The notes under the pieces were generated by a model. The model saw only the letters and a program-made list of their open reading frames with translations. It was not told the DNA's origin and did not search any database. The translations under genes and the position numbers were made by a program. A stretch of 64,000 nucleotides of DNA, taken from Methylophilales bacterium LSUCC0135. GTDB taxonomy: Bacteria > Pseudomonadota > Gammaproteobacteria > Burkholderiales > Methylophilaceae. The DNA lies in assembly GCA_001704575.1 (NCBI GenBank), contig MCAW01000003.1, positions 1 through 64,000 on the forward strand. Reading direction: 5' to 3'. Of this stretch, positions 1-64,000 are shown piece by piece (the stretch's first letter is position 1; each line of letters begins with the position of its first letter).

Positions 1-577
1 AAGAAGTTAAGAAGTTACTCCGCCTAAAAAGCAAATCTTAAGCTCCAGAAGCTTTGGGCAGCCGGTCAGGGATTACCAGAGTCTGGCCGAATCACTGACG
101 CTTTACATGAGCCGTGCCGCGGAGAAACTGCGCAGACAACAGCACTACGCCGGTTCAGTCCATGTCTATATCCGCACCAGTCCGTTCAAGCAGGATGAAC
201 CCTACTACGGCAACAGTATGACCATCCCGCTGCCCGCACCGACCGATGACAGCAGGATACTGGTGAATGTCACGTTATGGGGGTTGAAGCAACTATACAA
301 ACCCGGCTTCAATTACGCCAAGGCAGGCGTCATGCTGAGTGAGCTGGTGCCGCAACAAGGCTGCCAGACTGACTTGTTCAGCATGGCCGCCAGCAACCCC
401 GCAAGTTGTGAAAAATCTACCAAACTCATGCATGCCTTTGACAGTATCAACAACAAGATGGGGCGGGATACGATGAAGCTGGCCGGTGAGGGCACAAGAC
501 GCCCATGGAAAATGCGGCAGGAAAACAAGACGCCGGCTTATACGACGAGCTGGGAAGAATTGCGAGTGGTTGCGTAG
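1..577 (+). pseudogene. umuC: UmuC C-terminal part (DNA polymerase V catalytic subunit), frame broken at the window edge
   Basis: The frame ending with TAG at 575-577 stays open back to codon 11-13 and encodes about 188 residues matching the UmuC little-finger and C-terminal region: ILSSRSFG, then RAAEKLRRQ, and the DUF4113-like end with MRQENKTPAYTTSWEEL. UmuC is the error-prone Y-family polymerase of the SOS response, which works with UmuD'. The stretch upstream of codon 11 is closed by a TAA at 8-10. The octamer AAGAAGTT occurs twice in tandem at 1-16. Removing one copy would join a plausible E-E-V-T-P-P-K-K reading to the rest. With both copies, a ribosome arriving in the third frame would stop at TAA 39-41. 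I infer a +8 frameshift in umuC. The polymerase domain lies outside the window, so its state is unknown. Confidence 0.8.
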
Positions 578-650
578 TTTGTTAGGCTCAAGCTAAATGG
601 TTTAATCGGTGTGTTGCCGGTTGAACGCTGCCGACTGACCGGAGGGTGGA

Positions 651-1040
651 ATGCAATCAATGACACTTTATTACGATGGGCGCTGCCCGTTATGCATGGC
701 AGAGATTCATATGCTTCGGGCACGCAATAAGCAAGGTCTTTTGCAATTTGTCGATGTGACCGAAGATGGGTTTGACGCAGCAGGGCATGAGATTAGTTGC
801 AGTGCAGCACTTGCGCAGATGCACGGCCGTTTGCAGGACGGCAGACTGTTAACCGGGTCTGTCGTTTTTGCAGAAGCGTACCGCCGCGCCAATCTTCCCG
901 TATTGGCATGGGTGTTATCACAGCCTTTGTTGCAGCCGCTAATGGCAGTTCTCTATCGCTTGTTCGCCAGATACCGCCATAGCATCTCAAGATGTTTGGG
1001 ACCGGTACTGCTGCGTTTCGTCAAGCCTGCCGGTCGCTGA
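651..1040 (+). CDS. DCC-family (DUF393) thiol-disulfide oxidoreductase-like protein
   Basis: A 129-residue protein that opens with LYYDGRCPLCMAEI. This has the D-G-x-C-x-x-C signature that defines the DCC family (DUF393), small proteins predicted to have a thioredoxin-like redox centre with unknown partners. A hydrophobic stretch (LPVLAWVLSQPLLQPLMAVLYRLF, about residues 82-107) and a basic tail are usual for the family. A GGAGG sits eight bases before the ATG at 651. Downstream lies a convergent minus-strand gene. No operon partner is apparent, so the substrate cannot be inferred. Family assignment is firm. Any enzymatic role is inferred only from the CxxC motif. Confidence 0.85.
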   Translation: MQSMTLYYDGRCPLCMAEIHMLRARNKQGLLQFVDVTEDGFDAAGHEISCSAALAQMHGRLQDGRLLTGSVVFAEAYRRANLPVLAWVLSQPLLQPLMAVLYRLFARYRHSISRCLGPVLLRFVKPAGR

Positions 1041-1059
1041 TCAGATTTGCCCTGATGTA

Positions 1060-1296
1060 TCACTTCCAGCCTTGCATCCAGACTGCGGGGTCCAGTAACT
1101 TCTGCCATTGACAGGTCCACTGTCTTTTTGTCATCACGGCTTCTATCACGACCTGATCGAGCTGCCCGGGGATATCTGCATCATCGATCAATTTGACCAC
1201 GATAAAATGCCGTTCTTTATGAGTTGGATGTACTGCCGTCCATTTACTGTGCAGCAGTTTCTTGGGATTGACCCGGTGCGTTTCAAGAGGTGTCAC
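1060..1296 (-). CDS. TIGR02450-type small Trp-rich protein
   Basis: A 78-residue protein containing NPKKLLHSKWTAVHPTHKERHF, conserved Lys/Trp positions in the middle, and a WMQGWK end. This layout (P-K-K-L-L-x-S-K-W-T-A-V at the start, W-x-x-G-W at the end) is that of the TIGR02450 family, conserved small proteins of unknown function. The start is GTG at 1296, preceded by AAGGA on the minus strand. An 82-residue open frame on the opposite strand over the same DNA shows no family features and was judged a shadow. Confidence 0.75.
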   Translation of the reverse strand: MTPLETHRVNPKKLLHSKWTAVHPTHKERHFIVVKLIDDADIPGQLDQVVIEAVMTKRQWTCQWQKLLDPAVWMQGWK

Positions 1297-1370
1297 AAAG
1301 TTTTTCCTTCAGAGATGATGTGCGCCCGTTATCCCAATCAGCGTAATTCATCCTGACACGCTCGTTTCTG

Positions 1371-1487
1371 GTGTATTTGCGGGAAGCAACACTGGAAGAG
1401 AACGATATTACACATGATGCCGATTTTGCCTATGAGCTGACCGAATTGATTTATCGTTTTGTTATCCGGTTGCCGGAGTCGAGCTGA
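1371..1487 (+). other. Short open frame of uncertain status, possibly a gene remnant
   Basis: Between the TIGR02450-type gene and the lipoprotein gene a plus-strand frame runs from a stop at 1344-1346 to TGA at 1485-1487. It has GTG at 1371 and reads VYLREATLEEND, then FAYELTELIYRFVIRLPESS. The composition looks protein-like (acidic helix, then an aromatic/hydrophobic segment), but there is no ATG, no ribosome-binding site and no family I recognise. It may be the end of a decayed gene or chance. Confidence 0.2.
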
Positions 1488-1556
1488 TCTATCTGATGCT
1501 GTTGAACCAATGCAGCTCTATATGCCGAGCTGCATTGGGTTTTTGCTGAAACTTGC

Positions 1557-1793
1557 TTATTTTGTCTTGCAGGCAACTTCCATGCTGCGGTTCTGCGTAA
1601 TCAGGCTTTCTTGCATGTTTCTGGTGTCATAGCCGTTGGCACAGAGTTTTTTGGCTTTGTCGTGGCAGACTTGCCAATCTGAAAAGCCGATGCAGCTCAC
1701 TTTGACCCATTCACGCTTGTCAGCTTTGCTGCCGCCCAGCATGCTGCAACCGGATATGAAGACTAACAAGATGATGGTGCTGAGTTTTTTCAT
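1557..1793 (-). CDS. Small putative lipoprotein
   Basis: A 78-residue protein starting MKKLSTIILLVFISGCSMLGG. It has a basic n-region, a hydrophobic core and an I-S-G-C lipobox, so the mature protein should begin at the cysteine and be lipid-anchored. The mature part has four further cysteines, in VSCIGF, QVCHDKAKKLC and VACKTK, which could form two disulfides in the periplasm. The open frame continues 41 codons further upstream, but the ATG at 1793 is chosen because it places the signal peptide at the N-terminus. No function can be assigned. Confidence 0.7.
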   Translation of the reverse strand: MKKLSTIILLVFISGCSMLGGSKADKREWVKVSCIGFSDWQVCHDKAKKLCANGYDTRNMQESLITQNRSMEVACKTK

Positions 1794-1880
1794 GGTGATT
1801 CCGAGTGATTGTATTAAGTAATAGAGAAGTGCATTTTTGCACAAACTGAGAAATCCCTCATCAATTGTTTGAACAAAAGA

Positions 1881-1908
1881 AAAAGCACCGGAGGAGCCGG
1901 TGCTTTTT
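1881..1908 (-). terminator. Intrinsic terminator after pstB (possibly bidirectional)
   Basis: An 11-bp inverted repeat (AAAAGCACCGG / CCGGTGCTTTT) around a 5-base loop lies 20 bp beyond the pstB stop. On the minus strand the GC-rich stem is followed by a U run. The plus-strand reading also ends in Ts. Confidence 0.85.
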
Positions 1909-1927
1909 CGGAGCAAACGTTAACTGA

Positions 1928-2707
1928 TCAGCCGAACTTGCCGGTGATATAGTCTTCCGTTTCCTTGCGCGTCGGGTTGGTGAAAATGCGGTCGGTATCG
2001 CCGTATTCGATCAGTTCACCGAGGTACATGTAGGCGGTGTAATCGGAGATTCGCGCGGCCTGCTGCATGTTGTGGGTCACGACCAGAATGGTCAGTTTGT
2101 TGCGTAGCTCGGACATCAGTTCTTCGATATTGGCAGTAGCGATCGGGTCCAGCGCCGAAGTCGGCTCGTCGAACAGCATGATTTCCGGGTCGGTCGCCAG
2201 CGCACGGGCGATGCACAAACGCTGTTGCTGGCCGCCGGAGAGATTGAAGGCGAGGTCGTGCAGGCGGTCTTTCACTTCGTTCCAGATCGCAGCGCCTTTG
2301 AGTGCTTCTTCCACCTTGTCATCAACAATGCGCTTGTTGCGCTCGCCGCGAACCCGCAGTCCGTAAGCGACGTTTTCGTAGATGGATTTCGGGAACGGAT
2401 TGGGTTTCTGGAACACCATGCTGATGCGCATGCGGACTTCGATCGGATCGACACCATTTGCCAGCACATTGGTGTTGTCCGGGTGCATGACGATCTGGCC
2501 GTCATATTTGTTGCCAGGGTAAAGATCGTGCATGCGGTTGAAGCAGCGCAGAAAAGTGGATTTGCCGCAGCCGGAAGGGCCGATCAGCGCTGTAATCTTC
2601 TTTTCGTACAAGGGCATGCTGATGTTTTTCAACGCTTGATGGCCGCCGTTGTAGAAGAAATTCAGATTGCGGGATTCTGCTTTCATGGGTGAGGTGACAG
2701 TAACCAT
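1928..2707 (-). CDS. pstB: Phosphate ABC transporter ATP-binding protein PstB
   Basis: A 259-residue ATPase of the high-affinity phosphate importer PstSCAB. It couples ATP hydrolysis on the cytoplasmic side to phosphate entry through PstC/PstA. It shows the Walker [10 protein letters not shown] (residues 43-51), the Q-loop region [17 protein letters not shown], the ABC signature LSGGQQQR, the Walker [14 protein letters not shown], and the switch histidine in VVTHNMQQA. Length is normal for the family. The ATG at 2707 has AGGAA upstream. It is the last gene of the pstS-pstC-pstA-pstB run and is followed by a strong terminator. No phoU follows, although phoU closes many pst operons. Confidence 0.98.
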
Positions 2708-2751
2708 GTTCTATATTCCTAAAGTTTTCAATAAATTTACGGGTAGCCGAT

Positions 2752-3696
2752 TTACTGCCACTTGATCTTCTTGCGGATGTTGTAGCGCATCTTGATGGCG
2801 ACACCATTCATCAGCAGTGTCACGATGATGATGATTGCGCCTGCTGCTGCGGCATTAACATGGAACTCTGGGCTTGGTCGCGAAAGCCAGCTGAACATCT
2901 GAATCGGCAATACAGTGAAGCCAGACCAAAGCCAATCGAAATTCAAGAAAGGTGGTGTGGTTGTAATTGGCGACGGCGGCAGGAAAGCGATAAAAGTCAG
3001 CGCGCCAATGGTGATGACAGGGGCAGTTTCACCAATAGCACGTGCCATGCCAATAATCACACCAGTCAGAATGCCACCTGTCGCGTAACGAACAACATGC
3101 TGGGAAACTACCTGCCATTTGGTGGCGCCTACCGCATAAGCTGCTTCACGAATCGCAACAGGAATACCGCGAATTGCTTCGCGTGTTGCCACAATCACTA
3201 CCGGGAGAATCAGAAGGCCCAATGTCAGTCCGGCAGTCAAAATACTGGTGCCAAAATCAAGGATGTAAATAAACAGGCCTAAAGCAAGCAGGCCGTAAAT
3301 GATGGATGGCACTGCAGCAAGGTTGGTTACATTGATTTCAATCACTTCGGTAAACCAGTTCTTCGGGGCATATTCTTCGAGGTATATTGCTGCAGCAACA
3401 CCCATTGGTACGGCTGACAAAAAGGTAATGATCATCACCAGTGCGGAGCCGACCAGTGCGGATAATAAGCCTGCTTGTGAAGCTCTCCGTGATGGGAAGC
3501 TGCTGAAAAACTCATAGGAGAGCAGCTTCGGGTAGCCGTCAATGATCAGGTCAATAAAAAGAGCCAGCAAAGTCAGCAATACCAGCATGATGCAGACTAA
3601 GCCAACACCGGAAAAAATCGCGTCATTCATCTTGTGACGCTTGATCATGGCTCTTACTTCATCGAGGTTGCTGAGTGTAGATGCTTGTTTATTCAT
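2752..3696 (-). CDS. pstA: Phosphate ABC transporter permease PstA
   Basis: A 314-residue inner-membrane permease that forms the phosphate pore with PstC. Several hydrophobic segments are visible, with the cytoplasmic EAA-type loop REAAYAVGATKWQVV and the typical MARAIGETAPVITIGAL. The open frame extends 19 codons further upstream into pstC, but the ATG at 3696 (MNKQASTLSNLDEV) is preferred: it lies 2 bases past the pstC stop and gives a normal N-terminus. The tight spacing indicates translational coupling with pstC. Confidence 0.96.
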   Translation of the reverse strand: MNKQASTLSNLDEVRAMIKRHKMNDAIFSGVGLVCIMLVLLTLLALFIDLIIDGYPKLLSYEFFSSFPSRRASQAGLLSALVGSALVMIITFLSAVPMGVAAAIYLEEYAPKNWFTEVIEINVTNLAAVPSIIYGLLALGLFIYILDFGTSILTAGLTLGLLILPVVIVATREAIRGIPVAIREAAYAVGATKWQVVSQHVVRYATGGILTGVIIGMARAIGETAPVITIGALTFIAFLPPSPITTTPPFLNFDWLWSGFTVLPIQMFSWLSRPSPEFHVNAAAAGAIIIIVTLLMNGVAIKMRYNIRKKIKWQ

Positions 3697-3697
3697 T

Positions 3698-4645
3698 TTA
3701 GTAAGCCTCGCGGAATTTCTTGCGTGAGAGGTGGCCAAGGATGTTGAAAGCAAGTGTCATCAACATCAGCACTAGACCAGCAGCAAAAATGGTCTGGTAG
3801 CCAATGCTGCCGTGTGGCAAGTCACCCATTGCGACCTGGACGATATAGGCTGTGATTGTAGCTGCCGAATCCATGGGGTTGAATGTGAGATTAGGTTGCT
3901 GACCCGCTGCGATGGCAACCACCATGGTTTCTCCCACTGCGCGGGAAATCGCCAAAATGTAAGCGGCGATGATGCCGGAAATGGCAGCAGGGGTTACAAC
4001 GCGAATCGCCGTCTGGAAACGTGTGGCACCCATGGCGTAGGAACCTTCGCGCATGCTCATAGGTACTGCGCGCATGGCATCTTCTGCCACTGATGCAATG
4101 TAGGGAATCACCATGATGCCGATGACAATGCCTGGGCCAAGCATGTTGAAGGAAGGTAAATCCGGGAATATTTTTTGCAGAAGCGGTGTGACCAGCAAGA
4201 GCGCAAAATAACCAAAAACAATGGTCGGTACACCCTCCAGTAGCTCAAGAATCGGTTTCACTGTTTCGCGCGTTTTGTGTGAGGCGAATTCAGATAGATA
4301 GATAGCGCCAATCGTGCCGACCGGAATTGCAAATAACAATGCTACTCCCGCAATTGTTACCGTGCCGGATACCAAAGGCAAAATCCCGTAATGAGCATCT
4401 TCAAACAAGGGGGTCCATTGGGTGTCTGTAAGAAAATCGACAATAGAGACGTGCTGGAAGAACGTATAGGATTCATAGAGCAGGATTGCGACAATCGCAA
4501 TGGTTACAAAAACCGCAGAGAGTGCGGCCAGCATCAGAATGCCTTCAATAATTCGCTCGATGAAATGCCGCCGGAATTTTTTCACCAAGCGGTCGCTGAT
4601 TTGAGTATCCATGGGATTTTGTAGCACTTGATTAGCCGTATTCAC
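3698..4645 (-). CDS. pstC: Phosphate ABC transporter permease PstC
   Basis: A 315-residue permease partner of PstA. It has a first transmembrane segment (IIEGILMLAALSAVFVTIAI), then several more, and the conserved permease loop REGSYAMGATRFQTA followed by ISRAVGETMVVAIAAG. It lies about 100 bp downstream of pstS with a hairpin in the gap, and its stop is one base before the pstA start. The start may be the ATG at 4645 or the internal MDTQISDRL twelve codons later. The first is kept because the whole region looks coding. Confidence 0.96.
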   Translation of the reverse strand: MNTANQVLQNPMDTQISDRLVKKFRRHFIERIIEGILMLAALSAVFVTIAIVAILLYESYTFFQHVSIVDFLTDTQWTPLFEDAHYGILPLVSGTVTIAGVALLFAIPVGTIGAIYLSEFASHKTRETVKPILELLEGVPTIVFGYFALLLVTPLLQKIFPDLPSFNMLGPGIVIGIMVIPYIASVAEDAMRAVPMSMREGSYAMGATRFQTAIRVVTPAAISGIIAAYILAISRAVGETMVVAIAAGQQPNLTFNPMDSAATITAYIVQVAMGDLPHGSIGYQTIFAAGLVLMLMTLAFNILGHLSRKKFREAY

Positions 4646-4693
4646 GTTGATTTGACTCTCGTATTGTAACGGATTTGCAATATTTAGATGAGT

Positions 4694-4724
4694 CAGGCTG
4701 ATGCGTTTTCAACGCATCAGCCTG
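4694..4724 (-). promoter_or_regulatory. Intercistronic hairpin between pstS and pstC
   Basis: A perfect 14-bp inverted repeat (CAGGCTGATGCGTT / AACGCATCAGCCTG) with a 3-base loop sits just after the pstS stop. No U run follows on the minus strand, so it is more likely to be a partial terminator or 3'-end stabiliser. That would make pstS mRNA more abundant than pstCAB mRNA, a common arrangement for binding-protein genes. Confidence 0.75.
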
Positions 4725-4744
4725 TAACACAGGTAAAGCAGGAT

Positions 4745-5743
4745 TTACTTGATACGGGAAAGTAAATCTTGAACCTTTACACCAACCTCAGCTTTGCCAC
4801 CAAAGCCGGTACCTGGCTTCAGTGCCTTCCAGTGAGCAATAACAGCCTTTTGGTCAGCTTCGGGAAGTGGAACGTACTTGACTTCTTCGATCAGTGGGCG
4901 ACCTTTTTCCAGGTAGTAATCCACGAAAGCCTTGACGTGCGGCTTGAACGCAGCGCCGGTAGCATTAACGTAGATGAAAATCGGACGGGCCAATGGCTGA
5001 TAGCTGCCGTTCTCGATACTCTCTTTCGAAGGACCTACAGCAGGCTTGCCGTCCTTTTCGATAATGCCAACAGCAGCCAGTTTGTCCTTGTTTTCTTCAT
5101 AGTAGGCATAACCGAAGTAACCCAGCGCATTGACATCGCCGGATACGCCCATGACGAGCACATTGTCATCTTCAGAGGATGTCACGTCACCGCGAGCAGA
5201 CTTGGATTTACCGACGATAGCTTCAGTAAAATAATCGAAAGTACCCGAGTCTGCGCCTGGTGCGAACAGCTTCAGGGGTTTGTCCGGAAATTTGGCGTTA
5301 ACTTGTTTCCAGCTCTTTACCTTGCCTTGAGCAGCCGGTTCCCACATTTTTTTCAGGTCAGCAACGGTCATTGTCTTCGCCCAGTCATTCTTTGGGTTGA
5401 TGACTACAGTTAAAGCGTCAAAAGCAACTGGGAGTTCAATGAATTGAATGCCGTTGGCCTTGCATTCGTCAATTTCCTTTTGCAGGATAGGGCGGGAAGC
5501 ACCCGAGATATCGGTTTCACCACGGCAGAACTTCTTGAAGCCACCACCGGTGCCGGAAACGCCAACCGTTACTTTGGTTTTGGTGGCTTTCTGGAATTCT
5601 TCTGCAACCGCTTCCGTGATAGGGAAAACAGTACTGGAGCCATCGATCTTGACGATCTTTTCAACCGCGAAGGCGGTCGGGGCAGAAAAAGCAGCAGCGA
5701 CGAAAGTCGCGACGCTCAGGGTTTGTGCGAGTTTGAATTGCAT
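4745..5743 (-). CDS. pstS: Phosphate-binding protein PstS (periplasmic)
   Basis: A 332-residue periplasmic receptor that delivers phosphate to PstCAB. A signal peptide ([20 protein letters not shown], cleavage likely after AFA) precedes [20 protein letters not shown]. Phosphate-contact segments [23 protein letters not shown] and [13 protein letters not shown] are present. The ATG at 5743 is chosen over one five codons earlier because GGAGG lies five bases before it. It heads the pst run, has a Pho box 91 bp upstream, and is followed by a hairpin before pstC. A paralogue lies directly upstream on the same strand. Confidence 0.96.
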
Positions 5744-5833
5744 TACAACCTCCATCATTAATAAGTAACTTGCAAAGCACGGAATATTCGCATCGCATGT
5801 TTTGCGATAACGTAATCACTTTAATGACTGAAG

Positions 5834-5851
5834 ATGACGGTTTTGTGACAA
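5834..5851 (-). promoter_or_regulatory. Pho box upstream of pstS
   Basis: The minus strand reads TTGTCACAAAACCGTCAT, which agrees at 15 of 18 positions with the PhoB-binding consensus CTGTCATAAAACTGTCAT. This gives two 7-bp direct repeats separated by 4 A/T bases. It lies 91 bp before the pstS ATG. A weak -10-like CATTAA/TTAAAG follows about 10 bases downstream, the expected spacing for a PhoB-activated promoter where the Pho box replaces the -35. Confidence 0.85.
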
Positions 5852-5890
5852 ATAGTCAGTTAGTCGTTATCGGGTGGGCAAGCAGGCATG

Positions 5891-5922
5891 AAAAAGCCCT
5901 GACATGGCGGTCAGGGCTTTTT
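5891..5922 (-). terminator. Intrinsic terminator after the second pstS gene
   Basis: A 12-bp inverted repeat (AAAAAGCCCTGA / TCAGGGCTTTTT) with an 8-base loop lies 30 bp past the stop of the upstream pstS paralogue and ends in a U run on the minus strand. It separates that gene from the pstSCAB promoter, so the two pstS genes are separate transcription units. Confidence 0.9.
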
Positions 5923-5951
5923 AGGGGTGCCAGCCGGGCTTGTAAGCCGGA

Positions 5952-6986
5952 TCAGATACGTTTCAGCAGATCCTCAATTTTGACACCGATCTCCGGTTCG
6001 CCGCCGAAGCCGGTGCCGGTCTTTCTCTCCTGCCAGTGTTTGATCACGGCGCTGACTTCGTTGTCCGGCAACGGAATGAATTTGACTTCCTGAATCAGTT
6101 CCGTCGAATTCTCCAGATAGTAGTCGATGAAGGATTTCACTTCAGGGACTTCTGCCGATGCTGCGTTGACATAAATAAAGAGAGGACGCGAAAGCGGCTG
6201 ATAGCTGCCGTTGCGGACGTTTTCTTCAGAAGGCGCAACCGCTTCGCCGCCTGCCTGGGCGACGATAGGTACCGCCTTGATGGTCTGCTGGTTTTCGGCG
6301 TAGTAGGCAAAACCAAAGTAGCCGATGGCGCCGATATCACCGGAGACGCCCTTGACGATGACGTTGTCGTCTTCAGATGCGGTGAAGTCGCCACGGCTGG
6401 ACTTGGCCTTGCCCATGATGGCTTCGGTGAAATAATCGAACGTGCCGGAATCGGAACCGGCGCCGAACAGTCTCAGCGGACGATCGGGCCAGGCAGGGTT
6501 GACCTGGTTCCAGTTCTTGATGACGTTTTGCGCTGCAGGTTCCCACATCTTCTTCAGTTCATCCACGGTCATGCTGGTGATGAAATCGTTCTGCGGGTTA
6601 ATGACGACCGTCAGCGCATCGTAGGCGATCGGCAGTTCGATGTATTCGATGCCGGCTGCCTTGCAGGCTTCCATTTCCTCATGCAGGATGGGTCGGGATG
6701 CCTGCGTCATGTCGACTTCGCCGCGGCAGAACTTCTTGAAACCGCCCCCGGTACCGGAAATGCCGACCGTTGTTTTGATGCGGGTGGTGATCTGGAATTC
6801 TTCTGCAATCGCCTCGGTGATCGGAAATACTGTGCTGGAGCCATCGATGCGGACAATACGTGTATCAGCCTGCTCGCTTGAGCAGGCACTGATGCCCAAA
6901 GCGACCGCTGAGAGCATGAGGCAGGCGCCCAGTTTGGCGGAGATGGATTTTGCAGCGGGTGCTGCCTGGTGAAGATCGGATTGCAT
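5952..6986 (-). CDS. Second PstS-type phosphate-binding protein, lipoprotein form
   Basis: A 344-residue paralogue of the PstS at 4745-5743, sharing [43 protein letters not shown] and [13 protein letters not shown]. Unlike its neighbour it has a lipoprotein signal peptide with lipobox G-I-S-A-C, so it should be membrane-anchored while the other PstS is soluble. AGGGG precedes the ATG at 6986. It has its own terminator and no convincing Pho box. It may bind phosphate under other conditions or act as a sensor. Those roles are inference. Confidence 0.9.
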   Translation of the reverse strand: MQSDLHQAAPAAKSISAKLGACLMLSAVALGISACSSEQADTRIVRIDGSSTVFPITEAIAEEFQITTRIKTTVGISGTGGGFKKFCRGEVDMTQASRPILHEEMEACKAAGIEYIELPIAYDALTVVINPQNDFITSMTVDELKKMWEPAAQNVIKNWNQVNPAWPDRPLRLFGAGSDSGTFDYFTEAIMGKAKSSRGDFTASEDDNVIVKGVSGDIGAIGYFGFAYYAENQQTIKAVPIVAQAGGEAVAPSEENVRNGSYQPLSRPLFIYVNAASAEVPEVKSFIDYYLENSTELIQEVKFIPLPDNEVSAVIKHWQERKTGTGFGGEPEIGVKIEDLLKRI

Positions 6987-7170
6987 GGAAACCCCTGAAG
7001 GTGTTGGCGATATTGCATTTTAACAAAATTGACATCTTATTTTCACAATAGATGGCATTTCAATCCGGGCGCTTTACCCTGCAATCGGCGGTTGGCAAGT
7101 TACAGTCGCAAAGCGGGCTTAATGTATAATTACGCGTTTTGAATCAATCAACAGCGGAACAACAGAATCA

Positions 7171-8275
7171 ATGGAAGCCGAGCAACTCAATCAGATCAGC
7201 AACCGTCTGCAGGACCTCGCCGAACGCAGCCAGGCATTACGGGGGTATCTTTGACTTCGACAGCAAGCAACAACGCCTGCAAGAGGTCAGCCAATTACTC
7301 GAAGACCCCAATATCTGGAACGATAACGAGCGTTCGCTGAAACTCGGCAAAGAGCGCCGGGAACTGGAATTTATCGTCAACAGCCTGCTGGCGGTTGAAA
7401 GCGGCGTGCGTGACGGACGAGATCTGTTCGAGATGGCGCGCGAAGAAAACGATGACGACACCCTGCTCAGTATCGATGCCGACACGCAAGAAATAGAACA
7501 ACGCGTGGCCGAAATGGAGTTCCGCCGCATGTTCTCCAACCCGATGGACGGCAATAACTGCTTCATCGATATCCAGTCCGGTTCCGGCGGCACCGAGGCG
7601 CAGGACTGGGCCTCCATGCTGTTGCGCATGTACTTGCGTTATTGTGAACGACGCGGTTTCAAGGTTGAAGTGCTGGAAGAAACCGAAGGCGATACTGCCG
7701 GCATCAAGGGCGCCTCGCTCAAGGTCACTGGCGACTACGCCTACGGTTATCTGCGTACCGAATCGGGCGTGCACCGGCTGGTGCGCAAATCACCGTTCGA
7801 TTCCGGCAATCGCCGCCATACTTCGTTCGCCAGCGTCTCCGTCTATCCTGAAGTCGATGACTCGATCGAAGTGACGATCAACCCCGCCGATCTTCGTATC
7901 GATACCTACCGCGCATCCGGCGCCGGTGGTCAGCACATCAACAAGACCGATTCCGCCGTGCGTATCACGCACGAGCCGACCGGAATTGTCGTGCAATGCC
8001 AGAACGACCGCTCACAGCATCGCAACAAGGATGAAGCCATGGCGATGCTGAAAGCGCGACTGTATGAGCTTGAACTGCGCAAGCGTAACGAGGAAAAACA
8101 GGCGCTGGAAGACGCCAAGACCGACATCGGCTGGGGCCACCAGATACGTAGCTACGTGCTTGATCAGTCTCGTATCAAGGACCTCCGTACCAATGTCGAG
8201 ATCGGCAATACCCAGGGCGTGCTTGATGGGGATCTGGATCCGTTCATTTCCGAGAGCTTGAAGCAGGGCGTCTAG
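7171..8275 (+). CDS. prfB: Peptide chain release factor 2 (programmed +1 frameshift)
   Basis: RF2 recognises UGA and UAA stop codons and releases the finished peptide. Translation starts at ATG 7171 ([20 protein letters not shown]), reads 27 codons to an in-frame TGA at 7252-7254, then shifts +1 (CTT-T-GAC) and continues to TAG at 8273-8275, giving 367 residues. After the shift the protein carries the stop-recognition tripeptide SPF (residues 207-209) and the catalytic GGQ (252-254). A promoter with -10 TATAAT at 7125-7130 precedes it. A plus-strand open frame beginning at 7139 is only the second-frame extension of the real gene, so its N-terminus is false. Confidence 0.97.
7239..7256 (+). 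promoter_or_regulatory. Programmed +1 frameshift site of prfB
   Basis: The site reads ACGGGGGTATCTTTGAC: a purine-rich Shine-Dalgarno-like GGGGG three bases before the slippery CTT, then TGA followed by C. This is the classical RF2 autoregulatory element. When RF2 is scarce the ribosome pauses at UGA and slips +1 into the long frame. Confidence 0.97.
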
Positions 8276-8279
8276 AATC

Positions 8280-8489
8280 TTGAACCACGGAGAGCACAGA
8301 GATCACCGAGAATTGATTCTCAAAGAGCTTTCTGAGGGAATTATCGGCTGTGCAATTGCTGACTTACATGGAGCTTGCAGATTGCAGGCTTGGCATGCTG
8401 ATCAACTTCAATGAGAAGTTATTGAAACAGGGCATACGCAGATTTGTTCTTTAAGGTTTCTCCGTGCACTTGGTGTGCTCTGTGGTTAA
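8280..8489 (+). pseudogene. Remnant of a GxxExxY-family gene between inverted repeats
   Basis: Two pieces of a GxxExxY (PDDEXK_3-like) protein remain. The first is an N-terminal part reading ELILKELSEGIIGCAI (8311-8358), and the second a C-terminal part reading LINFNEKLLKQGIRRFVL, ending at TAA 8452-8454. They lie in different frames, and the middle of the gene, which normally carries the G-x-x-E-x-x-Y and nuclease-like core, is missing. The join lies in GCAATTG. The remnant is bounded by an imperfect inverted repeat, 8281-8312 against 8458-8489 (AACCAC..GAG types). It occupies most of the 245-bp gap between prfB and lysS. Family identity is recalled. The deletion is inferred. Confidence 0.65.
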
Positions 8490-8520
8490 AGTTTTTATAA
8501 GAAATTTTTAAAGGTTTCAA

Positions 8521-10041
8521 ATGGAAGAACATATTTCTGAACAGCAGGATGAAAATCACGTCATCGCAGAGCGCCGCGAGAAACTGAAGGCGATCCGCGA
8601 AGCCGCAAAGGTCAATGGCACGGCTGCGTTCCCCAATGACTTCAAGCCGGACTTTCAGGCCTCGGTGCTGCATGCCGAATTCGGCGGTTTCGATAACGAG
8701 GTGCTGGAGCCGAAAGCGGTCGAAGTCAGCGTGGCCGGCCGTATGATGCTTAAGCGCGTGATGGGCAAGGCGAGTTTTGCTACTGTGCAGGACAGCAGCG
8801 GTCGCATCCAGCTGTTCGTGTCGCGCGAAAATATCGGCGAAGCCTTGTATGACGCGTTCAAGAAGTGGGATATGGGCGATATCCTCGCGGCCGAAGGTGT
8901 GCTGTTCAAAACCAAAACCGGCGAGCTTTCGGTCAGGGTGACAGCGCTGCGGCTGCTGACAAAATCGTTGCGGCCGTTGCCGGAGAAATTCCACGGTTTG
9001 CAGGATCAGGAAGTCAAATACCGCCAGCGCTATGTCGACCTCATCGTGTCTGACGAAACGCGGGCAACCTTCATTGCCCGCAGCAAGGTGGTCTCTGCCA
9101 TTCGCGCTTTCATGCTGGAGCATCAGTTCCTCGAAGTTGAAACGCCGATGCTGCACCCCATCCCGGGCGGCGCATCGGCCAAGCCGTTCATCACGCATCA
9201 CAATGCGCTCGACATGCAGATGTACATGCGCATCGCCCCCGAGCTTTACCTTAAACGCCTTGTGGTCGGCGGCTTCGAGCGCGTGTTCGAGATCAACCGC
9301 AATTTCCGTAACGAGGGCTTGAGCGTGCGCCACAACCCCGAGTTCACAATGATGGAGTTTTATGCCGCTTATACAGATTATCTGTGGCTGATGGATTTCA
9401 CAGAGCGCTGCATTCGTGCCGCCGCGATTGCGGCCTGCGGCTCCGCAGTCGTCCAATATCAGGGCCGCGAACTCGACTTGAGCAAACCGTTCGAGCGCTT
9501 GACCATCGTCGGCGCCATCCAGAAATACGCCCCGCAATACACGCAGGAGCAATTGCATGACGCTGACTTTCTGCGTGCCGAGTTGCTGAAGTTCGGCGTC
9601 AAGCCGTTTGACCACGCCGGCCTTGGTGCGCTGCAACTGGCGCTGTTTGAAGAAACAGCCGAAGCGCAATTGTGGCACCCGACTTACATCATTGATTACC
9701 CGGTCGAAGTTTCACCGCTGGCGCGCGCTTCGGATAAAAACCCTGAGATTACCGAGCGTTATGAACTCTTTATCACCGGCCGCGAGATCGCCAATGGCTT
9801 CTCCGAGCTGAACGATGCCGAGGACCAGGCAGCACGCTTTCATGCTCAGGTAGCTGCGAAAGAGGCGGGCGATAACGAGGCCATGTATTACGATGCGGAT
9901 TTCATCCGCGCGCTCGAATACGGCATGCCCCCGACCGGCGGCTGCGGTATCGGCATCGACCGTCTGGTGATGCTGCTGACCGACAGTCCCAGTATCCGCG
10001 ATGTCATTCTGTTCCCGCATATGCGGCCTGAGCACGTCTGA
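8521..10041 (+). CDS. lysS: Lysyl-tRNA synthetase, class II
   Basis: A 506-residue enzyme that charges tRNA-Lys with lysine. An N-terminal OB-fold anticodon-binding domain (roughly residues 60-150, with [19 protein letters not shown]) is followed by the class II catalytic core: motif 1 around [19 protein letters not shown], motif 2 [20 protein letters not shown], and motif 3 [16 protein letters not shown] near the end. Length is normal. AAAGG precedes the ATG at 8521. It follows prfB as in many proteobacteria, here with a degenerate gene between them, and ends at a strong terminator. Confidence 0.98.
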
Positions 10042-10063
10042 GCGAAGTATTGTCAATTACCCC

Positions 10064-10091
10064 AACGGCGCTTTCAGGCGCCGTTTTTTTT
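10064..10091 (+). terminator. Intrinsic terminator after lysS
   Basis: AACGGCGC / GCGCCGTT stem with a 6-base loop, immediately followed by a run of eight Ts, 23 bp past the lysS stop. Confidence 0.93.
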
Positions 10092-10125
10092 CATATTGTC
10101 TGCACCCTCGTCAAGTGGCTGTGAA

Positions 10126-10150
10126 AGTGTTGTTTTAATACAACAACACT
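10126..10150. promoter_or_regulatory. 9-bp dyad upstream of the phosphate porin Pho box
   Basis: AGTGTTGTT and AACAACACT form a perfect inverted repeat around a 7-base spacer, ending 16 bp before the Pho box. It could be the operator of an additional regulator of the porin. The stem is AT-rich, sits after a separate lysS terminator, and is not followed directly by Ts, so it is unlikely to be a terminator. The protein that might bind is unknown. Confidence 0.4.
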
Positions 10151-10166
10151 GCCACTTTTTCACTCT

Positions 10167-10184
10167 GCGTCATCAATTTGTCAT
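10167..10184 (+). promoter_or_regulatory. Pho box upstream of the phosphate porin
   Basis: GCGTCATCAATTTGTCAT matches the PhoB consensus at about 13 of 18 positions, with both 7-mer halves in register (GTCAT .. TTGTCAT). A -10-like CAGAAT lies about 10 bases downstream (10195-10200), and the ATG is 67 bp away. Confidence 0.75.
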
Positions 10185-10250
10185 ATTCAAACACCAGAAT
10201 CGCTCCTGTTGATTTTTCAACCTTTTGTTTTCTAACCAGGAGTATGACGA

Positions 10251-11843
10251 ATGAAAAACGCAAAATTACGTGGCGTGATTGCTGCCGTATCCGGCGCCCT
10301 GCTGATGGGCTTCGGCGCCAACGCAATGGCCGACTCGACTGACGATATCGTCAATGCGCTGATCGCAAAGGGCGTACTGACCGAAGAAGAAGGTGCGCTG
10401 CTGATGAAGGGCCGTGCTGGTGAAAAAGAAGCTGCCGAAAAGAAGGCCAAAGGTGCTGTCACCGCGACCTACAAGGACGGCATCAGGATTGGCACTGAAG
10501 ACGGCAAGAACAGTCTCACAGTAAATGGCCGTGTGCATTTTGACTCGCGCTGGTATGACCACGAAGAAGACAATTCAAGTGCTGGTACAACTAATGCTCC
10601 TTCCGAAGTTTTTTCTCGCGGTTCAGACACCTATGATGTCCGTCGTGCACGTATTGGTGTTAAAGCACGTTTCCTTGATTACTATGAAGGTGAAGTTGTA
10701 CTGAACGGTACTGGCTCTGCACCTGTGCTTGACGTTGCCTACCTTAACGTCGCTTGGTGGAAGCCTGTGCAATTCCGTGTTGGTCAGTTCAAGATGCCAT
10801 TTAGCTTGGAACAGCTGACCAGCTCCAACAACATCGACTTCATCGAGCGTAGCGTTGTTGATGCATACATTCCAGCCAAGGAAATCGGTGCGATGGTGCA
10901 CGGTTCCCCAACCACTGGTGTCACATACGCACTGGCCATGTCTAATGGCCGTGGTCAGAATGGTACTGAGAACGACATCCGTGTAGATAACAAAGACGTG
11001 ATTGGTCGTGCCACCATCAACTTTGCAGAAATCATGGGCAACAAGGACATGGTTCTGCACTTTGGCGGTGCATTCTCCAAGGGTGACATCTCTTCAGCCG
11101 ACGGTACCGCAGCATTTGGTGGCGATCGTCAAACCGAAGCTCGTGGCATGCGTTACTTCCGTGTTCCAGGTCTTTGCCAAACTCGCTTTAAGAAAGCTAA
11201 CAATGCAGATCTTGCTGGACCAACTGATTCAGCTAACTACTGTGCAGCAGGCGTAGATGCTGAGATTGATCGTAGCCGCCTTGGTTTTGAAACTTCGCTG
11301 GCATATGGCCCATTTAAGGTCCAAGGTCAGTGGGTTAAGAATGAATTTGACTTTGACACCGCTACTGGCAGCTATGATCCTGAAATCAAGACTTGGTACG
11401 CTGAAGCTCTCTGGACCATCACTGGTGAGTCTCATGCCAGCCGCTACAAAAATGGTGCGTTTTCAAGCTTGAAGCCCAAGAACAACTTCGATCCTAAGAC
11501 ATTTAGTGGCGGTGCATGGGAAGTGGGTGTACGTTACAGCCGATTTGATGGCAGTGATTTTGACGAATCTGGTTTAACTAACAGAAGCAAAGATGCTTCA
11601 ATTCTCGGAGACGGCGCTCGCGGTTATGCAAAAGCCAAGACCATCACTGCTGGTATCAAGTTTGTGCCTAATCCACACACACGTTTCATGTTAGATTTTG
11701 TTCACACAAAGTTTGATGATCCGTTTGGTTCAAAGGACATCAATGGTAATTTTGAACAAGGCTTTGCAAACGACTTTAACGTAAACGGAGATCTGGTTGA
11801 TGACGAAAAAGCCGTCCTCTTCCGTACACAGTTCGCGTTCTAA
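10251..11843 (+). CDS. Phosphate-selective porin, OprP/OprO family
   Basis: A 530-residue outer-membrane porin. It has a signal peptide (MKNAKLRGVIAAVSGALLMG, cleavage after AMA), then a short helical segment DDIVNALIAKGVLTEEEGALL typical of the family, and a long beta-rich barrel with alternating motifs such as GRVHFDSRWY and YDVRRARIGVKARF, closing in a terminal phenylalanine (RTQFAF). Such porins form trimers passing phosphate or polyphosphate across the outer membrane. The Pho box upstream supports a phosphate-starvation role together with the Pst block 4 kb away. Substrate choice between phosphate and polyphosphate cannot be read from sequence. Confidence 0.92.
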   Translation: MKNAKLRGVIAAVSGALLMGFGANAMADSTDDIVNALIAKGVLTEEEGALLMKGRAGEKEAAEKKAKGAVTATYKDGIRIGTEDGKNSLTVNGRVHFDSRWYDHEEDNSSAGTTNAPSEVFSRGSDTYDVRRARIGVKARFLDYYEGEVVLNGTGSAPVLDVAYLNVAWWKPVQFRVGQFKMPFSLEQLTSSNNIDFIERSVVDAYIPAKEIGAMVHGSPTTGVTYALAMSNGRGQNGTENDIRVDNKDVIGRATINFAEIMGNKDMVLHFGGAFSKGDISSADGTAAFGGDRQTEARGMRYFRVPGLCQTRFKKANNADLAGPTDSANYCAAGVDAEIDRSRLGFETSLAYGPFKVQGQWVKNEFDFDTATGSYDPEIKTWYAEALWTITGESHASRYKNGAFSSLKPKNNFDPKTFSGGAWEVGVRYSRFDGSDFDESGLTNRSKDASILGDGARGYAKAKTITAGIKFVPNPHTRFMLDFVHTKFDDPFGSKDINGNFEQGFANDFNVNGDLVDDEKAVLFRTQFAF

Positions 11844-11875
11844 TCTCAAGCATCACACAGTAGTAGCGTAATGAC

Positions 11876-11905
11876 AAAAAGCCCGCCAAAAGCGGGCTTT
11901 TTGTT
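11876..11905 (+). terminator. Intrinsic terminator after the porin
   Basis: AAAAAGCCCGC / GCGGGCTTTTT stem with a 5-base CAAAA loop followed by Ts, 33 bp after the stop. Its symmetry would also stop minus-strand transcription from the small gene beyond. Confidence 0.93.
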
Positions 11906-11924
11906 TTGTTGTTTAAAACAACAT

Positions 11925-12122
11925 TCATACGCCAGCCTGTTTCATTTTGTTCAATGTCTGCTGCGACTGCTGTAACTTTGTAGTTGCTCGCCGCTGCTTG
12001 ACACGATTCTGCTCGGCTTTGACTTGATCGGTGACACGCTGCTTTTGTTGCTTGAGGGCACTAAGGCGCTGTTCGCCGGGCTTGAGTGGTTTGAGAGGTT
12101 TGATGACTTCTTGGATGCGCAT
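11925..12122 (-). CDS. Small basic coiled-coil hypothetical protein
   Basis: A 65-residue, Lys/Gln/Arg-rich protein: MRIQEVIKPLKPLKPGEQRL, then a predicted helical stretch of ALKQQKQRVTDQVKAEQNRVKQRR type. I do not recognise a characterised family. Proteins of this look (an IKPLKP start then a Gln/Lys helix) recur as small hypotheticals in related bacteria. The ribosome-binding site is weak. It lies convergent to the porin and divergent from the truncated gene that follows. The amphipathic helix makes chance unlikely but does not exclude it. Confidence 0.5.
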   Translation of the reverse strand: MRIQEVIKPLKPLKPGEQRLSALKQQKQRVTDQVKAEQNRVKQRRATTKLQQSQQTLNKMKQAGV

Positions 12123-12161
12123 GCAGTTATTTATGCAGTTTCGCTAGTTCACATTATGTGA

Positions 12162-13322
12162 ATTGTAAATGTAAATGGTGAACTGGAATTGGTAAATAAT
12201 GGCAATGTACGTGATTGTCAGCTGGCAGAAATCCCTGCATATGACCCTAAAACCAATACGATCTGGGTGGCGGGCGCCGTTGGTGTTGATGTTCTGAATG
12301 CCAGAGACGGCAGTCTGATTGAGCATATTGATGTGACCGGCTACGGGTATGTCAATAGCGTTGCGATCAAGGATGGCGTGGCAGCCTTTGCAGTCGAGGC
12401 GTCCAGTTTTGCACTTGACGGCCTATGTAAACCGATTGCAAACGATGGTGATCGCCGTAATCCTGGCAAGGTGTTGTTTTATAGCACAAAAACACGTCAG
12501 CCTTTTACCCGTAATCCTGTCGTAGAAGTCGGTGCCTTGCCTGATATGCTGACCTTCACACCTAACGGAAATAAATTGATCGTAGCTAACGAAGGTACGC
12601 CGAATGCAATAGCGGACGAAGTTTATGATCTCGATATTGATCCGGAAGGAAGCGTCAGTATTATCGATGTCAAGAAACGTCGTTTGATTGCAACTGTTGG
12701 TCTGGATGGTGTACCGACTTCAGGTAGTGCGTTGCGAGATGCCAGCGTGGTCGGTATGGATTACGAACCGGAATATGTGGTGGCTGTCAGCAACGAGAAG
12801 GCGTATGTGACTTTGCAGGAGGCCAACGCAATCGCAGAGCTGGATATCAAGCGCAAGCGTTTTAACAATATCGTTGGTCTGGGCGTGAAGGATTTTACTG
12901 ATCCTGATAACTATATTGATCCAAATGACCGAGACCCCAGGATTGAGTTGCGCTCTGCGGATGTTGTGGGCTTGTATCAGCCGGATTCGATTGCCAGTTA
13001 TCAATGGAAAGGCAAAACTTTTCTGGTAATGGCCAATGAAGGCGATACGCGTGAGGATGAGGAAGACAAGGCGCGTGCGAAAGATGAATATCCTAATACG
13101 CACGACGATGCATCAGATCTGAATCGTTTGAATATCTCGACGGTTGATTCTACTGAGACTGATTTGGTAACTTTCGGTGCTCGATCTTTCTCTATTCGTG
13201 ACACACGTGGCAATCTGATTTACGACAGTGGCAATATTCTCGATGCTGAAGCCATCAAATTGAGTATTTATGATGACGGTCGCAGTGACGACAAAGGTGT
13301 CGAACCCGAAGGCCTTGCGTGA
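12162..13322 (+). pseudogene. Choice-of-anchor I (phytase/alkaline-phosphatase-like beta-propeller) gene, truncated at both ends
   Basis: The frame encodes beta-propeller repeats typical of choice-of-anchor I proteins: AEIPAYDPKTNTIWVAG, VNSVAIKDGVAAFAVEA, TPNGNKLIVANEGTPN, YQPDSIASYQWKGKTFLVMA and NEGDTRE, ending GVEPEGLA. Normal members have an N-terminal signal peptide and continue well beyond EPEG. Here the frame is closed by a stop at 12159-12161 with no ATG or signal peptide, and it ends abruptly in TGA at 13320-13322, where the sequence changes into the antisense of a sugar dehydrogenase gene. A TTG at 12189 is the only early start-like codon. The family is often linked to extracellular phosphate release, which would suit the phosphate genes upstream. 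It is probably non-functional. Confidence 0.75.
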
Positions 13323-13536
13323 GAGCATCACTAAAGACGAGGTGTGTGGCCTGCTGCAACTCTTCTGTGGTCATTTCGAGCGTGGCATCGTGGCCCTGCT
13401 GCAAACTATTCACACGTTGATGGTTGATGTCATAGCCGACGGTTGGCAAATGCTTGCCGAATTCGACGGCGAGCGGTAATCCGACATAGCCGAGACCGAT
13501 AATGCCGATCCTGGCTTCTTGATAATGTGTTGGCAT
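13321..13536 (-). pseudogene. Nucleotide-sugar dehydrogenase (TviB/WbpO type), N-terminal fragment
   Basis: From ATG at 13536 the minus strand encodes about 72 residues: MPTHYQEARIGIIGLGYVGL, then PLAVEFGK, YDIN and GHDATLEMTTEEL, ending HLVFSDAL. This is the NAD-binding Rossmann start of UDP-N-acetylhexosamine dehydrogenases, which oxidise UDP-sugars for capsule or O-antigen. Intact enzymes run to about 420 residues. Beyond FSDAL the frame continues only as antisense of the beta-propeller gene and stops at 13255. The start lies 12 bp after the GT4 gene on the same strand, suggesting one former operon. The central and C-terminal domains with the catalytic cysteine are gone. Confidence 0.8.
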
Positions 13537-13547
13537 GCTTTCCTGAT

Positions 13548-14675
13548 TCAATGGGGTGGGGTGGTTAATTCTCGATAGACATCCAGCGTGCTTCTCAGCA
13601 TGGATTCCAGTCTGAAGCTTTCCGGCAGTGGCCTGGGTGCGACAGGTTGTGTAAGCAGGGCAGCACAACGGGCGCTGGCTGCCTCAATGTCATGCATGGC
13701 GACTTCGCCCTCAGGCAGCATGGATTGCATGATTTCGCTGACGCCGCCATGTCCGTAGGCGACGACAGGTTTGCCCAGCGCCAGCGCTTCCAGTACGGTG
13801 CGCCCGAAAGCCTCCGGTTGGCCGGATAATGAAACGGTCAAGGCGCTGATGCTGAAAATCTCGCGCAAATCGCTCCGATGCCCGGTAAACGTTAGATGTC
13901 CGGACAGGCCGGCGTCTGCAGCGGCCTGCTGCAACTCGGCCAGATAGGACTGGTGACGCGCTTCGGCTTCGCCAACGATGAGGCCGTGTACATCCGGCAT
14001 CATTGCTTTCAGTTTCGCAATGATCTGTATGAAATCGTGATGACCTTTAAGGCGGGTCAGCCTGCCGGGCATGACCACCAGTTGTTTGTTGCTGAGCTGC
14101 GGGTATTGCGCATGCCAGTCAGCCAGCCACGCCGCGTCAGGCTGATAGGCAGGGTGGTATTCCCGTGTATCGATGCCGCGATGGATGGTGCGCAGTGCAG
14201 CAGGATTGGCATGCTTGTAATTGCTGCTGACATAATCCGTAATGGCATCCGAAACGCAGATCACTCTTTCACCGCGCGTCATGATGGCACTGTAAGCACC
14301 AACCGAATAAAAGCCATGTACGGTCGTTACCAGTCGTGGCCGTTTTTGCGCAGGCATGCCGCGCCATGCCAGAAAGGTTATCCAGGCCGGCAAACGCGAA
14401 TGGCAATGCACGATGTCTATGTTCTGTTCTGTCAGAAACCGGCGCAGCCTGGGGATGAGGCGGAACGTCTGCAAGGATTTTTGGCCGATAGGCCACGCGA
14501 CATGAACTGCACCATGCAGCTCAAGCGAGTCAACCAATCGTCCGCCGGCCGACATCACCATGGAGGTATGGCCGTTTTCCAGCAGATACCTGCTGACTTC
14601 AAGGGTGCCGCGTTCTACGCCACCGCTATTGAGCGCCGGCAAGATTTGCAGCACCTTCAGGCGTTTTGGAACCAT
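13548..14675 (-). CDS. Glycosyltransferase family 4
   Basis: A 375-residue GT-B-fold transferase. The N-terminal domain has the LQILPALNSGGVERGTLEV start and HCHSRLPAW. The C-terminal domain has the nucleotide-sugar site VVMPGRLTRLKGHHDFI and the E-x7-E motif in PEAFGRTVLEALALGKPVVA. It would add a sugar to a lipid-linked glycan on the cytoplasmic face, in LPS or capsule synthesis. Its start overlaps the upstream ELM1-family gene by 19 bp, and a truncated nucleotide-sugar dehydrogenase follows 12 bp downstream. Donor and acceptor cannot be told. Confidence 0.9.
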   Translation of the reverse strand: MVPKRLKVLQILPALNSGGVERGTLEVSRYLLENGHTSMVMSAGGRLVDSLELHGAVHVAWPIGQKSLQTFRLIPRLRRFLTEQNIDIVHCHSRLPAWITFLAWRGMPAQKRPRLVTTVHGFYSVGAYSAIMTRGERVICVSDAITDYVSSNYKHANPAALRTIHRGIDTREYHPAYQPDAAWLADWHAQYPQLSNKQLVVMPGRLTRLKGHHDFIQIIAKLKAMMPDVHGLIVGEAEARHQSYLAELQQAAADAGLSGHLTFTGHRSDLREIFSISALTVSLSGQPEAFGRTVLEALALGKPVVAYGHGGVSEIMQSMLPEGEVAMHDIEAASARCAALLTQPVAPRPLPESFRLESMLRSTLDVYRELTTPPH

Positions 14676-15583
14676 TGATGCTTGATCCAGAGAGCACAGC
14701 GGCCGGCTTCGTCAATTTTTTCCGCCATTTGTGGCAACAGGCTGCCCGGCTGCCATCTGCGGTAGCATGTGACCCAGCCGCTCTCGCGCAACTTTTCCAG
14801 ACCACGCACAACCCGGCTCATTCGCTTGGCTTTCAGATTGAAGACACCCACGCTGCAACCAGCCGTCAAAGCTTCATAAAGCATGGAGACACTGTCAGGG
14901 GTGACCCAGACCTGGCTGGCGGTGGCCAGCTTTTCTTCGAGCCAACCTGCAGGGGTTTGCTGCAGTGGCATGACTTGCAAATTAGGCAATTTGAGTCTTT
15001 GGATCGCTTCCAATGTGGCTGCCGGTGTTCTCGGCGACATCGTCAACAGCCATTGCACTTGGGGTGTTTCCCTGGCAAGGCGGTGAATACTCAATACCAG
15101 ACGACCGGTTTCCCAGTCAAAATGTTTTGAAATACCGCCGAGCAGGATCAGGCCGGCATGCGGGTTTTTCGACGTTGCAGGCCTGGCAAGGCTCAGCACG
15201 CCGTGGGTAGTGATAATGTTGCTGGCCGCATCAACCCCGTCATGATCGGGTACCAGGCAAAGGTCGAACCACTGGCGTGGCAGACTGGGTTTCATCAGCA
15301 CCACGGTTTTGCCGCCATATGCGCGTTGTGCTGCCAGCATGTTGAGGTGGGTACCATGTCCGGCGCCGATGATCAGATCCGGCGGCGGCAGCTGCTCACC
15401 GGGCGCATAGCGCCCCCGCAAGGCTGACAGCAGGGTTTGCCAGGAGGAGCTGGCGCGAATTTCAACTGCCCTCACCGGAATCTGTTTCGCCATGGCCTGA
15501 ACCAGGCCCTGTACTTGCTTCATGTGTCCCAGTTTGCCGTCGGTGATACACCAGACCACTTTTTCTGTGTTGTTTTGCTGCAT
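14657..15583 (-). CDS. ELM1/GtrOC1-family protein (DUF1022), putative nucleotide-sugar-related glycosyltransferase
   Basis: A 308-residue protein with VVWCITDGKLGHMKQVQGL at the start, PDLIIGAGHGTHLNMLAA, LLGGISKHFDW and WVTPDSVSMLYEALTAG, all typical of the ELM1 (DUF1022) family. The family has a GT-B-like fold and is found beside LPS core genes in proteobacteria. The ATG at 15583 is preferred over one 31 codons earlier because AGGAG lies seven bases before it and the upstream part looks non-coding. It overlaps the following GT4 gene, so the pair is probably co-translated. Confidence 0.85.
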   Translation of the reverse strand: MQQNNTEKVVWCITDGKLGHMKQVQGLVQAMAKQIPVRAVEIRASSSWQTLLSALRGRYAPGEQLPPPDLIIGAGHGTHLNMLAAQRAYGGKTVVLMKPSLPRQWFDLCLVPDHDGVDAASNIITTHGVLSLARPATSKNPHAGLILLGGISKHFDWETGRLVLSIHRLARETPQVQWLLTMSPRTPAATLEAIQRLKLPNLQVMPLQQTPAGWLEEKLATASQVWVTPDSVSMLYEALTAGCSVGVFNLKAKRMSRVVRGLEKLRESGWVTCYRRWQPGSLLPQMAEKIDEAGRCALWIKHQWFQNA

Positions 15584-15937
15584 GCCAGACTCCTGATACC
15601 TACCTTTTAAATCGATAGCTATGCTGGCATCCGATTGTTGCTTTCTGATGAAGTGAATGTGGACTGTAGATGACAACTCCGCTGCTTCTGTTGTGTTTGG
15701 TCGGGCGCGGCATCGTCATGCGGCTGCAATAATTGCTTCAGATAATCCATTGAATACGTCATTTGACGATCCCTGCCTGTTATCGAGAATTCACATGCAT
15801 GCACAGCCTGAAGCAGAAACATTATCCAAGCCGCGATGGTTTGAGGCGAAGGCTCGCAGGCGCGATTTATCGCCGGTTTTGAATGTATCCCCTGCAGTGA
15901 TGCTGCTGGCTGTAACGGTATGATGGTCTGATCTGAC
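15584..15937. other. 354-bp divergent intergenic region
   Basis: This gap separates the ELM1-family gene (minus) from exoD (plus) and should hold both promoters, though none is clear. The only possible gene is a 47-codon minus-strand frame, 15619-15762 (MTYSMDYLKQLLQPHDD at its start), with AGGG eight bases upstream. It has no family I recognise and is not supported enough to call. Confidence 0.3.
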
Positions 15938-16567
15938 ATGTGTGACTACGCGACGTTGTTGCGCCTGTTGCACCGGTTCTCGCAGGAGGCCGGGCAGCGT
16001 CCGTTGACCTTGGGCGAAGTCACAGACCGCCTGGACGAAACGGCTTATGCATTCATAGCCATCATTCTGATATTGCCCTTGTTGCAGCCAGTGCCGCTCG
16101 GTCCTTTGACGGTGCTCGGCGGCTTGACTCTGGCAATTCTCGGGCGGCAGCTGTTGCAGGGGCATCATGCGCCGGTATTACCTGCACGCGTGCGCGGGGT
16201 TGTGCTGGGTAAACGCATGTGGCAAATGATTATTGCGGTCAGTCTCAGATTGGTCGGCTTCTGCAGACGCTTCACTCGACCCAGAATGCAGCATCTTGTC
16301 AGCGGACAGAGAGGTCGGCGCATCGCCGGTCATATCCTGATTGCCGGTGGGCTTTTGATGGCGATTCCCTTTCCGGTACCTTTGCCGCTGAATAATTTTT
16401 TGCCGGGCGTGGCCGTCATTTTTTACTGTATTGGTGAGCTCGAAGATGACGGCATGATGGTTTTTGTCGCAGTGTTTCTTTTATTTGTGACGTTGGTTTA
16501 TTTTGTTGCCTTTTACGTGCTGCTCTGGCTGTTTGGCCGTCAGGCATTGAGTTATTTGCTCTGGTAA
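15938..16567 (+). CDS. ExoD-family exopolysaccharide-related membrane protein
   Basis: A 209-residue protein matching the ExoD family: TLGEVTDRLDETAYAFIAII, then PLLQPVPLGPLTVLGGLTLA, and a second half with AGGLLMAIPFPVPLPLNNFL and CIGELEDDGMM. Four to five hydrophobic segments suggest an inner-membrane protein. ExoD affects exopolysaccharide production in rhizobia by an unknown mechanism. It is followed 52 bp later by a GT4 glycosyltransferase on the same strand, consistent with a surface-polysaccharide neighbourhood. Confidence 0.9.
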   Translation: MCDYATLLRLLHRFSQEAGQRPLTLGEVTDRLDETAYAFIAIILILPLLQPVPLGPLTVLGGLTLAILGRQLLQGHHAPVLPARVRGVVLGKRMWQMIIAVSLRLVGFCRRFTRPRMQHLVSGQRGRRIAGHILIAGGLLMAIPFPVPLPLNNFLPGVAVIFYCIGELEDDGMMVFVAVFLLFVTLVYFVAFYVLLWLFGRQALSYLLW

Positions 16568-16619
16568 AGCGCCGCCACGCAGTCATTTTTTCTTAACACT
16601 GCTGCCCGACAATGGCTGC

Positions 16620-17879
16620 ATGAAAACGACAGACATGCACGGTATCCCCGTGCCTTCCAATCCATCAAGACTGTGTCTTGTGACGGAAACCTGGCCCCCG
16701 GAAATCAACGGCGTGGCAATGACCTTGAGCCGTTTGATGGCGGGGTTGTCGGCAATGGGCTGGCAGGTGACCATCGTCCGGCCCCGGCAAAAGTCGGACA
16801 GGTCAGTCGACCCATCCGGTGATATTGAGCACTGGCTTGTACCGGGGTTGCCGATCCCCGGCTATCAGGGCTTGCGCTTTGGCTTGCCCATGCTGGAAAA
16901 GCTGCGTAAGTCTTGGCGCAAACATCGACCTGATCTGGTGCATATCGCGACCGAAGGGCCTTTGGGCTGGGCTGCCCTGAAAATGGCCAGGTTGCTTGAC
17001 ATTCCTGTTACCAGCAGTTTTCACACCAATTTTCACCGGTATTGCAAGCACTATCATGTCAGCTGGTTGCGCGGGCTGGTCATGCAGCACCTGCGCGGGT
17101 TTCATAATCAGACCTGCATGACCATGGTACCCAACAAGCTGCAACAGGCTATCCTGCAGGAAGATGGCTACAAAAATGTGGTTGTGCTGGGCAGGGGCGT
17201 GGACACCGAACTATTTTCACCGGCCAGACGCAATCAGCAGCTCAGAAATCTCTGGGGGTTGCGCAGCAGCGAGATTGGCGTGTTGCATGTAGGGCGTATG
17301 GCGTCTGAAAAGAATCTCACCGGTGTCATTCAAGCGTATGAGGCTATCCGACGAATACAGCCGACCGCTCGCATGATTTGGGTGGGTGATGGTCCGCAGC
17401 TGAAAAAAATGCGCAGGCAATATCCGGAACATATCTTTTGCGGCAGCAAAACCGGCCTGGAGCTGGCAGTGCATTATGCGTCTGCCGATGTTTTTCTGTT
17501 CGCCAGCATGACTGAAACTTTCGGTAATGTAGTCACGGAGGCGATGGCCAGCGGGCTCGCTGTGGTGGCCTATGATTATGCTGCCGCCAATCTCTTTATC
17601 AAAAATGAAGTCAACGGCATGTCAGTGCCATTCGCGGATCAGGCGTATTTTTGTGAGGCGGCAGAAAAGTTGGTGTCGGGTCATCCACATCAGCTGCGAC
17701 AGCTCGGTGCGGTCGCCCGGCTCACGGTTGAGCCGTTCGGCTGGCACATCATTACGGCAGCGTTTGATCGCATGCTGCGGGATACCATCTCCGGCAGGGC
17801 ATCAGCAGACCACAGCCCGGCGGCCAGTGCTGTTGCAGAGATGAACAATTCATCAAACTGTCATAAATATTCAAAATAA
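16620..17879 (+). CDS. Glycosyltransferase family 4 (MgtA/SqdX-like)
   Basis: A 419-residue GT-B transferase. The N-terminus LCLVTETWPPEINGVAMTLS and the segment SSFHTNFHRYCKHY are typical of glycolipid glucosyl/mannosyltransferases of the GT4 group. The C-terminal domain shows VLHVGRMASEKNL and E-x7-E in TETFGNVVTEAMASGLAVVA. Related enzymes glycosylate diacylglycerol or lipid carriers at the inner membrane. Two starts are possible, ATG 16620 or ATG 16635 (MHGIPVPS). The stop overlaps the start of the next gene by one base. The product lipid is not predictable. Confidence 0.88.
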   Translation: MKTTDMHGIPVPSNPSRLCLVTETWPPEINGVAMTLSRLMAGLSAMGWQVTIVRPRQKSDRSVDPSGDIEHWLVPGLPIPGYQGLRFGLPMLEKLRKSWRKHRPDLVHIATEGPLGWAALKMARLLDIPVTSSFHTNFHRYCKHYHVSWLRGLVMQHLRGFHNQTCMTMVPNKLQQAILQEDGYKNVVVLGRGVDTELFSPARRNQQLRNLWGLRSSEIGVLHVGRMASEKNLTGVIQAYEAIRRIQPTARMIWVGDGPQLKKMRRQYPEHIFCGSKTGLELAVHYASADVFLFASMTETFGNVVTEAMASGLAVVAYDYAAANLFIKNEVNGMSVPFADQAYFCEAAEKLVSGHPHQLRQLGAVARLTVEPFGWHIITAAFDRMLRDTISGRASADHSPAASAVAEMNNSSNCHKYSK

Positions 17880-18451
17880 TGTCATTTGATTTGTCGATGT
17901 TTAATACCCCCATGATTCCTAACGCTCACCGAGTTCAGCCAGGCCCCAGAGTTGCCTGGACAACCCCGTATGGTGATGTATTTACCATACGTAAGATTCG
18001 CCCGGAAGATATGATTGCGATGCGTGATTTCTGCGAGAGCTTGTCTTATACAACCCGATATCTGCGTTTCGGCCACGGAGATTTTCATCTTTCCGACAGC
18101 GAATTGCTGCACGTGTGCGAACCTGATCATCAACAATGCACCCACCTGATCGCGCTGATGACGGCCGGCAAGCACCAGCAGATTGTGGGTTCGGCTCGCT
18201 TCGTCATGCAGGGCAATGGCATCAATGCCGAGTTTGCCATTGAGGTATCCGATCATTGGCATCACGTTGGTATCGGTCATCGCCTGATGACTGCGCTGGA
18301 ACACGATGCCCGTGAGCGCGGCTTGCGTCGCATGATTGGCCAGGTTCTGGCCAGTAATGCGCATATGCTGGATTTTATTGTCGATTGCGGCTATGAGATT
18401 CATTACCATCCGGAAGAGGCCTATCTCAAGCTGGCGATCAAAAGACTCTAA
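17879..18451 (+). CDS. GNAT-family N-acetyltransferase
   Basis: A 190-residue protein with the GNAT fold: IRKIRPEDMIAMRDFCESLS, a central beta strand with IVGSARFVM, AEFAIEVSDHWHHVGIGHRL (motif A, acetyl-CoA loop H-x-V-G-I-G) and the C-terminal NAHMLDFIVDCGYEI. The pattern resembles the acetyltransferase domain of Pat-type protein lysine acetyltransferases, but the CoA-ligase-like domain is absent. It is translationally coupled to the GT4 gene (ATGA-type one-base overlap). Substrate unknown. Confidence 0.85.
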   Translation: MSFDLSMFNTPMIPNAHRVQPGPRVAWTTPYGDVFTIRKIRPEDMIAMRDFCESLSYTTRYLRFGHGDFHLSDSELLHVCEPDHQQCTHLIALMTAGKHQQIVGSARFVMQGNGINAEFAIEVSDHWHHVGIGHRLMTALEHDARERGLRRMIGQVLASNAHMLDFIVDCGYEIHYHPEEAYLKLAIKRL

Positions 18452-18662
18452 ATGCTTGACGGCTGATATATCCCGTAACCAAGAAAGCCGACTTGTAGTG
18501 TGCGTCGCGGCAATTTTTTGCTTGAAGCCAGCTAGCGCTGAATTGTTTCAAGCGTATGAAGCTTCGTCAGTTTTTTGATGGTTTGTCATAAAAATTTCAA
18601 AATAAATGCAGCGTGAAGTCAGTACACTAATCGCAGATTTTATCAATTTGCGGACTAACATC

Positions 18663-19082
18663 ATGAAAATCAGTAAACCCGAATATCTTGAGAAAGCGCT
18701 TCTGCTCAGTGATGACGAGCAACAGCGTATTCTTTCCCGTATGTCTGGCAAGCTGCCGAACCGGCTGCTGAAAGACAAGCTGAGCATCGAAGAGGCGATT
18801 GCCATTCAGCTCGAAATTGAGGACGAACATCTCGCCGAATGGCGCAAGAACTGGGAAAAGATCAGAAAGCAGGAGGCTGACAGAAAAGCCAAGGCAGAAA
18901 AGAAACTTGCGGCAAAGAAGGGGACCGATGCAGAACAGGCAACAGCAAAAAAATCATTGGCCAAGTCAGAGGTTGAGACTGGCGTGAAGAAGGTAGCGGC
19001 AGCGAAGCCAGCCAAACCAGCCGCAAAGGCCAAAGAGCCTGCCAAGCCGGTGGCAAAGCCCGCGAAGGCTGCCAAGCAATAA
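18663..19082 (+). CDS. Hypothetical protein with charged helix and Ala/Lys/Pro-rich tail
   Basis: A 139-residue protein. Residues 1-75 are a conserved-looking helical domain: MKISKPEYLEKALLLSDDEQ, SRMSGKLPNRLLKDKLSIEE, AIQLEIEDEHLAEWRKNW. The rest is a low-complexity basic tail of Lys/Ala/Pro repeats like those of histone-like proteins. The ATG at 18663 is preferred over one 19 codons earlier because the upstream part looks non-coding. The tail suggests nucleic-acid contact, but no function is known. It converges on fdx with a large palindrome between. Confidence 0.65.
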   Translation: MKISKPEYLEKALLLSDDEQQRILSRMSGKLPNRLLKDKLSIEEAIAIQLEIEDEHLAEWRKNWEKIRKQEADRKAKAEKKLAAKKGTDAEQATAKKSLAKSEVETGVKKVAAAKPAKPAAKAKEPAKPVAKPAKAAKQ

Positions 19083-19117
19083 AACTCAGCCGAAACTGAA
19101 GGTTCGAGCAGCATCAA

Positions 19118-19147
19118 GCAACAGGGCTTCCATGGAAGCCCTGTTGC
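19118..19147. terminator. 30-bp perfect palindrome between convergent genes
   Basis: A perfect palindrome of GCAACAGGGCTTCC and its complement lies between the hypothetical gene and fdx, 35 bp and 10 bp from their stops. The stem is long and GC-rich, but no T run follows in either direction. It is best read as a bidirectional 3'-end hairpin rather than a canonical intrinsic terminator. Confidence 0.6.
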
Positions 19148-19156
19148 ATTTCCGGC

Positions 19157-19498
19157 TCAGCGATGGCCTTCCTTGGCCATGTTGATCGAGTATTTGGGGA
19201 TTTCGATGACCAGGTCGGCATCGCTGACGATGGCCTGGCAGGACAGGCGCGAATTCGGTTCCAGCCCCCATGCCTTGTCCAGCAGGTCTTCTTCCTTTTC
19301 TTCGGCGGCATTCAGCGTGTTGTAGCCTTCACGCACGATGACGTGGCAGGTGGTGCAGGCGCACACCTTGTCGCAGGCGTGGTCGATATCGATATCGTGG
19401 TTGAGCAGGTTGTCGCAGATCGACACGCCTTTCTCGGCTTCAAAGGCAGTCCCTTCCGGGCACAGTTCGACATGGGGCAATACGATGATTTGTGGCAT
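19157..19498 (-). CDS. fdx: ISC-type [2Fe-2S] ferredoxin
   Basis: A 113-residue ferredoxin that supplies electrons for Fe-S cluster assembly on IscU. The cluster ligands fall at C42, C48, C51 and C87 (HACDKVCACTTCH and RLSCQA), the same positions as in E. coli Fdx. The C-terminus keeps IPKYSINM. It is the last gene of the isc operon, one base after hscA. No iscX follows. Confidence 0.97.
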   Translation of the reverse strand: MPQIIVLPHVELCPEGTAFEAEKGVSICDNLLNHDIDIDHACDKVCACTTCHVIVREGYNTLNAAEEKEEDLLDKAWGLEPNSRLSCQAIVSDADLVIEIPKYSINMAKEGHR

Positions 19499-19499
19499 A

Positions 19500-21365
19500 T
19501 CAGAGTTCCAGTGTTTTCAGGTCCTGCCCGGCCAGCACTTGCCTGACCGAGGCATCCATGCGGCGCGCGGCGAATTCTTCGGTGGCAAGGTTGAGTGCCT
19601 CCACTGCATCGTGAATGGCATGATGGTTTTCGGTTTTTGCCAGTTCGGCCAATGCCTGCATTTTCTCAACGATGATCTGCTTTTCTTTTTCAGAGAGCAA
19701 GGCACCGTCTTTCGCCAGCGCCGCCGTGATCGCTTCCAGCAGACGTTGGGAATCTACGCGCGCTTCCTGCAGGGCGCGGGCCTGTTTGTCTGTTTCGGCC
19801 GACTTGAATGAGGTTTCCAGCATGTTGATGATTTCGTCCTCGCTCAAGCCATAGGACGGTTTCACCACAATATGCGCCTCCACGCCGCTGGTCTGTTCGC
19901 GCGCAGATACCGAAAGCAAGCCGTCGGCATCGACCTGGAAGGTGACGCGAATGCGGGCGGCACCGGCGGCCATCGGCGGAATGCCGCGCAGCTCGAAGCG
20001 TGCCAGTGAGCGGCAATCGGAAACCAGCTCGCGCTCACCTTGAACAACGTGGATGCTCATGGCGGTCTGGCCGTCCTTGAAAGTGGTGAAATCCTGCGCG
20101 CGCGCCACCGGTAGGGTGGCGTTGCGGGGAATGATGCGCTCGGCGAGGCCGCCCATGGTTTCCAGGCCGAGCGACAGCGGAATGACATCGAGCAGCAGCA
20201 GATCGTCTTCACCGCGATTGCCGGCCAGCACGTTGGCTTGTATGGCGGCGCCTAGTGCTACGACCTTGTCCGGATCGAGATTGGTGAGCGGATCCTGACC
20301 GAAGAATTCAGCGACTGCATGACGTACCTGCGGCATGCGCGTGGCGCCGCCTACCATGACCACACCCTTGACATCTTCGATGGACAGTCCGGCATCGCGC
20401 AGCGCTTTTTTGATTGGCGCCAACGTCTTGGCGATCAGGTGCTGCGTCAGTTCCTTGAGTTTGCTGCTGGTCAGGGTGAGATCAACCAGTTCGCCGTTTT
20501 TCAGCAGGCTGGTGATGCGTGCTTCGGCGTGATCGGTCAGCCACTCCTTGGCTTCGCGCGACTTGGTCAGCAGCTGTCGGGTATCTTCCGGGCTGATCGG
20601 CGCGAGTTTGGCTTGTTCCAGTATCCAGCAGAAAATACGGCGGTCGAAATCGTCGCCGCCGAGGGCGGAATCACCGTTGGTGGCGAGTACTTCGAACACG
20701 CCCTTGGACAGGCGCAGCACGGACACGTCAAAGGTGCCGCCGCCGAGATCGTAAATCACATAAACGCCTTCCGCGGCATTATCGAGGCCATAGGCGACTG
20801 CCGCAGCGGTCGGCTCGTTGAGCAAGCGTAATACATTGAGGCCGGCGAGTCTGGCGGCATCCTTGGTGGCCTGGCGCTGCGCGTCGTCGAAATAGGCGGG
20901 TACCGTGATGACGGCTCCGGCCAGTTCGCCGCCCAGCGCATGTTCAGCACGTTGTTTCAGCACCTTGAGGATTTCAGCGGAAATTTCCACCGGGCTCTTG
21001 ATGCCGGCACGGGTCTGGATTTGCACCATGCCGGGCGTGTCGATGAACTGATAGGGCAGTTGCACGGTGTCGCCGACATCCTTGAGCCCGCGGCCCATGA
21101 AGCGCTTGGCCGAGATGATGGTGTTGTGCGGGTCCAGACTTTGCTGCGCCTGTGCGACATAACCAACGTCGATGCCGCCGTCCTCACGGTAATGCACGAC
21201 GGAAGGCAGCAGGGCGTGACCCTCCTTGTCGTGCAGCACGGTGCTCATGCCGCTGCGCACGGTGGCAACCAGCGAGTTGGTGGTGCCGAGATCAATGCCG
21301 ATCGCCAGCTTGTGCTGGTGCGGCGCGGTGCTCATGCCGGGTTCGGCGATTTGTAATAGGGCCAT
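19500..21365 (-). CDS. hscA: Fe-S assembly chaperone HscA (Hsp70 type)
   Basis: A 621-residue specialised Hsp70 that, with HscB, releases clusters from IscU by binding its LPPVK motif. The ATPase domain begins [20 protein letters not shown] and contains [13 protein letters not shown] and [14 protein letters not shown]. The substrate-binding domain follows. The start [10 protein letters not shown] matches the family's usual N-terminus. Length is normal. It sits 77 bp after hscB and one base before fdx, within the isc operon. Confidence 0.97.
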
Positions 21366-21442
21366 GGGTTTGTATGAATCTGTCTTTGAAGTAATTACAA
21401 CGATGGTTGACTGGCTATTACGCGGTCTCTGTTGCGCGTCTT

Positions 21443-21967
21443 TCAGGCATCCTGCAGTTTGCTGATGGCGTGTCCGATGTCAGCCTGCACTTTATCAATA
21501 AAACTGAGTTTCCTCACGGTTTCTGCTGCTGCCAAGGTGGCGTCGGCCTCGTCCAGTTGTGCATGCAATTGTTGTTGCAGCTGGCGTGTTGTTTTGCGGG
21601 TTTCACTCAAGAGCTCATCGAGCGCGTCGATGTCACTGGCGGCCACTGCCTCCTCTATGGCTTCACGCCACTCCATCTGCAGCATGAGAAAGTCTGCAGG
21701 CATGGCGGTATTGCTGTCTTCTTCCGTTTCAACGCCTTTCAACTGCAATAGATGGCGCGCCCGCGAAGTCGGATTTTTCAGTGTCTGGTAGGCTTCGTTG
21801 GCTGCGGTCGCCAGTTGCATCGATTTGAGCCGCTCGGCACTGGAACCTGCCGCAAAACGATCCGGATGTACCTCGCCCTGAATTTTGCGGTAAAGCTGGT
21901 CGAGTGCTTGCAGATCAATCGCAAAGCGCTCGGGCAGACCGAACAGTTCGAAGTGGTTCTTGTGCAT
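21443..21967 (-). CDS. hscB: Fe-S assembly co-chaperone HscB (J-domain)
   Basis: A 174-residue co-chaperone that brings IscU to HscA and stimulates its ATPase. The J-domain has [16 protein letters not shown] and the HPD motif at residues 34-36, then [20 protein letters not shown]. The C-terminal three-helix domain that binds IscU follows. The open frame continues upstream into iscA's 3' region, but ATG 21967 (MHKNHFEL) gives the family N-terminus. Confidence 0.95.
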
Positions 21968-22013
21968 CAGGCTATCAATCCAGAGGCGCCGGCTGCGGAG
22001 GAGGGGAGCGCTT

Positions 22014-22337
22014 TCAAACGGTGAAGCTTTCGCCGCAGCCGCACTCATCCTTCACGTTCGGGTTATTGAACTTGAAACCCTCGTTGAGGCCTTCCTTGAC
22101 AAAATCCAGCTCGGTGCCGTCGATGTATACCAGGCTTTTGGGGTCGATGATGACTTTTACGCCGAGGCTTTCAAATTCCAGGTCTTCCGGTTTCACTTCA
22201 TCAACGAATTCCAGCGTATACGCCATGCCGGAGCAGCCGGTAGTCTTGACGCCGAGGCGCAGGCCAATGCCCTTGCCGCGGTTGGAAAGAAACTTCTGCA
22301 CGCGGTTTGCGGCATTTTCCGTCAGTGTAATGGCCAT
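22014..22337 (-). CDS. iscA: A-type iron-sulfur carrier IscA
   Basis: A 107-residue A-type carrier that receives iron or clusters and passes them to targets. The three conserved cysteines are C35 ([10 protein letters not shown]), C99 and C101 (DECGCGESF). It starts 3 bases after the iscU stop, in the usual isc order. Confidence 0.97.
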
Positions 22338-22340
22338 GCC

Positions 22341-22736
22341 TTACGCGACCTCTTTGTCCGACTGTTTCGATTTGAGGTCGGCAACTGCGGCTTTGATCGC
22401 ATCTTCCGCCAGCACAGAGCAGTGAATCTTGACCGGTGGCAGCGCCAGTTCCTCGGCAATGGCCGAATTCTTGATCTGTGCCGCTTCGTCCAGTGATTTG
22501 CCCTTCAGCCATTCGGTGACCAGCGAGCTGGAGGCAATCGCCGAGCCGCAGCCATAGGTCTTGAACTTGGCATCTTCGATGATGCCGCTGTCGTTCACCT
22601 TGATCTGCAGCTTCATGACGTCGCCGCAAGCTGGTGCGCCGACCATGCCGGTGCCCACGTGCGGGTCGTTCTTGTCGAGCGAACCGACGTTGCGCGGGTT
22701 TTCGTAGTGGTCTAATACCTTGTCTGAATATGCCAT
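22341..22736 (-). CDS. iscU: Iron-sulfur cluster scaffold IscU
   Basis: A 131-residue scaffold on which [2Fe-2S] clusters are built with sulfur from IscS. Cluster residues C37, D39 (PACGD), C63 (YGCGS), H105 and C106 (KIHCS) are present, as is the HscA-binding LPPVK at 99-103. A strong AGGAG lies before the ATG. A 267-bp gap holding a palindromic repeat separates it from iscS, unlike the tight spacing usual in isc operons. Confidence 0.98.
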   Translation of the reverse strand: MAYSDKVLDHYENPRNVGSLDKNDPHVGTGMVGAPACGDVMKLQIKVNDSGIIEDAKFKTYGCGSAIASSSLVTEWLKGKSLDEAAQIKNSAIAEELALPPVKIHCSVLAEDAIKAAVADLKSKQSDKEVA

Positions 22737-22752
22737 TTTGTTCTCCTAATAT

Positions 22753-22851
22753 GAATTAAAACGCTTCGCAAACTCTGCGTTGGCAAGCCTTGCCGTACTC
22801 GATTGTACTAACTGCGGCTTGCCGTCTTGATTTTGCATCGCCTTTTAATTC
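22753..22851. repeat. 99-bp imperfect palindromic repeat element between iscS and iscU
   Basis: The element begins GAATTAAAACGCTTCGCAAA and ends with the near-complement (..TTTGCATCGCCTTTTAATTC). The outer arms match at about 17 of 23 positions. Nested inside are GGCAAGCC (22782-22789) and GGCTTGCC (22816-22823), then GTAC..GTAC at the core. The whole could fold as a long cruciform or RNA hairpin. Its form (GCAAGCC / AGTAC / GGCTTGC core with outer GCAAA..TTTGC arms) resembles a dispersed extragenic palindrome of betaproteobacteria as I remember it. Only one copy is in this window, so repetition is not shown here. Confidence 0.7.
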
Positions 22852-23003
22852 ATTCGATTATTCAACTGCTTGAAATATTAACTGTTAAGAAATTTTCCCA
22901 AGAAAGCGTCAATTTGTTTGGCTGGCGAGGCGCTGGTTTGCGACGTTTAGTTCGTTTTAAACGAGCAGGCCGGCAACAATGCCAGACAAGCAAAGAACGC
23001 TTT

Positions 23004-24218
23004 CTAATGAGCTGCCCACTCTACTTTGGACAAATCAATCCCCTCTTGGTGCATTTCCCACAGCGGGGAAAGTTCACGCAGTTTGCCGATCTTGCTCTTC
23101 ATCAGCGCAACCGTATAGTCGACATCTTCTTCGGTCGTGAAGCGGCCGATGGAGAAGCGGATCGAGCTGTGCGCGAGTTCGTCCGATCTGCCAAGCGCGC
23201 GCAACACGTAACTCGGTTCGAGGCTGGCCGAGGTACAGGCCGAGCCGGATGAAACGGCGATGTCCTTGACCGCCATGATCAGCGATTCGCCTTCGACGAA
23301 ATTGAAGCTGATGTTGAGGTTGTGCGGTACGCGTTGCTTGAGGTCGCCGTTAACATAGACTTCGTCGATTTCCTGCAGGCCGGCGAGCAGTCTGTCGCGC
23401 AGACGACGGATGCGGGCGTTTTCCAGTTCCATTTCTTCGCGTGCGATGCGGAAAGCCTCACCCATGCCGACAATCTGGTGGGTGGCGAGCGTGCCGGAGC
23501 GCAGGCCGCGTTCGTGACCGCCGCCGTGCATCTGCGCTTCCAGACGCACGCGCGGTTTGCGACGTACATACAGCGCGCCGATACCCTTGGGGCCGTAGGT
23601 CTTGTGCGCCGAAAAGCTCATCAGGTCGACCGGCAGTTTCTCCAGATCGATGGCGACCTTGCCGGTAGCCTGCGCTGCGTCAACGTGGAAGATGATGCCG
23701 TGTTCGCGGCAGATGTTGCCGATGGCTTCGATATCCTGAATCACGCCGATTTCGTTGTTGACGAACATGACGGAGGCAAGCACCGTATCAGGACGGATGG
23801 CTGCCTTGAATTTTTCGATATCCACCAGACCGTTAGGCTCCGGTTGCAGAAAGGTCGCTTCAAAACCTTCGCGTTCGAGTTCGCGCACCGGATCGATGAC
23901 GGCCTTGTGCTCGGTCATGACGGTGATGATATGTTTGCCCTTGCCACTGTAAAAATGCGCGGCGCCCTTGATCGCAAGGTTGTTGGATTCGGTCGCGCCC
24001 GAGGTCCAGACGATTTCGCGCGGGTCGGCATTGACCAGCTTTGCGACTTCTTCACGGGCGTTTTCCACAGCCTTTTCCGCTGTCCAGCCGAAGGAATGGC
24101 TGCGTGATGCCGGGTTGCCGAAAAATTCGGTGATGTAGGGGATCATCTTCTCCGCCACGCGCGGGTCTACCGGTGTGGTAGCTGAGTAATCCAGATAGAT
24201 CGGTGTTTTAACAGTCAT
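23004..24218 (-). CDS. iscS: Cysteine desulfurase IscS
   Basis: A 404-residue PLP enzyme that takes sulfur from cysteine as a persulfide for IscU, tRNA thiolation and cofactors. It starts [15 protein letters not shown]. The PLP lysine lies in [12 protein letters not shown] (near residue 206), and the catalytic cysteine in [17 protein letters not shown] (near 328) is in the long mobile loop. The C-terminus [21 protein letters not shown] carries the IscU-docking tail that marks true IscS. A second desulfurase gene lies immediately upstream. Confidence 0.97.
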
Positions 24219-24256
24219 GTTGGGTCCTATGGTTCAGCATTCAATTTTTCGTACAG

Positions 24257-25402
24257 TCATACGGCGACCGCTGTCAAATGCCGCAGTCTTGCAATTTCGC
24301 CTGCCAGCACGGCAAGAAAGCTGTCGATCTGTTCTGCGCTGTTGCCGGCGCCGAGGCTGGTGCGGATTGCGCCCTTGGCCAGATCCGCTTCGACGCCCAT
24401 GGCCAGCAGAACGGCACTCGGCTCCGAGCTGTCACTGGAGCAGGCGGAGCCGCTGGCAACGGCAAACCCCTTGCGATCCAGCGCCATCACCAGGGTTTCA
24501 CCTTCGATTTCGTTGAAGGCAAAAAAACTGGTATTGGGCAGTCTTTCTACTTCGGCGCCGAAAATGACGGCGCCCAGCTTTTTCAATCCCGTTTCCAGGT
24601 GTTCGCGCATCTGCCGGATGCGGCCCGGTTCCTGCAGCAGTCTTGCATTCAGCAGCTCGCATGCAGCGCCGAAGCCGACGATTGCGGCTACGTTTTCTGT
24701 CCCGCTGCGCAGTCCTTTTTCCTGTCCGCCGCCATGAATCACCGGCTCGATGTCGATGCGCTTGTCGAGAATCAGCGCGCCTGCGCCCTGCGGGCCGTTG
24801 ATCTTGTGCGATGAAAGCGTCATGGCATGTACATTGAGTTCGGCGAAATCCACCCTCATCTTGCCCAGCGCCTGTACCGCGTCGGTATGCACGGTGACGC
24901 CGTGTTTGCGGGCGATGGCAGCGATACCGGCCACTTTCTGAAGTACGCCTGTTTCATTGTTGGCCAGCATGACCGATAGCAGGCTGGTTTCTGTTCGCAG
25001 CAATTCCTCCACGCCGCTTTCCTGTACGACGCCGTGGCGGTCGACCGGCAACACCGCCAGTTTCCAGCCGCGCTGTTGCAGCGCCTGTGCCGGACGGCTG
25101 ATACAAGGATGTTCGATGTCGCTGACGACAATCTGGCTGGCGCCGTAGCGCCCGGCAATGCCGGTTACCGCGAGGTTGTTCGCCTCCGTGCCGCCCGAGG
25201 TGAAAATTACTTGCGAAGGGTGCGCGTTGACGGCATCGGCAACCTGTTCGCGCGCCCGTTCGATGGCGCTTCTCGCATGCCGGCCGAAACTGTGACGGCT
25301 GGTGGGGTTGCCATGCTGTGCCGTCATGAACGGCAGCATGGATTCCAGTACGCGGCTATCGAGCGCAGTCGTCGCGTTATGATCGAAATAGGTACTGCTC
25401 AT
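24257..25402 (-). CDS. Second cysteine desulfurase (NifS/IscS-like) in the isc operon
   Basis: A 381-residue PLP enzyme related to but distinct from the downstream IscS. It has TYFDHNATTALDSRVLESML, the PLP lysine in LSSHKINGPQGAGAL, RSGTENVAAIVGFG, and the catalytic cysteine in ASGSACSSDSSEPSAVLLAMG. It lacks the IscS C-terminal docking tail and ends LRHLTAVAV, so it is closer to NifS-type group I desulfurases. It sits 10 bp after iscR and 38 bp before iscS, so all three are likely on one transcript. Why two desulfurases are made together is not clear. A dedicated acceptor is possible. Confidence 0.92.
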   Translation of the reverse strand: MSSTYFDHNATTALDSRVLESMLPFMTAQHGNPTSRHSFGRHARSAIERAREQVADAVNAHPSQVIFTSGGTEANNLAVTGIAGRYGASQIVVSDIEHPCISRPAQALQQRGWKLAVLPVDRHGVVQESGVEELLRTETSLLSVMLANNETGVLQKVAGIAAIARKHGVTVHTDAVQALGKMRVDFAELNVHAMTLSSHKINGPQGAGALILDKRIDIEPVIHGGGQEKGLRSGTENVAAIVGFGAACELLNARLLQEPGRIRQMREHLETGLKKLGAVIFGAEVERLPNTSFFAFNEIEGETLVMALDRKGFAVASGSACSSDSSEPSAVLLAMGVEADLAKGAIRTSLGAGNSAEQIDSFLAVLAGEIARLRHLTAVAV

Positions 25403-25412
25403 GCGGCATCGC

Positions 25413-25886
25413 TCAGGCTGTCATCGCCTCGACTAAGGGTTGCATGGTGCACGGGCGGCTACTCATGACTATCTTCTTGCCATCGCGTTGCGATGCGACC
25501 AGATCGGCGATGGAGACACCGGCCAGGTACTCCAGTATCTTGTGGTTGAGGCTGGACCAGAGGTCGTGTGTCATGCAGCGACCTTCATCGTGGCAGTTCT
25601 CGCGGCCGCCGCACTGGGTTGCATCAATCGACTCATCGACGGCGCTGATGATTTGTGACACCGAGATTTCGTGCTGTTGTTTGGCAAGACGATAACCGCC
25701 GCCGGGACCGCGCACGCTTTTTACCAGGCCGCTACGGCGCAGGCGGCTGAACAGTTGCTCGAGATAGGAGAGCGAAATATTCTGCCGTTCACTGATTCCT
25801 GCCAGCGTGACAGGCTTGCCGGATTCATTCAGCGCGAGATCCAGCATTGCGGTGACGGCAAAACGACCCTTGGTAGTTAATCGCAT
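25413..25886 (-). CDS. iscR: Fe-S-responsive regulator IscR (Rrf2 family)
   Basis: A 157-residue repressor that senses Fe-S supply with a [2Fe-2S] cluster and shuts down isc transcription when clusters are plentiful. The winged-helix N-terminus ([20 protein letters not shown]) and wing [15 protein letters not shown] are conserved. Cluster ligands are C92, C98, C104 and H107. First gene of the isc operon. An IscR-type site overlaps its promoter, consistent with autoregulation. Confidence 0.97.
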
Positions 25887-25971
25887 GACAAGTTTCCTGA
25901 AATATTGGGGTTATTCCGGCGGCATTGATATCCAACAATGATGCCGTTTCCAACCTGTTTTTACAGGCAGG

Positions 25972-26004
25972 ATTCTAGAATACCTTAATACTTTAGTCAA
26001 CTAT
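25972..26004 (-). promoter_or_regulatory. isc operon promoter with type 1 IscR site
   Basis: On the minus strand TTGACT (25995-26000) and TAGAAT (25972-25977) are spaced by 17 bp, a near-ideal sigma-70 promoter. The -35 lies inside a 25-bp type 1 IscR-like site (25980-26004) that starts ATAGTTGACTAAAG and ends AAGGTAT, close to the E. coli iscR operators. The upstream end of the site overlaps the last codons of cysE. Transcription would start near 25965, giving an 80-base leader. Confidence 0.88.
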
Positions 26005-26745
26005 TTTATTGAGGTAGTTCACGTCGAAAGCCTTGCCGACTTCGGCGTCGGTTTCGACGTCGGCGCCAAGTTTCTCCAGCTGCTGCATGACTGCCTGCAG
26101 TTGTTGATCCTGTCTGGCGGCGTGGTCGAGCAGGGCATGAATGGCCTTGGTCATGGGGTCGTTCATGTTGTCGCTGACCGCGTATGCGGAAAAGCCGATC
26201 TTTTGCGCCATGTCATCGCGTTGCTGGGATTTGGCGTCGTCGAGAATGCGCGCGGGGATGCCGACAGCAGTTGCGTTGGTAGGCACATCCTTGACCACCA
26301 CGGCGTTGGAGCCGATCTTGGCTTGTGCGCCGATGGTGATGGGGCCAAGGATTTTGGCGCCTGCGCCGATCACAACCCCCTGTTCGAGCGTCGGGTGGCG
26401 TTTGCCCTTGTTCCAGGAAGTGCCACCCAGTGTGACACCATGATAAAGGGTGCAATCGTCGCCGATGACGGCTGTTTCGCCGATGACGACCCCCATGCCG
26501 TGGTCGATGAAGACGCGGCGGCCGATGGTGGCGCCGGGGTGAATCTCGATGCCGGTAAGCCAGCGGGCGATGTGCGAACTGAAACGCGCCAGCCAGTAGA
26601 AGCGTTGTTTCCAGATCCAGTGAGAAAGCCTGTGCATCAGCAGGGCATGCACGCCGGGATAGGTGGTCAGGATTTCCCAGCGGGTTCTGGCTGCCGGATC
26701 GCGTTCGAAAACAACGCTGATATCTTCTTTCAAATGCGTAAACAT
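25993..26745 (-). CDS. cysE: Serine O-acetyltransferase
   Basis: A 250-residue enzyme making O-acetylserine, the precursor of cysteine. Left-handed beta-helix hexapeptide repeats are evident ([40 protein letters not shown], and so on), with active-site His/Asp in FIDHGMGV and YHGVTLGG. It is the short-N-terminus (EpsC-like) form with an extra C-terminal helical tail (about residues 190-250). It lies directly upstream of the isc operon, so cysteine supply and cysteine use for Fe-S clusters adjoin. This pairing is common in bacteria. Confidence 0.95.
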
Positions 26746-26775
26746 ATCTTATTCTGACACAAAAGGGAGCAGGGT

Positions 26776-27573
26776 TTAATCAGCAATCTTTTTGCCGCAC
26801 TTGCTGCCAGGGATGCGCGGCGATTGCGTCAGTTTCAGCACGCCGCGCAGGATGTTGACTTCCTCCTTTTCCAGGTTGGCGCGCGCATAAATGCGGCGCA
26901 CACGCTGCATGAGCTTTTTCGGCTGTGCCGGATTGTAGTAGCCGATCTGGATCAGCACTTCTTCAAGGTGTTGATAGAAGCCTTCGAGCTCGTCGCTGGT
27001 GGCGAGCGGATTGGTTCTTGCCGCCAGCGCATGCTGACCGGCATCGAGACTTGCCATGCGGATCTCGTAGCACATGACCTGAACCGCAGCAGCGAGGTTG
27101 AGTGAGGAAAATTCGGGATTGGCCGGAATCATCGCCAGCAACTGGCACAAATCCAGTTCGGCATTGGATAGGCCGCTCATTTCGGTGCCGAACACCAGGG
27201 CGACCTTTTGATTGCCGGCGATGGAGACGGCGCGTTGTGCAGCTTCTCGCGCCGCCAACAGCTCATGCGACAGCTGACGTTTACGGGCGCTGAGGCCGAT
27301 CACCAGCGCGCAGCCTTCCAGTGCCTGTTCCAGCGTGGCGCAGACTTTTGCCGATTGCAGCAGGTCGGCGGCGCCGGTTGCCATGACAGTGGCATGTGCG
27401 TCAGGAAATGAGGCGGGCGCTACCAGATACAGGTCGCTGAGCCCCATGGTTTTCATGGCGCGGGCCGTGGCACCGATGTTGCCGGGATGGCTGGTCTGGC
27501 ACAGAACGATGCGGATATTGGCTAGGCAGGCGGGGTCTGTCACGTTGGGTTTGGAACTCATTGAATTAGGCAT
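26776..27573 (-). CDS. trmJ: tRNA (cytidine/uridine-2'-O-)-methyltransferase TrmJ
   Basis: A 265-residue SPOUT methyltransferase that methylates the 2'-O of nucleotide 32 in tRNA anticodon loops. It shows IRIVLCQTSHPGNIGATARA, then LVFGTEMSGLSNAEL and the trefoil-knot motif FSSLNLAAAVQVMCYEI. A C-terminal helical extension is typical of TrmJ as opposed to TrmL. It sits 30 bp upstream of cysE on the same strand and divergent from suhB, as in many proteobacteria. Confidence 0.93.
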   Translation of the reverse strand: MPNSMSSKPNVTDPACLANIRIVLCQTSHPGNIGATARAMKTMGLSDLYLVAPASFPDAHATVMATGAADLLQSAKVCATLEQALEGCALVIGLSARKRQLSHELLAAREAAQRAVSIAGNQKVALVFGTEMSGLSNAELDLCQLLAMIPANPEFSSLNLAAAVQVMCYEIRMASLDAGQHALAARTNPLATSDELEGFYQHLEEVLIQIGYYNPAQPKKLMQRVRRIYARANLEKEEVNILRGVLKLTQSPRIPGSKCGKKIAD

Positions 27574-27645
27574 TAAAATGCTATTTTAACAGCTCTTTAA
27601 TATGGCTTCGTGACCAATCATCGAGGCAACCGCAGAAAGTAATCT

Positions 27646-28458
27646 ATGCATCCCATGTTGACCAACGCGGTGAAAGCCGCGCGCCGTGCAGGCAATATCA
27701 TTACCCACGCCTCGCAAGATGTAGGCGCCCTGAAAATCCGCAGCAAAACCTACAACGATTTCGTCAGTGAAGTCGATCATGCGGCTGAGCGCGCCATCAT
27801 CGACACCCTCAAGGACGCTTACCCGACTCACGGCTTTCTCGGCGAAGAGAGCGGCAACAGCAACGAGGAAGCAGAGTACGTCTGGATTATCGATCCGCTC
27901 GACGGCACCACCAACTTTTTGCACAACTTTCCGCAATACTGCGTATCCATCGCTCTCATGCATCGCGGCCAGCTGACCCAGGCCGTGGTCTACGATCCCA
28001 ACCGCAACGATCTGTTCACGGCGACCAAGGGCCGTGGCGCTTTTCTCAATGACAGGCGCATTCGCGTGACTGGCCGCACCAAATTGCAGGAATCCATTAT
28101 CGGTACCGGCTTTCCGTTCCGCGACTTTACGCATCTTGACACTTATCTTTCCATGTTCAAGGACATGGTGAAGAAGACATCCGGTATCCGCCGCCCCGGT
28201 TCTGCCGCGCTGGATCTGGCTTATGTCGCCGCCGGCTGGTTCGACGGGTTCTGGGAGATCGGACTCTCGAAGTGGGATATCGCCGCCGGTGCGCTGCTGG
28301 TGCAGGAAGCCGGGGGAATCGTCGGCGATTTTGAAGGCAATGAAAGCTGGATCGATACCGGCAACATCGTTGCAGCCAACCCCAAGGTCTTTGCGCAGAT
28401 TCTGCAGACCATCACGCCGCACCTGACGCCAGAACTGAAATCGCCAGCCAGAGGCTGA
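27646..28458 (+). CDS. suhB: Inositol-1-monophosphatase family protein SuhB
   Basis: A 270-residue Mg-dependent phosphatase. It has metal-site motifs [19 protein letters not shown] and [15 protein letters not shown]. In E. coli SuhB also joins the rRNA antitermination complex, and that second role is likely but not readable here. Divergent from trmJ. mutS begins 4 bases after its stop, so the two are probably co-transcribed. Confidence 0.95.
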
Positions 28459-28462
28459 GTTC

Positions 28463-31012
28463 TTGAGCGAAGACGGTCTGCAACAGCATACGCCGATGAT
28501 GCGCCAGTATTTGCGCATCAAGGCGGAGCACCCCGATATGCTGCTGTTCTACCGCATGGGGGATTTCTACGAGCTCTTTCATGATGATGCGGAAAAGGCG
28601 GCCCGACTGCTCGGCATTACCCTGACCAGACGCGGCGCATCCAACGGCGAGCCGATCAGGATGGCCGGTGTGCCTTACCATGCTGCTGAGCAATATCTCG
28701 CCAAGCTGGCGAAAATGGGCGAGGCTGTCGCCATTTGCGAACAGGTCGGTGATCCGGCCAAATCCAAAGGGCCGGTCGAGCGTCAGGTGACGCGCATATT
28801 GACGCCGGGCACATTGACCGACAGCGCCCTGCTCGACGAATCGCGCGACAGCCTGCTGTTGGCTGTCTGTCCGGGCGATGGCGTTCTCGGACTTGCGCGT
28901 ATCAATCTGGCAGCCGGTCAATGTATTCTTAACGAAATTGCGCCCGGGCTTCTCGGTCAGGAATTACAGCGCATACGGCCCGCTGAGCTGCTGTTGCCGG
29001 ATGATTTTTCGCATGCGGCGATCGAGTTGCTTGCGTGCAGCCGTAAAAGGCTGGCACCGTGGCAGTTCGATGCTGATTCAGCGTTGCAGAGCCTCGCGCG
29101 GCAATTCGAAACACGCGACCTGGCCGGTTTCGGCGCTGATGGATTGACGGCAGCCATCGCCGCTGCCGGTGCGTTGCTCGATTACATCAAGCACACCCAG
29201 CGCACTGAATTGCCCCATATCACCAGCCTCAGGGTCGAGCAGAGTGAGGATTACATTCAGCTCGATGCCGCGACGCGTCGCAACCTCGAAATAGACCAGA
29301 CCTTGCAGGGCGAGACAAAACCGACTTTGTATTCCCTGCTGGATACCACCAGAACGCCAATGGGCGCGCGCTTGCTGCGTCAATGGTTGCATCATCCGCT
29401 GAGGGACGTTGCAGCGATACAGGCGCGCCAGCAGGCAGTCGATTGGCTGCAACGCGCTGGCCACACTGTTCTGCGCAGCTTGATGGCGGAGATCGGCGAT
29501 ATCGAGCGTATCACTGCGCGTATCGCCTTGAAAACTGCCAGGCCGCGTGATCTTTCAGGATTGCGTGAAAGTCTGCGTCAGCTCGCGCTGCTGGCGCCGG
29601 CGCTGCCGCAGGACAGCCTGCTGCTGCGCCAGCTCTCCGATGAAATGCAGGTACCGCAGGCCGTGGTCGATCTGCTCAATGCCGCGATCCGGCAGGAACC
29701 GGCGGCCGTGCTGCGCGAGGGCGGCGTGATTTCCGATGGTTATGACGGCGAGCTCGATGAGTTGCGTGGACTGCAGACCAATCACGGCGACTTTCTGTTG
29801 CGTTACGAGGCAGAAGAAAAAGCGCGCACCGGCATCCAGAATCTCAAGGTCGAATATAACAGCGTGCATGGCTTTTACATCGAAATCACCCGCACACAGG
29901 CTGAGCATGCACCGGCGGAATACCGCCGCAGGCAGACGCTCAAGAATGTCGAGCGATTCATCACGCCTGAGCTGAAAGCTTTTGAAGACAAGGTGTTGTC
30001 TGCCAACGAGCGGGCGCTGGCGCGTGAAAAGGCGCTTTATGAAGCATTGCTCGATGCATTGCTGCCGTTCATAGCGATGCTGCAACGCAACGCAGCTGCG
30101 CTGGCGCAGCTCGATGTGTTGAGCACCTTTGCTGAGCGCGCCGAAACCTTAAATTATGTCGCGCCGCAATTTTCCGATGAGGCGGGGCTGGAAATCGCCG
30201 GCGGACGCCACCCGGTCGTTGAGCAGATCGCCCAGCCTTTCATCGCCAATGATGTCTGCCTGACGCCCTACCGGCAGCTGTTGCTGATCACCGGGCCGAA
30301 TATGGGCGGTAAATCGACATTCATGCGGCAGACGGCGCTGATTACCCTGCTGGCGCATTGCGGCTGCCATGTTCCGGCGACTTCGGCACGCATCGGCAGG
30401 ATAGACCGGATTTTTACCCGCATCGGCGCTTCGGACGATCTCGCCGGCGGCCGTTCGACCTTCATGGTGGAAATGACCGAAACCGCCAACATTCTTCATA
30501 ACGCAACCGAACACAGTCTCGTGCTGCTCGATGAAATCGGCCGCGGAACTTCGACCTTTGATGGACTTTCGCTGGCCTGGGCGGTCGCGCGTCAATTATT
30601 GGAAAAAAACCGCAGCTATACCTTGTTTGCTACCCACTATTTCGAGCTGACGCGCATTGTCGAGGAGTTCAAGCAGGCGGCCAATGTGCATCTCGAGGCG
30701 GTTGAACACGGCAGGGGCATCGTTTTTCTGCACCGCGTCGAAGATGGCCCCGCCAGCCAGAGTTACGGATTGCAGGTCGCACAGCTAGCCGGCATCCCTA
30801 AACCGGTCGTGGCGATGGCGAGGCGCAAACTCGCACAACTGGAACAGCAGAATATAGAAGCGGGGCCGCAAGCGGATATGTTTGCTGCTACCATCGAGCC
30901 GCCGATGACACCGGATCACCCGGTTGTGGAAGCGCTGGAAACTGTTGACCCAGACGAGCTGACGCCGAGACAGGCGCTGGATACGTTATACAGGTTGAAG
31001 AAATTGCTTTGA
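28463..31012 (+). CDS. mutS: DNA mismatch repair protein MutS
   Basis: An 849-residue mismatch sensor. The mismatch-binding Phe-x-Glu is in [13 protein letters not shown] near residue 35, and the ATPase core has [13 protein letters not shown] (Walker A), [10 protein letters not shown] and [17 protein letters not shown], then ATHYFELT. The C-terminal tail ends with [16 protein letters not shown], the dimerisation region. A TTG start at 28463 with GAGG eight bases before it is preferred, since it keeps the usual [12 protein letters not shown] context. The next ATG is at residue 12. Downstream slyD is convergent. Confidence 0.96.
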
Positions 31013-31071
31013 GTGTTTGGTCTCTGCAAGGCTGCCGGCAGGTCTCGGCGCGGCAGCCGCGGAGGCAGTGC

Positions 31072-31551
31072 TTAGTGGTGATGACCGCCCGCACCGTGCA
31101 CGTGACCGTGCTCGACTTCTTCTGCGGCGGCGCTACGCACACCGGTCACCGTGGCTTTGAACAGCACGCGTTCGCCGGCCCAGGGGTGGTTGCCGTCGAC
31201 GACGACCTTGCCATCCTGGATGTCGGTGACCGTGTACAGAATGACATCGCCGGTTTCATCTTCGCCTTCAAACTGCATGCCGACTTTCAGATCCTTGGTG
31301 GGAAAGGCCGAGGCCGGTTCGATCTGTACCAGTTCCTCGTCGTAATCGCCGAAGGCATCGGCCGGCTCCAGGCCGATTTCAACCGAATCGCCGACCGATT
31401 TGCCGTGCAGTTCTTCTTCCACGCGCGGGAAGATATTGTCGTAGCCGCCATGCAGGTAGCTTACGGGCTCCGCACTGGATTCGAGGATGTTGCCTTCGCT
31501 GTCGCGGAGTTCGTAAGTCATGGAAACAACGGTGTTCATGGCAATTTGCAT
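31072..31551 (-). CDS. slyD: FKBP-type peptidyl-prolyl isomerase SlyD
   Basis: A 159-residue prolyl isomerase/chaperone. The FKBP domain starts VVSMTYELRDSEGNILESS and contains SYLHGGYDNIFPRVEEEL, with the inserted IF chaperone domain in the middle (residues about 70-130). The tail (HGHVHGAGGHHH) is histidine-rich, suggesting Ni/Zn binding as in E. coli SlyD, though shorter and lacking cysteines. Upstream bcp starts a likely two-gene unit. Confidence 0.92.
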   Translation of the reverse strand: MQIAMNTVVSMTYELRDSEGNILESSAEPVSYLHGGYDNIFPRVEEELHGKSVGDSVEIGLEPADAFGDYDEELVQIEPASAFPTKDLKVGMQFEGEDETGDVILYTVTDIQDGKVVVDGNHPWAGERVLFKATVTGVRSAAAEEVEHGHVHGAGGHHH

Positions 31552-31570
31552 GATAAAAGTACCTTAAGGT

Positions 31571-32032
31571 TTAGAGTGATTTAACGAGATTCAGTATTTC
31601 GTGGGCGTGGCCCTTGGCGCTGACGCCGTACTGACTATGCGCTATTTTACCTTCATCATCAATGATAAAGGTCGATCGCAGGATGCACATTTTGCGTAAG
31701 CCGTCCTTCTCTTTCTCCTGCCATACGCCGTATTTTTCGCAGACCTTGCCATCCACGTCGGCAAGCAGTTGCACGCTGAGGCCGTGTTTGTCACGAAAGC
31801 CGGCGTGGGTCAGGCAGTCATCCCTGCTGACGCCGATCACAACCGTGTTGGCCTTGGCAAATTCGTCGTCGAGATCAGTGAATTCGATTGCTTCAACCGT
31901 GCACCCCGGCGTGTCGTCTTTGGGGTAGAAATAAAGCACAACGGTTTTGCCGCGCAATCTGGAGAGCTTGAACATCTCCATGTCGGCATCCGGGATGGAA
32001 AAATCAGGCGCGTGATCGCCAATCTGCAGCAT
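31571..32032 (-). CDS. bcp: Thiol peroxidase Bcp/PrxQ
   Basis: A 153-residue peroxiredoxin that reduces hydroperoxides using a thioredoxin-type donor. The peroxidatic cysteine is C44 in PKDDTPGCTVEAIEF. The resolving cysteine found five residues later in most Bcp proteins is replaced by isoleucine, so this member either is 1-Cys or uses another cysteine (RDDCLTH, GKVCEKYG or KMCILRS). It precedes slyD with a 19-bp gap and is divergent from roxA. Confidence 0.95.
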   Translation of the reverse strand: MLQIGDHAPDFSIPDADMEMFKLSRLRGKTVVLYFYPKDDTPGCTVEAIEFTDLDDEFAKANTVVIGVSRDDCLTHAGFRDKHGLSVQLLADVDGKVCEKYGVWQEKEKDGLRKMCILRSTFIIDDEGKIAHSQYGVSAKGHAHEILNLVKSL

Positions 32033-32111
32033 AGGAGGGGGAAAGCCAAATGACAGTGATTCGATTCTAACCCATTTCTATTCCGCCTTTGCAATGCGCT
32101 ATCATGCAGTC

Positions 32112-33296
32112 ATGAAAAAAAATCCTTATCACGAACAACAGAAAGCCCTGCTGGGCGGCGTTTCGGCCAAGCAGTTTCTGAAGCAATACTGGCAAAAAAA
32201 GCCGCTCCTGATCAGGCAGGCAATACCGGGTTTCAAGGGCTTGCTGGACGGTAATGAACTGGCCGGGCTGGCCTGCGAAGAAGAGGTGCAGTCCAGGCTG
32301 GTCAGTTATGTCAGAAAACAATGGCAGGTGGAAGATGGCCCGTTCGATGAATCCCGCTTCGCCAGTCTCGGAAAAAAGCACTGGACACTGCTGGTTCAGG
32401 GTGTCAACCATCATCTGCCGGATGCTGCGGAATTGTTGCAACGATTCAATTTTGTTCCGCATGCGAGGCTGGATGATTTGATGGTAAGTTTTGCGCCTGA
32501 TGGCGGCGGTGTCGGTCCGCATTTCGATTCCTATGACGTTTTTCTTCTGCAGGGACAGGGTCAACGTCTATGGCGCGTTAGCCAGCAGAAGGATCTCACG
32601 CTGATCGACAATGCCCCACTGAAGATATTGCAGAATTTCGATACCGAGCAGGAATACCTGCTGGAGCCGGGCGACATGTTGTATCTGCCGCCCCATGTGG
32701 CGCACTGGGGCATTGCCGTCGGTGATTGCATGACATACTCAATTGGCTTTCGTGCCCCATCGGCACAGGAACTGGCCACCGAATTTCTCGGTTATCTGCA
32801 GGAAAGAATCTCACTGCAAGGTATGTATGCGGATGCGAGTCTGAGCTTGCAAAAGCATCCGGCCGAGATCGGCGAGGATATGGTGACGCGGGTCAGCGCC
32901 ATGCTGAAGAAAATACGCTGGAACAAGCAGTCGGTAGGAGAGTTCCTCGGGGTCTATCTAACAGAGCCAAAGCCGCATATCGTCTTTGAGTCGCGCAGCA
33001 AGGCCAGCCTGGCACAATTCGTAAAATCGGTCGCAGCGAGCGGCCTAAGTCTCGACTTGAAAACGCAGTCACTTTTTTTCGGCGACCGGTTTTTCATCAA
33101 TGGCGAATCCATTGCAATGGCCCCGCACTGGCAGCAATGTCTCAGGCAGTTGGCAGATGACAGAGCCTTGCCGGCGGATGCTGTCAACGAGGATCTGATG
33201 CAGGATACCGGTTTCATGCAATGTTTGTTTGATTGGTATGTTGCCGGCTATCTGCATGCCGGTAAGAACCACGGTTACGGAGGGCTTGCAGAGTGA
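32112..33296 (+). CDS. roxA: Ribosomal protein L16 arginine hydroxylase RoxA-type (cupin/JmjC oxygenase)
   Basis: A 394-residue 2-oxoglutarate/Fe(II) oxygenase of the YcfD/RoxA family, which hydroxylates an arginine of ribosomal protein L16 in E. coli. It has FLKQYWQKKPLLIRQAIPGF at the start, the iron-binding H-x-D in VGPHFDSYDVFLLQGQGQR, the distal histidine in LPPHVAHWGIAVGD, and YSIGFRAPS. ATG 32112 is chosen over one six codons earlier as it matches the family start. Its stop overlaps the next gene. Identity of the L16 substrate is taken from the family. Confidence 0.88.
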   Translation: MKKNPYHEQQKALLGGVSAKQFLKQYWQKKPLLIRQAIPGFKGLLDGNELAGLACEEEVQSRLVSYVRKQWQVEDGPFDESRFASLGKKHWTLLVQGVNHHLPDAAELLQRFNFVPHARLDDLMVSFAPDGGGVGPHFDSYDVFLLQGQGQRLWRVSQQKDLTLIDNAPLKILQNFDTEQEYLLEPGDMLYLPPHVAHWGIAVGDCMTYSIGFRAPSAQELATEFLGYLQERISLQGMYADASLSLQKHPAEIGEDMVTRVSAMLKKIRWNKQSVGEFLGVYLTEPKPHIVFESRSKASLAQFVKSVAASGLSLDLKTQSLFFGDRFFINGESIAMAPHWQQCLRQLADDRALPADAVNEDLMQDTGFMQCLFDWYVAGYLHAGKNHGYGGLAE

Positions 33297-33790
33297 ATGC
33301 AGTGCAGGAATTGCAGCCCAATCAGGTGATTCTTGGGGAACGTAACTACGAAGCTGCAACGGCGCTTCTGATTGGCCGCGCCAGGCGGGAACTGCGAATT
33401 TTTGACCCCAACCTTGGCCGGGGCGGTTATCAGAGCATTCAGGTGCATGATCTGTTGAGTCGCTTTCTGACTGCAGATCGTCAGAATCGCCTCACCATCA
33501 TCATGCATGACAGCGAGTTTCTGACCAGTCGATGCCCCCGACTGATTCACCTTTTGCGCCAATATGCTCATGCCATGACCATCTGCCTGACCGAAGGCCG
33601 CGCGCAGGCCGCGCAGGATGCCTTCGTGCTGGCGGATGAAGGAGACTATCTGCATCGGTTTCATGTTGATCATGCAAGATTCAAGTATCAGCTGGACAAC
33701 AAGGTGGCAGCTAAGCCTTTGCACGAGCGTTTCGGCCAATTGCAGCAGGCGTCACATACAAGATTAAGTGCAGTATCGCTTGGCTTGTAA
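33293..33790 (+). CDS. DUF7931-type conserved protein
   Basis: A 165-residue protein with ILGERNYEAATALLIGRARR, LRIFDPNLGRGGYQS, LTIIMHDSEFLTSRCPRLI, and FHVDHARFKYQLDNKVAAKP. This layout resembles the DUF7931 domain, which in other bacteria is often fused behind a GNAT acetyltransferase domain and has a phospholipase D-like look. Here it stands alone. The GTG start at 33293 overlaps the roxA stop, so the two are translationally coupled, hinting at a joint role. Function unknown. Family name given with moderate certainty. Confidence 0.7.
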   Translation: MNAVQELQPNQVILGERNYEAATALLIGRARRELRIFDPNLGRGGYQSIQVHDLLSRFLTADRQNRLTIIMHDSEFLTSRCPRLIHLLRQYAHAMTICLTEGRAQAAQDAFVLADEGDYLHRFHVDHARFKYQLDNKVAAKPLHERFGQLQQASHTRLSAVSLGL

Positions 33791-34147
33791 GGGTAAATCC
33801 ATGGGTTTATATAATAAAAATGATTACCGGTCTCTTTCATGGGGCGCCGCATAGCGGCCTTGCCTTCAATATTCGCTGAAGCAATATGCAGTTCAGCGTT
33901 GGACACTTTGTATCATGCAGCGTTGAAATTCAAATTCAAGCCTGGTTTTAAACGTTTAAGTAGTTTTGTCCCTATTTCGCTTGTTCCTGTCCAGCCGAAA
34001 GTGGGTCTGTGCTTTGCGGATAAGCGTGTTAAGCGGGGAGTATGGCGACTGGTTTTGAGAGCGCGGGTAGGAAGTAGGGGGCATTGGATGCCGGCCAGCA
34101 GCTGTCGAGCAGAAGCCCTATGCTGATGGCCGATGTGTAAACGCTGA
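33791..34147. other. 357-bp convergent intergenic region
   Basis: Between the DUF7931-type gene and apbC, whose stops face each other. A 95-codon plus-strand frame (33839-34126) exists but has no ribosome-binding site, no recognisable domain and a Cys/Trp-rich, unnatural composition, so I do not call it. No terminator, RNA gene or repeat could be supported. Confidence 0.5.
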
Positions 34148-35236
34148 TCAGGTACTCTGAATCACGATATTGGGGAACTTGCTGCTGTGATCCAGCGCTT
34201 GTTGCGAGAGTTTGATGCCGACCGTGCGGGCGATCTGTCTGTAGGTGGCGGCGATCTTGCTGTCCGGTTCGGCGATGACGGTCGGCTTGCCGCCATCTGA
34301 TTGTTCGCGGATTCTGATATCGAGCGGCAGGCTGCCGAGTAGGTCGACGTTATAATCCTTGCACATTTCTGCGCCGCCGCCGGTACCGAAAATGTGTTCT
34401 TCATGGCCGCATTTCGAGCAGATATGGGTGCTCATGTTTTCCACGATGCCTAGAATGGGGACGCCAACTTTTTCGAACATTTTCAGTCCCTTGCGAGCAT
34501 CCAGCAGGGCGATATCCTGTGGCGTGGTAACAATGACGGCGCCGGTGACGGGAATTTTTTGCGACAGTGTCAGCTGAATGTCGCCGGTACCGGGCGGCAG
34601 GTCGATGACCAGGTAGTCGAGGTTTTTCCATTGCGTTTCACGCAACAGTTGTTCGAGCGCACCGGTGACCATGGGGCCACGCCAGACCATGGGCGTGTCG
34701 ACATCGACCAGAAAACCGATCGACATCGCTTGTATGCCATGCGCCTGCAACGGTTCCATGCTCTTGCCGTCGACGCTTTCCGGACGGGCCGAGATGCCGA
34801 GCATCTGCGGTTGCGAAGGGCCGTAGATATCGGCATCGAGTATGCCGACGCTGGCGCCTTCGGCAGCGAGCGCCAGTGCGAGATTGACTGCGGTGGTGGA
34901 TTTGCCGACACCGCCCTTGCCGGAGGCGACGGCAATGATGTTCTTGATGTTGGGCAACAACTGCACGCCGCGTTGTACGCTGTGTGGCACGATACGGCTA
35001 CCGACGTTGACGGTAATGTTGCCGATATCAGGCAGTGCTTGCAGTTTTGATGTGACCAATTGGCGGATTTCATCCTGCACTGATGCGGAAGGGTAGCCGA
35101 GAACGATGTCCAGCGATACGTTACTGCCATCCACGCGGATGTTTCTTGCACATTTGCTGCTTATGAAGTCTTTGCCGGTATTGGGATCCTGAATTTCCTG
35201 CAGTGCTTTTTGAATCTGTGATTCCGAGATGGCCAT
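34148..35236 (-). CDS. apbC: Fe-S carrier ATPase ApbC/Mrp
   Basis: A 362-residue P-loop NTPase of the Mrp/Nbp35 group that carries Fe-S clusters to target proteins. An N-terminal MIP18-like domain (residues about 1-90, QIQKALQEIQDPNTGKDFIS) precedes the deviant Walker A IAVASGKGGVGKSTTAVNLA and VGILDADIYGPSQPQML. The cluster-binding C-x-x-C is in THICSKCGHEEHIFG. Divergent from metG, an arrangement conserved across many proteobacteria. Confidence 0.95.
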   Translation of the reverse strand: MAISESQIQKALQEIQDPNTGKDFISSKCARNIRVDGSNVSLDIVLGYPSASVQDEIRQLVTSKLQALPDIGNITVNVGSRIVPHSVQRGVQLLPNIKNIIAVASGKGGVGKSTTAVNLALALAAEGASVGILDADIYGPSQPQMLGISARPESVDGKSMEPLQAHGIQAMSIGFLVDVDTPMVWRGPMVTGALEQLLRETQWKNLDYLVIDLPPGTGDIQLTLSQKIPVTGAVIVTTPQDIALLDARKGLKMFEKVGVPILGIVENMSTHICSKCGHEEHIFGTGGGAEMCKDYNVDLLGSLPLDIRIREQSDGGKPTVIAEPDSKIAATYRQIARTVGIKLSQQALDHSSKFPNIVIQST

Positions 35237-35426
35237 GCCGTAATCCTGCTCATGCTTTGAATAAATTGAGACTGCAATTCTAGCCTATGCGGCAAAGTGG
35301 TGCATGTGAAATGCGGCAGATTTTTCATGGCGGTTTACACACTGTAGCCTTGCCGAGATAAGCTGAGCGCAAGCACGTGGCATTTGTTAAAATGCCGTTC
35401 TTGTTCTGTCACTTAAGCCTGCATTC

Positions 35427-37508
35427 ATGTCCGATATAAAGCCGCGCAAAATCCTCGTTACCTCCGCCTTACCTTATGCCAACGGCAGCATTCACCTCGG
35501 GCATCTGGTCGAATACATTCAGACCGATATCTGGGTGCGCTTCCAGAAAATGCAGGGACATGAGGTGCACTATGTCTGCGCCGACGACACGCACGGCACG
35601 CCCATCATGCTGCGCGCGGAAAAGGAGGGCATTACGCCGGAGCAGTTGATCGAACGTGTGCATGCCGAACATAGCGCCGATTTTGCCGGTTTTTTGGTGG
35701 CGTTCGACAACTACTATTCGACCAATTCGGAAGAAAATCGCGAACTGGCGAGCGGCATCTACAAGGCGCTGAAGGCCAACGGCAAGATCGCGACCAGAAC
35801 CATCGAGCAGTTCTTCGACCCGATCAAGAACATGTTTCTGCCGGATCGCTTCATCAAGGGCGAGTGCCCGAAGTGCCATGCCAAGGATCAGTACGGCGAT
35901 TCCTGCGAAGTCTGTGGCGCTACCTACAACCCGACCGAGCTGATCAATCCGTTCTCTGCGGTTTCCGGTGCGGCGCCGGTGCGCAAGGAAACCGAGCATT
36001 ACTTCTTCAAGCTCTCCGAGTGCGAGGAATTCCTCACGAGCTGGACCCGTTCCGGCACCTTGCAGCCGGAAGCTGCCAACAAAATGGGCGAGTGGTTCGA
36101 GTCCGGCCTGTCTGATTGGGATATTTCGCGCGATGCGCCGTATTTCGGCTTCGAGATTCCCGATGCGCCGGGCAAGTATTTTTATGTCTGGCTCGATGCG
36201 CCGATCGGCTATATGGCCAGTTTCAAACATCTGTGTCAGAAGGCCGGGCTGGATTTCGATGAATACTGGAAAGCGGACAGCAACGCCGAGCTTTATCACT
36301 TCATCGGCAAGGATATCCTCTATTTTCATGCCCTGTTTTGGCCCGCCACATTGCAGTATTCCGGCTACCGCACGCCGACCAAAGTCTTCGCCCACGGCTT
36401 TCTGACCGTCAACGGCGAGAAAATGTCGAAGTCGCGCGGCACCTTCATCACTGCCGGCAGCTATCTGGAACATGTGAAAAACCCGGAATACCTGCGCTAT
36501 TACTACGCTGCCAAGCTCAACAGCACGATGGAAGACATCGACCTCAATCTGGAGGATTTCGTCGCGCGCGTGAATTCCGATCTGGTCGGCAAATACATCA
36601 ACATCGCCAGCCGCACGGCGGGGTTCATCAACAAGCGTTTCGACGGCAAACTTGATCCGAGCGGCAACAATCCGGTGGTTGCCGAAATGCAGGCGCAAGC
36701 TGCGGTCATTGCCGATAGTTACGAGCAGCGCGATTTCGGCAAGGCTTTGCGTGAAATCATGCGGCTGGCCGATATTGCCAATGGCTTTGTGGCAGAAAAA
36801 GCGCCATGGGTGATGGCGAAGGACGAGGCGCAGTCTGCTGCTTTGCAGGCAGTCTGCTCGGACGCGCTGGAAATGTTCCGCTTGCTGACGCTCTACCTAA
36901 AACCGATACTACCGCGTCTGGCCACGCAGATCGAAGCGTTCCTTGGGGGAGCTCCCATGGACTGGCATAGCGTCAGCCTCGGATTGCCTGCCGGACATGT
37001 CATCAAATCCTATGAGCACCTGATTACCCGTATCGACCCCAAACAGATAGACGCCATGATTGAAGCCAACAAGGAATCTCTGCAGCCGGCAGCGCAGCCG
37101 CATTCACAAACCCGCCATGCCCAACATCAGCAGAACGAAGCCAAGCCTGCAAGTGAGGCCAAGGCTACAAGCGAAGACAGCTATATTTCCATTGAGGATT
37201 TCACCAAAGTGGACCTGCGCATCGCCCGTATCGTCAACGCCGAGCATGTCGAGGGCGCAGAAAAGCTGCTGAAATTGAGTCTCGATATCGGTGAAGAGAA
37301 GCCGCGTCAGGTGTTCGCCGGCATCAAGTCGGCTTATGACCCGGAGACGCTGAAGGGCAGGTTGACGGTGATGGTCGCCAACCTGGCGCCGCGCAAGATG
37401 AAATTCGGTATGTCTGAAGGCATGGTGCTGGCCGCCAGCGACGAACGCGGTGGGCCGTTCATTCTTTCGCCGGACAGTGGTGCCGAGCCGGGCATGCGCG
37501 TGAAGTAG
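35427..37508 (+). CDS. metG: Methionyl-tRNA synthetase
   Basis: A 693-residue class I synthetase. The HIGH-type motif is in [13 protein letters not shown], zinc ligands in [20 protein letters not shown], and the KMSKS in [12 protein letters not shown]. After the anticodon-binding helical domain, a Gln/Ala/His-rich linker (about residues 550-585) leads to the C-terminal tRNA-binding domain ([20 protein letters not shown]), which also dimerises the enzyme. The gene ends at a bidirectional terminator. Confidence 0.98.
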
Positions 37509-37542
37509 TGATATCGAATGACAGATACACCGGTATGACAGC

Positions 37543-37571
37543 AAAAAGCCCCGGCTGAACCGGGGCTTTTT
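37543..37571. terminator. Bidirectional terminator between metG and the comEA-like gene
   Basis: AAAAAGCCCCGG / CCGGGGCTTTTT stem with a 5-base loop between the two convergent genes. It ends in Ts on both strands. Confidence 0.93.
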
Positions 37572-37589
37572 CATGGTTGCAGCATGCTG

Positions 37590-37877
37590 CTATTTTTTCT
37601 CGGGTGCCGCCGCCTTTTTTGCTTTGCCTACGGTCAGGTCAGCGCGCATCTTGTCGATGCTGGCTTTACCCAGTCCCTTGACGTTCTCCAGATCATCGAC
37701 CGATTTGAACGCGCCGTTCTTTTTACGGTAATCGACGATCGCCTGTGCTTTTTTTGGGCCGATGCCGTTAACCGCCTCCAGTTCGGCAACGGTCGCCGAA
37801 TTGATATCGACTGCGGCCCAGGCCGGGGCAATGGAAAAAGCCAGGAGACTTGCAATAACTAGTAGCAGTTTCTTCAT
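37590..37877 (-). CDS. ComEA-like helix-hairpin-helix protein
   Basis: A 95-residue secreted protein. It has a signal peptide (MKKLLLVIASLLAFSIAPAW, cleavage after AWA) followed by a tandem helix-hairpin-helix domain: VDINSATVAELEAVNGIGPK, KAQAIVDYRKKNGAFKSVDD and LENVKGLGKASIDKMR. The tail is basic. Such proteins bind double-stranded DNA non-specifically in the periplasm and help pull it in during natural transformation. Whether the bacterium is competent is not shown. Confidence 0.9.
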   Translation of the reverse strand: MKKLLLVIASLLAFSIAPAWAAVDINSATVAELEAVNGIGPKKAQAIVDYRKKNGAFKSVDDLENVKGLGKASIDKMRADLTVGKAKKAAAPEKK

Positions 37878-37901
37878 TTTTATTGCTCCTACATAGAATT
37901 G

Positions 37902-37925
37902 AAAAACCGGCCTGAGATAGCCGGC
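37902..37925 (-). terminator. Terminator in the pyrF-comEA gap
   Basis: On the minus strand CCGGC, an 8-base loop and GCCGG are followed by five Ts. It should end transcripts from the lapA-lapB-pyrF operon, but it lies only 25 bp before the comEA-like start, so it may instead act as an attenuator for that gene. Confidence 0.7.
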
Positions 37926-37928
37926 AAC

Positions 37929-37964
37929 GTTTGCATAACCTATTCATAAAAAAGTTATGCAAAC
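37929..37964. repeat. 11-bp perfect inverted repeat downstream of pyrF
   Basis: GTTTGCATAAC (37929-37939) and GTTATGCAAAC (37954-37964) form a perfect inverted repeat around a 14-base AT-rich spacer. It lies between pyrF and the terminator above. It could be an operator for the comEA-like gene or a 3'-end hairpin of the pyrF transcript. It does not match the dif consensus. Confidence 0.6.
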
Positions 37965-37981
37965 GAACAATACACCAAATT

Positions 37982-38692
37982 CTAGCGGAGTTGAAGTTCC
38001 TGATGGATGGCTTGCAGCGCAGATAGCGGGTTTTCTGCCTGCGTAATCGGGCGACCGATGACAAGATAATCGGCACCATTGGCGATGGCCTGGGCGGGCG
38101 TGACGACACGTGATTGGTCGTCGAGGCTGGCGCTTGCCGGCCGTATGCCGGGCGTGACCAGACAAAAACCGGGGCCGATTTCGGCGCGCAGCATGCTGGC
38201 TTCCTGTGCCGAACAGACAACACCGTCCAGGCCGGATTGGCGGGTCATGCGGGCCAGGTTAAGCACCTGGCTTCTCAAGTCACCTGCAACGCCGATCTGG
38301 TTGAGCGTCTGCTGATTCATGCTGGTGAGCACCGTCACGGCAATCAGTAAAGGCGTGCGGCCGCTTCTCTCTACACCGTCGCGTGCGGCCTGCATCATGT
38401 CGCTGCCGCCGGAGGCATGCACATTCAACATCCAGACGCCGAGTCTGCTGGCTGCTTCGCAGGCCTTGCCGACGGTGGTTGGAATGTCGTGAAATTTGAG
38501 ATCGAGAAAAATGTCATAGCCGCGGTCAATCAGCGCCTGCACCAGTTGCGGGCCGGCGGCGGTAAAAAGCTCCTTGCCGACTTTCAAGCGGCAAATAGCA
38601 GGATCAAGACGGCGGGCGAGTGCGAGCGCATCCTGCGGATTGGCGTAGTCCAGCGCGACGACGATGCGCGGGTCGTTGTTGACGGTATTCAT
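37982..38692 (-). CDS. pyrF: Orotidine 5'-phosphate decarboxylase
   Basis: A 236-residue TIM-barrel enzyme making UMP from OMP, the last de novo pyrimidine step. Active-site residues lie in [24 protein letters not shown] and [16 protein letters not shown] (the D-x-K-x-x-D catalytic array), with TPGIRP near the end. Its start overlaps the lapB stop by 4 bp (ATGA-type), so it is the last gene of lapA-lapB-pyrF. Confidence 0.97.
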
Positions 38693-39852
38693 GATGCGGA
38701 TTCGCTTGGTTCCGAGGGCAGCGATTCCCAGGCGTTACAGGCCGGGCATTGCCAATGATAATATTTGGCGCGGAAACCGCACTGACTGCAGACATAGGCG
38801 CTGCGGTTGCCGAGTGCGTAACGCACGGTCTGCTGAATGACATGCGCGTCCTGTAGCGAATCATCAAGAATCAGACGTGCCTGCAGGAGCTGGTCAAGTG
38901 TCTGCAGACTGGGTTTTCTGACCAGCTCGTCACGCGCCAGCTTGGCGGCAGCTTCTGCATCCTGCTGGGCGATGGCGGCTTCGTAGAGCACATTCAGCAG
39001 GCTGTGCAGTTTATAGGTTTGCAGATAGGTCTTGAGTAATTCCAGACCTTCGTCCAGCCTGTTGAGTGTGCGATAGCTGGCGAGTATCTTGGTGGCAATC
39101 AGGCCGAGATACTCCGGCTGCTGAAACTCGATACGTTTCCAGTAAGAGATGGCGGCTTCATGGTTGCCGGCAAGAGCTTCGATCTCGCCCAGCATGACAT
39201 TTGCCCGCACGCAGTTCTTGTTGGCATCAAGCGCGTTGGCCAGATGTTTTTTCGCCGCCTCGCGATCATTGCCTAGCAGTGCCTGAACAGCCTGTTCGCA
39301 ATGATACTGGGCGATTTCCTTACGGAATGGCACACCCGAAAGACGCTCCAGTTCAGTCGCGATTTCAACTGCTTTGTGCCACTCGCGTTCACGTACATAA
39401 ATTTCCAGCAGAGCGCGCAGGGCAGGTTGTTCGTAGCGGCTGTCGTCAAGCGATTTGAACAGCTCCTCGGCGCGGTCGAACAGGCCGGCTTTCAGATAAT
39501 CCTGGGCCAGTTCCGCGCGAATCGCAAGTTTCTGCGGTTCGGCCAATTCTTTTCGGTCTAGCAGGCTGAGATGCAGGTTGATGGCGCGATCGACTTCTCC
39601 GCGACGGCGGAACAGGCTGCCAAGTGCAAAATGCAGTTCAAGTGATTCACTGTTGGCTTCGACTGCCTCGACGAAAGCCTCGATTGCCTTGTCGTGCTGA
39701 TCGCTGATGAGGAAATTAAGGCCCTTGAAATAAGCTGCAGGCAGCGCGGTGGATTCGGATAAAAGCTGTTTGATATCGACGCGCGCGGCAAGCCAGCCGA
39801 GCGTGAAGAACAGCGGTAGAGCCAGCAGCCACCAGTATTCGAATTCCATCAT
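38689..39852 (-). CDS. lapB: LPS assembly regulator LapB (YciM)
   Basis: A 387-residue inner-membrane-anchored protein with one N-terminal membrane helix ([17 protein letters not shown]), then TPR repeats through about residue 330 and a C-terminal rubredoxin-like zinc knuckle (YVCSQCGF and WQCPACNAW). LapB adjusts lipid A synthesis by presenting LpxC to the FtsH protease. It overlaps lapA and pyrF by 4 bp each, the usual gene order. Confidence 0.95.
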
Positions 39853-40112
39853 GATTGGTTGTTTTTATTAAGGGTTTTCAATTCGCGCTCGAGTGATATC
39901 AAGCGTCTGCGTTGTTTTATGATGGGTTTGAGGCAGATGATCATGCCGATGACCACGCCGATCAACAGGCTGGTCAACAGCATCAGCGATAACGGCGCTT
40001 GCCAGCGTAAGCCCAGATAATATTGCAACTCCACTGGCTCGACATTCTTGATGGCAAAACCGAATACGAGCAGGCAGAGCATGACAAGCAGAACATTGAG
40101 CATGTATTTCAT
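39849..40112 (-). CDS. lapA: LapA family inner-membrane protein
   Basis: An 87-residue protein with two membrane helices (LNVLLVMLCLLVFGFAI and LMLLTSLLIGVVIGMIICL) separated by a short loop with NVEPVELQYYLG, and a basic helical tail. This matches the LapA (YciS) family, partner of LapB. First gene of the lapA-lapB-pyrF set, separated from ihfB by a terminator. Confidence 0.9.
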   Translation of the reverse strand: MKYMLNVLLVMLCLLVFGFAIKNVEPVELQYYLGLRWQAPLSLMLLTSLLIGVVIGMIICLKPIIKQRRRLISLERELKTLNKNNQS

Positions 40113-40164
40113 GCGCTTATTTTAACGCAAAGCCCCTGCTTTTCCGGAATAGTTTCAAGAGCAA

Positions 40165-40206
40165 TAAAAAACGGCAGCGCCTCAATCAGGATTGAAGCAG
40201 CTGCCG
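40165..40206 (-). terminator. Intrinsic terminator after ihfB
   Basis: CGGCAGC..CTCAATC / GATTGAAG..GCTGCCG, a long stem with a small internal mismatch, is followed on the minus strand by TTTTTTATT, 19 bp past the ihfB stop. Confidence 0.9.
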
Positions 40207-40224
40207 CTGGTAGAACGAACAAAG

Positions 40225-40509
40225 TTACTCGGCTAAATCAACGCGTTCGCGCAGTTCTTTACCGGCCTTGAAATGCGGCACATATTTCTCGGGTACCTGA
40301 ACCTTGGAGCCGGTTTTCGGATTGCGGCCGAGACGCGGTGGACGGTAGTTCAGACTGAAACTGCCGAAACCGCGAATCTCGATACGCTCGCCGGTTGCGA
40401 GATTATCCGACATGGCATCAAGAATGGTTTTCACAGAAAGTTCTGCGTCCTTGACCACCAATTGCGGAAAGCGCGCTGCCAAATTGGCAATCAGCTCTGA
40501 TTTTGTCAT
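40225..40509 (-). CDS. ihfB: Integration host factor beta subunit
   Basis: A 94-residue DNA-bending protein of the HU/IHF family. It starts [17 protein letters not shown] and has the family signature [20 protein letters not shown], with the minor-groove arm proline, and [19 protein letters not shown]. It pairs with the alpha subunit. It lies 12 bp after rpsA, the classical rpsA-ihfB order. Confidence 0.97.
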
Positions 40510-40521
40510 GGCTGGATTGCC

Positions 40522-42237
40522 TTATTCGTTGTTTTTGCTGTCGAGTTTTGCCTTCAACAGGGCACCCAGATTGGTGGTGCCGGCGTTGCCGGAGTTCTCT
40601 GCGCTGAGCTTCTGCATTGAATCTGCCTCGTCAGCCTGATCCTTCGACTTGATGGACAGGTTGATGGTGCGGTTCTTGCGGTCAACGTTGAGAATGCGTG
40701 CTTCGATCTCCTGACCTTCCTTCAGCACTGCGCTGACGTCGGTCACTTTTTCCTTGGAGATTTCGGAAGCGCGCAGATAACCTTCGACTTCACCTTCCAG
40801 CGTGATTACAGCGCCTTTTTCCTCGATGGCCTTGACGGTACCGGTGACGATAGCGCCCTTGTCATTGATGGCGGTGTAGGCGTTGAACGGGTCGCTGTCC
40901 ATTTGTTTGACGCCGAGAGAGATGCGCTCCTTCTCAACATCGATAGCCAGAACAACGGCAGAAACTTCATCACCCTTCTTGAAGTTGCGGATGGCATCTT
41001 CGCCGGTCTGGTTCCAGGACAGGTCGGACAAGTGAATCAGGCCATCGATACCGCCGGGCAAGCCGATGAACACGCCGAAATCCGTGATGGACTTGATCTG
41101 GCCGCTGACCTTGTCACCCTTCTTGTGGGTAGCTGCAAACTCGTCCCATGGATTGGCCTGGCACTGCTTCATACCGAGCGAGAGACGACGGCGGTCTTCG
41201 TCGATTTCGAGAATCATGACTTCGACTTCATCGCCCAGTTGCGCGATCTTGGCCGGGTGTACATTCTTGTTGGTCCAGTCCATTTCGGAAACGTGAACCA
41301 GACCTTCGATGCCCGGTTCAATTTCAACGAACGCACCGTAGTCGGTCAGGTTGGTCACCTTGCCGAACAGGCGGGTGCCGACCGGATAACGGCGGCTCAA
41401 TGCAACCCATGGGTCATCGCCCAGTTGCTTGATGCCGAGGGAAACACGGTTCTTTTCCTGATCGAACTTGAGGATCTTGGCTTCAACTTCTTCGCCCACG
41501 GTCAGCACTTCAGATGGGTGCTTGACACGGCGCCATGCCAGATCGGTAATGTGCAGCAGGCCATCGATGCCGCCGAGGTCGACGAACGCACCGTAGTCGG
41601 TAATGTTCTTGACGATGCCCTTGACGACTGCGCCTTCCTTCAGCGATTCCATCAGTGCTTCGCGGTCTGCACCCATGGTGTCTTCCAGCACTGCGCGGCG
41701 GGAAACAACAACGTTGTTACGCTTGCGGTCGAGCTTGATGACCTTGAAATCCCATTCCTTGTTTTCAAACGGTGTAGTGTCCTTCACCGGACGCAGATCA
41801 ACCAGGGAGCCTGGGAGGAACGCACGGATGCCGTTGACCATGACAGTCAGGCCACCCTTGACGCGACCGTTGACCATGCCCTTGATGACGCGGCCGTCAT
41901 TCATGGCTTCTTCCAGATCGAGCCATGCCTGCATTTTCTTCGCTTTATCGCGGGAAAGAACGGTGGAACCGTAACCATCTTCAAGCTTTTCGATGGCGAC
42001 CTTGACGAAATCGCCTACGTTGACTTCGATATTGCCCTGGTCGTCGCGGAATTCGGCGGTGTTGATCACGCTCTCGGACTTGAGACCGGCATTGACGATA
42101 ACGAAATCGGAATCTACGGAAACAACTTCAGCGACGATGACTTCGCCGGAACGCATTTCCTGGCGGGCGAGGCTTTCCTCGAACAGTGCTGCAAAGCTTT
42201 CCATAGAGGAAGATGGGGTTGTGGAAACGTTAGCCAT
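40522..42237 (-). CDS. rpsA: 30S ribosomal protein S1
   Basis: A 571-residue protein with six S1 (OB-fold) repeats, for example [40 protein letters not shown] and [21 protein letters not shown]1 unfolds mRNA at initiation and is essential in Gram-negatives. The ATG at 42237 follows a leader with a hairpin. The sequence is highly codon-biased, as expected for an abundant ribosomal protein. Confidence 0.98.
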
Positions 42238-42278
42238 TAAAATTACCTAGTAATACCCACCTGGCGGCGGGAAAAGTT

Positions 42279-42350
42279 AAAAAAGCCATCAACCCCGGGG
42301 GTTCATGGCACCATGAAAACGCATTGTAACATGTTGATGTAACAAAACAA
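42279..42350 (-). promoter_or_regulatory. rpsA promoter and 5'-end hairpin
   Basis: On the minus strand TTGTTT (42345-42350) and TACAAT (42323-42328) with 16-bp spacing form a plausible promoter, start near 42316. Right after it a strong hairpin (GCCAT-G-AACCCC / GGGGTT-G-ATGGC, 42285-42309) is followed by a U run (42279-42284), 42 bp before the rpsA ATG. It looks like the cmk terminator, yet it would form the 5' end of the rpsA mRNA. Confidence 0.65.
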
Positions 42351-42361
42351 ATAAAGCCGGA

Positions 42362-43117
42362 TCATTTTTTCTGCAGCTCGTAAGCATTGATCACGAAGTG
42401 GACCGCATCTTCTATCGTCATGTGGTCGGTTTCAAGCAGACTGGCGTCCCGACATTGCTGCAGCGGTGCGGTGCTGCGCTGGCTGTCTCTGGCGTCGCGT
42501 TGTTGCAGATCGCGCAGAATCTCGCCGAAATCGGCTTGCATGCCTTTTTCCAGCAACTGCTTGTAGCGTCGCTCGGCCCGTGTTTCTGCGCTCGCCGTCA
42601 GGTAAATCTTGGTCTGTGCATCGGGAAAAACCACGCTGGCCATGTCACGCCCGTCGGCAACCAGTCCCGGCAATCTGCGGAAACTGTGCTGCAGGTCGAG
42701 CAGGGCTGCCCGCACCTCGGGGTGAACCGCGACCTCCGATGCGCCCTTGCCTGTTTGTTCGGTGCGCACGTCTTCGCTGACATCCGTGCCGTCAAGCAGA
42801 ATTCCGCCGTTATCGAATTGAATGTTGAGGGTTTGGGTCAGTGCTGCCAGCGCAGGTGCGTCCTGCCAGCTGATGCCACGTTGCCGGGCGGCGAGTGCTA
42901 CGAGCCGGTAGAGTGCGCCGGAATCGAGATAATGGTAGCCAAGCTGATTGGCGACGCGTTGCGCGACAGTGCCCTTGCCACTGGCGGAAGGGCCATCGAT
43001 GGCGATGACAGGAATCAGTGAAGGGTGAAGGGTGGAGAGTGAAGGGTCTACTTGCGCAAGGTTTTCCCCTTTACTCTTTCCCGCTTCTTTAGCCATTGCG
43101 TTTGATCGATCAGTCAT
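42362..43117 (-). CDS. cmk: Cytidylate kinase
   Basis: Cytidylate kinase phosphorylates CMP and dCMP. The conserved protein begins [20 protein letters not shown] (P-loop) and contains [13 protein letters not shown] and [12 protein letters not shown]. Upstream of the P-loop lies an unusual 33-residue leader ([20 protein letters not shown]..) encoded partly by 7-bp repeats. ATG 43117 overlaps the aroA stop by 8 bp, suggesting coupling and giving 251 residues. ATG 43096 is the alternative. Neither has a good ribosome-binding site, so the start is uncertain, but the body is sure. Gene order aroA-cmk-rpsA is typical. Confidence 0.93.
43018..43047. repeat. Four tandem 7-bp repeats at the 5' end of cmk
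   Basis: The plus strand reads GTGAAGG, GTGAAGG, GTGGAGA, GTGAAGG, then GT: three exact copies and one with two changes. The period of 7 is not a multiple of three, so copy-number change would shift the frame of any cmk start located upstream. Similar TTCACCCTTCACTCT-type heptamer arrays are common extragenic repeats in some betaproteobacteria (recollection). Confidence 0.8.
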
Positions 43118-44399
43118 GAGTAATCGTCGCGAAGCGCTCGAAATAATCCGGGAAGGTCTTGGCCACGCATCCGGGCTCGTTGATGGTGACGGGTACGCCG
43201 CCCAGAGCGACCAGCGAGAAGCACATTGCCATGCGGTGGTCGTCATAGGTGTCGATGGCTGCTCCGGGCGTCAGGCTTGCGGGCGGCGTGATGACCAGAT
43301 AGTCAGCACCTTCTTCGACGCAGGCGCCGACCTTGCGCAGTTCAGTCGCCATCGCGCTCAGCCGGTCAGTTTCTTTCACGCGCCAGCTGGCGATGTTGCG
43401 CAGTCTACAGGGGCCGTCGGCAAACAATGCGGCCGTTGCCAAAGTCATGGCGGCATCCGGAATGTGATTGCAATCGAGATCGATCGCTTTCAGCTTGCCG
43501 CCTGCGGCACTGGCTTCAATCCAGTTGTCGCCGTAACGGATATCCGCGCCCATGAGCGCGAGCGCTTGGCAGAAACGCACATCCCCCTGAATGCTGTTGC
43601 GGCCGATGCCGTGCACGCGCACCGGACCCTTGCCGATGGCGCCAGCGGCAAGGAAATAGGACGCGGAAGAGGCATCGCCTTCGACGTAAATCTCGCCGGG
43701 GCTCTGATACGCGCTGCCCCCCGGGACAGTAAAACCTTGCCAGCCGTTGCGCTCGACGGTTACGCCGAAGCGCTGCATGAGATTGAGCGTGATTTCGATA
43801 TATGGTTTGGAGATCAGTTCGCCGACTACTTCGATGCTGGCGGCTTTGCCGGTGAGCGGCAATGCCATCAGCAGTGCCGTGAGGAACTGGCTGGAAACAT
43901 CGCCGCGGATACGGATTGGCTTGCTGACATCGATGCTGGCCGGCTCGATCAGCAGCGGCGGAAATCCGGCATTGCCCAGATACGTTATATTAGCGCCCGT
44001 CTGTCGCAGCGCATCGACCAGATCGGCGATGGGCCGTTCGTGCATGCGCGGCACGCCGGAAAGGCGGTAGTGGCCGGAGGAAAGTGCCAGCGCTGCGGTG
44101 AGTGGACGAATCGCAGTGCCGGCGTTTCCCATGAAGAGGTCTGCCTGCTTGACCGGGAAAACACCGGCCACGCCTTTGACATGCCAGTCGCGTTCGCCGC
44201 TTTGATTCAGTTCGACGCCCAGCAAACGCAGCGCATCCAGCATGCGTTCAACGTCATCCGAAGCCAGCAGGTCGTGAATGCCGGTGTCGCCTTCGGCGAG
44301 CGCGGCGAGCAGCAGGGTGCGGTTGGAAATGCTTTTGGAGCCGGGCAGCACGATTTCACCGGAGGCGCTGCCGGTGGGCTTGAGGTCAAGCGTCTGCAT
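43110..44399 (-). CDS. aroA: 3-phosphoshikimate 1-carboxyvinyltransferase (EPSP synthase)
   Basis: A 429-residue enzyme joining shikimate-3-phosphate and PEP in aromatic synthesis. It shows [55 protein letters not shown], and [14 protein letters not shown]. The open frame extends far upstream through tyrA, but ATG 44399 ([10 protein letters not shown]) is the family start and overlaps the tyrA stop by 14 bp. It is the middle of a tyrA-aroA-cmk-rpsA series. Confidence 0.97.
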
Positions 44400-45303
44400 C
44401 TTGTTTTTTTGCTGGTAAATTTGTTGTTTGTGATTCTGCCCAGTCGTTGCGTGCCTGGCTGGCTTGTTCGAACATGGTTTGCAGGGCTTTGCCGTCCTTT
44501 GCTTCGAGCAGGGCTCGCATTTGCTGCAGCGTTGCCTGATAGCTGTCGATTTCTGCCAGTAGTGCGTTACGGTTGGCCAGGCTGATATCGCGCCACATTT
44601 CCGGCGAGCTGCCTGCAATCCTGCTGAAATCGCGGAAACCACCGGCGGCAAATCCGAAAAGTTCTTCTGCGTCCGGCCGCGAAACGAGGTTGCTGACCAG
44701 CGCGAAAGCCAGCAGATGCGGCAGGTGGCTGACAGCGGCAAAGATGTGGTCGTGATGACTGGCGCTCATTTCGCAGACCTTCGCGTTCGTGTGGAGCCAC
44801 ATGTCGCGTACCTGCTTGGTAGCCGCCGGGCTGGTGGCATCGGACGGGGTGAGGACGATGTTCTTGCCATCAAAAAGATCGGCGCGCGCTGCGGCTACAC
44901 CGCTTTTTTCTGCTCCCGCTATCGGGTGGCCGGGCACAAACTGCGGGAACTGATCGCCGAGGATGGCAGCTGCATAGTCGACGATGTCGGATTTGGTGCT
45001 GCCGACATCGGTGATGACGGTATTGCTTTCAATGTGTGGTGCAATCAGCTTGAGGATGGCAGGCGTTTGCGCGACGGGAGCGGCAATCACCACCATGTCG
45101 GCATTTTGCATGGCTGTTGCCGGCGAGATAGCCATTTCATTGATGACCCGCAGGTCTAGCGCGGCTTTCAGGCTTTCGCCGTTTCGGCCCACGCCGGTCA
45201 CGTGCAACGACGGCAGGCGGCGTTTGAGCGAGAGCGCAAGCGAACCACCGATCAGGCCGACACCAAAAATCACGAGTTTTTTCAAACCATCATCGTCCGT
45301 CAA
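44386..45303 (-). CDS. tyrA: Prephenate dehydrogenase
   Basis: A 305-residue NAD(P)-dependent enzyme of tyrosine synthesis. Rossmann start [17 protein letters not shown], then [50 protein letters not shown], and the helical C-terminal dimerisation domain with [13 protein letters not shown]. No ACT or chorismate mutase domain is fused. Whether it prefers prephenate or arogenate cannot be told. First gene of the aromatic-rpsA series. Confidence 0.95.
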
Positions 45304-45381
45304 AAAAACCGGATTGTAGCATGCAGAAGCCTGATATCAGGCGTGAAAGCGGGATTTTCCCGGCTGGAGGAGCATGCAAAA

Positions 45382-45420
45382 CGGCGCTTTAATGCAGGGT
45401 GAATTCCACATTAAAACGCC
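45382..45420 (-). terminator. Probable terminator after bpt
   Basis: CGGCG-TTTTAATG / CATTAAA-GCGCCG arms with a long (about 14-base) loop, followed on the minus strand by TTTTG, 60 bp beyond the bpt stop and before tyrA. Less typical than the others in this window. Confidence 0.5.
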
Positions 45421-45483
45421 GCTTGCAGGGAGATGACATTGAATAGGATGAATAGCGATGCAATAAGTTCAAATCCTTTGCAG

Positions 45484-46215
45484 CTATTTTTTATTCAGCT
45501 CGTGTCGTAGCCACTCGCCTTCTATCAGGGCCTCCTGCGGCATGAACTTCTGCTTGTAGGCCATCTTGCGGCTTTCCGCAATCCAGTAGCCGAGATAAAG
45601 ATGTGGCAGCCCACGTTGCCGGGCCAGATCGATCAGCCAGAGTATGTTGTAGGTGCCGTAGCTGGATTGCTTGTCAGTTGCATCGTAGAAGGTGTAAACC
45701 GCAGAAATGCCATCCAGCACGATATCGATCAGACTGACCATTTTCAGAACCCCTTCGAGTCTGAACTCGACCAGCATGGAGTTGACGTTGCTCTGCACCA
45801 GGAAATTCCGGTACTGTTCGATGGCATCCGGCTCCTGCCGGCCCTCGTGACGGGCGATCTGATAGGCTTGATACAGCGCAAAATGCTCCTCGCTGAAGGC
45901 AAGCGGCACCATGGCCACCGAGAGGCTTGCATGTTGCTTGCGGGCGCGCCGCTGACTGCGGCTGGCACTGAATTCATCAACCAGAACGCGTACCGGCACA
46001 CAGGCATTGCAGGACTCGCAGTGCGGGCGGTAGGCGAACTTTCCGCTACGGCGGAAGCCGAGCCGGATCAGGCCATTATAGACGTTGGCGTCGATCAGGT
46101 GATGGGGTGCGGCAATCAGCGATTGCGCCAGCCTGCCTTCCAGATAGCCGCAGCTGTATGGCGCGGTGACGTAGAACTGGATCTTTTGCAGCGGTGCGTC
46201 GTTAGGTAGGGTCAT
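45484..46215 (-). CDS. bpt: Aspartate/glutamate leucyltransferase (Bpt)
   Basis: A 243-residue aminoacyl-tRNA-protein transferase that adds leucine to N-terminal Asp/Glu, marking proteins for ClpS/ClpAP (N-end rule). It has the APYSCGYLEGRLAQSLI start, a Cys cluster CESCNACVPVRVLVDEF, and LGYWIAESRKMAYKQKFMP near the end. It lies 6 bp after aat, which serves the same N-degron pathway, so the pair is a small N-end-rule operon. Confidence 0.96.
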   Translation of the reverse strand: MTLPNDAPLQKIQFYVTAPYSCGYLEGRLAQSLIAAPHHLIDANVYNGLIRLGFRRSGKFAYRPHCESCNACVPVRVLVDEFSASRSQRRARKQHASLSVAMVPLAFSEEHFALYQAYQIARHEGRQEPDAIEQYRNFLVQSNVNSMLVEFRLEGVLKMVSLIDIVLDGISAVYTFYDATDKQSSYGTYNILWLIDLARQRGLPHLYLGYWIAESRKMAYKQKFMPQEALIEGEWLRHELNKK

Positions 46216-46221
46216 GATCGT

Positions 46222-46941
46222 TCAGTTGAAGTCTGAAGGGTAATGTATCAATTTCTCCAGCTGCTGTAAAAAATCCTTGCGCGGAATCTCTCTTGCCCCA
46301 AAAGAGGCGAGATGCGCGGTTTTCATCTGGCAATCGATCAGACCGAAACCTTTGGCAGCCAGTTCTTGCACCAGCCGCACGAAGGCCACCTTGGAGGCGT
46401 CGGTCACATGATGAAACATGGATTCGCCGTAAAACATGCGGCCGATGGCAACACCGTAAAGACCGCCGGCCAGTTGCCCGTCTATCCAGGTTTCTGCACT
46501 GTGCGCGTAGCCGGCCTCATGCAGCCGGGTATAGGCGGCAATCATGCTTTCAGTGATCCAGGTGCCATCCTGGCCGGGGCGGGCAGCTGCTGAGCATGCC
46601 CGTATGACATCGGTAAATGCAGTGTCGAAGCGCACTTCATAAGGCCCCGCCTTCAATTTCCCGGATTTAAGTGATTTCGCCAGAGAGCGGGAAATTCGCA
46701 ACTCGGCTGGATACAGCACCATGCGGGGGTCCGGGCTCCACCAGAGCACAGGTTCTTCATTGCTGAACCAGGGGAAAATGCCTTGCGAGTAAGCATCGAG
46801 CAATCTTTGCGGGCCAAGGTCGCCGCCGACAGCCAACAGTCCGTTAGGTTCTTTCAATGCCTGATCCGCAGACGGAAACGGGCTGTCTACCTCGAGAATT
46901 GCCAGACGACCGGCATGCAATTCGATATAACGATGGGTCAC
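46222..46941 (-). CDS. aat: Leucyl/phenylalanyl-tRNA-protein transferase
   Basis: Adds Leu or Phe to N-terminal Lys/Arg of proteins, creating N-degrons. It has DSPFPSADQALKEPNGLLAV, GIFPWFSNEEPVLWWSPDPR and MFYGESMFHHVTDASKVAF. The frame is open to 47088, but the first ATG there adds about 50 residues that look non-coding. A GTG at 46941 gives 239 residues, close to the family length. The start remains uncertain, TTG 46920 being another choice. Coupled to bpt downstream. Confidence 0.93.
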   Translation of the reverse strand: MTHRYIELHAGRLAILEVDSPFPSADQALKEPNGLLAVGGDLGPQRLLDAYSQGIFPWFSNEEPVLWWSPDPRMVLYPAELRISRSLAKSLKSGKLKAGPYEVRFDTAFTDVIRACSAAARPGQDGTWITESMIAAYTRLHEAGYAHSAETWIDGQLAGGLYGVAIGRMFYGESMFHHVTDASKVAFVRLVQELAAKGFGLIDCQMKTAHLASFGAREIPRKDFLQQLEKLIHYPSDFN

Positions 46942-47114
46942 GATGCTGGGTTGGTGATTGAATTCGTTGATGGTAATGGATGGGCAGATACATTGTTTCA
47001 CAAGCGAGGCGAATATCAAGTCTGAAGCAGATATCACGCCGGCTGATTGAAGTCGCAGGTGGGCAAACATTCGAATTTTGAGGCGCATTGAAACCAGAGT
47101 AAAATGGTCAACTT

Positions 47115-49295
47115 ATGCAAATTTCAAAACCCATCAACAGCTATCGGCCCTATTGGGCCAAGCGCTTCGGTACTGCACCGTTATTGCCCATGTCGCGTGC
47201 AGAAATGGACGCTCTCGGTTGGGATAGCTGCGACATCATACTGGTTACCGGTGATGCGTATATCGATCACCCGAGTTTCGGCATGGCGCTTGTCGGCAGG
47301 CTGCTGGAAGCACAGGGCTTCCGCGTCGGTATCATCAGCCAGCCGGACTGGATGTCCGCAGACCCGTTCAAGGTACTCGGAAAACCCAATCTTTATTTCG
47401 GCATTACGGCCGGCAACATGGATTCCATGGTCAATCGCTACACGGCTGACCGCAAGATACGTTCGGATGACTCCTATACGCCTGATGCTGTCGCAGGCAA
47501 ACGCCCGGACCGAGCCGTGCTGGTCTATTCACAGCGCTGCAGAGAAGCCTATGCTGATGTGCCGCTGGTGATCGGCAGTATAGAAGCCTCGCTGCGGCGC
47601 ATTGCACACTACGATTACTGGTCTGACAAGGTGCGGCGTTCCATTCTGGTCGATTCCAAGGCCGATATTTTGTTGTACGGCAATGCCGAACGCGCGCTGG
47701 TGGAACTGACGCACAGGCTTGCCCGTGGCGAAAAGGTCAGCGAAATTACCGATATTCGCGGCACCGCATTCCTGCGCAAGAAAATCCCCGAGGGCTGGTC
47801 CGAAGTCGATTCGACCAATCTTGATCGCCCTGGAAAAATCGATGCGCCGGTAGATCCCTATGCGATGTCGCCGGCGATGGAAAAAACCGGCACTTCATGC
47901 GCCACGACCGCCGCCAACGCAGCGGAGGCGGAAGCCGCCAGCAACGTCATCCGCATCGTGCGCAAGCCCAAGGCGGATCGGGCAATGCAGGTAGTGCGCC
48001 TGCCGTCATACGAAGAAGTTTTTGCCGACCCGGTGTTGTACGCACACGCCTCACGCGTACTTCATCTCGAAGCCAATCCGGGCAACGCGCGTGCACTGGT
48101 TCAGCGGCATGCCGACCGTGAAGTCTGGCTCAATCCGCCGCCGATTCCGCTGACCACGAAAGAAATGGATTACGTCTACGACCTGCCGTATGCACGCAAG
48201 CCGCATCCTGCTTATGGCAAAGCCAGAATCCCGGCCTGGGAGATGATCCGTTTCTCGGTCAATATCATGCGCGGCTGCTTCGGTGGTTGTACCTTCTGTT
48301 CCATTACCGAGCATGAAGGCCGCATTATCCAGAGTCGTTCGGAAGCCTCCATCCTGCATGAGATCGAGGAGATCCGCGACAAGGTTGATGGCTTTACCGG
48401 CGTCATTTCCGATCTGGGCGGCCCGACAGCCAATATGTATCGCATGGCCTGCAAATCGGAGAGTATTGAAAAAGCCTGCCGCAAGCTCTCCTGTGTTTAT
48501 CCCGGCATTTGCGAGAATCTCAACACCGATCATTCCGCGCTCATCCAGCTGTACCGCAAGGCGCGCAATATCAAGGGCGTGAAGAAAATTCTGGTCGGCT
48601 CCGGCCTGCGTTATGACCTCGCGGTGACTTCCCCGGAATACGTCAAGGAACTGGTACAGCATCACGTCGGCGGTTATCTCAAGATTGCACCGGAGCATTC
48701 CGAGGAAAATGTGCTTTCCAAGATGATGAAGCCCGGCATGGGTCCCTATGACAGATTCAAGGAAATGTTCGAGCGCTTCAGCAAGGAAGCCGGCAAGGAA
48801 CAGTATCTGATTCCCTATTTCATCGCAGCGCATCCCGGCACCACCGATGAAGACATGCTCAACCTGGCACTCTGGTTGAAGAAAAACGATTTCAAGCTCG
48901 ATCAGGTGCAGAATTTCACGCCGACGCCCATGGCGATGGCGACCGCCATGTACCATTCCGGCAAGAACCCATTGCGCAAGGTGACTGCGGACAGCGAAGA
49001 TGTGCCAATTCCGAAAGCGGGTGGCGTGCGGCGTCTGCACAAGGCTTTCATACGTTATCACGATCCCAATAATTGGCCGATGCTGCGCGAAGCCCTGAAA
49101 AAAATGGGCCGCGATGACCTGATCGGTAACGGCAAAAAACATCTGGTACCCGCATGGCAGCCGCTTGCGGTCAAGCCCCCCGCCGCTGTCAGCAATGCGA
49201 AAAAACCGTCGGGAATGATAAATTCCGGTGCGGGTAGAACCAGAAGCACAAAAGCCGTGTCCAAAAAAGCGAATCGCCCCCTTCATCAGAAATAG
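47115..49295 (+). CDS. ygiQ: YgiQ family radical SAM protein
   Basis: A 726-residue radical SAM protein with an N-terminal YgiQ domain ([40 protein letters not shown]), the central SAM domain with cluster motif [18 protein letters not shown], and a C-terminal part with [20 protein letters not shown]. The last 50 residues are basic and low in complexity. The family's reaction is unknown. It starts from its own promoter region opposite aat, and the GumN-like gene follows 8 bp later. Confidence 0.95.
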
Positions 49296-49303
49296 GAATC
49301 GCC

Positions 49304-50176
49304 ATGCGTGCTGCTTCATATGCGTTTGCGGGCCTCGTTCGAGGCCTTTTTTTCGGACTGCTGCTGGGCTTCATGGCAGTCGCCCATGCCCAGGACAAAG
49401 GGCTGCTGTGGAAGCTCGAAGCGCCCGGCGGCAAGACCAGTTATCTCTTCGGCACCATGCATTCGGATGATCAACGCGTGACGGACCTGCCGCCCGCCGC
49501 GATGCAGGCCCTGCTCGACAGTGAAGTCTTTTTGATGGAATTGCAGCCGCCGCAGGATCCTTCTGTTTATTTGATGAAGAACGGCCGTCTCGACCACATG
49601 CTGACCGAGAAAGAGTTTGTCGAAGTCATCAAGCTGGCCGATTTTCATTCCATGCATACCGATATCGCCACCACTATGAAGCCATGGTTGCTGGCGGTCA
49701 TCTTCGACCTGCCCAAACCGCAATCGCCATACACGCTGGATGCGATGCTGATGTCGCTGGCCCAGAGCCGTTCCAAGCCGATCCGTGCACTGGAGACGGT
49801 AGAAGAGCACTTTACCGTGCTCGACAGCTTCAGCATCGAGGATCAACTGGTGATGTTGCGTACCGTTTTGAAGCGCACGCCGGCAGAGCGCGAGCGCAAC
49901 TTCGAGGAACTGGTAAAGACGTATCTTTCCGGCAATCTGGACAAGATCATCGAAGTCAACGCGCGCCAGAGCGGCCAGCAGCTACCGCCGGAACTCTGGG
50001 CACGCATTCTGCAGAAACTGCTGGATGAACGTAACGTCAGGATGGCCGAACGCATTCAGCAGCAGACGGCCGAGCGCAGCGCTTTCATTGCTGTCGGTGC
50101 GGCACATCTGGCGGGTAAAGGTGGTTTGCTGGCGCGGTTGCGCGGTGCGGGGTACCAGGTGACGCCGGTCAAATAG
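49304..50176 (+). CDS. TraB/GumN family protein
   Basis: A 290-residue exported protein with a signal peptide (AFAGLVRGLFFGLLLGFMAV, cleavage near AHA), then LLWKLEAPGGKTSYLFGTMHSDD, ELQPPQ, and the C-terminal FIAVGAAHLAGKGGLLARL. This is the TraB/GumN layout with two GxxH motifs (GTMH and GAAH), which in the family form a metalloprotease-like (Tiki) site. Substrate unknown. Probably co-transcribed with ygiQ. Confidence 0.9.
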   Translation: MRAASYAFAGLVRGLFFGLLLGFMAVAHAQDKGLLWKLEAPGGKTSYLFGTMHSDDQRVTDLPPAAMQALLDSEVFLMELQPPQDPSVYLMKNGRLDHMLTEKEFVEVIKLADFHSMHTDIATTMKPWLLAVIFDLPKPQSPYTLDAMLMSLAQSRSKPIRALETVEEHFTVLDSFSIEDQLVMLRTVLKRTPAERERNFEELVKTYLSGNLDKIIEVNARQSGQQLPPELWARILQKLLDERNVRMAERIQQQTAERSAFIAVGAAHLAGKGGLLARLRGAGYQVTPVK

Positions 50177-50180
50177 GCGA

Positions 50181-50672
50181 TTAAGATGCGGCTGCAGAAT
50201 TCGTTTGTATGACTGCCTGATTGGCAAGCTTCAGGATATGGGCAGCAAAATCCGGGTCTTCTCCTTGCAGCAGCTTCGGTAGCAGGCGGCGGAAATCCTC
50301 GCGCGCGCACCACTCGCGCATGAAATCCTCCCACGACAGCCAGCGCCTGCGCTGTTTCTGTGTCATGACATCGTCATAACTCAGCAGGTAGGCGCGCTCG
50401 AACAGGGAAATCAGAATCTCGAAGATGATCAGCATGCGTTCTTGCTGCTCTTCAGTCAAATCCTGCGTATGCGTCTGCGAGCGCAGTTTGAGGTCCGGAT
50501 TTTCCATAACCAGCTTGAGAAAATCCGTGTAGTCTGCAGTCAGCAGCTGATAGACCTCTTCATCTTCATTCTCGCGTTCCTTGCGCTGTTCGACGATGAA
50601 GGCATAGATCGCCACCGGCAGGCCGAAAACAGTGACGATGTAGCTCAAGAGTTCCCAGGTTTGCAGTTCCAT
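50181..50672 (-). CDS. Conserved hypothetical membrane-anchored protein
   Basis: A 163-residue protein with one N-terminal membrane helix (LLSYIVTVFGLPVAIYAFIV) followed by a charged, mostly helical cytoplasmic domain (EQRKERENEDEEVYQLLTAD.., LIIFEILISLFERAYLLSYD, WLSWEDFMREWCAREDFRRL). This resembles short DUF-type proteins of unknown function that begin with a single helix and the phrase P-x-A-I-x-x-F-x-x-E-Q-R-K. It lies 4 bp after sugE. No role can be assigned. Confidence 0.75.
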   Translation of the reverse strand: MELQTWELLSYIVTVFGLPVAIYAFIVEQRKERENEDEEVYQLLTADYTDFLKLVMENPDLKLRSQTHTQDLTEEQQERMLIIFEILISLFERAYLLSYDDVMTQKQRRRWLSWEDFMREWCAREDFRRLLPKLLQGEDPDFAAHILKLANQAVIQTNSAAAS

Positions 50673-50676
50673 GTCG

Positions 50677-50991
50677 TCACGATACCAGTTTCAAACCGAT
50701 AATCGAACCGATCAGCAATACGAGAAATACCAGCCGCAGTGTGGTGGCAGGGTCGCCGAAGAAGCAGATGCCGATGACGGCCGTGCCGAATGCGCCGATG
50801 CCGGTCCAGACTGCATACGCAGTGCCGAGCGGAATGGTTTCGGCGGCCTTGGTCAGCAGCCAAAAGCTTAATATTGCACACACCAGAAAGCCCATCGATG
50901 GTATTGGTTTGGTGAAACTCTCCGAGAGCTTCAGGCAGGTCGTAAAGCCGACCTCGAACAGTCCGGCCAGCACCAGTAATCCCCATGCCAT
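50677..50991 (-). CDS. sugE: SMR-family guanidinium exporter SugE/Gdx
   Basis: A 104-residue protein with four membrane helices of the small multidrug resistance family. The proton-coupling glutamate E13 is in LAGLFEVGFTTCLKLSE. The SugE subgroup pattern is present (W-T-G-I-G-A-F-G-T-A-V-I-G), as is PLGTAYAVW. SugE-type SMR proteins export guanidinium. No guanidine riboswitch was recognised in the 17 bp before it, as it follows the lipocalin gene closely. Confidence 0.92.
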   Translation of the reverse strand: MAWGLLVLAGLFEVGFTTCLKLSESFTKPIPSMGFLVCAILSFWLLTKAAETIPLGTAYAVWTGIGAFGTAVIGICFFGDPATTLRLVFLVLLIGSIIGLKLVS

Positions 50992-51008
50992 GCTTGCATG
51001 CTCCTTTT

Positions 51009-51572
51009 TTATTTTCTGACGTGTCTTCCCGCTTCGTAATCTACCGGGTCGGAAGATTGATTCACGTAAATCAGCTTGTCTGTATCGAAGCCAAGATGTT
51101 TAGCCCTGGCAACCAGATGCTGCTTGACAGGGTAGGACAGCTGGGGTGTGCGGGCAAGTATCCAAAGGTAGTACTTGTCCGGCCCGGCAACGAGTACATG
51201 GTTGTAGTAAACCTTGTCGAGCTCGATAATGTTGTAGCCGCCGTAGAACGGCCCGAAGAACGATACCTTGAGCTTGCCGATATCCGGCGTTTCGACGAAA
51301 TAGGCCTTGCCTTCCGCTTCCTTCCATTCCTGTTTGATCGGGTCATAGCCGCGGTTGATGACCTTGATGCCGCCATCCTCGCGCATGCTGTAGGTCGCGG
51401 TGACTTTTTCCAGGCCGCGTTCGAAGGAATGATCGAGGCGCGCGATTTCATACCAGGTTCCGAGATATTTATCCGCCTCGAAGCCGGTGACGACCTTGAC
51501 GCCATCGGGCGTGCCGGTGCCGCTACAGGCGCTGACAGCCACGGCAAGTATGAGCAGAAAAAGGTTTTTCAT
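51009..51572 (-). CDS. blc: Outer-membrane lipocalin Blc
   Basis: A 187-residue lipoprotein (LAVAVSAC lipobox) of the lipocalin family. The [16 protein letters not shown] motif, YNIIELD and [11 protein letters not shown] are characteristic of bacterial Blc, which binds lysophospholipids in the outer membrane under stress. Its start overlaps the stop of the DUF188 gene by 4 bp. Confidence 0.94.
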
Positions 51573-52075
51573 TCAGGTTCTCCGGAAGATTGTTCCCGTA
51601 GCGGGCTTGTGCTGGAATCGCTATGACGGTGCAGGAAACGATCCAGTTCCGCCGCAAATGCTTGCCGGTCGCTCTGGCTGAAGGCGGCGGGTCCTGAAAT
51701 ATCAACGCCGCTACCTCTCAATTCTTCCATGAAATTGCGCATGGCAAGGCGTTCCTGAATATTGGCCGTGCTGTAGAACTCGCCGCGCGGATTGAGTGCA
51801 TGACCACCTTTTGCGATCACCTGGGCGGCCAGCGGAATATCGGCAGTGATGACGAGATCGCCCGGTTGCAAGTCCTGCACGATACGGTTGTCGGCCACAT
51901 CGAAACCACCCGGCACTTGCAGGGCGCGGATATAAGGCGACGGTGGCACCCGCAACAGCCTGTTGGCAACGAGGATGGTTTCGAGCCGGGTGCGCTGCGC
52001 TGCCCGGAACAAAATCTCTTTGATGACAACCGGGCAGGCGTCGGCATCGACCCAGATCTTGATCCGGCGCTTCAT
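51569..52075 (-). CDS. YaiI/YqxD family (DUF188) protein
   Basis: A 168-residue protein with [55 protein letters not shown] and RNFMEELR. This is the PIN-like DUF188 family (acidic residues DADACP..ITADI) of unknown activity. Overlaps blc by 4 bp and follows rhlE by 3 bp, so rhlE, this gene and blc probably share a transcript. Confidence 0.92.
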
Positions 52076-52078
52076 GCC

Positions 52079-53461
52079 TTAATGCCCCCGGTTGCCCCTG
52101 TGTATGGGTTTTGGCGAGAACAGTGCCGCCTGCGGCATGGCCTGATGGCGCGCTGCTTCGGACATGGGCTTGCCGGATTTGCGCGGTGCTTCTGCCGCCG
52201 GTCTGGCTTGCGGCTTCTGCCCGGATTTTTGCCCCTGACGCTGCTGCTGGTTCTGCGGTCTGCGCTGCTGGTTTTGCGGTCTGGGCGGACGTGGCGCTTC
52301 CGCTTCGATTCTGGCGGGTGGTACGAAGCCTTCGACGGCAACGCGCGGAATCTCCCGCTTGATCAAACGTTCGATGCCCTTCAATAACTTGATTTCTTCT
52401 GCATCCACCAGCGAGACAGCGGCACCGCTGCTACCGGCGCGTCCGGTACGTCCGATACGATGCACGTAATCTTCAGGCACATTGGGCAGCTCAAAATTCA
52501 CGACTTGCGGCATTTGATCGATATCAAGGCCGCGGGCGGCGATGTCGGTCGCGACCAGTACGCGCAGACTGCCATCCTTGAATTGCGCCAATGCTTTGGT
52601 GCGGGCGCCCTGACTTTTGTTGCCGTGAATGGCTGCGGCTTCAATGCCGTCTTTCACCAGCTTTTCGGCCAGGCGGTTGGCACCATGTTTGGTGCGGGTG
52701 AAGACCAGCACCTGTTGCCAGCCGTTGGCTTTGATCAAATGGCTCATCATGTCGCGCTTCTGGCTTTGCGGAACGAGGTGTAAAGTTTGTTCGACCAGCT
52801 CGGAAGCAGTATTGCGACGGGCGACCTCGACAAAGCCGGGATTGTTCAAGAGACTGTCGGCCAGTTCCTTGATCTCATCCGAGAAGGTGGCGGAAAACAG
52901 CAGGTTCTGACGCTGTTTCGGCAATAGTGCCAGAATTTTTTTGATGTCGCGGATGAATCCCATGTCCAGCATGCGATCGGCTTCGTCGAGCACAAGAATT
53001 TCAACGGCGGAGAGATCGACGGTTTTCTGGCCGACATGATCGAGCAGACGGCCCGGCGTGGCAACCAGGATATCCAGCGGTTTTTTCAGGCGTGCGATCT
53101 GCGGGTTGATGTTGACGCCGCCGAACATCACCATGGATTTCAGCCGCAGATATTTGCCATAGGTTTTTACCGACTCCTCGACCTGTGCCGCCAGTTCCCG
53201 CGTTGGCGTCAGAATCAGGCAGCGCGGCTGGCCGGCTTTGGCCTGTATGGGTTTTGCCGACAGCAAGTGCAGCAAAGGCAGCGTAAAACCGGCTGTTTTG
53301 CCGGTGCCGGTCTGGGCGCCGGCCAGAAGGTCGCCGCCGCTCAATACTTGCGGGATGGCTTTCAGCTGGATCGGGGTGGGGGTGGTGTAGCCTGCGTCGC
53401 CGATGGCGCGCAGAATGGGTTCTGCCAGATTCAAACTGGCAAAGGTGACTTCAGTGGACAA
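52079..53461 (-). CDS. rhlE: DEAD-box RNA helicase RhlE
   Basis: A 460-residue helicase. All core motifs are present: [13 protein letters not shown] (I), PTRELAAQ (Ia), TPGRLLDH (Ib), [11 protein letters not shown] (II), SATFS (III), [12 protein letters not shown] (V) and [10 protein letters not shown] (VI). The C-terminus is a basic, Arg/Gln/Pro-rich tail (about residues 385-460), typical of RhlE, which acts in ribosome assembly and RNA decay. The start is TTG at 53461, with AGGAG upstream. No ATG is close. A hairpin (TTTTGCC / GGCAAAA, 53482-53500) sits just upstream of the ribosome-binding site and may regulate translation. Confidence 0.94.
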
Positions 53462-53680
53462 TACAGACTCCTGCGACGGCCTTTTGCCATCAGGGCAAAA
53501 CCAATCGGGGCAGACGAATAGGTGATCGGAAAGATCGGGGTAATAAAAAAGACCGCTACGCTGATTGGTTAAGCGCAGGGAAAACGCATTATACGGGGCT
53601 GCCGCAGGAAAGCCAGCTTATTCTGTGTTCATGGGCCATTGCCGGCGAACGGTAACGTTTGCTTACAATTCAGGAGGAGT

Positions 53681-53714
53681 TTGAAATATTTTAATTACAT
53701 CATTAACTTAGAAT
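53681..53714 (+). promoter_or_regulatory. Possible promoter of the candidate small RNA
   Basis: An AT-rich stretch with TTAGAAT (-10-like TAGAAT, 53709-53714) precedes the RNA. A TTGAAA at 53681-53686 lies too far (22 bp) to be an ideal -35, so the promoter is weak or activator-dependent. It is supported mainly by the RNA that follows. Confidence 0.4.
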
Positions 53715-53719
53715 GGCAC

Positions 53720-53807
53720 TCAATTGTTCATCTCCCCTTTGTGACAATTCGGACGCTTGCAAAAGCGAACTTCTCAAACCGCCCGCCAGGGCGGTTTTCT
53801 TTTTTCT
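53720..53807 (+). ncRNA. Candidate three-hairpin small RNA with a CUCCCC loop
   Basis: In a 380-bp gap with no coding gene, three hairpins follow each other. Hairpin 1, 53722-53749, pairs AATTGT-CA with TG-ACAATT and exposes TCTCCCCTTTG, an anti-Shine-Dalgarno loop. Hairpin 2, 53754-53767, is CGCTT-GCAA-AAGCG. Hairpin 3, 53776-53797, is AAACCGCCC / GGGCGGTTT followed by TTTTCTTTTTT, a strong intrinsic terminator. No gene lies upstream on the plus strand to need that terminator: rhlE is divergent and DUF502 convergent. An Hfq-type trans-acting RNA of about 85 bases is inferred. It is not a family I can name, though CUCCCC-loop RNAs are known in other proteobacteria. Confidence 0.6.
53776..53807 (+). 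terminator. Intrinsic terminator of the candidate small RNA
   Basis: AAACCGCCC / GGGCGGTTT stem with GCCA loop, then TTTTCTTTTTT. The strongest single piece of evidence for a plus-strand transcript here. Confidence 0.9.
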
Positions 53808-53841
53808 GCGCAGCACACTTTTTCAGTAATGCACAAACGTC

Positions 53842-54432
53842 TTATTTGTTGTCGTGATTGGCCATCCAGGCGAACAGCGAGGAACGCATCGCTTCTTCTA
53901 CCGACATGTTGAGCGGTTGTAGCCAGTCGCGCGGCACAAATACCGTGTAGCCGCCTATCATGTAGCCCATGGGGAGATAGACGGCGACCCGGTCGCCCGG
54001 CATGAAACCATCTGGCAGGCCATAGAGGCTTTGTCGTGTCACCAGGCCCACCATTTCCAGATCCTGTCCCGGGAATCGCAGCGTCACCACTTGTTGTGCA
54101 GGGCCTTCCTTGTCCGGGGCAAAATATTCGGCAAAATTCTTCAGTGAGGAATAAACGCTTTTGATTACCGGCAGGCTGGTGAAGGGCAGCTCAATCAATG
54201 AAAGCAGCTTCAGCGCACGTTCGTTGGAGATGATGAAGCCGAGCAGAACGATACTACCGATGCCGAACAAAAGCCCCAGGCCTGGAATGTAGAAATCACC
54301 GATGATGGGCCGCACCCACCACATGGCGATGCCTTCGGTCCAGGTCAGGAAAAGATAAAGCAGGTAAATGGTCAGGCTCAACGGCAAGGCCGCGAGCAGG
54401 CCGCGAAAAAAATACTGATATAAATGTTTCAT
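53842..54432 (-). CDS. DUF502 family membrane protein
   Basis: A 196-residue protein with two N-terminal membrane helices (FFRGLLAALPLSLTIYLLYL and a second around GLLFGIGSIVLLGFII) and a soluble C-terminal part with LPVIKSVYSSLKNFAEYF, LRFPGQDLEMVGLVTRQ and PMGYMIGGYTVFVPRDWLQP. This is the DUF502 family, conserved inner-membrane proteins of unknown function. It stands alone, convergent with the candidate RNA. Confidence 0.92.
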   Translation of the reverse strand: MKHLYQYFFRGLLAALPLSLTIYLLYLFLTWTEGIAMWWVRPIIGDFYIPGLGLLFGIGSIVLLGFIISNERALKLLSLIELPFTSLPVIKSVYSSLKNFAEYFAPDKEGPAQQVVTLRFPGQDLEMVGLVTRQSLYGLPDGFMPGDRVAVYLPMGYMIGGYTVFVPRDWLQPLNMSVEEAMRSSLFAWMANHDNK

Positions 54433-54534
54433 TAACGGATCACTCCAAATGCACGGCGCGGGCCGTGGTACTGCAAGATATCAATATCCGGCATTGCCCG
54501 TGCCCGACGGTATTATTGAGCAATGTCGCGGCTA

Positions 54535-55248
54535 TCAAGCTTTCCAGCCCAGTCTGAGCATATCTTCCTCCGAAAGCCAGCGCCATTTGCCGGCTTCAAG
54601 GTCATCCGGTAGTGCCAGGTCGCCGATGCGGATGCGTTTCAAAGCTTCGACCCGGTTGCTGACGGCAGCGATCATGCGTTTCACCTGATGATATTTGCCT
54701 TCCGCCAGCGTCATCTGCAGTATCTTTTCGCTCACCTGTGTGCAGGCGAGAGCGGCAATCGGCGCCGGTTCATCGATCAGCTGTACGCCCTCCATCAATG
54801 CGCGGATAAGCTTCTGGTCAACCGGGTGTTTGGTCGTGACCTCATAGACTTTCGGCACTTTCCATTTGGGCGAGCTCATGCGATGGATAAACTGGCCGTC
54901 GTCCGAGAGCAGAATCAGACCGGTCGTGTCTTCGTCCAGCCGGCCTATGCATTGTACGCCGCGTTCAACCAGCGGATGCGGCAACAGGCTGTAAATGGTC
55001 GGGTGGTGCTGGGTCTTGTGCGAGCATTCATAATTGGCCGGTTTGTGCAACATCAGATAGGACGGCTGGCGATATTCCCAGTTTTCGCCGCGCACAGAAA
55101 ACTTCAGCCCGGCAGTTTCAAACTCGGCATATGGGTCGTCGCAAGGTTCGCCGTTGACGGTCACCTCATTCTGCCAGACCATGATGCGACAGGCCTTGCG
55201 GGCGCCGAAACCCTGTGCATGCAATATGCGTTCCAGGGGCATCAGCAT
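54535..55248 (-). CDS. rsuA: 16S rRNA pseudouridine(516) synthase RsuA
   Basis: A 237-residue enzyme with an S4 RNA-binding domain at the start (LERILHAQGFGARKACRIMV) and a catalytic domain with GRLDEDTTGLILLSDDG (the catalytic aspartate in GRLDxxTxG), RMSSPKWKVPKVYEV, and GKYHQVKRMIAAVSNRVEAL. RsuA modifies U516 of 16S rRNA. Two in-frame ATGs (55248 and 55242) are possible starts. The family has related RluE/RluB members, but length and motif order favour RsuA. Confidence 0.9.
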   Translation of the reverse strand: MLMPLERILHAQGFGARKACRIMVWQNEVTVNGEPCDDPYAEFETAGLKFSVRGENWEYRQPSYLMLHKPANYECSHKTQHHPTIYSLLPHPLVERGVQCIGRLDEDTTGLILLSDDGQFIHRMSSPKWKVPKVYEVTTKHPVDQKLIRALMEGVQLIDEPAPIAALACTQVSEKILQMTLAEGKYHQVKRMIAAVSNRVEALKRIRIGDLALPDDLEAGKWRWLSEEDMLRLGWKA

Positions 55249-55485
55249 GGCTGTTCCATCTTCATTGACGGTGAGCCGGCGAGACGTTGTTGCGAGTTGG
55301 TTGTGGCAATGTCACGCATGAGATGATGGCATGTATTCAACGAATTTTCCTGCAGATTGATACGTACCTGATTTTACCACCCGGGCTACCTGTTGAATCA
55401 GCAGATCAGCAGTAGCTTGCCGATTTACTGCACCGCACAGGTCCGGCAAGTTAAAATGCCGGTAAACGCAGACAGCAAAGTCCTT

Positions 55486-56268
55486 ATGGCCTATCAACAT
55501 ATCAGTTCACGCGACAACCCCTGGTTCAAACAGCTGAAAGCGCTTGCCGGATCGGCACGCGAGCGGCGCCTGCAGCGAAAAATACTGCTGGATGGCGCGC
55601 ATCTGGTCGAGGCATATCTTGAGACGTTCGGCGAGCCCGAGCTTCTGGTTATGTCGGATGGCGATTGCGCGCTTGATGTCATGAATCTGCTGGACAGGTT
55701 GGCAGACATCAAAACCATTACCATGCCGCCCTCAATGTTCGCTGCCGTTTCGCCAGTTACCACGCCGACCGGCATCCTGGCGCTGGTCAAGACGCCGGTT
55801 TTGCCGATACCGGAATCTCCGGCTTTTGTGCTGATGCTGGAAAATATCCAGGACCCCGGCAATCTCGGCAGCATGCTGAGGAACGCTGCGGCCGCCGGGG
55901 CGGAAGCTGTGTATTTGTCCGAAGGCTGTACTGAAGCCTGGTCGCCGAAAGCTTTGCGGGGTGGGCAGGGCGCGCATTTCGTGCTGCCCATTGTCGAGCA
56001 GGCTGACCTTGTCGCTGCAGCAAGGGGATTTCAAGGGGTGACGCTGGCGACAGCCATGCATGGCGCATCCCTGTTCGAACAGGATCTGACTGCAAATGTG
56101 GCTCTCATCATCGGTAACGAAGGTGCCGGCATCAGCCAGACATTGATCGATGCCGCCAGCCGTACCATTACCATTCCCATGCCGGGCAGGGTGGAATCGC
56201 TCAATGCGGCGTCCGCCAGCGCAGTCTGTCTGTTTGAGCGTGTACGCCAGTTGTCGTTGGCAAGTTAG
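55486..56268 (+). CDS. TrmH-family (SpoU) RNA 2'-O-ribose methyltransferase
   Basis: A 260-residue SPOUT enzyme with an N-terminal substrate-binding domain (ISSRDNPWFKQLKALAGSAR, LLDGAHLVEAYL) and a C-terminal knot domain: LENIQDPGNLGSMLRNAAAA, LIIGNEGAGISQ, and IPMPGRVESLNAASASAVCL. It is similar to rRNA 2'-O-methyltransferases of the RlmB/TsnR type, but the target cannot be fixed. ATG 55486 is chosen because the family domain begins right after it. The frame is open 31 codons further. It is convergent with the DUF2062 gene, overlapping it by 4 bp at the stops. Confidence 0.92.
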   Translation: MAYQHISSRDNPWFKQLKALAGSARERRLQRKILLDGAHLVEAYLETFGEPELLVMSDGDCALDVMNLLDRLADIKTITMPPSMFAAVSPVTTPTGILALVKTPVLPIPESPAFVLMLENIQDPGNLGSMLRNAAAAGAEAVYLSEGCTEAWSPKALRGGQGAHFVLPIVEQADLVAAARGFQGVTLATAMHGASLFEQDLTANVALIIGNEGAGISQTLIDAASRTITIPMPGRVESLNAASASAVCLFERVRQLSLAS

Positions 56269-56894
56269 GGTTTTTCGCGTTCTGCTTTATTTCGCAGTTC
56301 GGCATTTTGCAGTTCGGCGCGTTTTCTGCGGTTTCTGGCCAGCCGTTGCTTGCGGAAGGTGCCGCGCAGATGCCAGATGGCGTGGGTCAGCACATATGCC
56401 AGAATCGAACCCACCACTGCCATGATGACGATGCCGGTGATGAACGGCAGGCCCGCATCGCGTAACCAGGTCATGGCGCCATCGACCCAGCCGAACCAGC
56501 CGCTGTTGGCAACAACATCTTCAGGATTGATGGCGACCGATTCAGCAATGATATCTGCATGCACTGACTCGGTGCCGCCGCCGGTTACAAACAGCCCCAG
56601 CTTGTAGGCTAGCCAGTAGATGGGCGGGAAGGTGAACGGATTGGTGACCAATGTGCTGGCGACGGCAATGGCCAGATTGGCGCGGAAGAATACTGCGGCA
56701 ACGGCAGCAAACAGAATCTGGCCGAACGGAATCAGGAAGCCGAAAAACACGCCGATCGCGGCGCCTCTTGCCGAAGCGTAACGCTCGAAGCGCCAGAGAT
56801 GGCGGTCATGCAGATGCTCACTGAAGGGGGCAAGCCAGCGCGATTCCAGGATATGCTTGCGCTTGGGAACCCAGCGGGAGAAGTTGAATCGCAT
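56265..56894 (-). CDS. DUF2062 family membrane protein
   Basis: A 209-residue protein with VARGAAIGVFFGFLIPFGQ-type first helix (GAAIGVFFGFLIPFGQILFA), NPFTFPPIYWLAYKLG and a last helix (GIVIMAVVGSILAYVLTHAI). These are DUF2062 hallmarks (a conserved G-x-F-x-G-x-x-P-x-x-x-x-Q helix and a TNP-x-T-x-x-P motif). The tail is basic. Function unknown, inner membrane. It follows hslO by 28 bp on the same strand. Confidence 0.9.
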   Translation of the reverse strand: MRFNFSRWVPKRKHILESRWLAPFSEHLHDRHLWRFERYASARGAAIGVFFGFLIPFGQILFAAVAAVFFRANLAIAVASTLVTNPFTFPPIYWLAYKLGLFVTGGGTESVHADIIAESVAINPEDVVANSGWFGWVDGAMTWLRDAGLPFITGIVIMAVVGSILAYVLTHAIWHLRGTFRKQRLARNRRKRAELQNAELRNKAEREKP

Positions 56895-56922
56895 GGATCG
56901 ACCGTTGCTATCGGATATTCAG

Positions 56923-57825
56923 TCAGTGACGGCCAGGTGGTGCCGGCATCGTAATGTCTGTGAAAAACAATTGCTCGGAATCGATTCTGTCGAATCGGTA
57001 ATTCCGGTTGCAGAAATCACAATGCACCTCAACTTCACCACGCTCCTCGATAATACTTTTTATTTCTTCCTGCCCCAGCATTCTGAGCATATTGCTCACA
57101 TTATCACGAGAACAGCTGCAAAGGAACTGCACGCTCTGACCGTCATACAGGCGCACATCTTCTTCATGAAAAAGCCGGTGAAGCAAGTGTTCGGCAGGCA
57201 GTTGCAGAAGCTCCTCATTTTGCACGGTCTTTGCCAGCATATTGATGCGATTCCACGCATCGGTATCTGTTTCGTGCTGGCCAGGCAGTTTCTGCAACAG
57301 CATGCCGGCCGCTTGTCTGCCGTCGCATGCAAGCCAGATGCTGGTCTCGATCTGTTCCGAGCGCCGCATGTAGTTCTCCAGCATTTCACTCACCGAGTTG
57401 CCTTCCAGTGGCACGATGCCCTGATAACCGGCACCGCCATCTTTCGGATCCAGCGTGATGACGAAATGACCATCTCCGATCATCTGCAGCAGGCTGGCGG
57501 CTTGCAGGTTCTCGCTGAATTTGGCTGTAGCGCGCAAGGTCAGCGCGCCTGTCTCTGCCTGTCGACTGCATTCAACTACCAGTAGTTTCAGCGGACCCTT
57601 GCCCTGAATCTGCAATATCAGCGCGCCGTGCATTTTCAGCGTGGCCGAAAGCAGCATGCCAGCGGCCATGAGCTCGCCGAGCGCGATGCGCAGAAAATCC
57701 GGATAAGCTTGATTCTGCAGTGCGATCATGAAGCTTTGATGAAGCTGGATGGTGTTGCCGCGTATCGGCGTGTTTTCAAAGGTGAAACGGTGCAGGGTAT
57801 CCTGCTCTGGCGCATTGGAAGACAT
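56923..57825 (-). CDS. hslO: Redox-regulated chaperone Hsp33
   Basis: A 300-residue chaperone that is activated by oxidation of four zinc-binding cysteines. The zinc site is C-x-C (FLCSCSRDNV) and C-x-x-C (HCDFCNRNY) near residue 240-275. The N-terminal domain has DTLHRFTFENTPIRGNTIQL. ATG 57825 is preferred over one 13 codons earlier, as the family N-terminus begins with DTLHRF. Belongs with oxidative-stress defence. Zinc motif intact, so redox activity is expected. Confidence 0.95.
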   Translation of the reverse strand: MSSNAPEQDTLHRFTFENTPIRGNTIQLHQSFMIALQNQAYPDFLRIALGELMAAGMLLSATLKMHGALILQIQGKGPLKLLVVECSRQAETGALTLRATAKFSENLQAASLLQMIGDGHFVITLDPKDGGAGYQGIVPLEGNSVSEMLENYMRRSEQIETSIWLACDGRQAAGMLLQKLPGQHETDTDAWNRINMLAKTVQNEELLQLPAEHLLHRLFHEEDVRLYDGQSVQFLCSCSRDNVSNMLRMLGQEEIKSIIEERGEVEVHCDFCNRNYRFDRIDSEQLFFTDITMPAPPGRH

Positions 57826-57899
57826 GTTTGCGATCAATCTGGTGCAAATGTGTAATGGTAGCACCAGCCGTGTGCAGAAGCGCAGGGCTGGCAGGTATT

Positions 57900-58793
57900 T
57901 CAGCCGCTAAAAGTCAGCGCGCGTACCCTGGCAATCCGGCCCGGCTGCCAGTGCCCAAGTGCCCATTGCCATACTTCCGCTGTTGTCGCCCGCTGCAGTG
58001 CGGCAGGCGGATGCTGACCGAGAAAATCCAGCACCGTCCAAAGCGCTGCCGCCGCGTTTGCATTGTCCAGCGCACGGGCTTTGGTCTGCTTGCTGAGTTT
58101 TTCACCAGCCGCGTTGACCGCCACCGGTAGATGCGCGTATTGCAGCGTGGGGAATTGCAACAGATGCTGCAGGTAAATCTGACGTGGCGTCGAATCCAGC
58201 AGATCGGCGCCGCGCACGACATGGCTAACGCCCTGCGCTGCATCATCTGCGACTACGGCCAGTTGATAGGCAAACAGACCATCGGCACGCTTGAGGACAA
58301 AATCGCCGATGTCGCGCGCGAGGTTCTGATGGATCGCGCCCTGAATGTCATCGTTGAAACTGGCCGGTGCATCTTCGGTCATGATGCGCCAGGCGCGGGC
58401 TGTGCGGCCCGGCATGAGGCCATTGCGGCAGGTGCCGGGATAGACCGCACCCTCTATGCCCTGAACGGCGGAATCGGCGATTTCCTTGCGGGTGCAGGCG
58501 CAAGGGTAAACCAGGCCGCTGGTTTGCAGGCGTTCGAATACCTCCGAGTAGTATGCCGTGCGTTGACTTTGATAGAGCACGCTGCCATTCCATTCAAAGC
58601 CGAAAGCCTCCAAGCTGATGAGAATCGCATCGGCAGCACCCGGCATCGTGCGCGGCGTGTCGAGGTCTTCCATGCGCAGCAGCCAGAGGCCTTGATGCGT
58701 TCTTGCCTCAAGATAACTGGTAACGGCTGCAACCAGTGAGCCGAAGTGCAGAGGGCCGGTGGGCGAGGGAGCGAAGCGGCCGATGTAGTGCAT
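57900..58793 (-). CDS. gluQ: Glutamyl-Q tRNA(Asp) synthetase
   Basis: A 297-residue truncated glutamyl-tRNA synthetase paralogue that attaches glutamate to the queuosine base of tRNA-Asp. It has the GRFAPSPTGPLHFGSLVAA HIGH-type motif, RMEDLDTPR, the zinc ligands CACTRKEI and PGTCRNG, and the KMSKS counterpart GEKLSKQTKA. It lacks the anticodon-binding domain, as expected for GluQ. The frame is open further upstream, but ATG 58793 (MHYIGRFAPS) gives the family start. Confidence 0.95.
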   Translation of the reverse strand: MHYIGRFAPSPTGPLHFGSLVAAVTSYLEARTHQGLWLLRMEDLDTPRTMPGAADAILISLEAFGFEWNGSVLYQSQRTAYYSEVFERLQTSGLVYPCACTRKEIADSAVQGIEGAVYPGTCRNGLMPGRTARAWRIMTEDAPASFNDDIQGAIHQNLARDIGDFVLKRADGLFAYQLAVVADDAAQGVSHVVRGADLLDSTPRQIYLQHLLQFPTLQYAHLPVAVNAAGEKLSKQTKARALDNANAAAALWTVLDFLGQHPPAALQRATTAEVWQWALGHWQPGRIARVRALTFSG

Positions 58794-58807
58794 GCGCGGC
58801 GCTCTGC

Positions 58808-59119
58808 TCAGTACAGCGGTTGCAGATAGGGCGGGATATGCCAGGATTGCAGCTGTTTGCCGAGCAGCACCAGATGGCATTCGAGGCGGTCGCTACCGCT
58901 GGTGCTGACCTCGAACTCATAGGTACGCATGATTTTAAGCTGTCCGCGGGAATTGCGTCCCAGACGCAGGCGGGTACAGGCAACGGTTTCATCCAGCAGT
59001 TGCAGGTTCCAGCGCTGGGCCAGCTCGCGGCCGGTATGAATCGCCGCTTCGCGGGAATTGATGCTGTCAAGCCAGTACCAGGCGCCGGACAACATGATGA
59101 CGATCAGAATGATTTCCAA
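58808..59119 (-). CDS. DUF3301 family small protein
   Basis: A 103-residue protein with one N-terminal membrane helix (MEIILIVIMLSGAWYWLDSI), then SREAAIHTGRELAQRWNLQL, LDETVACTRLRLGRNSRGQL and RTYEFEVSTSGSDRLECHLV. This is the DUF3301 pattern. Function unknown, probably an inner-membrane protein facing the cytoplasm or periplasm. It lies 14 bp upstream of gluQ, likely one transcript. Confidence 0.88.
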   Translation of the reverse strand: MEIILIVIMLSGAWYWLDSINSREAAIHTGRELAQRWNLQLLDETVACTRLRLGRNSRGQLKIMRTYEFEVSTSGSDRLECHLVLLGKQLQSWHIPPYLQPLY

Positions 59120-59316
59120 AGGGATGCACCGATATAAAAAATTGTTTGGTAGACTTCAGCGATGACATGCTGATTCAGGCATGCCGTATTATCGGGTTTT
59201 ATGGGCGATTTTGAAAACATCCGATTCGACCCGAATATAAATTTGCTCGACTCGCATCATGCGAAGTCAATCATCAAGAGCAATACTCAACGATCTCAAG
59301 CGGACCTGAAATACTG

Positions 59317-59996
59317 ATGACAACGATGCAAACGCGTGAACACGAATCACTGAATGCGTATCTCAAGGTATTGAAGAGCAACGGCGCAGACGATGTTGCG
59401 CTCGGCCGCCATTGCGAGTTTCTGCTGGCCATATTTCCGGCTATTGAAAATGCCGATTTTGATAACGCTGCCTATCGGGACGCCGTGGAAAATGTACTGG
59501 GCAGGTTCGATAAACGGGAATGGCTGTTCGGTCTTGCCGTTGCGCGAGAATATTTCATTTCTGGATCAAGGATTTCAAATCGATTGCAGCGCTAAATGCC
59601 GAGGGCGGTTTCAGCGCCAATCCAGTCGATTGGCAGCCGTTGGATATCGACCTCAAGGCACTGTGGAAAATACTGGATACGACAAAGTTTGACACTGCCG
59701 AAACCTGGCCGCTGAAGGCTTACACGTTGGCACTAAGGCAGGCCGGTGCCGATAAAGCCCTGGTCGATGCACGCATAAAGCTGGTGAAAATATTGCTCAT
59801 ACGGTTGCGCGATGCGCCGGAAAAACCCAATCGCAACTACCGTATCGTCGTCGATGCCACGCTGCCCTTGCTCGAAAACAGGGAAATGCGCAGAGTGTTT
59901 TTTACCGTTGTGCGCGAGTTCTATTGCTTCTGGATGGGTGACCCTGATGCGGCCAGCCGGATCGGCATGGTCTCCGCTTCGACGAGCTTCGTTTAG
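59317..59996 (+). pseudogene. Hypothetical gene broken by a one-base deletion
   Basis: Two adjacent frames make one protein of about 226 residues. The first starts at ATG 59317 (MTTMQTREHESLNAYLKVLK) and runs well to EYF, the second continues with HFWIKDFKSIAALNAEGGF to a TAG/stop at 59994-59996. They join if one T is added in ATATTTCATTT near 59553-59559 (680 bp total, 226 codons plus two bases). Both halves read as good protein (acidic, helical: DATLPLLENREMRRVFFTVV). I do not recognise the family. Either the gene is inactivated or the sequence lost one base. Its end overlaps the pap stop by 4 bp. Confidence 0.75.
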
Positions 59997-61483
59997 TCCC
60001 TGCGGCCGTTAAGTTTTTCTTCCAGTGCCTCGCACAGGGTTTTGAGCACCTTGATGCGGGCATGGTATTTGTCGTTGGCTGGCACCAGCGTCCACGGCGC
60101 ATCGACCGTGCTGGTGCGGTCGATCATGTCGGCGGCAGCGATCTGGTAGGCTTCCCACTTGTCGCGGTTGCGCCAATCCTCCTCGGTGATCTTGAAGCGT
60201 TTGAACGGCGTTTTTTGCCGCTCCTCGAAGCGCTTGAGCTGTTCTTCCCGGCTGATCTGCAACCAGAATTTGACTACCAGCGTGTCATGCGCGGTGAGTT
60301 GTGCCTCGAAATCGTTGATCTCGGCATAGGCGCGCATCCAGTCCTGTTCGCTGCAATATCCCTCAAGCCGCTCTACCAGCACGCGCCCATACCAGGAGCG
60401 GTCGTAGATCGTCATGTGCCCCTTGCCCGGAATATGCCGCCAGAAGCGCCATAGATAAGGCTGCGCCCGTTCTTCATCGGTAGGCGCAGCAGTCTGTACC
60501 ACATGGTAGAAACGCGCATCGACTGCCTGTGTGATGCGGCGGATGCTGCCGCCTTTGCCGGCGGCATCGGCGCCTTCAAACACGATGACGAGGGAAATGT
60601 CGCGGAAGCGCGGGTCGCGCGTCAGCAGGTTAAAGCGGCCCTGGCAGGCTTCCAGTTCTTCGGCATAGCGGTTTTTGTCGAGCGATTTGCTCAAATCCAG
60701 CGTATTGAGCACATGCTGTTTGTCGATCGGGCGCAGGATGGGAGGGGCCGCCTTGCGGTTGGTGGCGTCGCGGTCAGCAAGCTGTTTTTTGATGCTTTCA
60801 AGAATGTACTGGCCTGCCGTCAGGTTGCGGTAATTGGCATCGAAGCCCTCGATCACCACCCAGGGAGCGTTTGCGGTGTTGCTCTCCTGCAGGATATGGC
60901 CGCTGAGGCTGTGAAACTTGTCGTAAAGCTCAAGATGCTTGAGATCTATCTCGGTGACGCGCCAGCGCGTCTTCGGGTTTTTCTGCAGATCGTGAATGCG
61001 TTTCTTCTGTTTTTCCTTCGACAGATGCAACCACAGCTTGATCAGCAACGCCCCTTCATCGGTCAGCATGTGCTCGAAGCGCACGATTTCCTCGATCATG
61101 TTGTCGAGTTCGGCTTTCTTGATCTCGCCGTAGGCTCTGCGAATGAGCGGGGCTGTGTACCAGGAGCCGTAGAAAATGCCGATCCTGCCCTTGGGCGGCA
61201 GCGCGCGCCAGTAGCGCCACATTGGCGGACGGGCGCGCTCTTCCTCGGTAGGCTGGCCGAAGGCATGTGTGCGGATCAGGCGCGGGTCCATCCATTCGTT
61301 GAGCAGGTTGCCGACTTCGCCCTTGCCTGCACCATCAACCCCGGCAATCAGGATGACGACCGGGAACGCCTTGCTTTCCGCCAGCTCCGATTGCACCTGC
61401 AACAAGGCTTCGCGCAGGGCCGGCAGCGCGGCCTTGTAGACTCCCTTGTCGATCTGATGGCCCAATTCGGCGGATTCGAACAT
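59993..61483 (-). CDS. pap: Polyphosphate:AMP phosphotransferase (tandem PPK2)
   Basis: A 496-residue class II PPK2 enzyme making ADP from AMP and polyphosphate. Two PPK2 domains are fused: the first with GVDGAGKGEVGNLLNEWMDP and WRYWRALPPKGRIGIFYGSW, the second with FEGADAAGKGGSIRRITQAV and WRFWRHIPGKGHMTIYDRSW. Only the second retains the complete Walker A GADAAGKG and the YDRSWYGRVLVERLEG lid, matching the usual division into an active C-terminal and a degenerate N-terminal half. It recovers energy from stored polyphosphate, consistent with the phosphate genes elsewhere in the window. Confidence 0.93.
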   Translation of the reverse strand: MFESAELGHQIDKGVYKAALPALREALLQVQSELAESKAFPVVILIAGVDGAGKGEVGNLLNEWMDPRLIRTHAFGQPTEEERARPPMWRYWRALPPKGRIGIFYGSWYTAPLIRRAYGEIKKAELDNMIEEIVRFEHMLTDEGALLIKLWLHLSKEKQKKRIHDLQKNPKTRWRVTEIDLKHLELYDKFHSLSGHILQESNTANAPWVVIEGFDANYRNLTAGQYILESIKKQLADRDATNRKAAPPILRPIDKQHVLNTLDLSKSLDKNRYAEELEACQGRFNLLTRDPRFRDISLVIVFEGADAAGKGGSIRRITQAVDARFYHVVQTAAPTDEERAQPYLWRFWRHIPGKGHMTIYDRSWYGRVLVERLEGYCSEQDWMRAYAEINDFEAQLTAHDTLVVKFWLQISREEQLKRFEERQKTPFKRFKITEEDWRNRDKWEAYQIAAADMIDRTSTVDAPWTLVPANDKYHARIKVLKTLCEALEEKLNGRRD

Positions 61484-61557
61484 GTCTGCCTTTCTGCATG
61501 CAAAATATGACGGCTGGTCATGGATGGTGCATAAAATCGGCGGCGCTGTAAACCTGC

Positions 61558-62004
61558 TCAGTCAAGTTGCCAGCGGCGCATGGGCATACCGTCGATCAAC
61601 TCGAACACCGCCTTGAGGTCGGGCGTGTTAGCCGTCTGCAACTTGATGCCGCCGTCGAGCCCCACCAGTATCGCCACCGCCACTCTGTCCGCTTTCAGGC
61701 CCAGCGCCTGCATTAATGCCGCGCTTTGAGCGGCGGACAAGGCCACGCCTTCCCGTTGCGCGGTGGTTCCCGTGACTTCGTAATGGATCATTTTGCGGGC
61801 ATCAAACTCTGCACGCATCGCTGGGTCTGACAGTTTTTGCCTCACGGCTGCCAACATGGGATGATGTGCGTCGGGAACGCTTACAACCAGCGGGCGGTGT
61901 TTCCACAGCTCGTCGAGCAGGGGATTGACGGCGCTCTCCGCACGTGCGGAACTGAAAACAGCCGCCGCCATCGATAAAGACAATATCCATATCATGTGTC
62001 GCAT
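61558..62004 (-). CDS. DUF4174 family exported protein
   Basis: A 148-residue protein with an N-terminal signal peptide (MIWILSLSMAAAVFSSARAE) followed by LLDELWKHRPLVVSVPDAHH, a pattern of the DUF4174 family (small thioredoxin-like fold without the cysteine pair), and GLDGGIKLQTANTPDLKAVF near the end. Probably periplasmic. Function unknown. It is divergent from the GlcG-like gene, with only 66 bp between the starts. Confidence 0.8.
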   Translation of the reverse strand: MRHMIWILSLSMAAAVFSSARAESAVNPLLDELWKHRPLVVSVPDAHHPMLAAVRQKLSDPAMRAEFDARKMIHYEVTGTTAQREGVALSAAQSAALMQALGLKADRVAVAILVGLDGGIKLQTANTPDLKAVFELIDGMPMRRWQLD

Positions 62005-62070
62005 GGGGAGTAGAACCTGATGGCGGCGCTTTGTTCAACATGCGGGAAAACCCCGCATCGGGAGTACAAC

Positions 62071-62547
62071 ATGATACTGTTCAGATGTCTCATCGTGATT
62101 GCCGGCATGATCGGGTTTCTCAACCCGGTAATAGCTGCGCCTGCTGTTTCCTACGGGCCGGATATCGGGCTGGAACGTGCCAGGCAGCTGGCGGCTGTCG
62201 CTGCCGCCGAAGCGCAGCGCATGCATCTCAGGGTGGCCATCGCGATTGTCGACACGGCCGGTCATCTGGTCTATTTTGAGAAAGCCGACGATACGCAAAC
62301 CGCCAGCGTCGAAGTGGCGATTGCCAAAGCGCGTTCAGCCAGCAACTTCCGGCGTTCAACCAAGGTGTTCGAGGATGCCTTAAACAGCGGCAGAACTTCG
62401 CTGCTGGGCTTGCCCGGCGCGGTGGCGGTCGAAGGCGGCGTGCCGTTGGTTCATATGGGCAAAGTGATAGGCGCCATCGGCATCAGCGGCGCCAGCTCGG
62501 TTGAGGACGGTCTCATCGCAGCGGCAGCTGTAAACAACATTAAATAA
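62071..62547 (+). CDS. GlcG/HbpS family heme- or ligand-binding protein, exported
   Basis: A 158-residue protein with a signal peptide (MILFRCLIVIAGMIGFLNPV, cleavage near IAA) and a GlcG/HbpS domain: VAAAEAQRMHLRVAIAIVDT, AGHLVYFEKADDTQTASVEV, LLGLPGAVAVEGGVPLVHMG, GKVIGAIGISGASSVEDGLI. Members bind haem or small carbohydrates and often face the outside. Start chosen at ATG 62071 because GGGAG lies seven bases before. An earlier in-frame ATG lacks it. Followed closely by a small membrane gene. Confidence 0.85.
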   Translation: MILFRCLIVIAGMIGFLNPVIAAPAVSYGPDIGLERARQLAAVAAAEAQRMHLRVAIAIVDTAGHLVYFEKADDTQTASVEVAIAKARSASNFRRSTKVFEDALNSGRTSLLGLPGAVAVEGGVPLVHMGKVIGAIGISGASSVEDGLIAAAAVNNIK

Positions 62548-62595
62548 CACGGCACGTACCAGTGCCGGAAACAGGTTTTTCAAGGGAGAAGACGA

Positions 62596-62811
62596 TTGAT
62601 TCCAACCGAATATCTCATCATCTATTTTGTCTCGCTGGGCGTTTGCTCGCTCTCCACCATTTACAAGACCGTCAGCTTCAAGAACATGCTGTGCCGGCAG
62701 ATCATGGGCAACATGTTCTGGAGTCTGGTGCCGGTGCTGAACACGTTCAAGGCCCTGCTGTGGATACTGACACTGGCATACGGCTGGATCAGAAAAAAGA
62801 ACGAAGATTGA
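62596..62811 (+). CDS. Small two-helix membrane protein
   Basis: A 71-residue protein of unknown family with two hydrophobic segments (YLIIYFVSLGVCSLSTIY and VLNTFKALLWILTLAYGWI) and a basic end, so likely an inner-membrane protein. It uses a TTG start at 62596 with GGGAG seven bases before it (GGGAGAAGACGATTG). A hairpin terminator follows. Confidence 0.65.
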   Translation: MIPTEYLIIYFVSLGVCSLSTIYKTVSFKNMLCRQIMGNMFWSLVPVLNTFKALLWILTLAYGWIRKKNED

Positions 62812-62818
62812 AAATGCT

Positions 62819-62841
62819 GCCCGGCAGTAGAAGGCCGGGCA
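62819..62841 (+). terminator. Hairpin after the small membrane gene
   Basis: TGCCCGGC / GCCGGGCA stem around a 7-base loop, between convergent genes. No T run follows, so it is a weak terminator at best, perhaps acting in both directions. Confidence 0.6.
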
Positions 62842-62844
62842 CGC

Positions 62845-63051
62845 TCAGACAGTCAGCCGCATGATCCTGTCGATCGCCAGCCTTGCCAGCGCAAAGGCGC
62901 GCTGTTCCAGCATGGCCTGACGCTCGCCCTCGTCAAACGGCAGATAACGGCTGCCGTGTGTAAGCGAGAACCTGACGGAGCTCTCGACATTGCTGTAGGC
63001 GATCATCATGTCGAGCAGTTTGTCTTCATAGGTCAAATACAATGTGTGCAT
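62845..63051 (-). CDS. Hypothetical small protein
   Basis: A 68-residue protein (MHTLYLTYEDKLLDMMIAYS, then VRFSLTHGSRYLPFDEGERQ, AMLEQRAFALARLAIDRIMR) with an amphipathic C-terminal helix. No family recognised. The ribosome-binding site is weak, but composition and codon use look genuine. It lies between the small membrane gene and the amt promoter region. Confidence 0.5.
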   Translation of the reverse strand: MHTLYLTYEDKLLDMMIAYSNVESSVRFSLTHGSRYLPFDEGERQAMLEQRAFALARLAIDRIMRLTV

Positions 63052-63147
63052 GGTGCTTCAGTCCTGAGCGTTTTTTGTTCAAAGCCGATGCCAAATCATC
63101 GCTTTTTATCGTTGGTTTTGCCAACATAAAATTTCAGCATATGCAAT

Positions 63148-63194
63148 TTGCACTGATGATGTGCAATGCACTCAAGGGCGCACCAAGTCTGTGC
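63148..63194 (+). promoter_or_regulatory. Two NtrC-type enhancer sites
   Basis: Site 1 (63148-63166) reads TTGCAC-TGATGAT-GTGCAA, a perfect dyad with the 7-bp spacer of the NtrC consensus TGCAC-N7-GTGCA. Site 2 (63180-63194) reads GCAC-CAAGTCT-GTGC. Their centres are 30 bp apart, close to three helical turns, and lie roughly 117 and 87 bp upstream of the predicted start. This suits NtrC binding as paired dimers. Confidence 0.75.
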
Positions 63195-63247
63195 GGTTGT
63201 ATGGATGATGTTGTATAAAATATCAATAAAAACATGATATTGCGTGA

Positions 63248-63264
63248 TTGGCGTGGTTTTTGCT
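63248..63264 (+). promoter_or_regulatory. Sigma-54 promoter of the ammonium transporter gene
   Basis: TTGGCGTGGTTTTTGCT matches the RpoN consensus YTGGCACGRNNNTTGCW, with the GG (63250-63251) and GC (63262-63263) separated by the required 10 bp. The start point should be near 63274, about 30 bp before the ATG at 63306. Confidence 0.88.
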
Positions 63265-63305
63265 CTTATCCGGCACAGATAAAATTCCGGAGGAGATGCA
63301 ACAAA

Positions 63306-64000
63306 ATGGAAGCATTGCAATCAGCAGGGGATGTGTTATTCGTATTGCTTGGCGCCATCATGGTGCTGGCGATGCATGCCGGTTTCGCTTTTCTTGAAGT
63401 CGGTACCGTGCGCAAAAAGAACCAGGTCAACGCTCTGGTCAAGATCATGGTGGATTTTTCGATGTCCACCATCGCGTATTTTTTCATCGGCTACAGCATC
63501 GCCTATGGCGTCGGTTTTCTGCAAGGCGCCGAGGCGCTGTCGGCGAAGAACGGTTACGACCTGGTCAAGTTTTTCTTTCTTCTGACCTTTGCTGCAGCGA
63601 TTCCGGCCATCGTTTCCGGCGGTATTGCCGAGCGCGCCAAATTCAATCCGCAGCTGGCGGCTACGTTTGCGCTGGTCGGTTTGGTTTATCCTTTTTTCGA
63701 GGGCATTGTCTGGAACGGCAACTTCGGCGTGCAGTCATGGATTGAAGCCAGCTTCGGCGCACCGTTTCACGATTTTGCCGGTTCTATCGTGGTGCATGCC
63801 ATGGGTGGCTGGATCGCGCTGGCAGCGGTCATGCTGCTGGGCGCGCGCATGGGCCGCTACAGCAAGGATGGAAGATTGCATGCCTTCCCGCCCTCGAACA
63901 TTCCTTTCCTGGCGTTGGGCGCATGGATTCTGACGGTTGGCTGGTTCGGCTTCAATGTGATGTCGGCGCAGGCGATCGAGGGTATCACCGGTCTGGTGGC
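63306..64000 (+). CDS. amt: Ammonium transporter (Amt), 5' part only
   Basis: The first 231 codons of an Amt/Mep/Rh channel. The ATG at 63306 follows GGAGGAG (spacing ten). The N-terminus (EALQSAGDVLFVLLGAIMVL) leads into AMHAGFAFLEVGTVRKKNQV, GGIAERAKFNPQLAA and GSIVVHAMGGWIALAAVMLLG, the latter bearing the first pore histidine (VVHAMGG). About six membrane helices are in the window and the rest of the gene is cut off by its end. It is regulated by sigma-54/NtrC as seen upstream. The usual neighbour glnK does not precede it. Confidence 0.95.
   Translation, partial: MEALQSAGDVLFVLLGAIMVLAMHAGFAFLEVGTVRKKNQVNALVKIMVDFSMSTIAYFFIGYSIAYGVGFLQGAEALSAKNGYDLVKFFFLLTFAAAIPAIVSGGIAERAKFNPQLAATFALVGLVYPFFEGIVWNGNFGVQSWIEASFGAPFHDFAGSIVVHAMGGWIALAAVMLLGARMGRYSKDGRLHAFPPSNIPFLALGAWILTVGWFGFNVMSAQAIEGITGLV

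Follow-up and report, generated by a model that had tools for sequence, protein, structure and literature searches.

MicF is an enterobacterial small RNA (sRNA) that is activated by OmpR. OmrA and OmrB follow the same logic that we predict for the RNA described here, i.e. expression of a short Hfq-type RNA under an OmpR-type regulator, and pairing of this RNA close to the ribosome-binding site (RBS) of its targets (PMC12692685, available portion). In Bordetella pertussis, the accessible sections of PMC11019879 report that ChIP-seq of the regulator RisA retrieved a GTTACA motif in 391 out of 430 peak regions, with binding at risA's own promoter and at putative sRNAs, such as vrgX, rgtA and others, and that RisA autoregulation was not seen despite the site at risA. 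These putative sRNAs belong to different organisms and resemble ours by regulator family and type of motif. OmpR boxes elsewhere have been described as 20-bp sites made of two 10-bp sub-elements in tandem (PMC3050692, partial text), and boxes of similar type are predicted in Acidithiobacillus caldus (PMC9861516, partial text). Besides these regulator-linked RNAs, two further systems can be likened to our RNA by description. NmsRA and NmsRB of Neisseria also fold into three stem-loops with UC-rich unpaired anti-Shine-Dalgarno (anti-SD) regions and repress translation, and they differ in being a sibling pair and in having two anti-SD stretches, of which the first separates stem-loops 1 and 2 and the second occupies loop 2 (PMC5362039, available portion). 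S17 of Bordetella is a betaproteobacterial Hfq-dependent sRNA whose conserved unpaired sites pair at or near the RBS, differing in that RNase E processes S17S from a longer RNA (PMC11722255, available portion).

Here, we analysed a locus within a window, meaning the whole 64,000-nt stretch of DNA, that probably represents an independent gene for an ~85-nt trans-acting regulatory RNA with an OmpR/RisA-controlled promoter and anti-SD repression of mRNAs as its mode of action. Compared with the systems above, it would most likely define a novel sRNA family with a known type of function, working like OmrA/OmrB and unrelated to them in sequence, the probable OmpR/RisA promoter being the new and testable point. 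Unlike OmrA/OmrB, the window RNA has no Rfam match and its proposed seed is a hairpin loop. The first-pass annotation of this DNA had been unable to assign the RNA to a named family and the Rfam searches agree with it; no family reached threshold in the window, the best sub-threshold match within 53,650-53,830 scoring 21.1 bits versus a cut-off of 50, and OmrA/OmrB and MicF, without any window match at the Rfam threshold, were also absent from the permissive list for 53,650-53,830. Neither the RF02278 (Betaproteobacteria toxic sRNA) nor the RF02837 (anti-hemB) covariance model matched the window RNA. The best RF02278 match of the same genome lies elsewhere, at locus L050 on contig C4 (28.8 bits versus a cut-off of 50, in a search whose controls also match in 13 out of 14 unrelated genomes), and its interpretation as an S17-like RNA was rejected because the locus matches anti-hemB. 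This anti-hemB sRNA (C4:142,087-142,173, minus strand; RF02837, 66 bits), which begins with UCUCCC, is likewise a C-rich sRNA of the window's genome and differs in being a separate gene, on another contig and with a different sequence. Among papers mentioning both small RNAs and Methylophilaceae, none dealt with sRNAs as judged from titles and abstract openings, and no listed paper was recognised as describing the window RNA.

A conserved three-hairpin RNA with an exposed loop

The terminated RNA gene consists of three consecutive hairpins, the last being the terminator itself (Table 1), with the sequence and positions that had been claimed for them in the first-pass annotation. Hairpin 1 contains UCUCCCCUUUG at 53,731-53,741 and the terminator stem (53,776-53,797) is followed by UCUUUUUU. 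All genes around the sRNA, encoding the DUF188 (YaiI), RhlE and DUF502 proteins, lie on the minus strand, which agrees with the earlier remark that no upstream gene could use this terminator. By its sequence, the gene displays features of the sRNA class, i.e. a promoter region of its own, a U-tailed intrinsic terminator and no coding capacity.

Table 1. Coordinates of the sRNA, its promoter and the neighbouring genes in the window
Feature	Position	Strand	Remarks
OmpR/RisA-box-like tandem element, GTAACGTTTGCTTACA ... GAAATATTTTAATTACA, four half-sites	53652..53699	+	Conserved at 7/7 sRNA loci
Probable -10 hexamer, TAGAAT	53709..53714	+	From alignments; TAAAAT in G001, TATACT in G017
Small RNA gene	53722..53806	+	Start deduced from the -10 and end set by the U tract; without ATG
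Hairpin 1, stem AAUUGU(U)/(G)ACAAUU	53722..53749	+	Alignment, pair and unpaired-probability analysis
Anti-Shine-Dalgarno loop, UCUCCCCUU	53731..53739	+	Invariant in 7/7
Hairpin 2, CGCUU-GCAA-AAGCG	53754..53767	+	Outermost pair varies among relatives (C-G, U-A or A-U)
Intrinsic terminator, 9-bp stem	53776..53806	+	U tract on the plus strand only
DEAD-box RNA helicase, divergent neighbour	52079..53461	-	Best NCBIfam match RhlE, below the cut-off of that model
DUF502 protein, convergent neighbour	53842..54432	-	Separated by ~35 nt (stop codon to sRNA end), not overlapping

Other roles for the locus were considered and discarded. A length difference of one base next to the loop, together with the absent ATG, speaks against a peptide gene. 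An antisense RNA to DUF502 was dismissed on the lack of overlap between the RNA and that gene, a leader of a downstream gene on the lack of a plus-strand gene directly after the RNA, and a terminator serving DUF502 on the lack of a T run on the minus strand.

The RNA occurs in all six genomes of the window's genus (Methylophilaceae) and in one out of 181 other genomes of the family, G017. These seven carriers (the window's genome, five congeners and G017) came from a first DNA search over 61 genomes, and a covariance model built from their sRNA sequences (R1) and run over 187 family genomes scored them at 72.6-110.2 bits, with no strong match in the remaining 180. Fourteen of these other family genomes match R1 at E <= 0.1 with 25-32 bits, none of the matches having the UCUCCCC that hairpin 1 exposes in the window RNA. 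An order-wide search (399 genomes, E <= 0.02) retrieved three genomes, namely the window's own with a strong match and two with weak ones (31.8 and 29.7 bits). Scanning a collection of 84,980 genomes for the exact hairpin-1 motif identified seven contigs, six of which are those of the non-window carriers, labelled as Methylotenera (one), Methylophilaceae (three) or only Betaproteobacteria (two); the seventh, an Omnitrophota-labelled contig, has its match within a long ORF, and we regard it as fortuitous. A phage or plasmid origin was discarded after searching the corresponding collections, which yielded no sRNA match and from which near records of the window's genome are possibly absent.

The sRNA of the window is placed between DUF502 and the start of rhlE, divergently from the latter, and four congeners share this arrangement; in the fifth, G004, the contig starts too close to the sRNA to include rhlE. 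The G017 copy is found between a blc-like gene (241.6 bits, under the model cut-off of 267) and the 3' end of rhlE, i.e. not upstream of rhlE, and keeps its own promoter. Indeed, the 70 bp upstream of the sRNA are conserved at the seven loci, G017 included, and their maintenance at a different side of rhlE indicates that promoter and RNA therefore travel together. The claim of a conserved independent RNA gene is supported across the six genomes of the genus and G017.

Each of the seven sequences forms the full set of 20 base pairs that make up the three stems, in an alignment fitted to that structure. Compensatory changes in relatives, for which the first-pass annotation had proposed a search, are found at a single pair, the outermost of hairpin 2; one-sided variation affects three further pairs, of which two belong to hairpin 1 and one to the terminator, and the other sixteen never vary. 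The covariation score was matched by 7 out of 500 shuffles and the count of double-change pairs by 132 out of 500. Covariation lends modest support to the predicted structure, given the small number and close relationship of the sequences. The UCCCC core of the hairpin-1 loop is predicted to be unpaired with a probability of at least 0.97 in the seven sequences, so that the exposure of an anti-SD sequence by this hairpin, as originally proposed, is supported for an invariant loop. The U and C preceding the core are less consistently free, with unpaired probabilities of 0.49-0.99 overall and, for three sequences, of just 0.49-0.69. In three out of seven predictions the final U of UCUCCCCUU is paired. 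The GCAA tetraloop noted earlier on hairpin 2 does exist in the window's genome and only there, the other carriers having CUCC, GAUUC, AUCAA or AUCUC at this position; it is incidental. The terminator loop also varies among carriers.

Folding of the 85-nt stretch 53,721-53,805 yields -26.3 kcal/mol versus a mean of -16.4 for dinucleotide shuffles (z -3.27; 2 out of 200 as good), and a pattern scan of 53,400-54,000 detected two terminator-like sites where 0.6 are expected, the sRNA's own and a weaker one at 53,639-53,655. A wider segment of 131 nt folds less strikingly, just mildly above shuffles (z -1.81; 11 out of 200 as good), as it could be expected if the locus were not an RNA gene and merely combined a chance terminator with conserved DNA upstream of rhlE. 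Such an interpretation is hardly tenable in view of the conservation of loop, stems and terminator in seven genomes with one covarying pair, the placement of the G017 copy away from the rhlE start and the presence of the U tract on a single strand.

The promoter element and its counterpart at ompR

The promoter, on which the first-pass annotation was silent, is the most informative part of this RNA gene. A pattern scan of 53,400-54,000 found no consensus sigma-70 promoter, and the -35 region is poor, which fits an activator-dependent promoter without proving activation. A candidate sigma-54 promoter (TGGCAC-N4-TTGTT) overlapping the sRNA start in the window was rejected, the GG of its -24 box not being kept in all relatives. 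The sRNA promoter contains a ~50-bp element of the form GTWAC-N6-TTACA-N15-GAAAyAT-N5-TTACA, which recurs with identical spacing and similar letters upstream of ompR in the same genome and is present at ompR in a large part of the family. Among the genomes inspected, the element also precedes ompR in G001, G002, G003, G005 and G009; it is absent from the ompR locus of G091, and ompR itself was not found in G004 and G017 at the threshold used, both genomes being less than 77% complete.

Allowing up to 3 mismatches, the element pattern matches exactly twice in the 2.1-Mb genome of the window, at the sRNA and at ompR, and its reversed control not at all; over the 187 family genomes it matches in 129, and the reversed control gives 20 matches in all. 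The zero-mismatch matches at the sRNA and ompR arise by construction because the pattern was written after seeing both sets of promoters. Two other approaches are less circular. A covariance model of the seven sRNA loci with 71 upstream columns (R2), run over the same 187 genomes, recovered the seven true loci and, beyond them, 25 weak matches of 22-40 bits; of these, 23 were examined as loci (L098-L120), and 16 of the 23 adjoin an ORF with OmpR-type motifs, as called by motif search, the L101 and L123 proteins being those also given a family search. A matrix derived from 25 ompR-locus elements of other genera, themselves picked with the element pattern, scored the sRNA promoter at 22.6, the next-best of 527,262 positions on contig C3 (264 kb) reaching -2.6, i.e. 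the sRNA promoter is the only strong match on this contig. Conversely, a matrix from the seven sRNA promoters gave 12.7 to the ompR site of the same genome, versus 9.2 for the best other C3 position, the sRNA excepted.

The regulator encoded at the ompR locus of the window's genome (L123) passes the NCBIfam OmpR equivalog model with 400.8 bits, and the L101 protein with 380.7, the cut-off being 331. The adjoining kinase resembles EnvZ below the cut-off of the model (334.6 bits versus 415) and carries a RisS periplasmic domain (120.6 bits); therefore, the pair corresponds to the betaproteobacterial RisA/RisS. The DNA-binding domain of the regulator aligns with that of E. coli OmpR (1odd) over 116 residues (E 8.6e-45), and 31 of the last 38 aligned residues, which presumably include the DNA-recognition helix, are identical.

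It can be argued that a real anti-SD sRNA is here preceded by an element bound by some other regulator, or by a generic activator site, unrelated to OmpR/RisA. Binding of OmpR/RisA at the sRNA promoter is indeed a prediction, the half-sites of the window are imperfect versions of GTTACA (CTTACA and ATTACA agree at 5/6 positions and GTAACG at 4/6, none being exact), and the element at the ompR locus is oriented toward a divergent secreted-protein gene, not toward ompR. We nonetheless regard this alternative as unlikely, for three reasons. An OmpR-type gene is found at 36 out of 50 examined element loci (30 from the search and 20 hand-chosen, with preference for second sites), many genera being represented; the motif measured for the orthologue RisA is GTTACA (PMC11019879); and the DNA-binding end of the regulator is conserved. 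As for the ompR locus, the orientation of the element would make the divergent gene a more likely target than ompR. This secreted-protein gene lies downstream of the element on contig C8 (L123, ~523-1,197), and its counterpart in L101 has an EF-hand match.

Predicted mode of action and candidate targets

With OmpR/RisA as the favoured regulator of the sRNA, the following sequence of events can be proposed. The active OmpR-type response regulator would bind the four half-sites, arrayed in tandem immediately before the -10, and activate transcription of an RNA ending at the intrinsic terminator, whose U tail would serve as a normal Hfq-binding end. The 5' hairpin would then present UCUCCCCUU for pairing with purine-rich ribosome-binding sites of the GGGGAGA type, and this pairing would repress translation of a set of mRNAs, the OmpR/RisA regulon gaining a post-transcriptional repressing arm, as with OmrA/OmrB in enterobacteria. 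Of this scheme, the sequence itself shows the conserved RNA, its invariant exposed loop and the element in common with ompR, while transcription, OmpR/RisA binding, activation rather than repression of the promoter, Hfq binding and target repression are inferred. The combination of a promoter site of ompR's kind and a loop that could block the RBS suggests that this envelope-stress regulator may switch genes off as well as on. The predicted architecture of an Hfq-type trans-acting sRNA, put forward in the first-pass annotation, is supported together with the conserved anti-SD loop, and hfq is present in all seven sRNA-carrying genomes.

No exact AAGGGGAGATG target exists in the window's genome. 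The background for the target screen was provided by 221 genes of a single contig, 264 kb out of the 2.1-Mb genome, delimited with a simple ORF caller. The mean loop pairing energy was -8.1 kcal/mol at the 221 C3 start regions, -7.4 inside genes and -8.9 at start regions with shuffled loops, the small advantage of starts over gene interiors being slightly exceeded by the shuffles. Searching for AAGGGGAG with an ATG within 12 bases returned 33 matches in six genomes, three of them without a locus, and 28 loci were examined. Plausible target starts are those of mraY in G000 and G003 (MraY by Pfam), of a gene resembling lemA on inspection in G002, G004 and G005, of one more gene in G002 and G004, and of single genes in G001 and G003, the other matches lying inside genes. 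The mraY start, preselected for its match, forms the best loop duplex when compared with the 221 background starts (-19.1) and ranks 8 with the whole 5' hairpin.

The major porin gene ranked 27 by its start region and 15 by its 5' UTR against the same 221 genes by loop energy. Its presumed 5' UTR has AAGGGGAG in G000, G001, G004 and G005 and lacks it in G003; the porin start of G002 is off its contig, and the second porin copies of G000 and G003 are without such a leader. At the porin loci L183, L180, L181 and L179 (the last three from G001, G004 and G005, respectively) the 5' UTR begins with the conserved AAGGGGAG, which runs into a hairpin, GAGUUCGCGAACUC. Within the window itself, the RBS of an ammonium transporter gene (63,292-63,308; gene start at 63,306) shows complementarity, interrupted by a 1-nt bulge, to UUGUUCAUCUCC in the sRNA. 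This amtB pairing extends over 12 bp in G000 and G001, with the bulge measuring 1 nt, and over 11 bp in G002, with a bulge of 2 nt, and the pattern had no match in G003, G004 and G005 (4 out of 34 pattern matches were without a locus). The possible targets mraY, amtB and porin are weak leads. OmrA/OmrB repress ompR-envZ (PMC12692685, available portion), whereas the window RNA is predicted to pair poorly with the ompR start region, which ranks 191 against the 221 background genes by loop energy.

The target screens, in which no convincing conserved mRNA target was found, would also suit a transcribed RNA without any role in RBS pairing, e.g. a sponge for a protein or for another RNA, and the similar start of the anti-hemB RNA of the same genome indicates that the C-rich motif is not unique. 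We consider this very improbable, given that the loop core is invariant and unpaired while the hairpin-2 and terminator loops vary; anti-SD pairing thus remains the role that we favour.

Other RNAs behind the element and wider meaning

With intrinsic terminators defined by a simple criterion, 5 of the 14 element loci that are not at ompR have one within 260 nt, and none of the 36 that are. The five are the G017 sRNA, L130 (G091), L131 and L161 (both G010) and L163 (G013). L131 carries AAUCUCCUCCCUC ahead of its terminator and L130 carries UAUCUCCUACUCCCUAC. Scored with the ompR matrix, the elements rank L130 (40.0), L131 (27.9), L161 (25.3) and L163 (15.5); L131 reaches just 1.2 with the sRNA-promoter matrix, and the L161 and L163 elements have 3 mismatches to the pattern. 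A further element, at L106, lies below the pattern threshold and scores 6.9 with the ompR matrix. L163 and L106 are upstream of MlaC-type genes (L106 by Pfam, L163 by resemblance only) and, because of this position, their RNAs could be leaders. The RNAs behind the elements at L130, L131, L161, L163 and L106 had no Rfam match. In two genomes of genus g19 (L016 and L019, ~1,501-1,581) a C/U-rich terminated RNA, AACUUCUCCUCCCUCAAG, that resembles its counterpart in the other genome is located downstream of a glycogen synthase-like gene, identified by eye, and is a possible 3'-UTR sRNA.

It is tempting to speculate, though we hold this as tentative and rather doubtful, that the Methylophilaceae keep an OmpR/RisA-driven 'sRNA slot' in which the promoter is conserved and the RNA body turns over, different genera placing different short terminated C/U-rich RNAs behind a similar element (more weakly so at L161). 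If this were true, the wiring from regulator to sRNA would be older than any one RNA sequence. More directly, the window RNA is an sRNA tied by sequence alone to a named two-component regulator, so that the condition of its induction can be tested immediately, and it would point to a separate acquisition of sRNA arms by the OmpR-type regulators of beta- and gammaproteobacteria.
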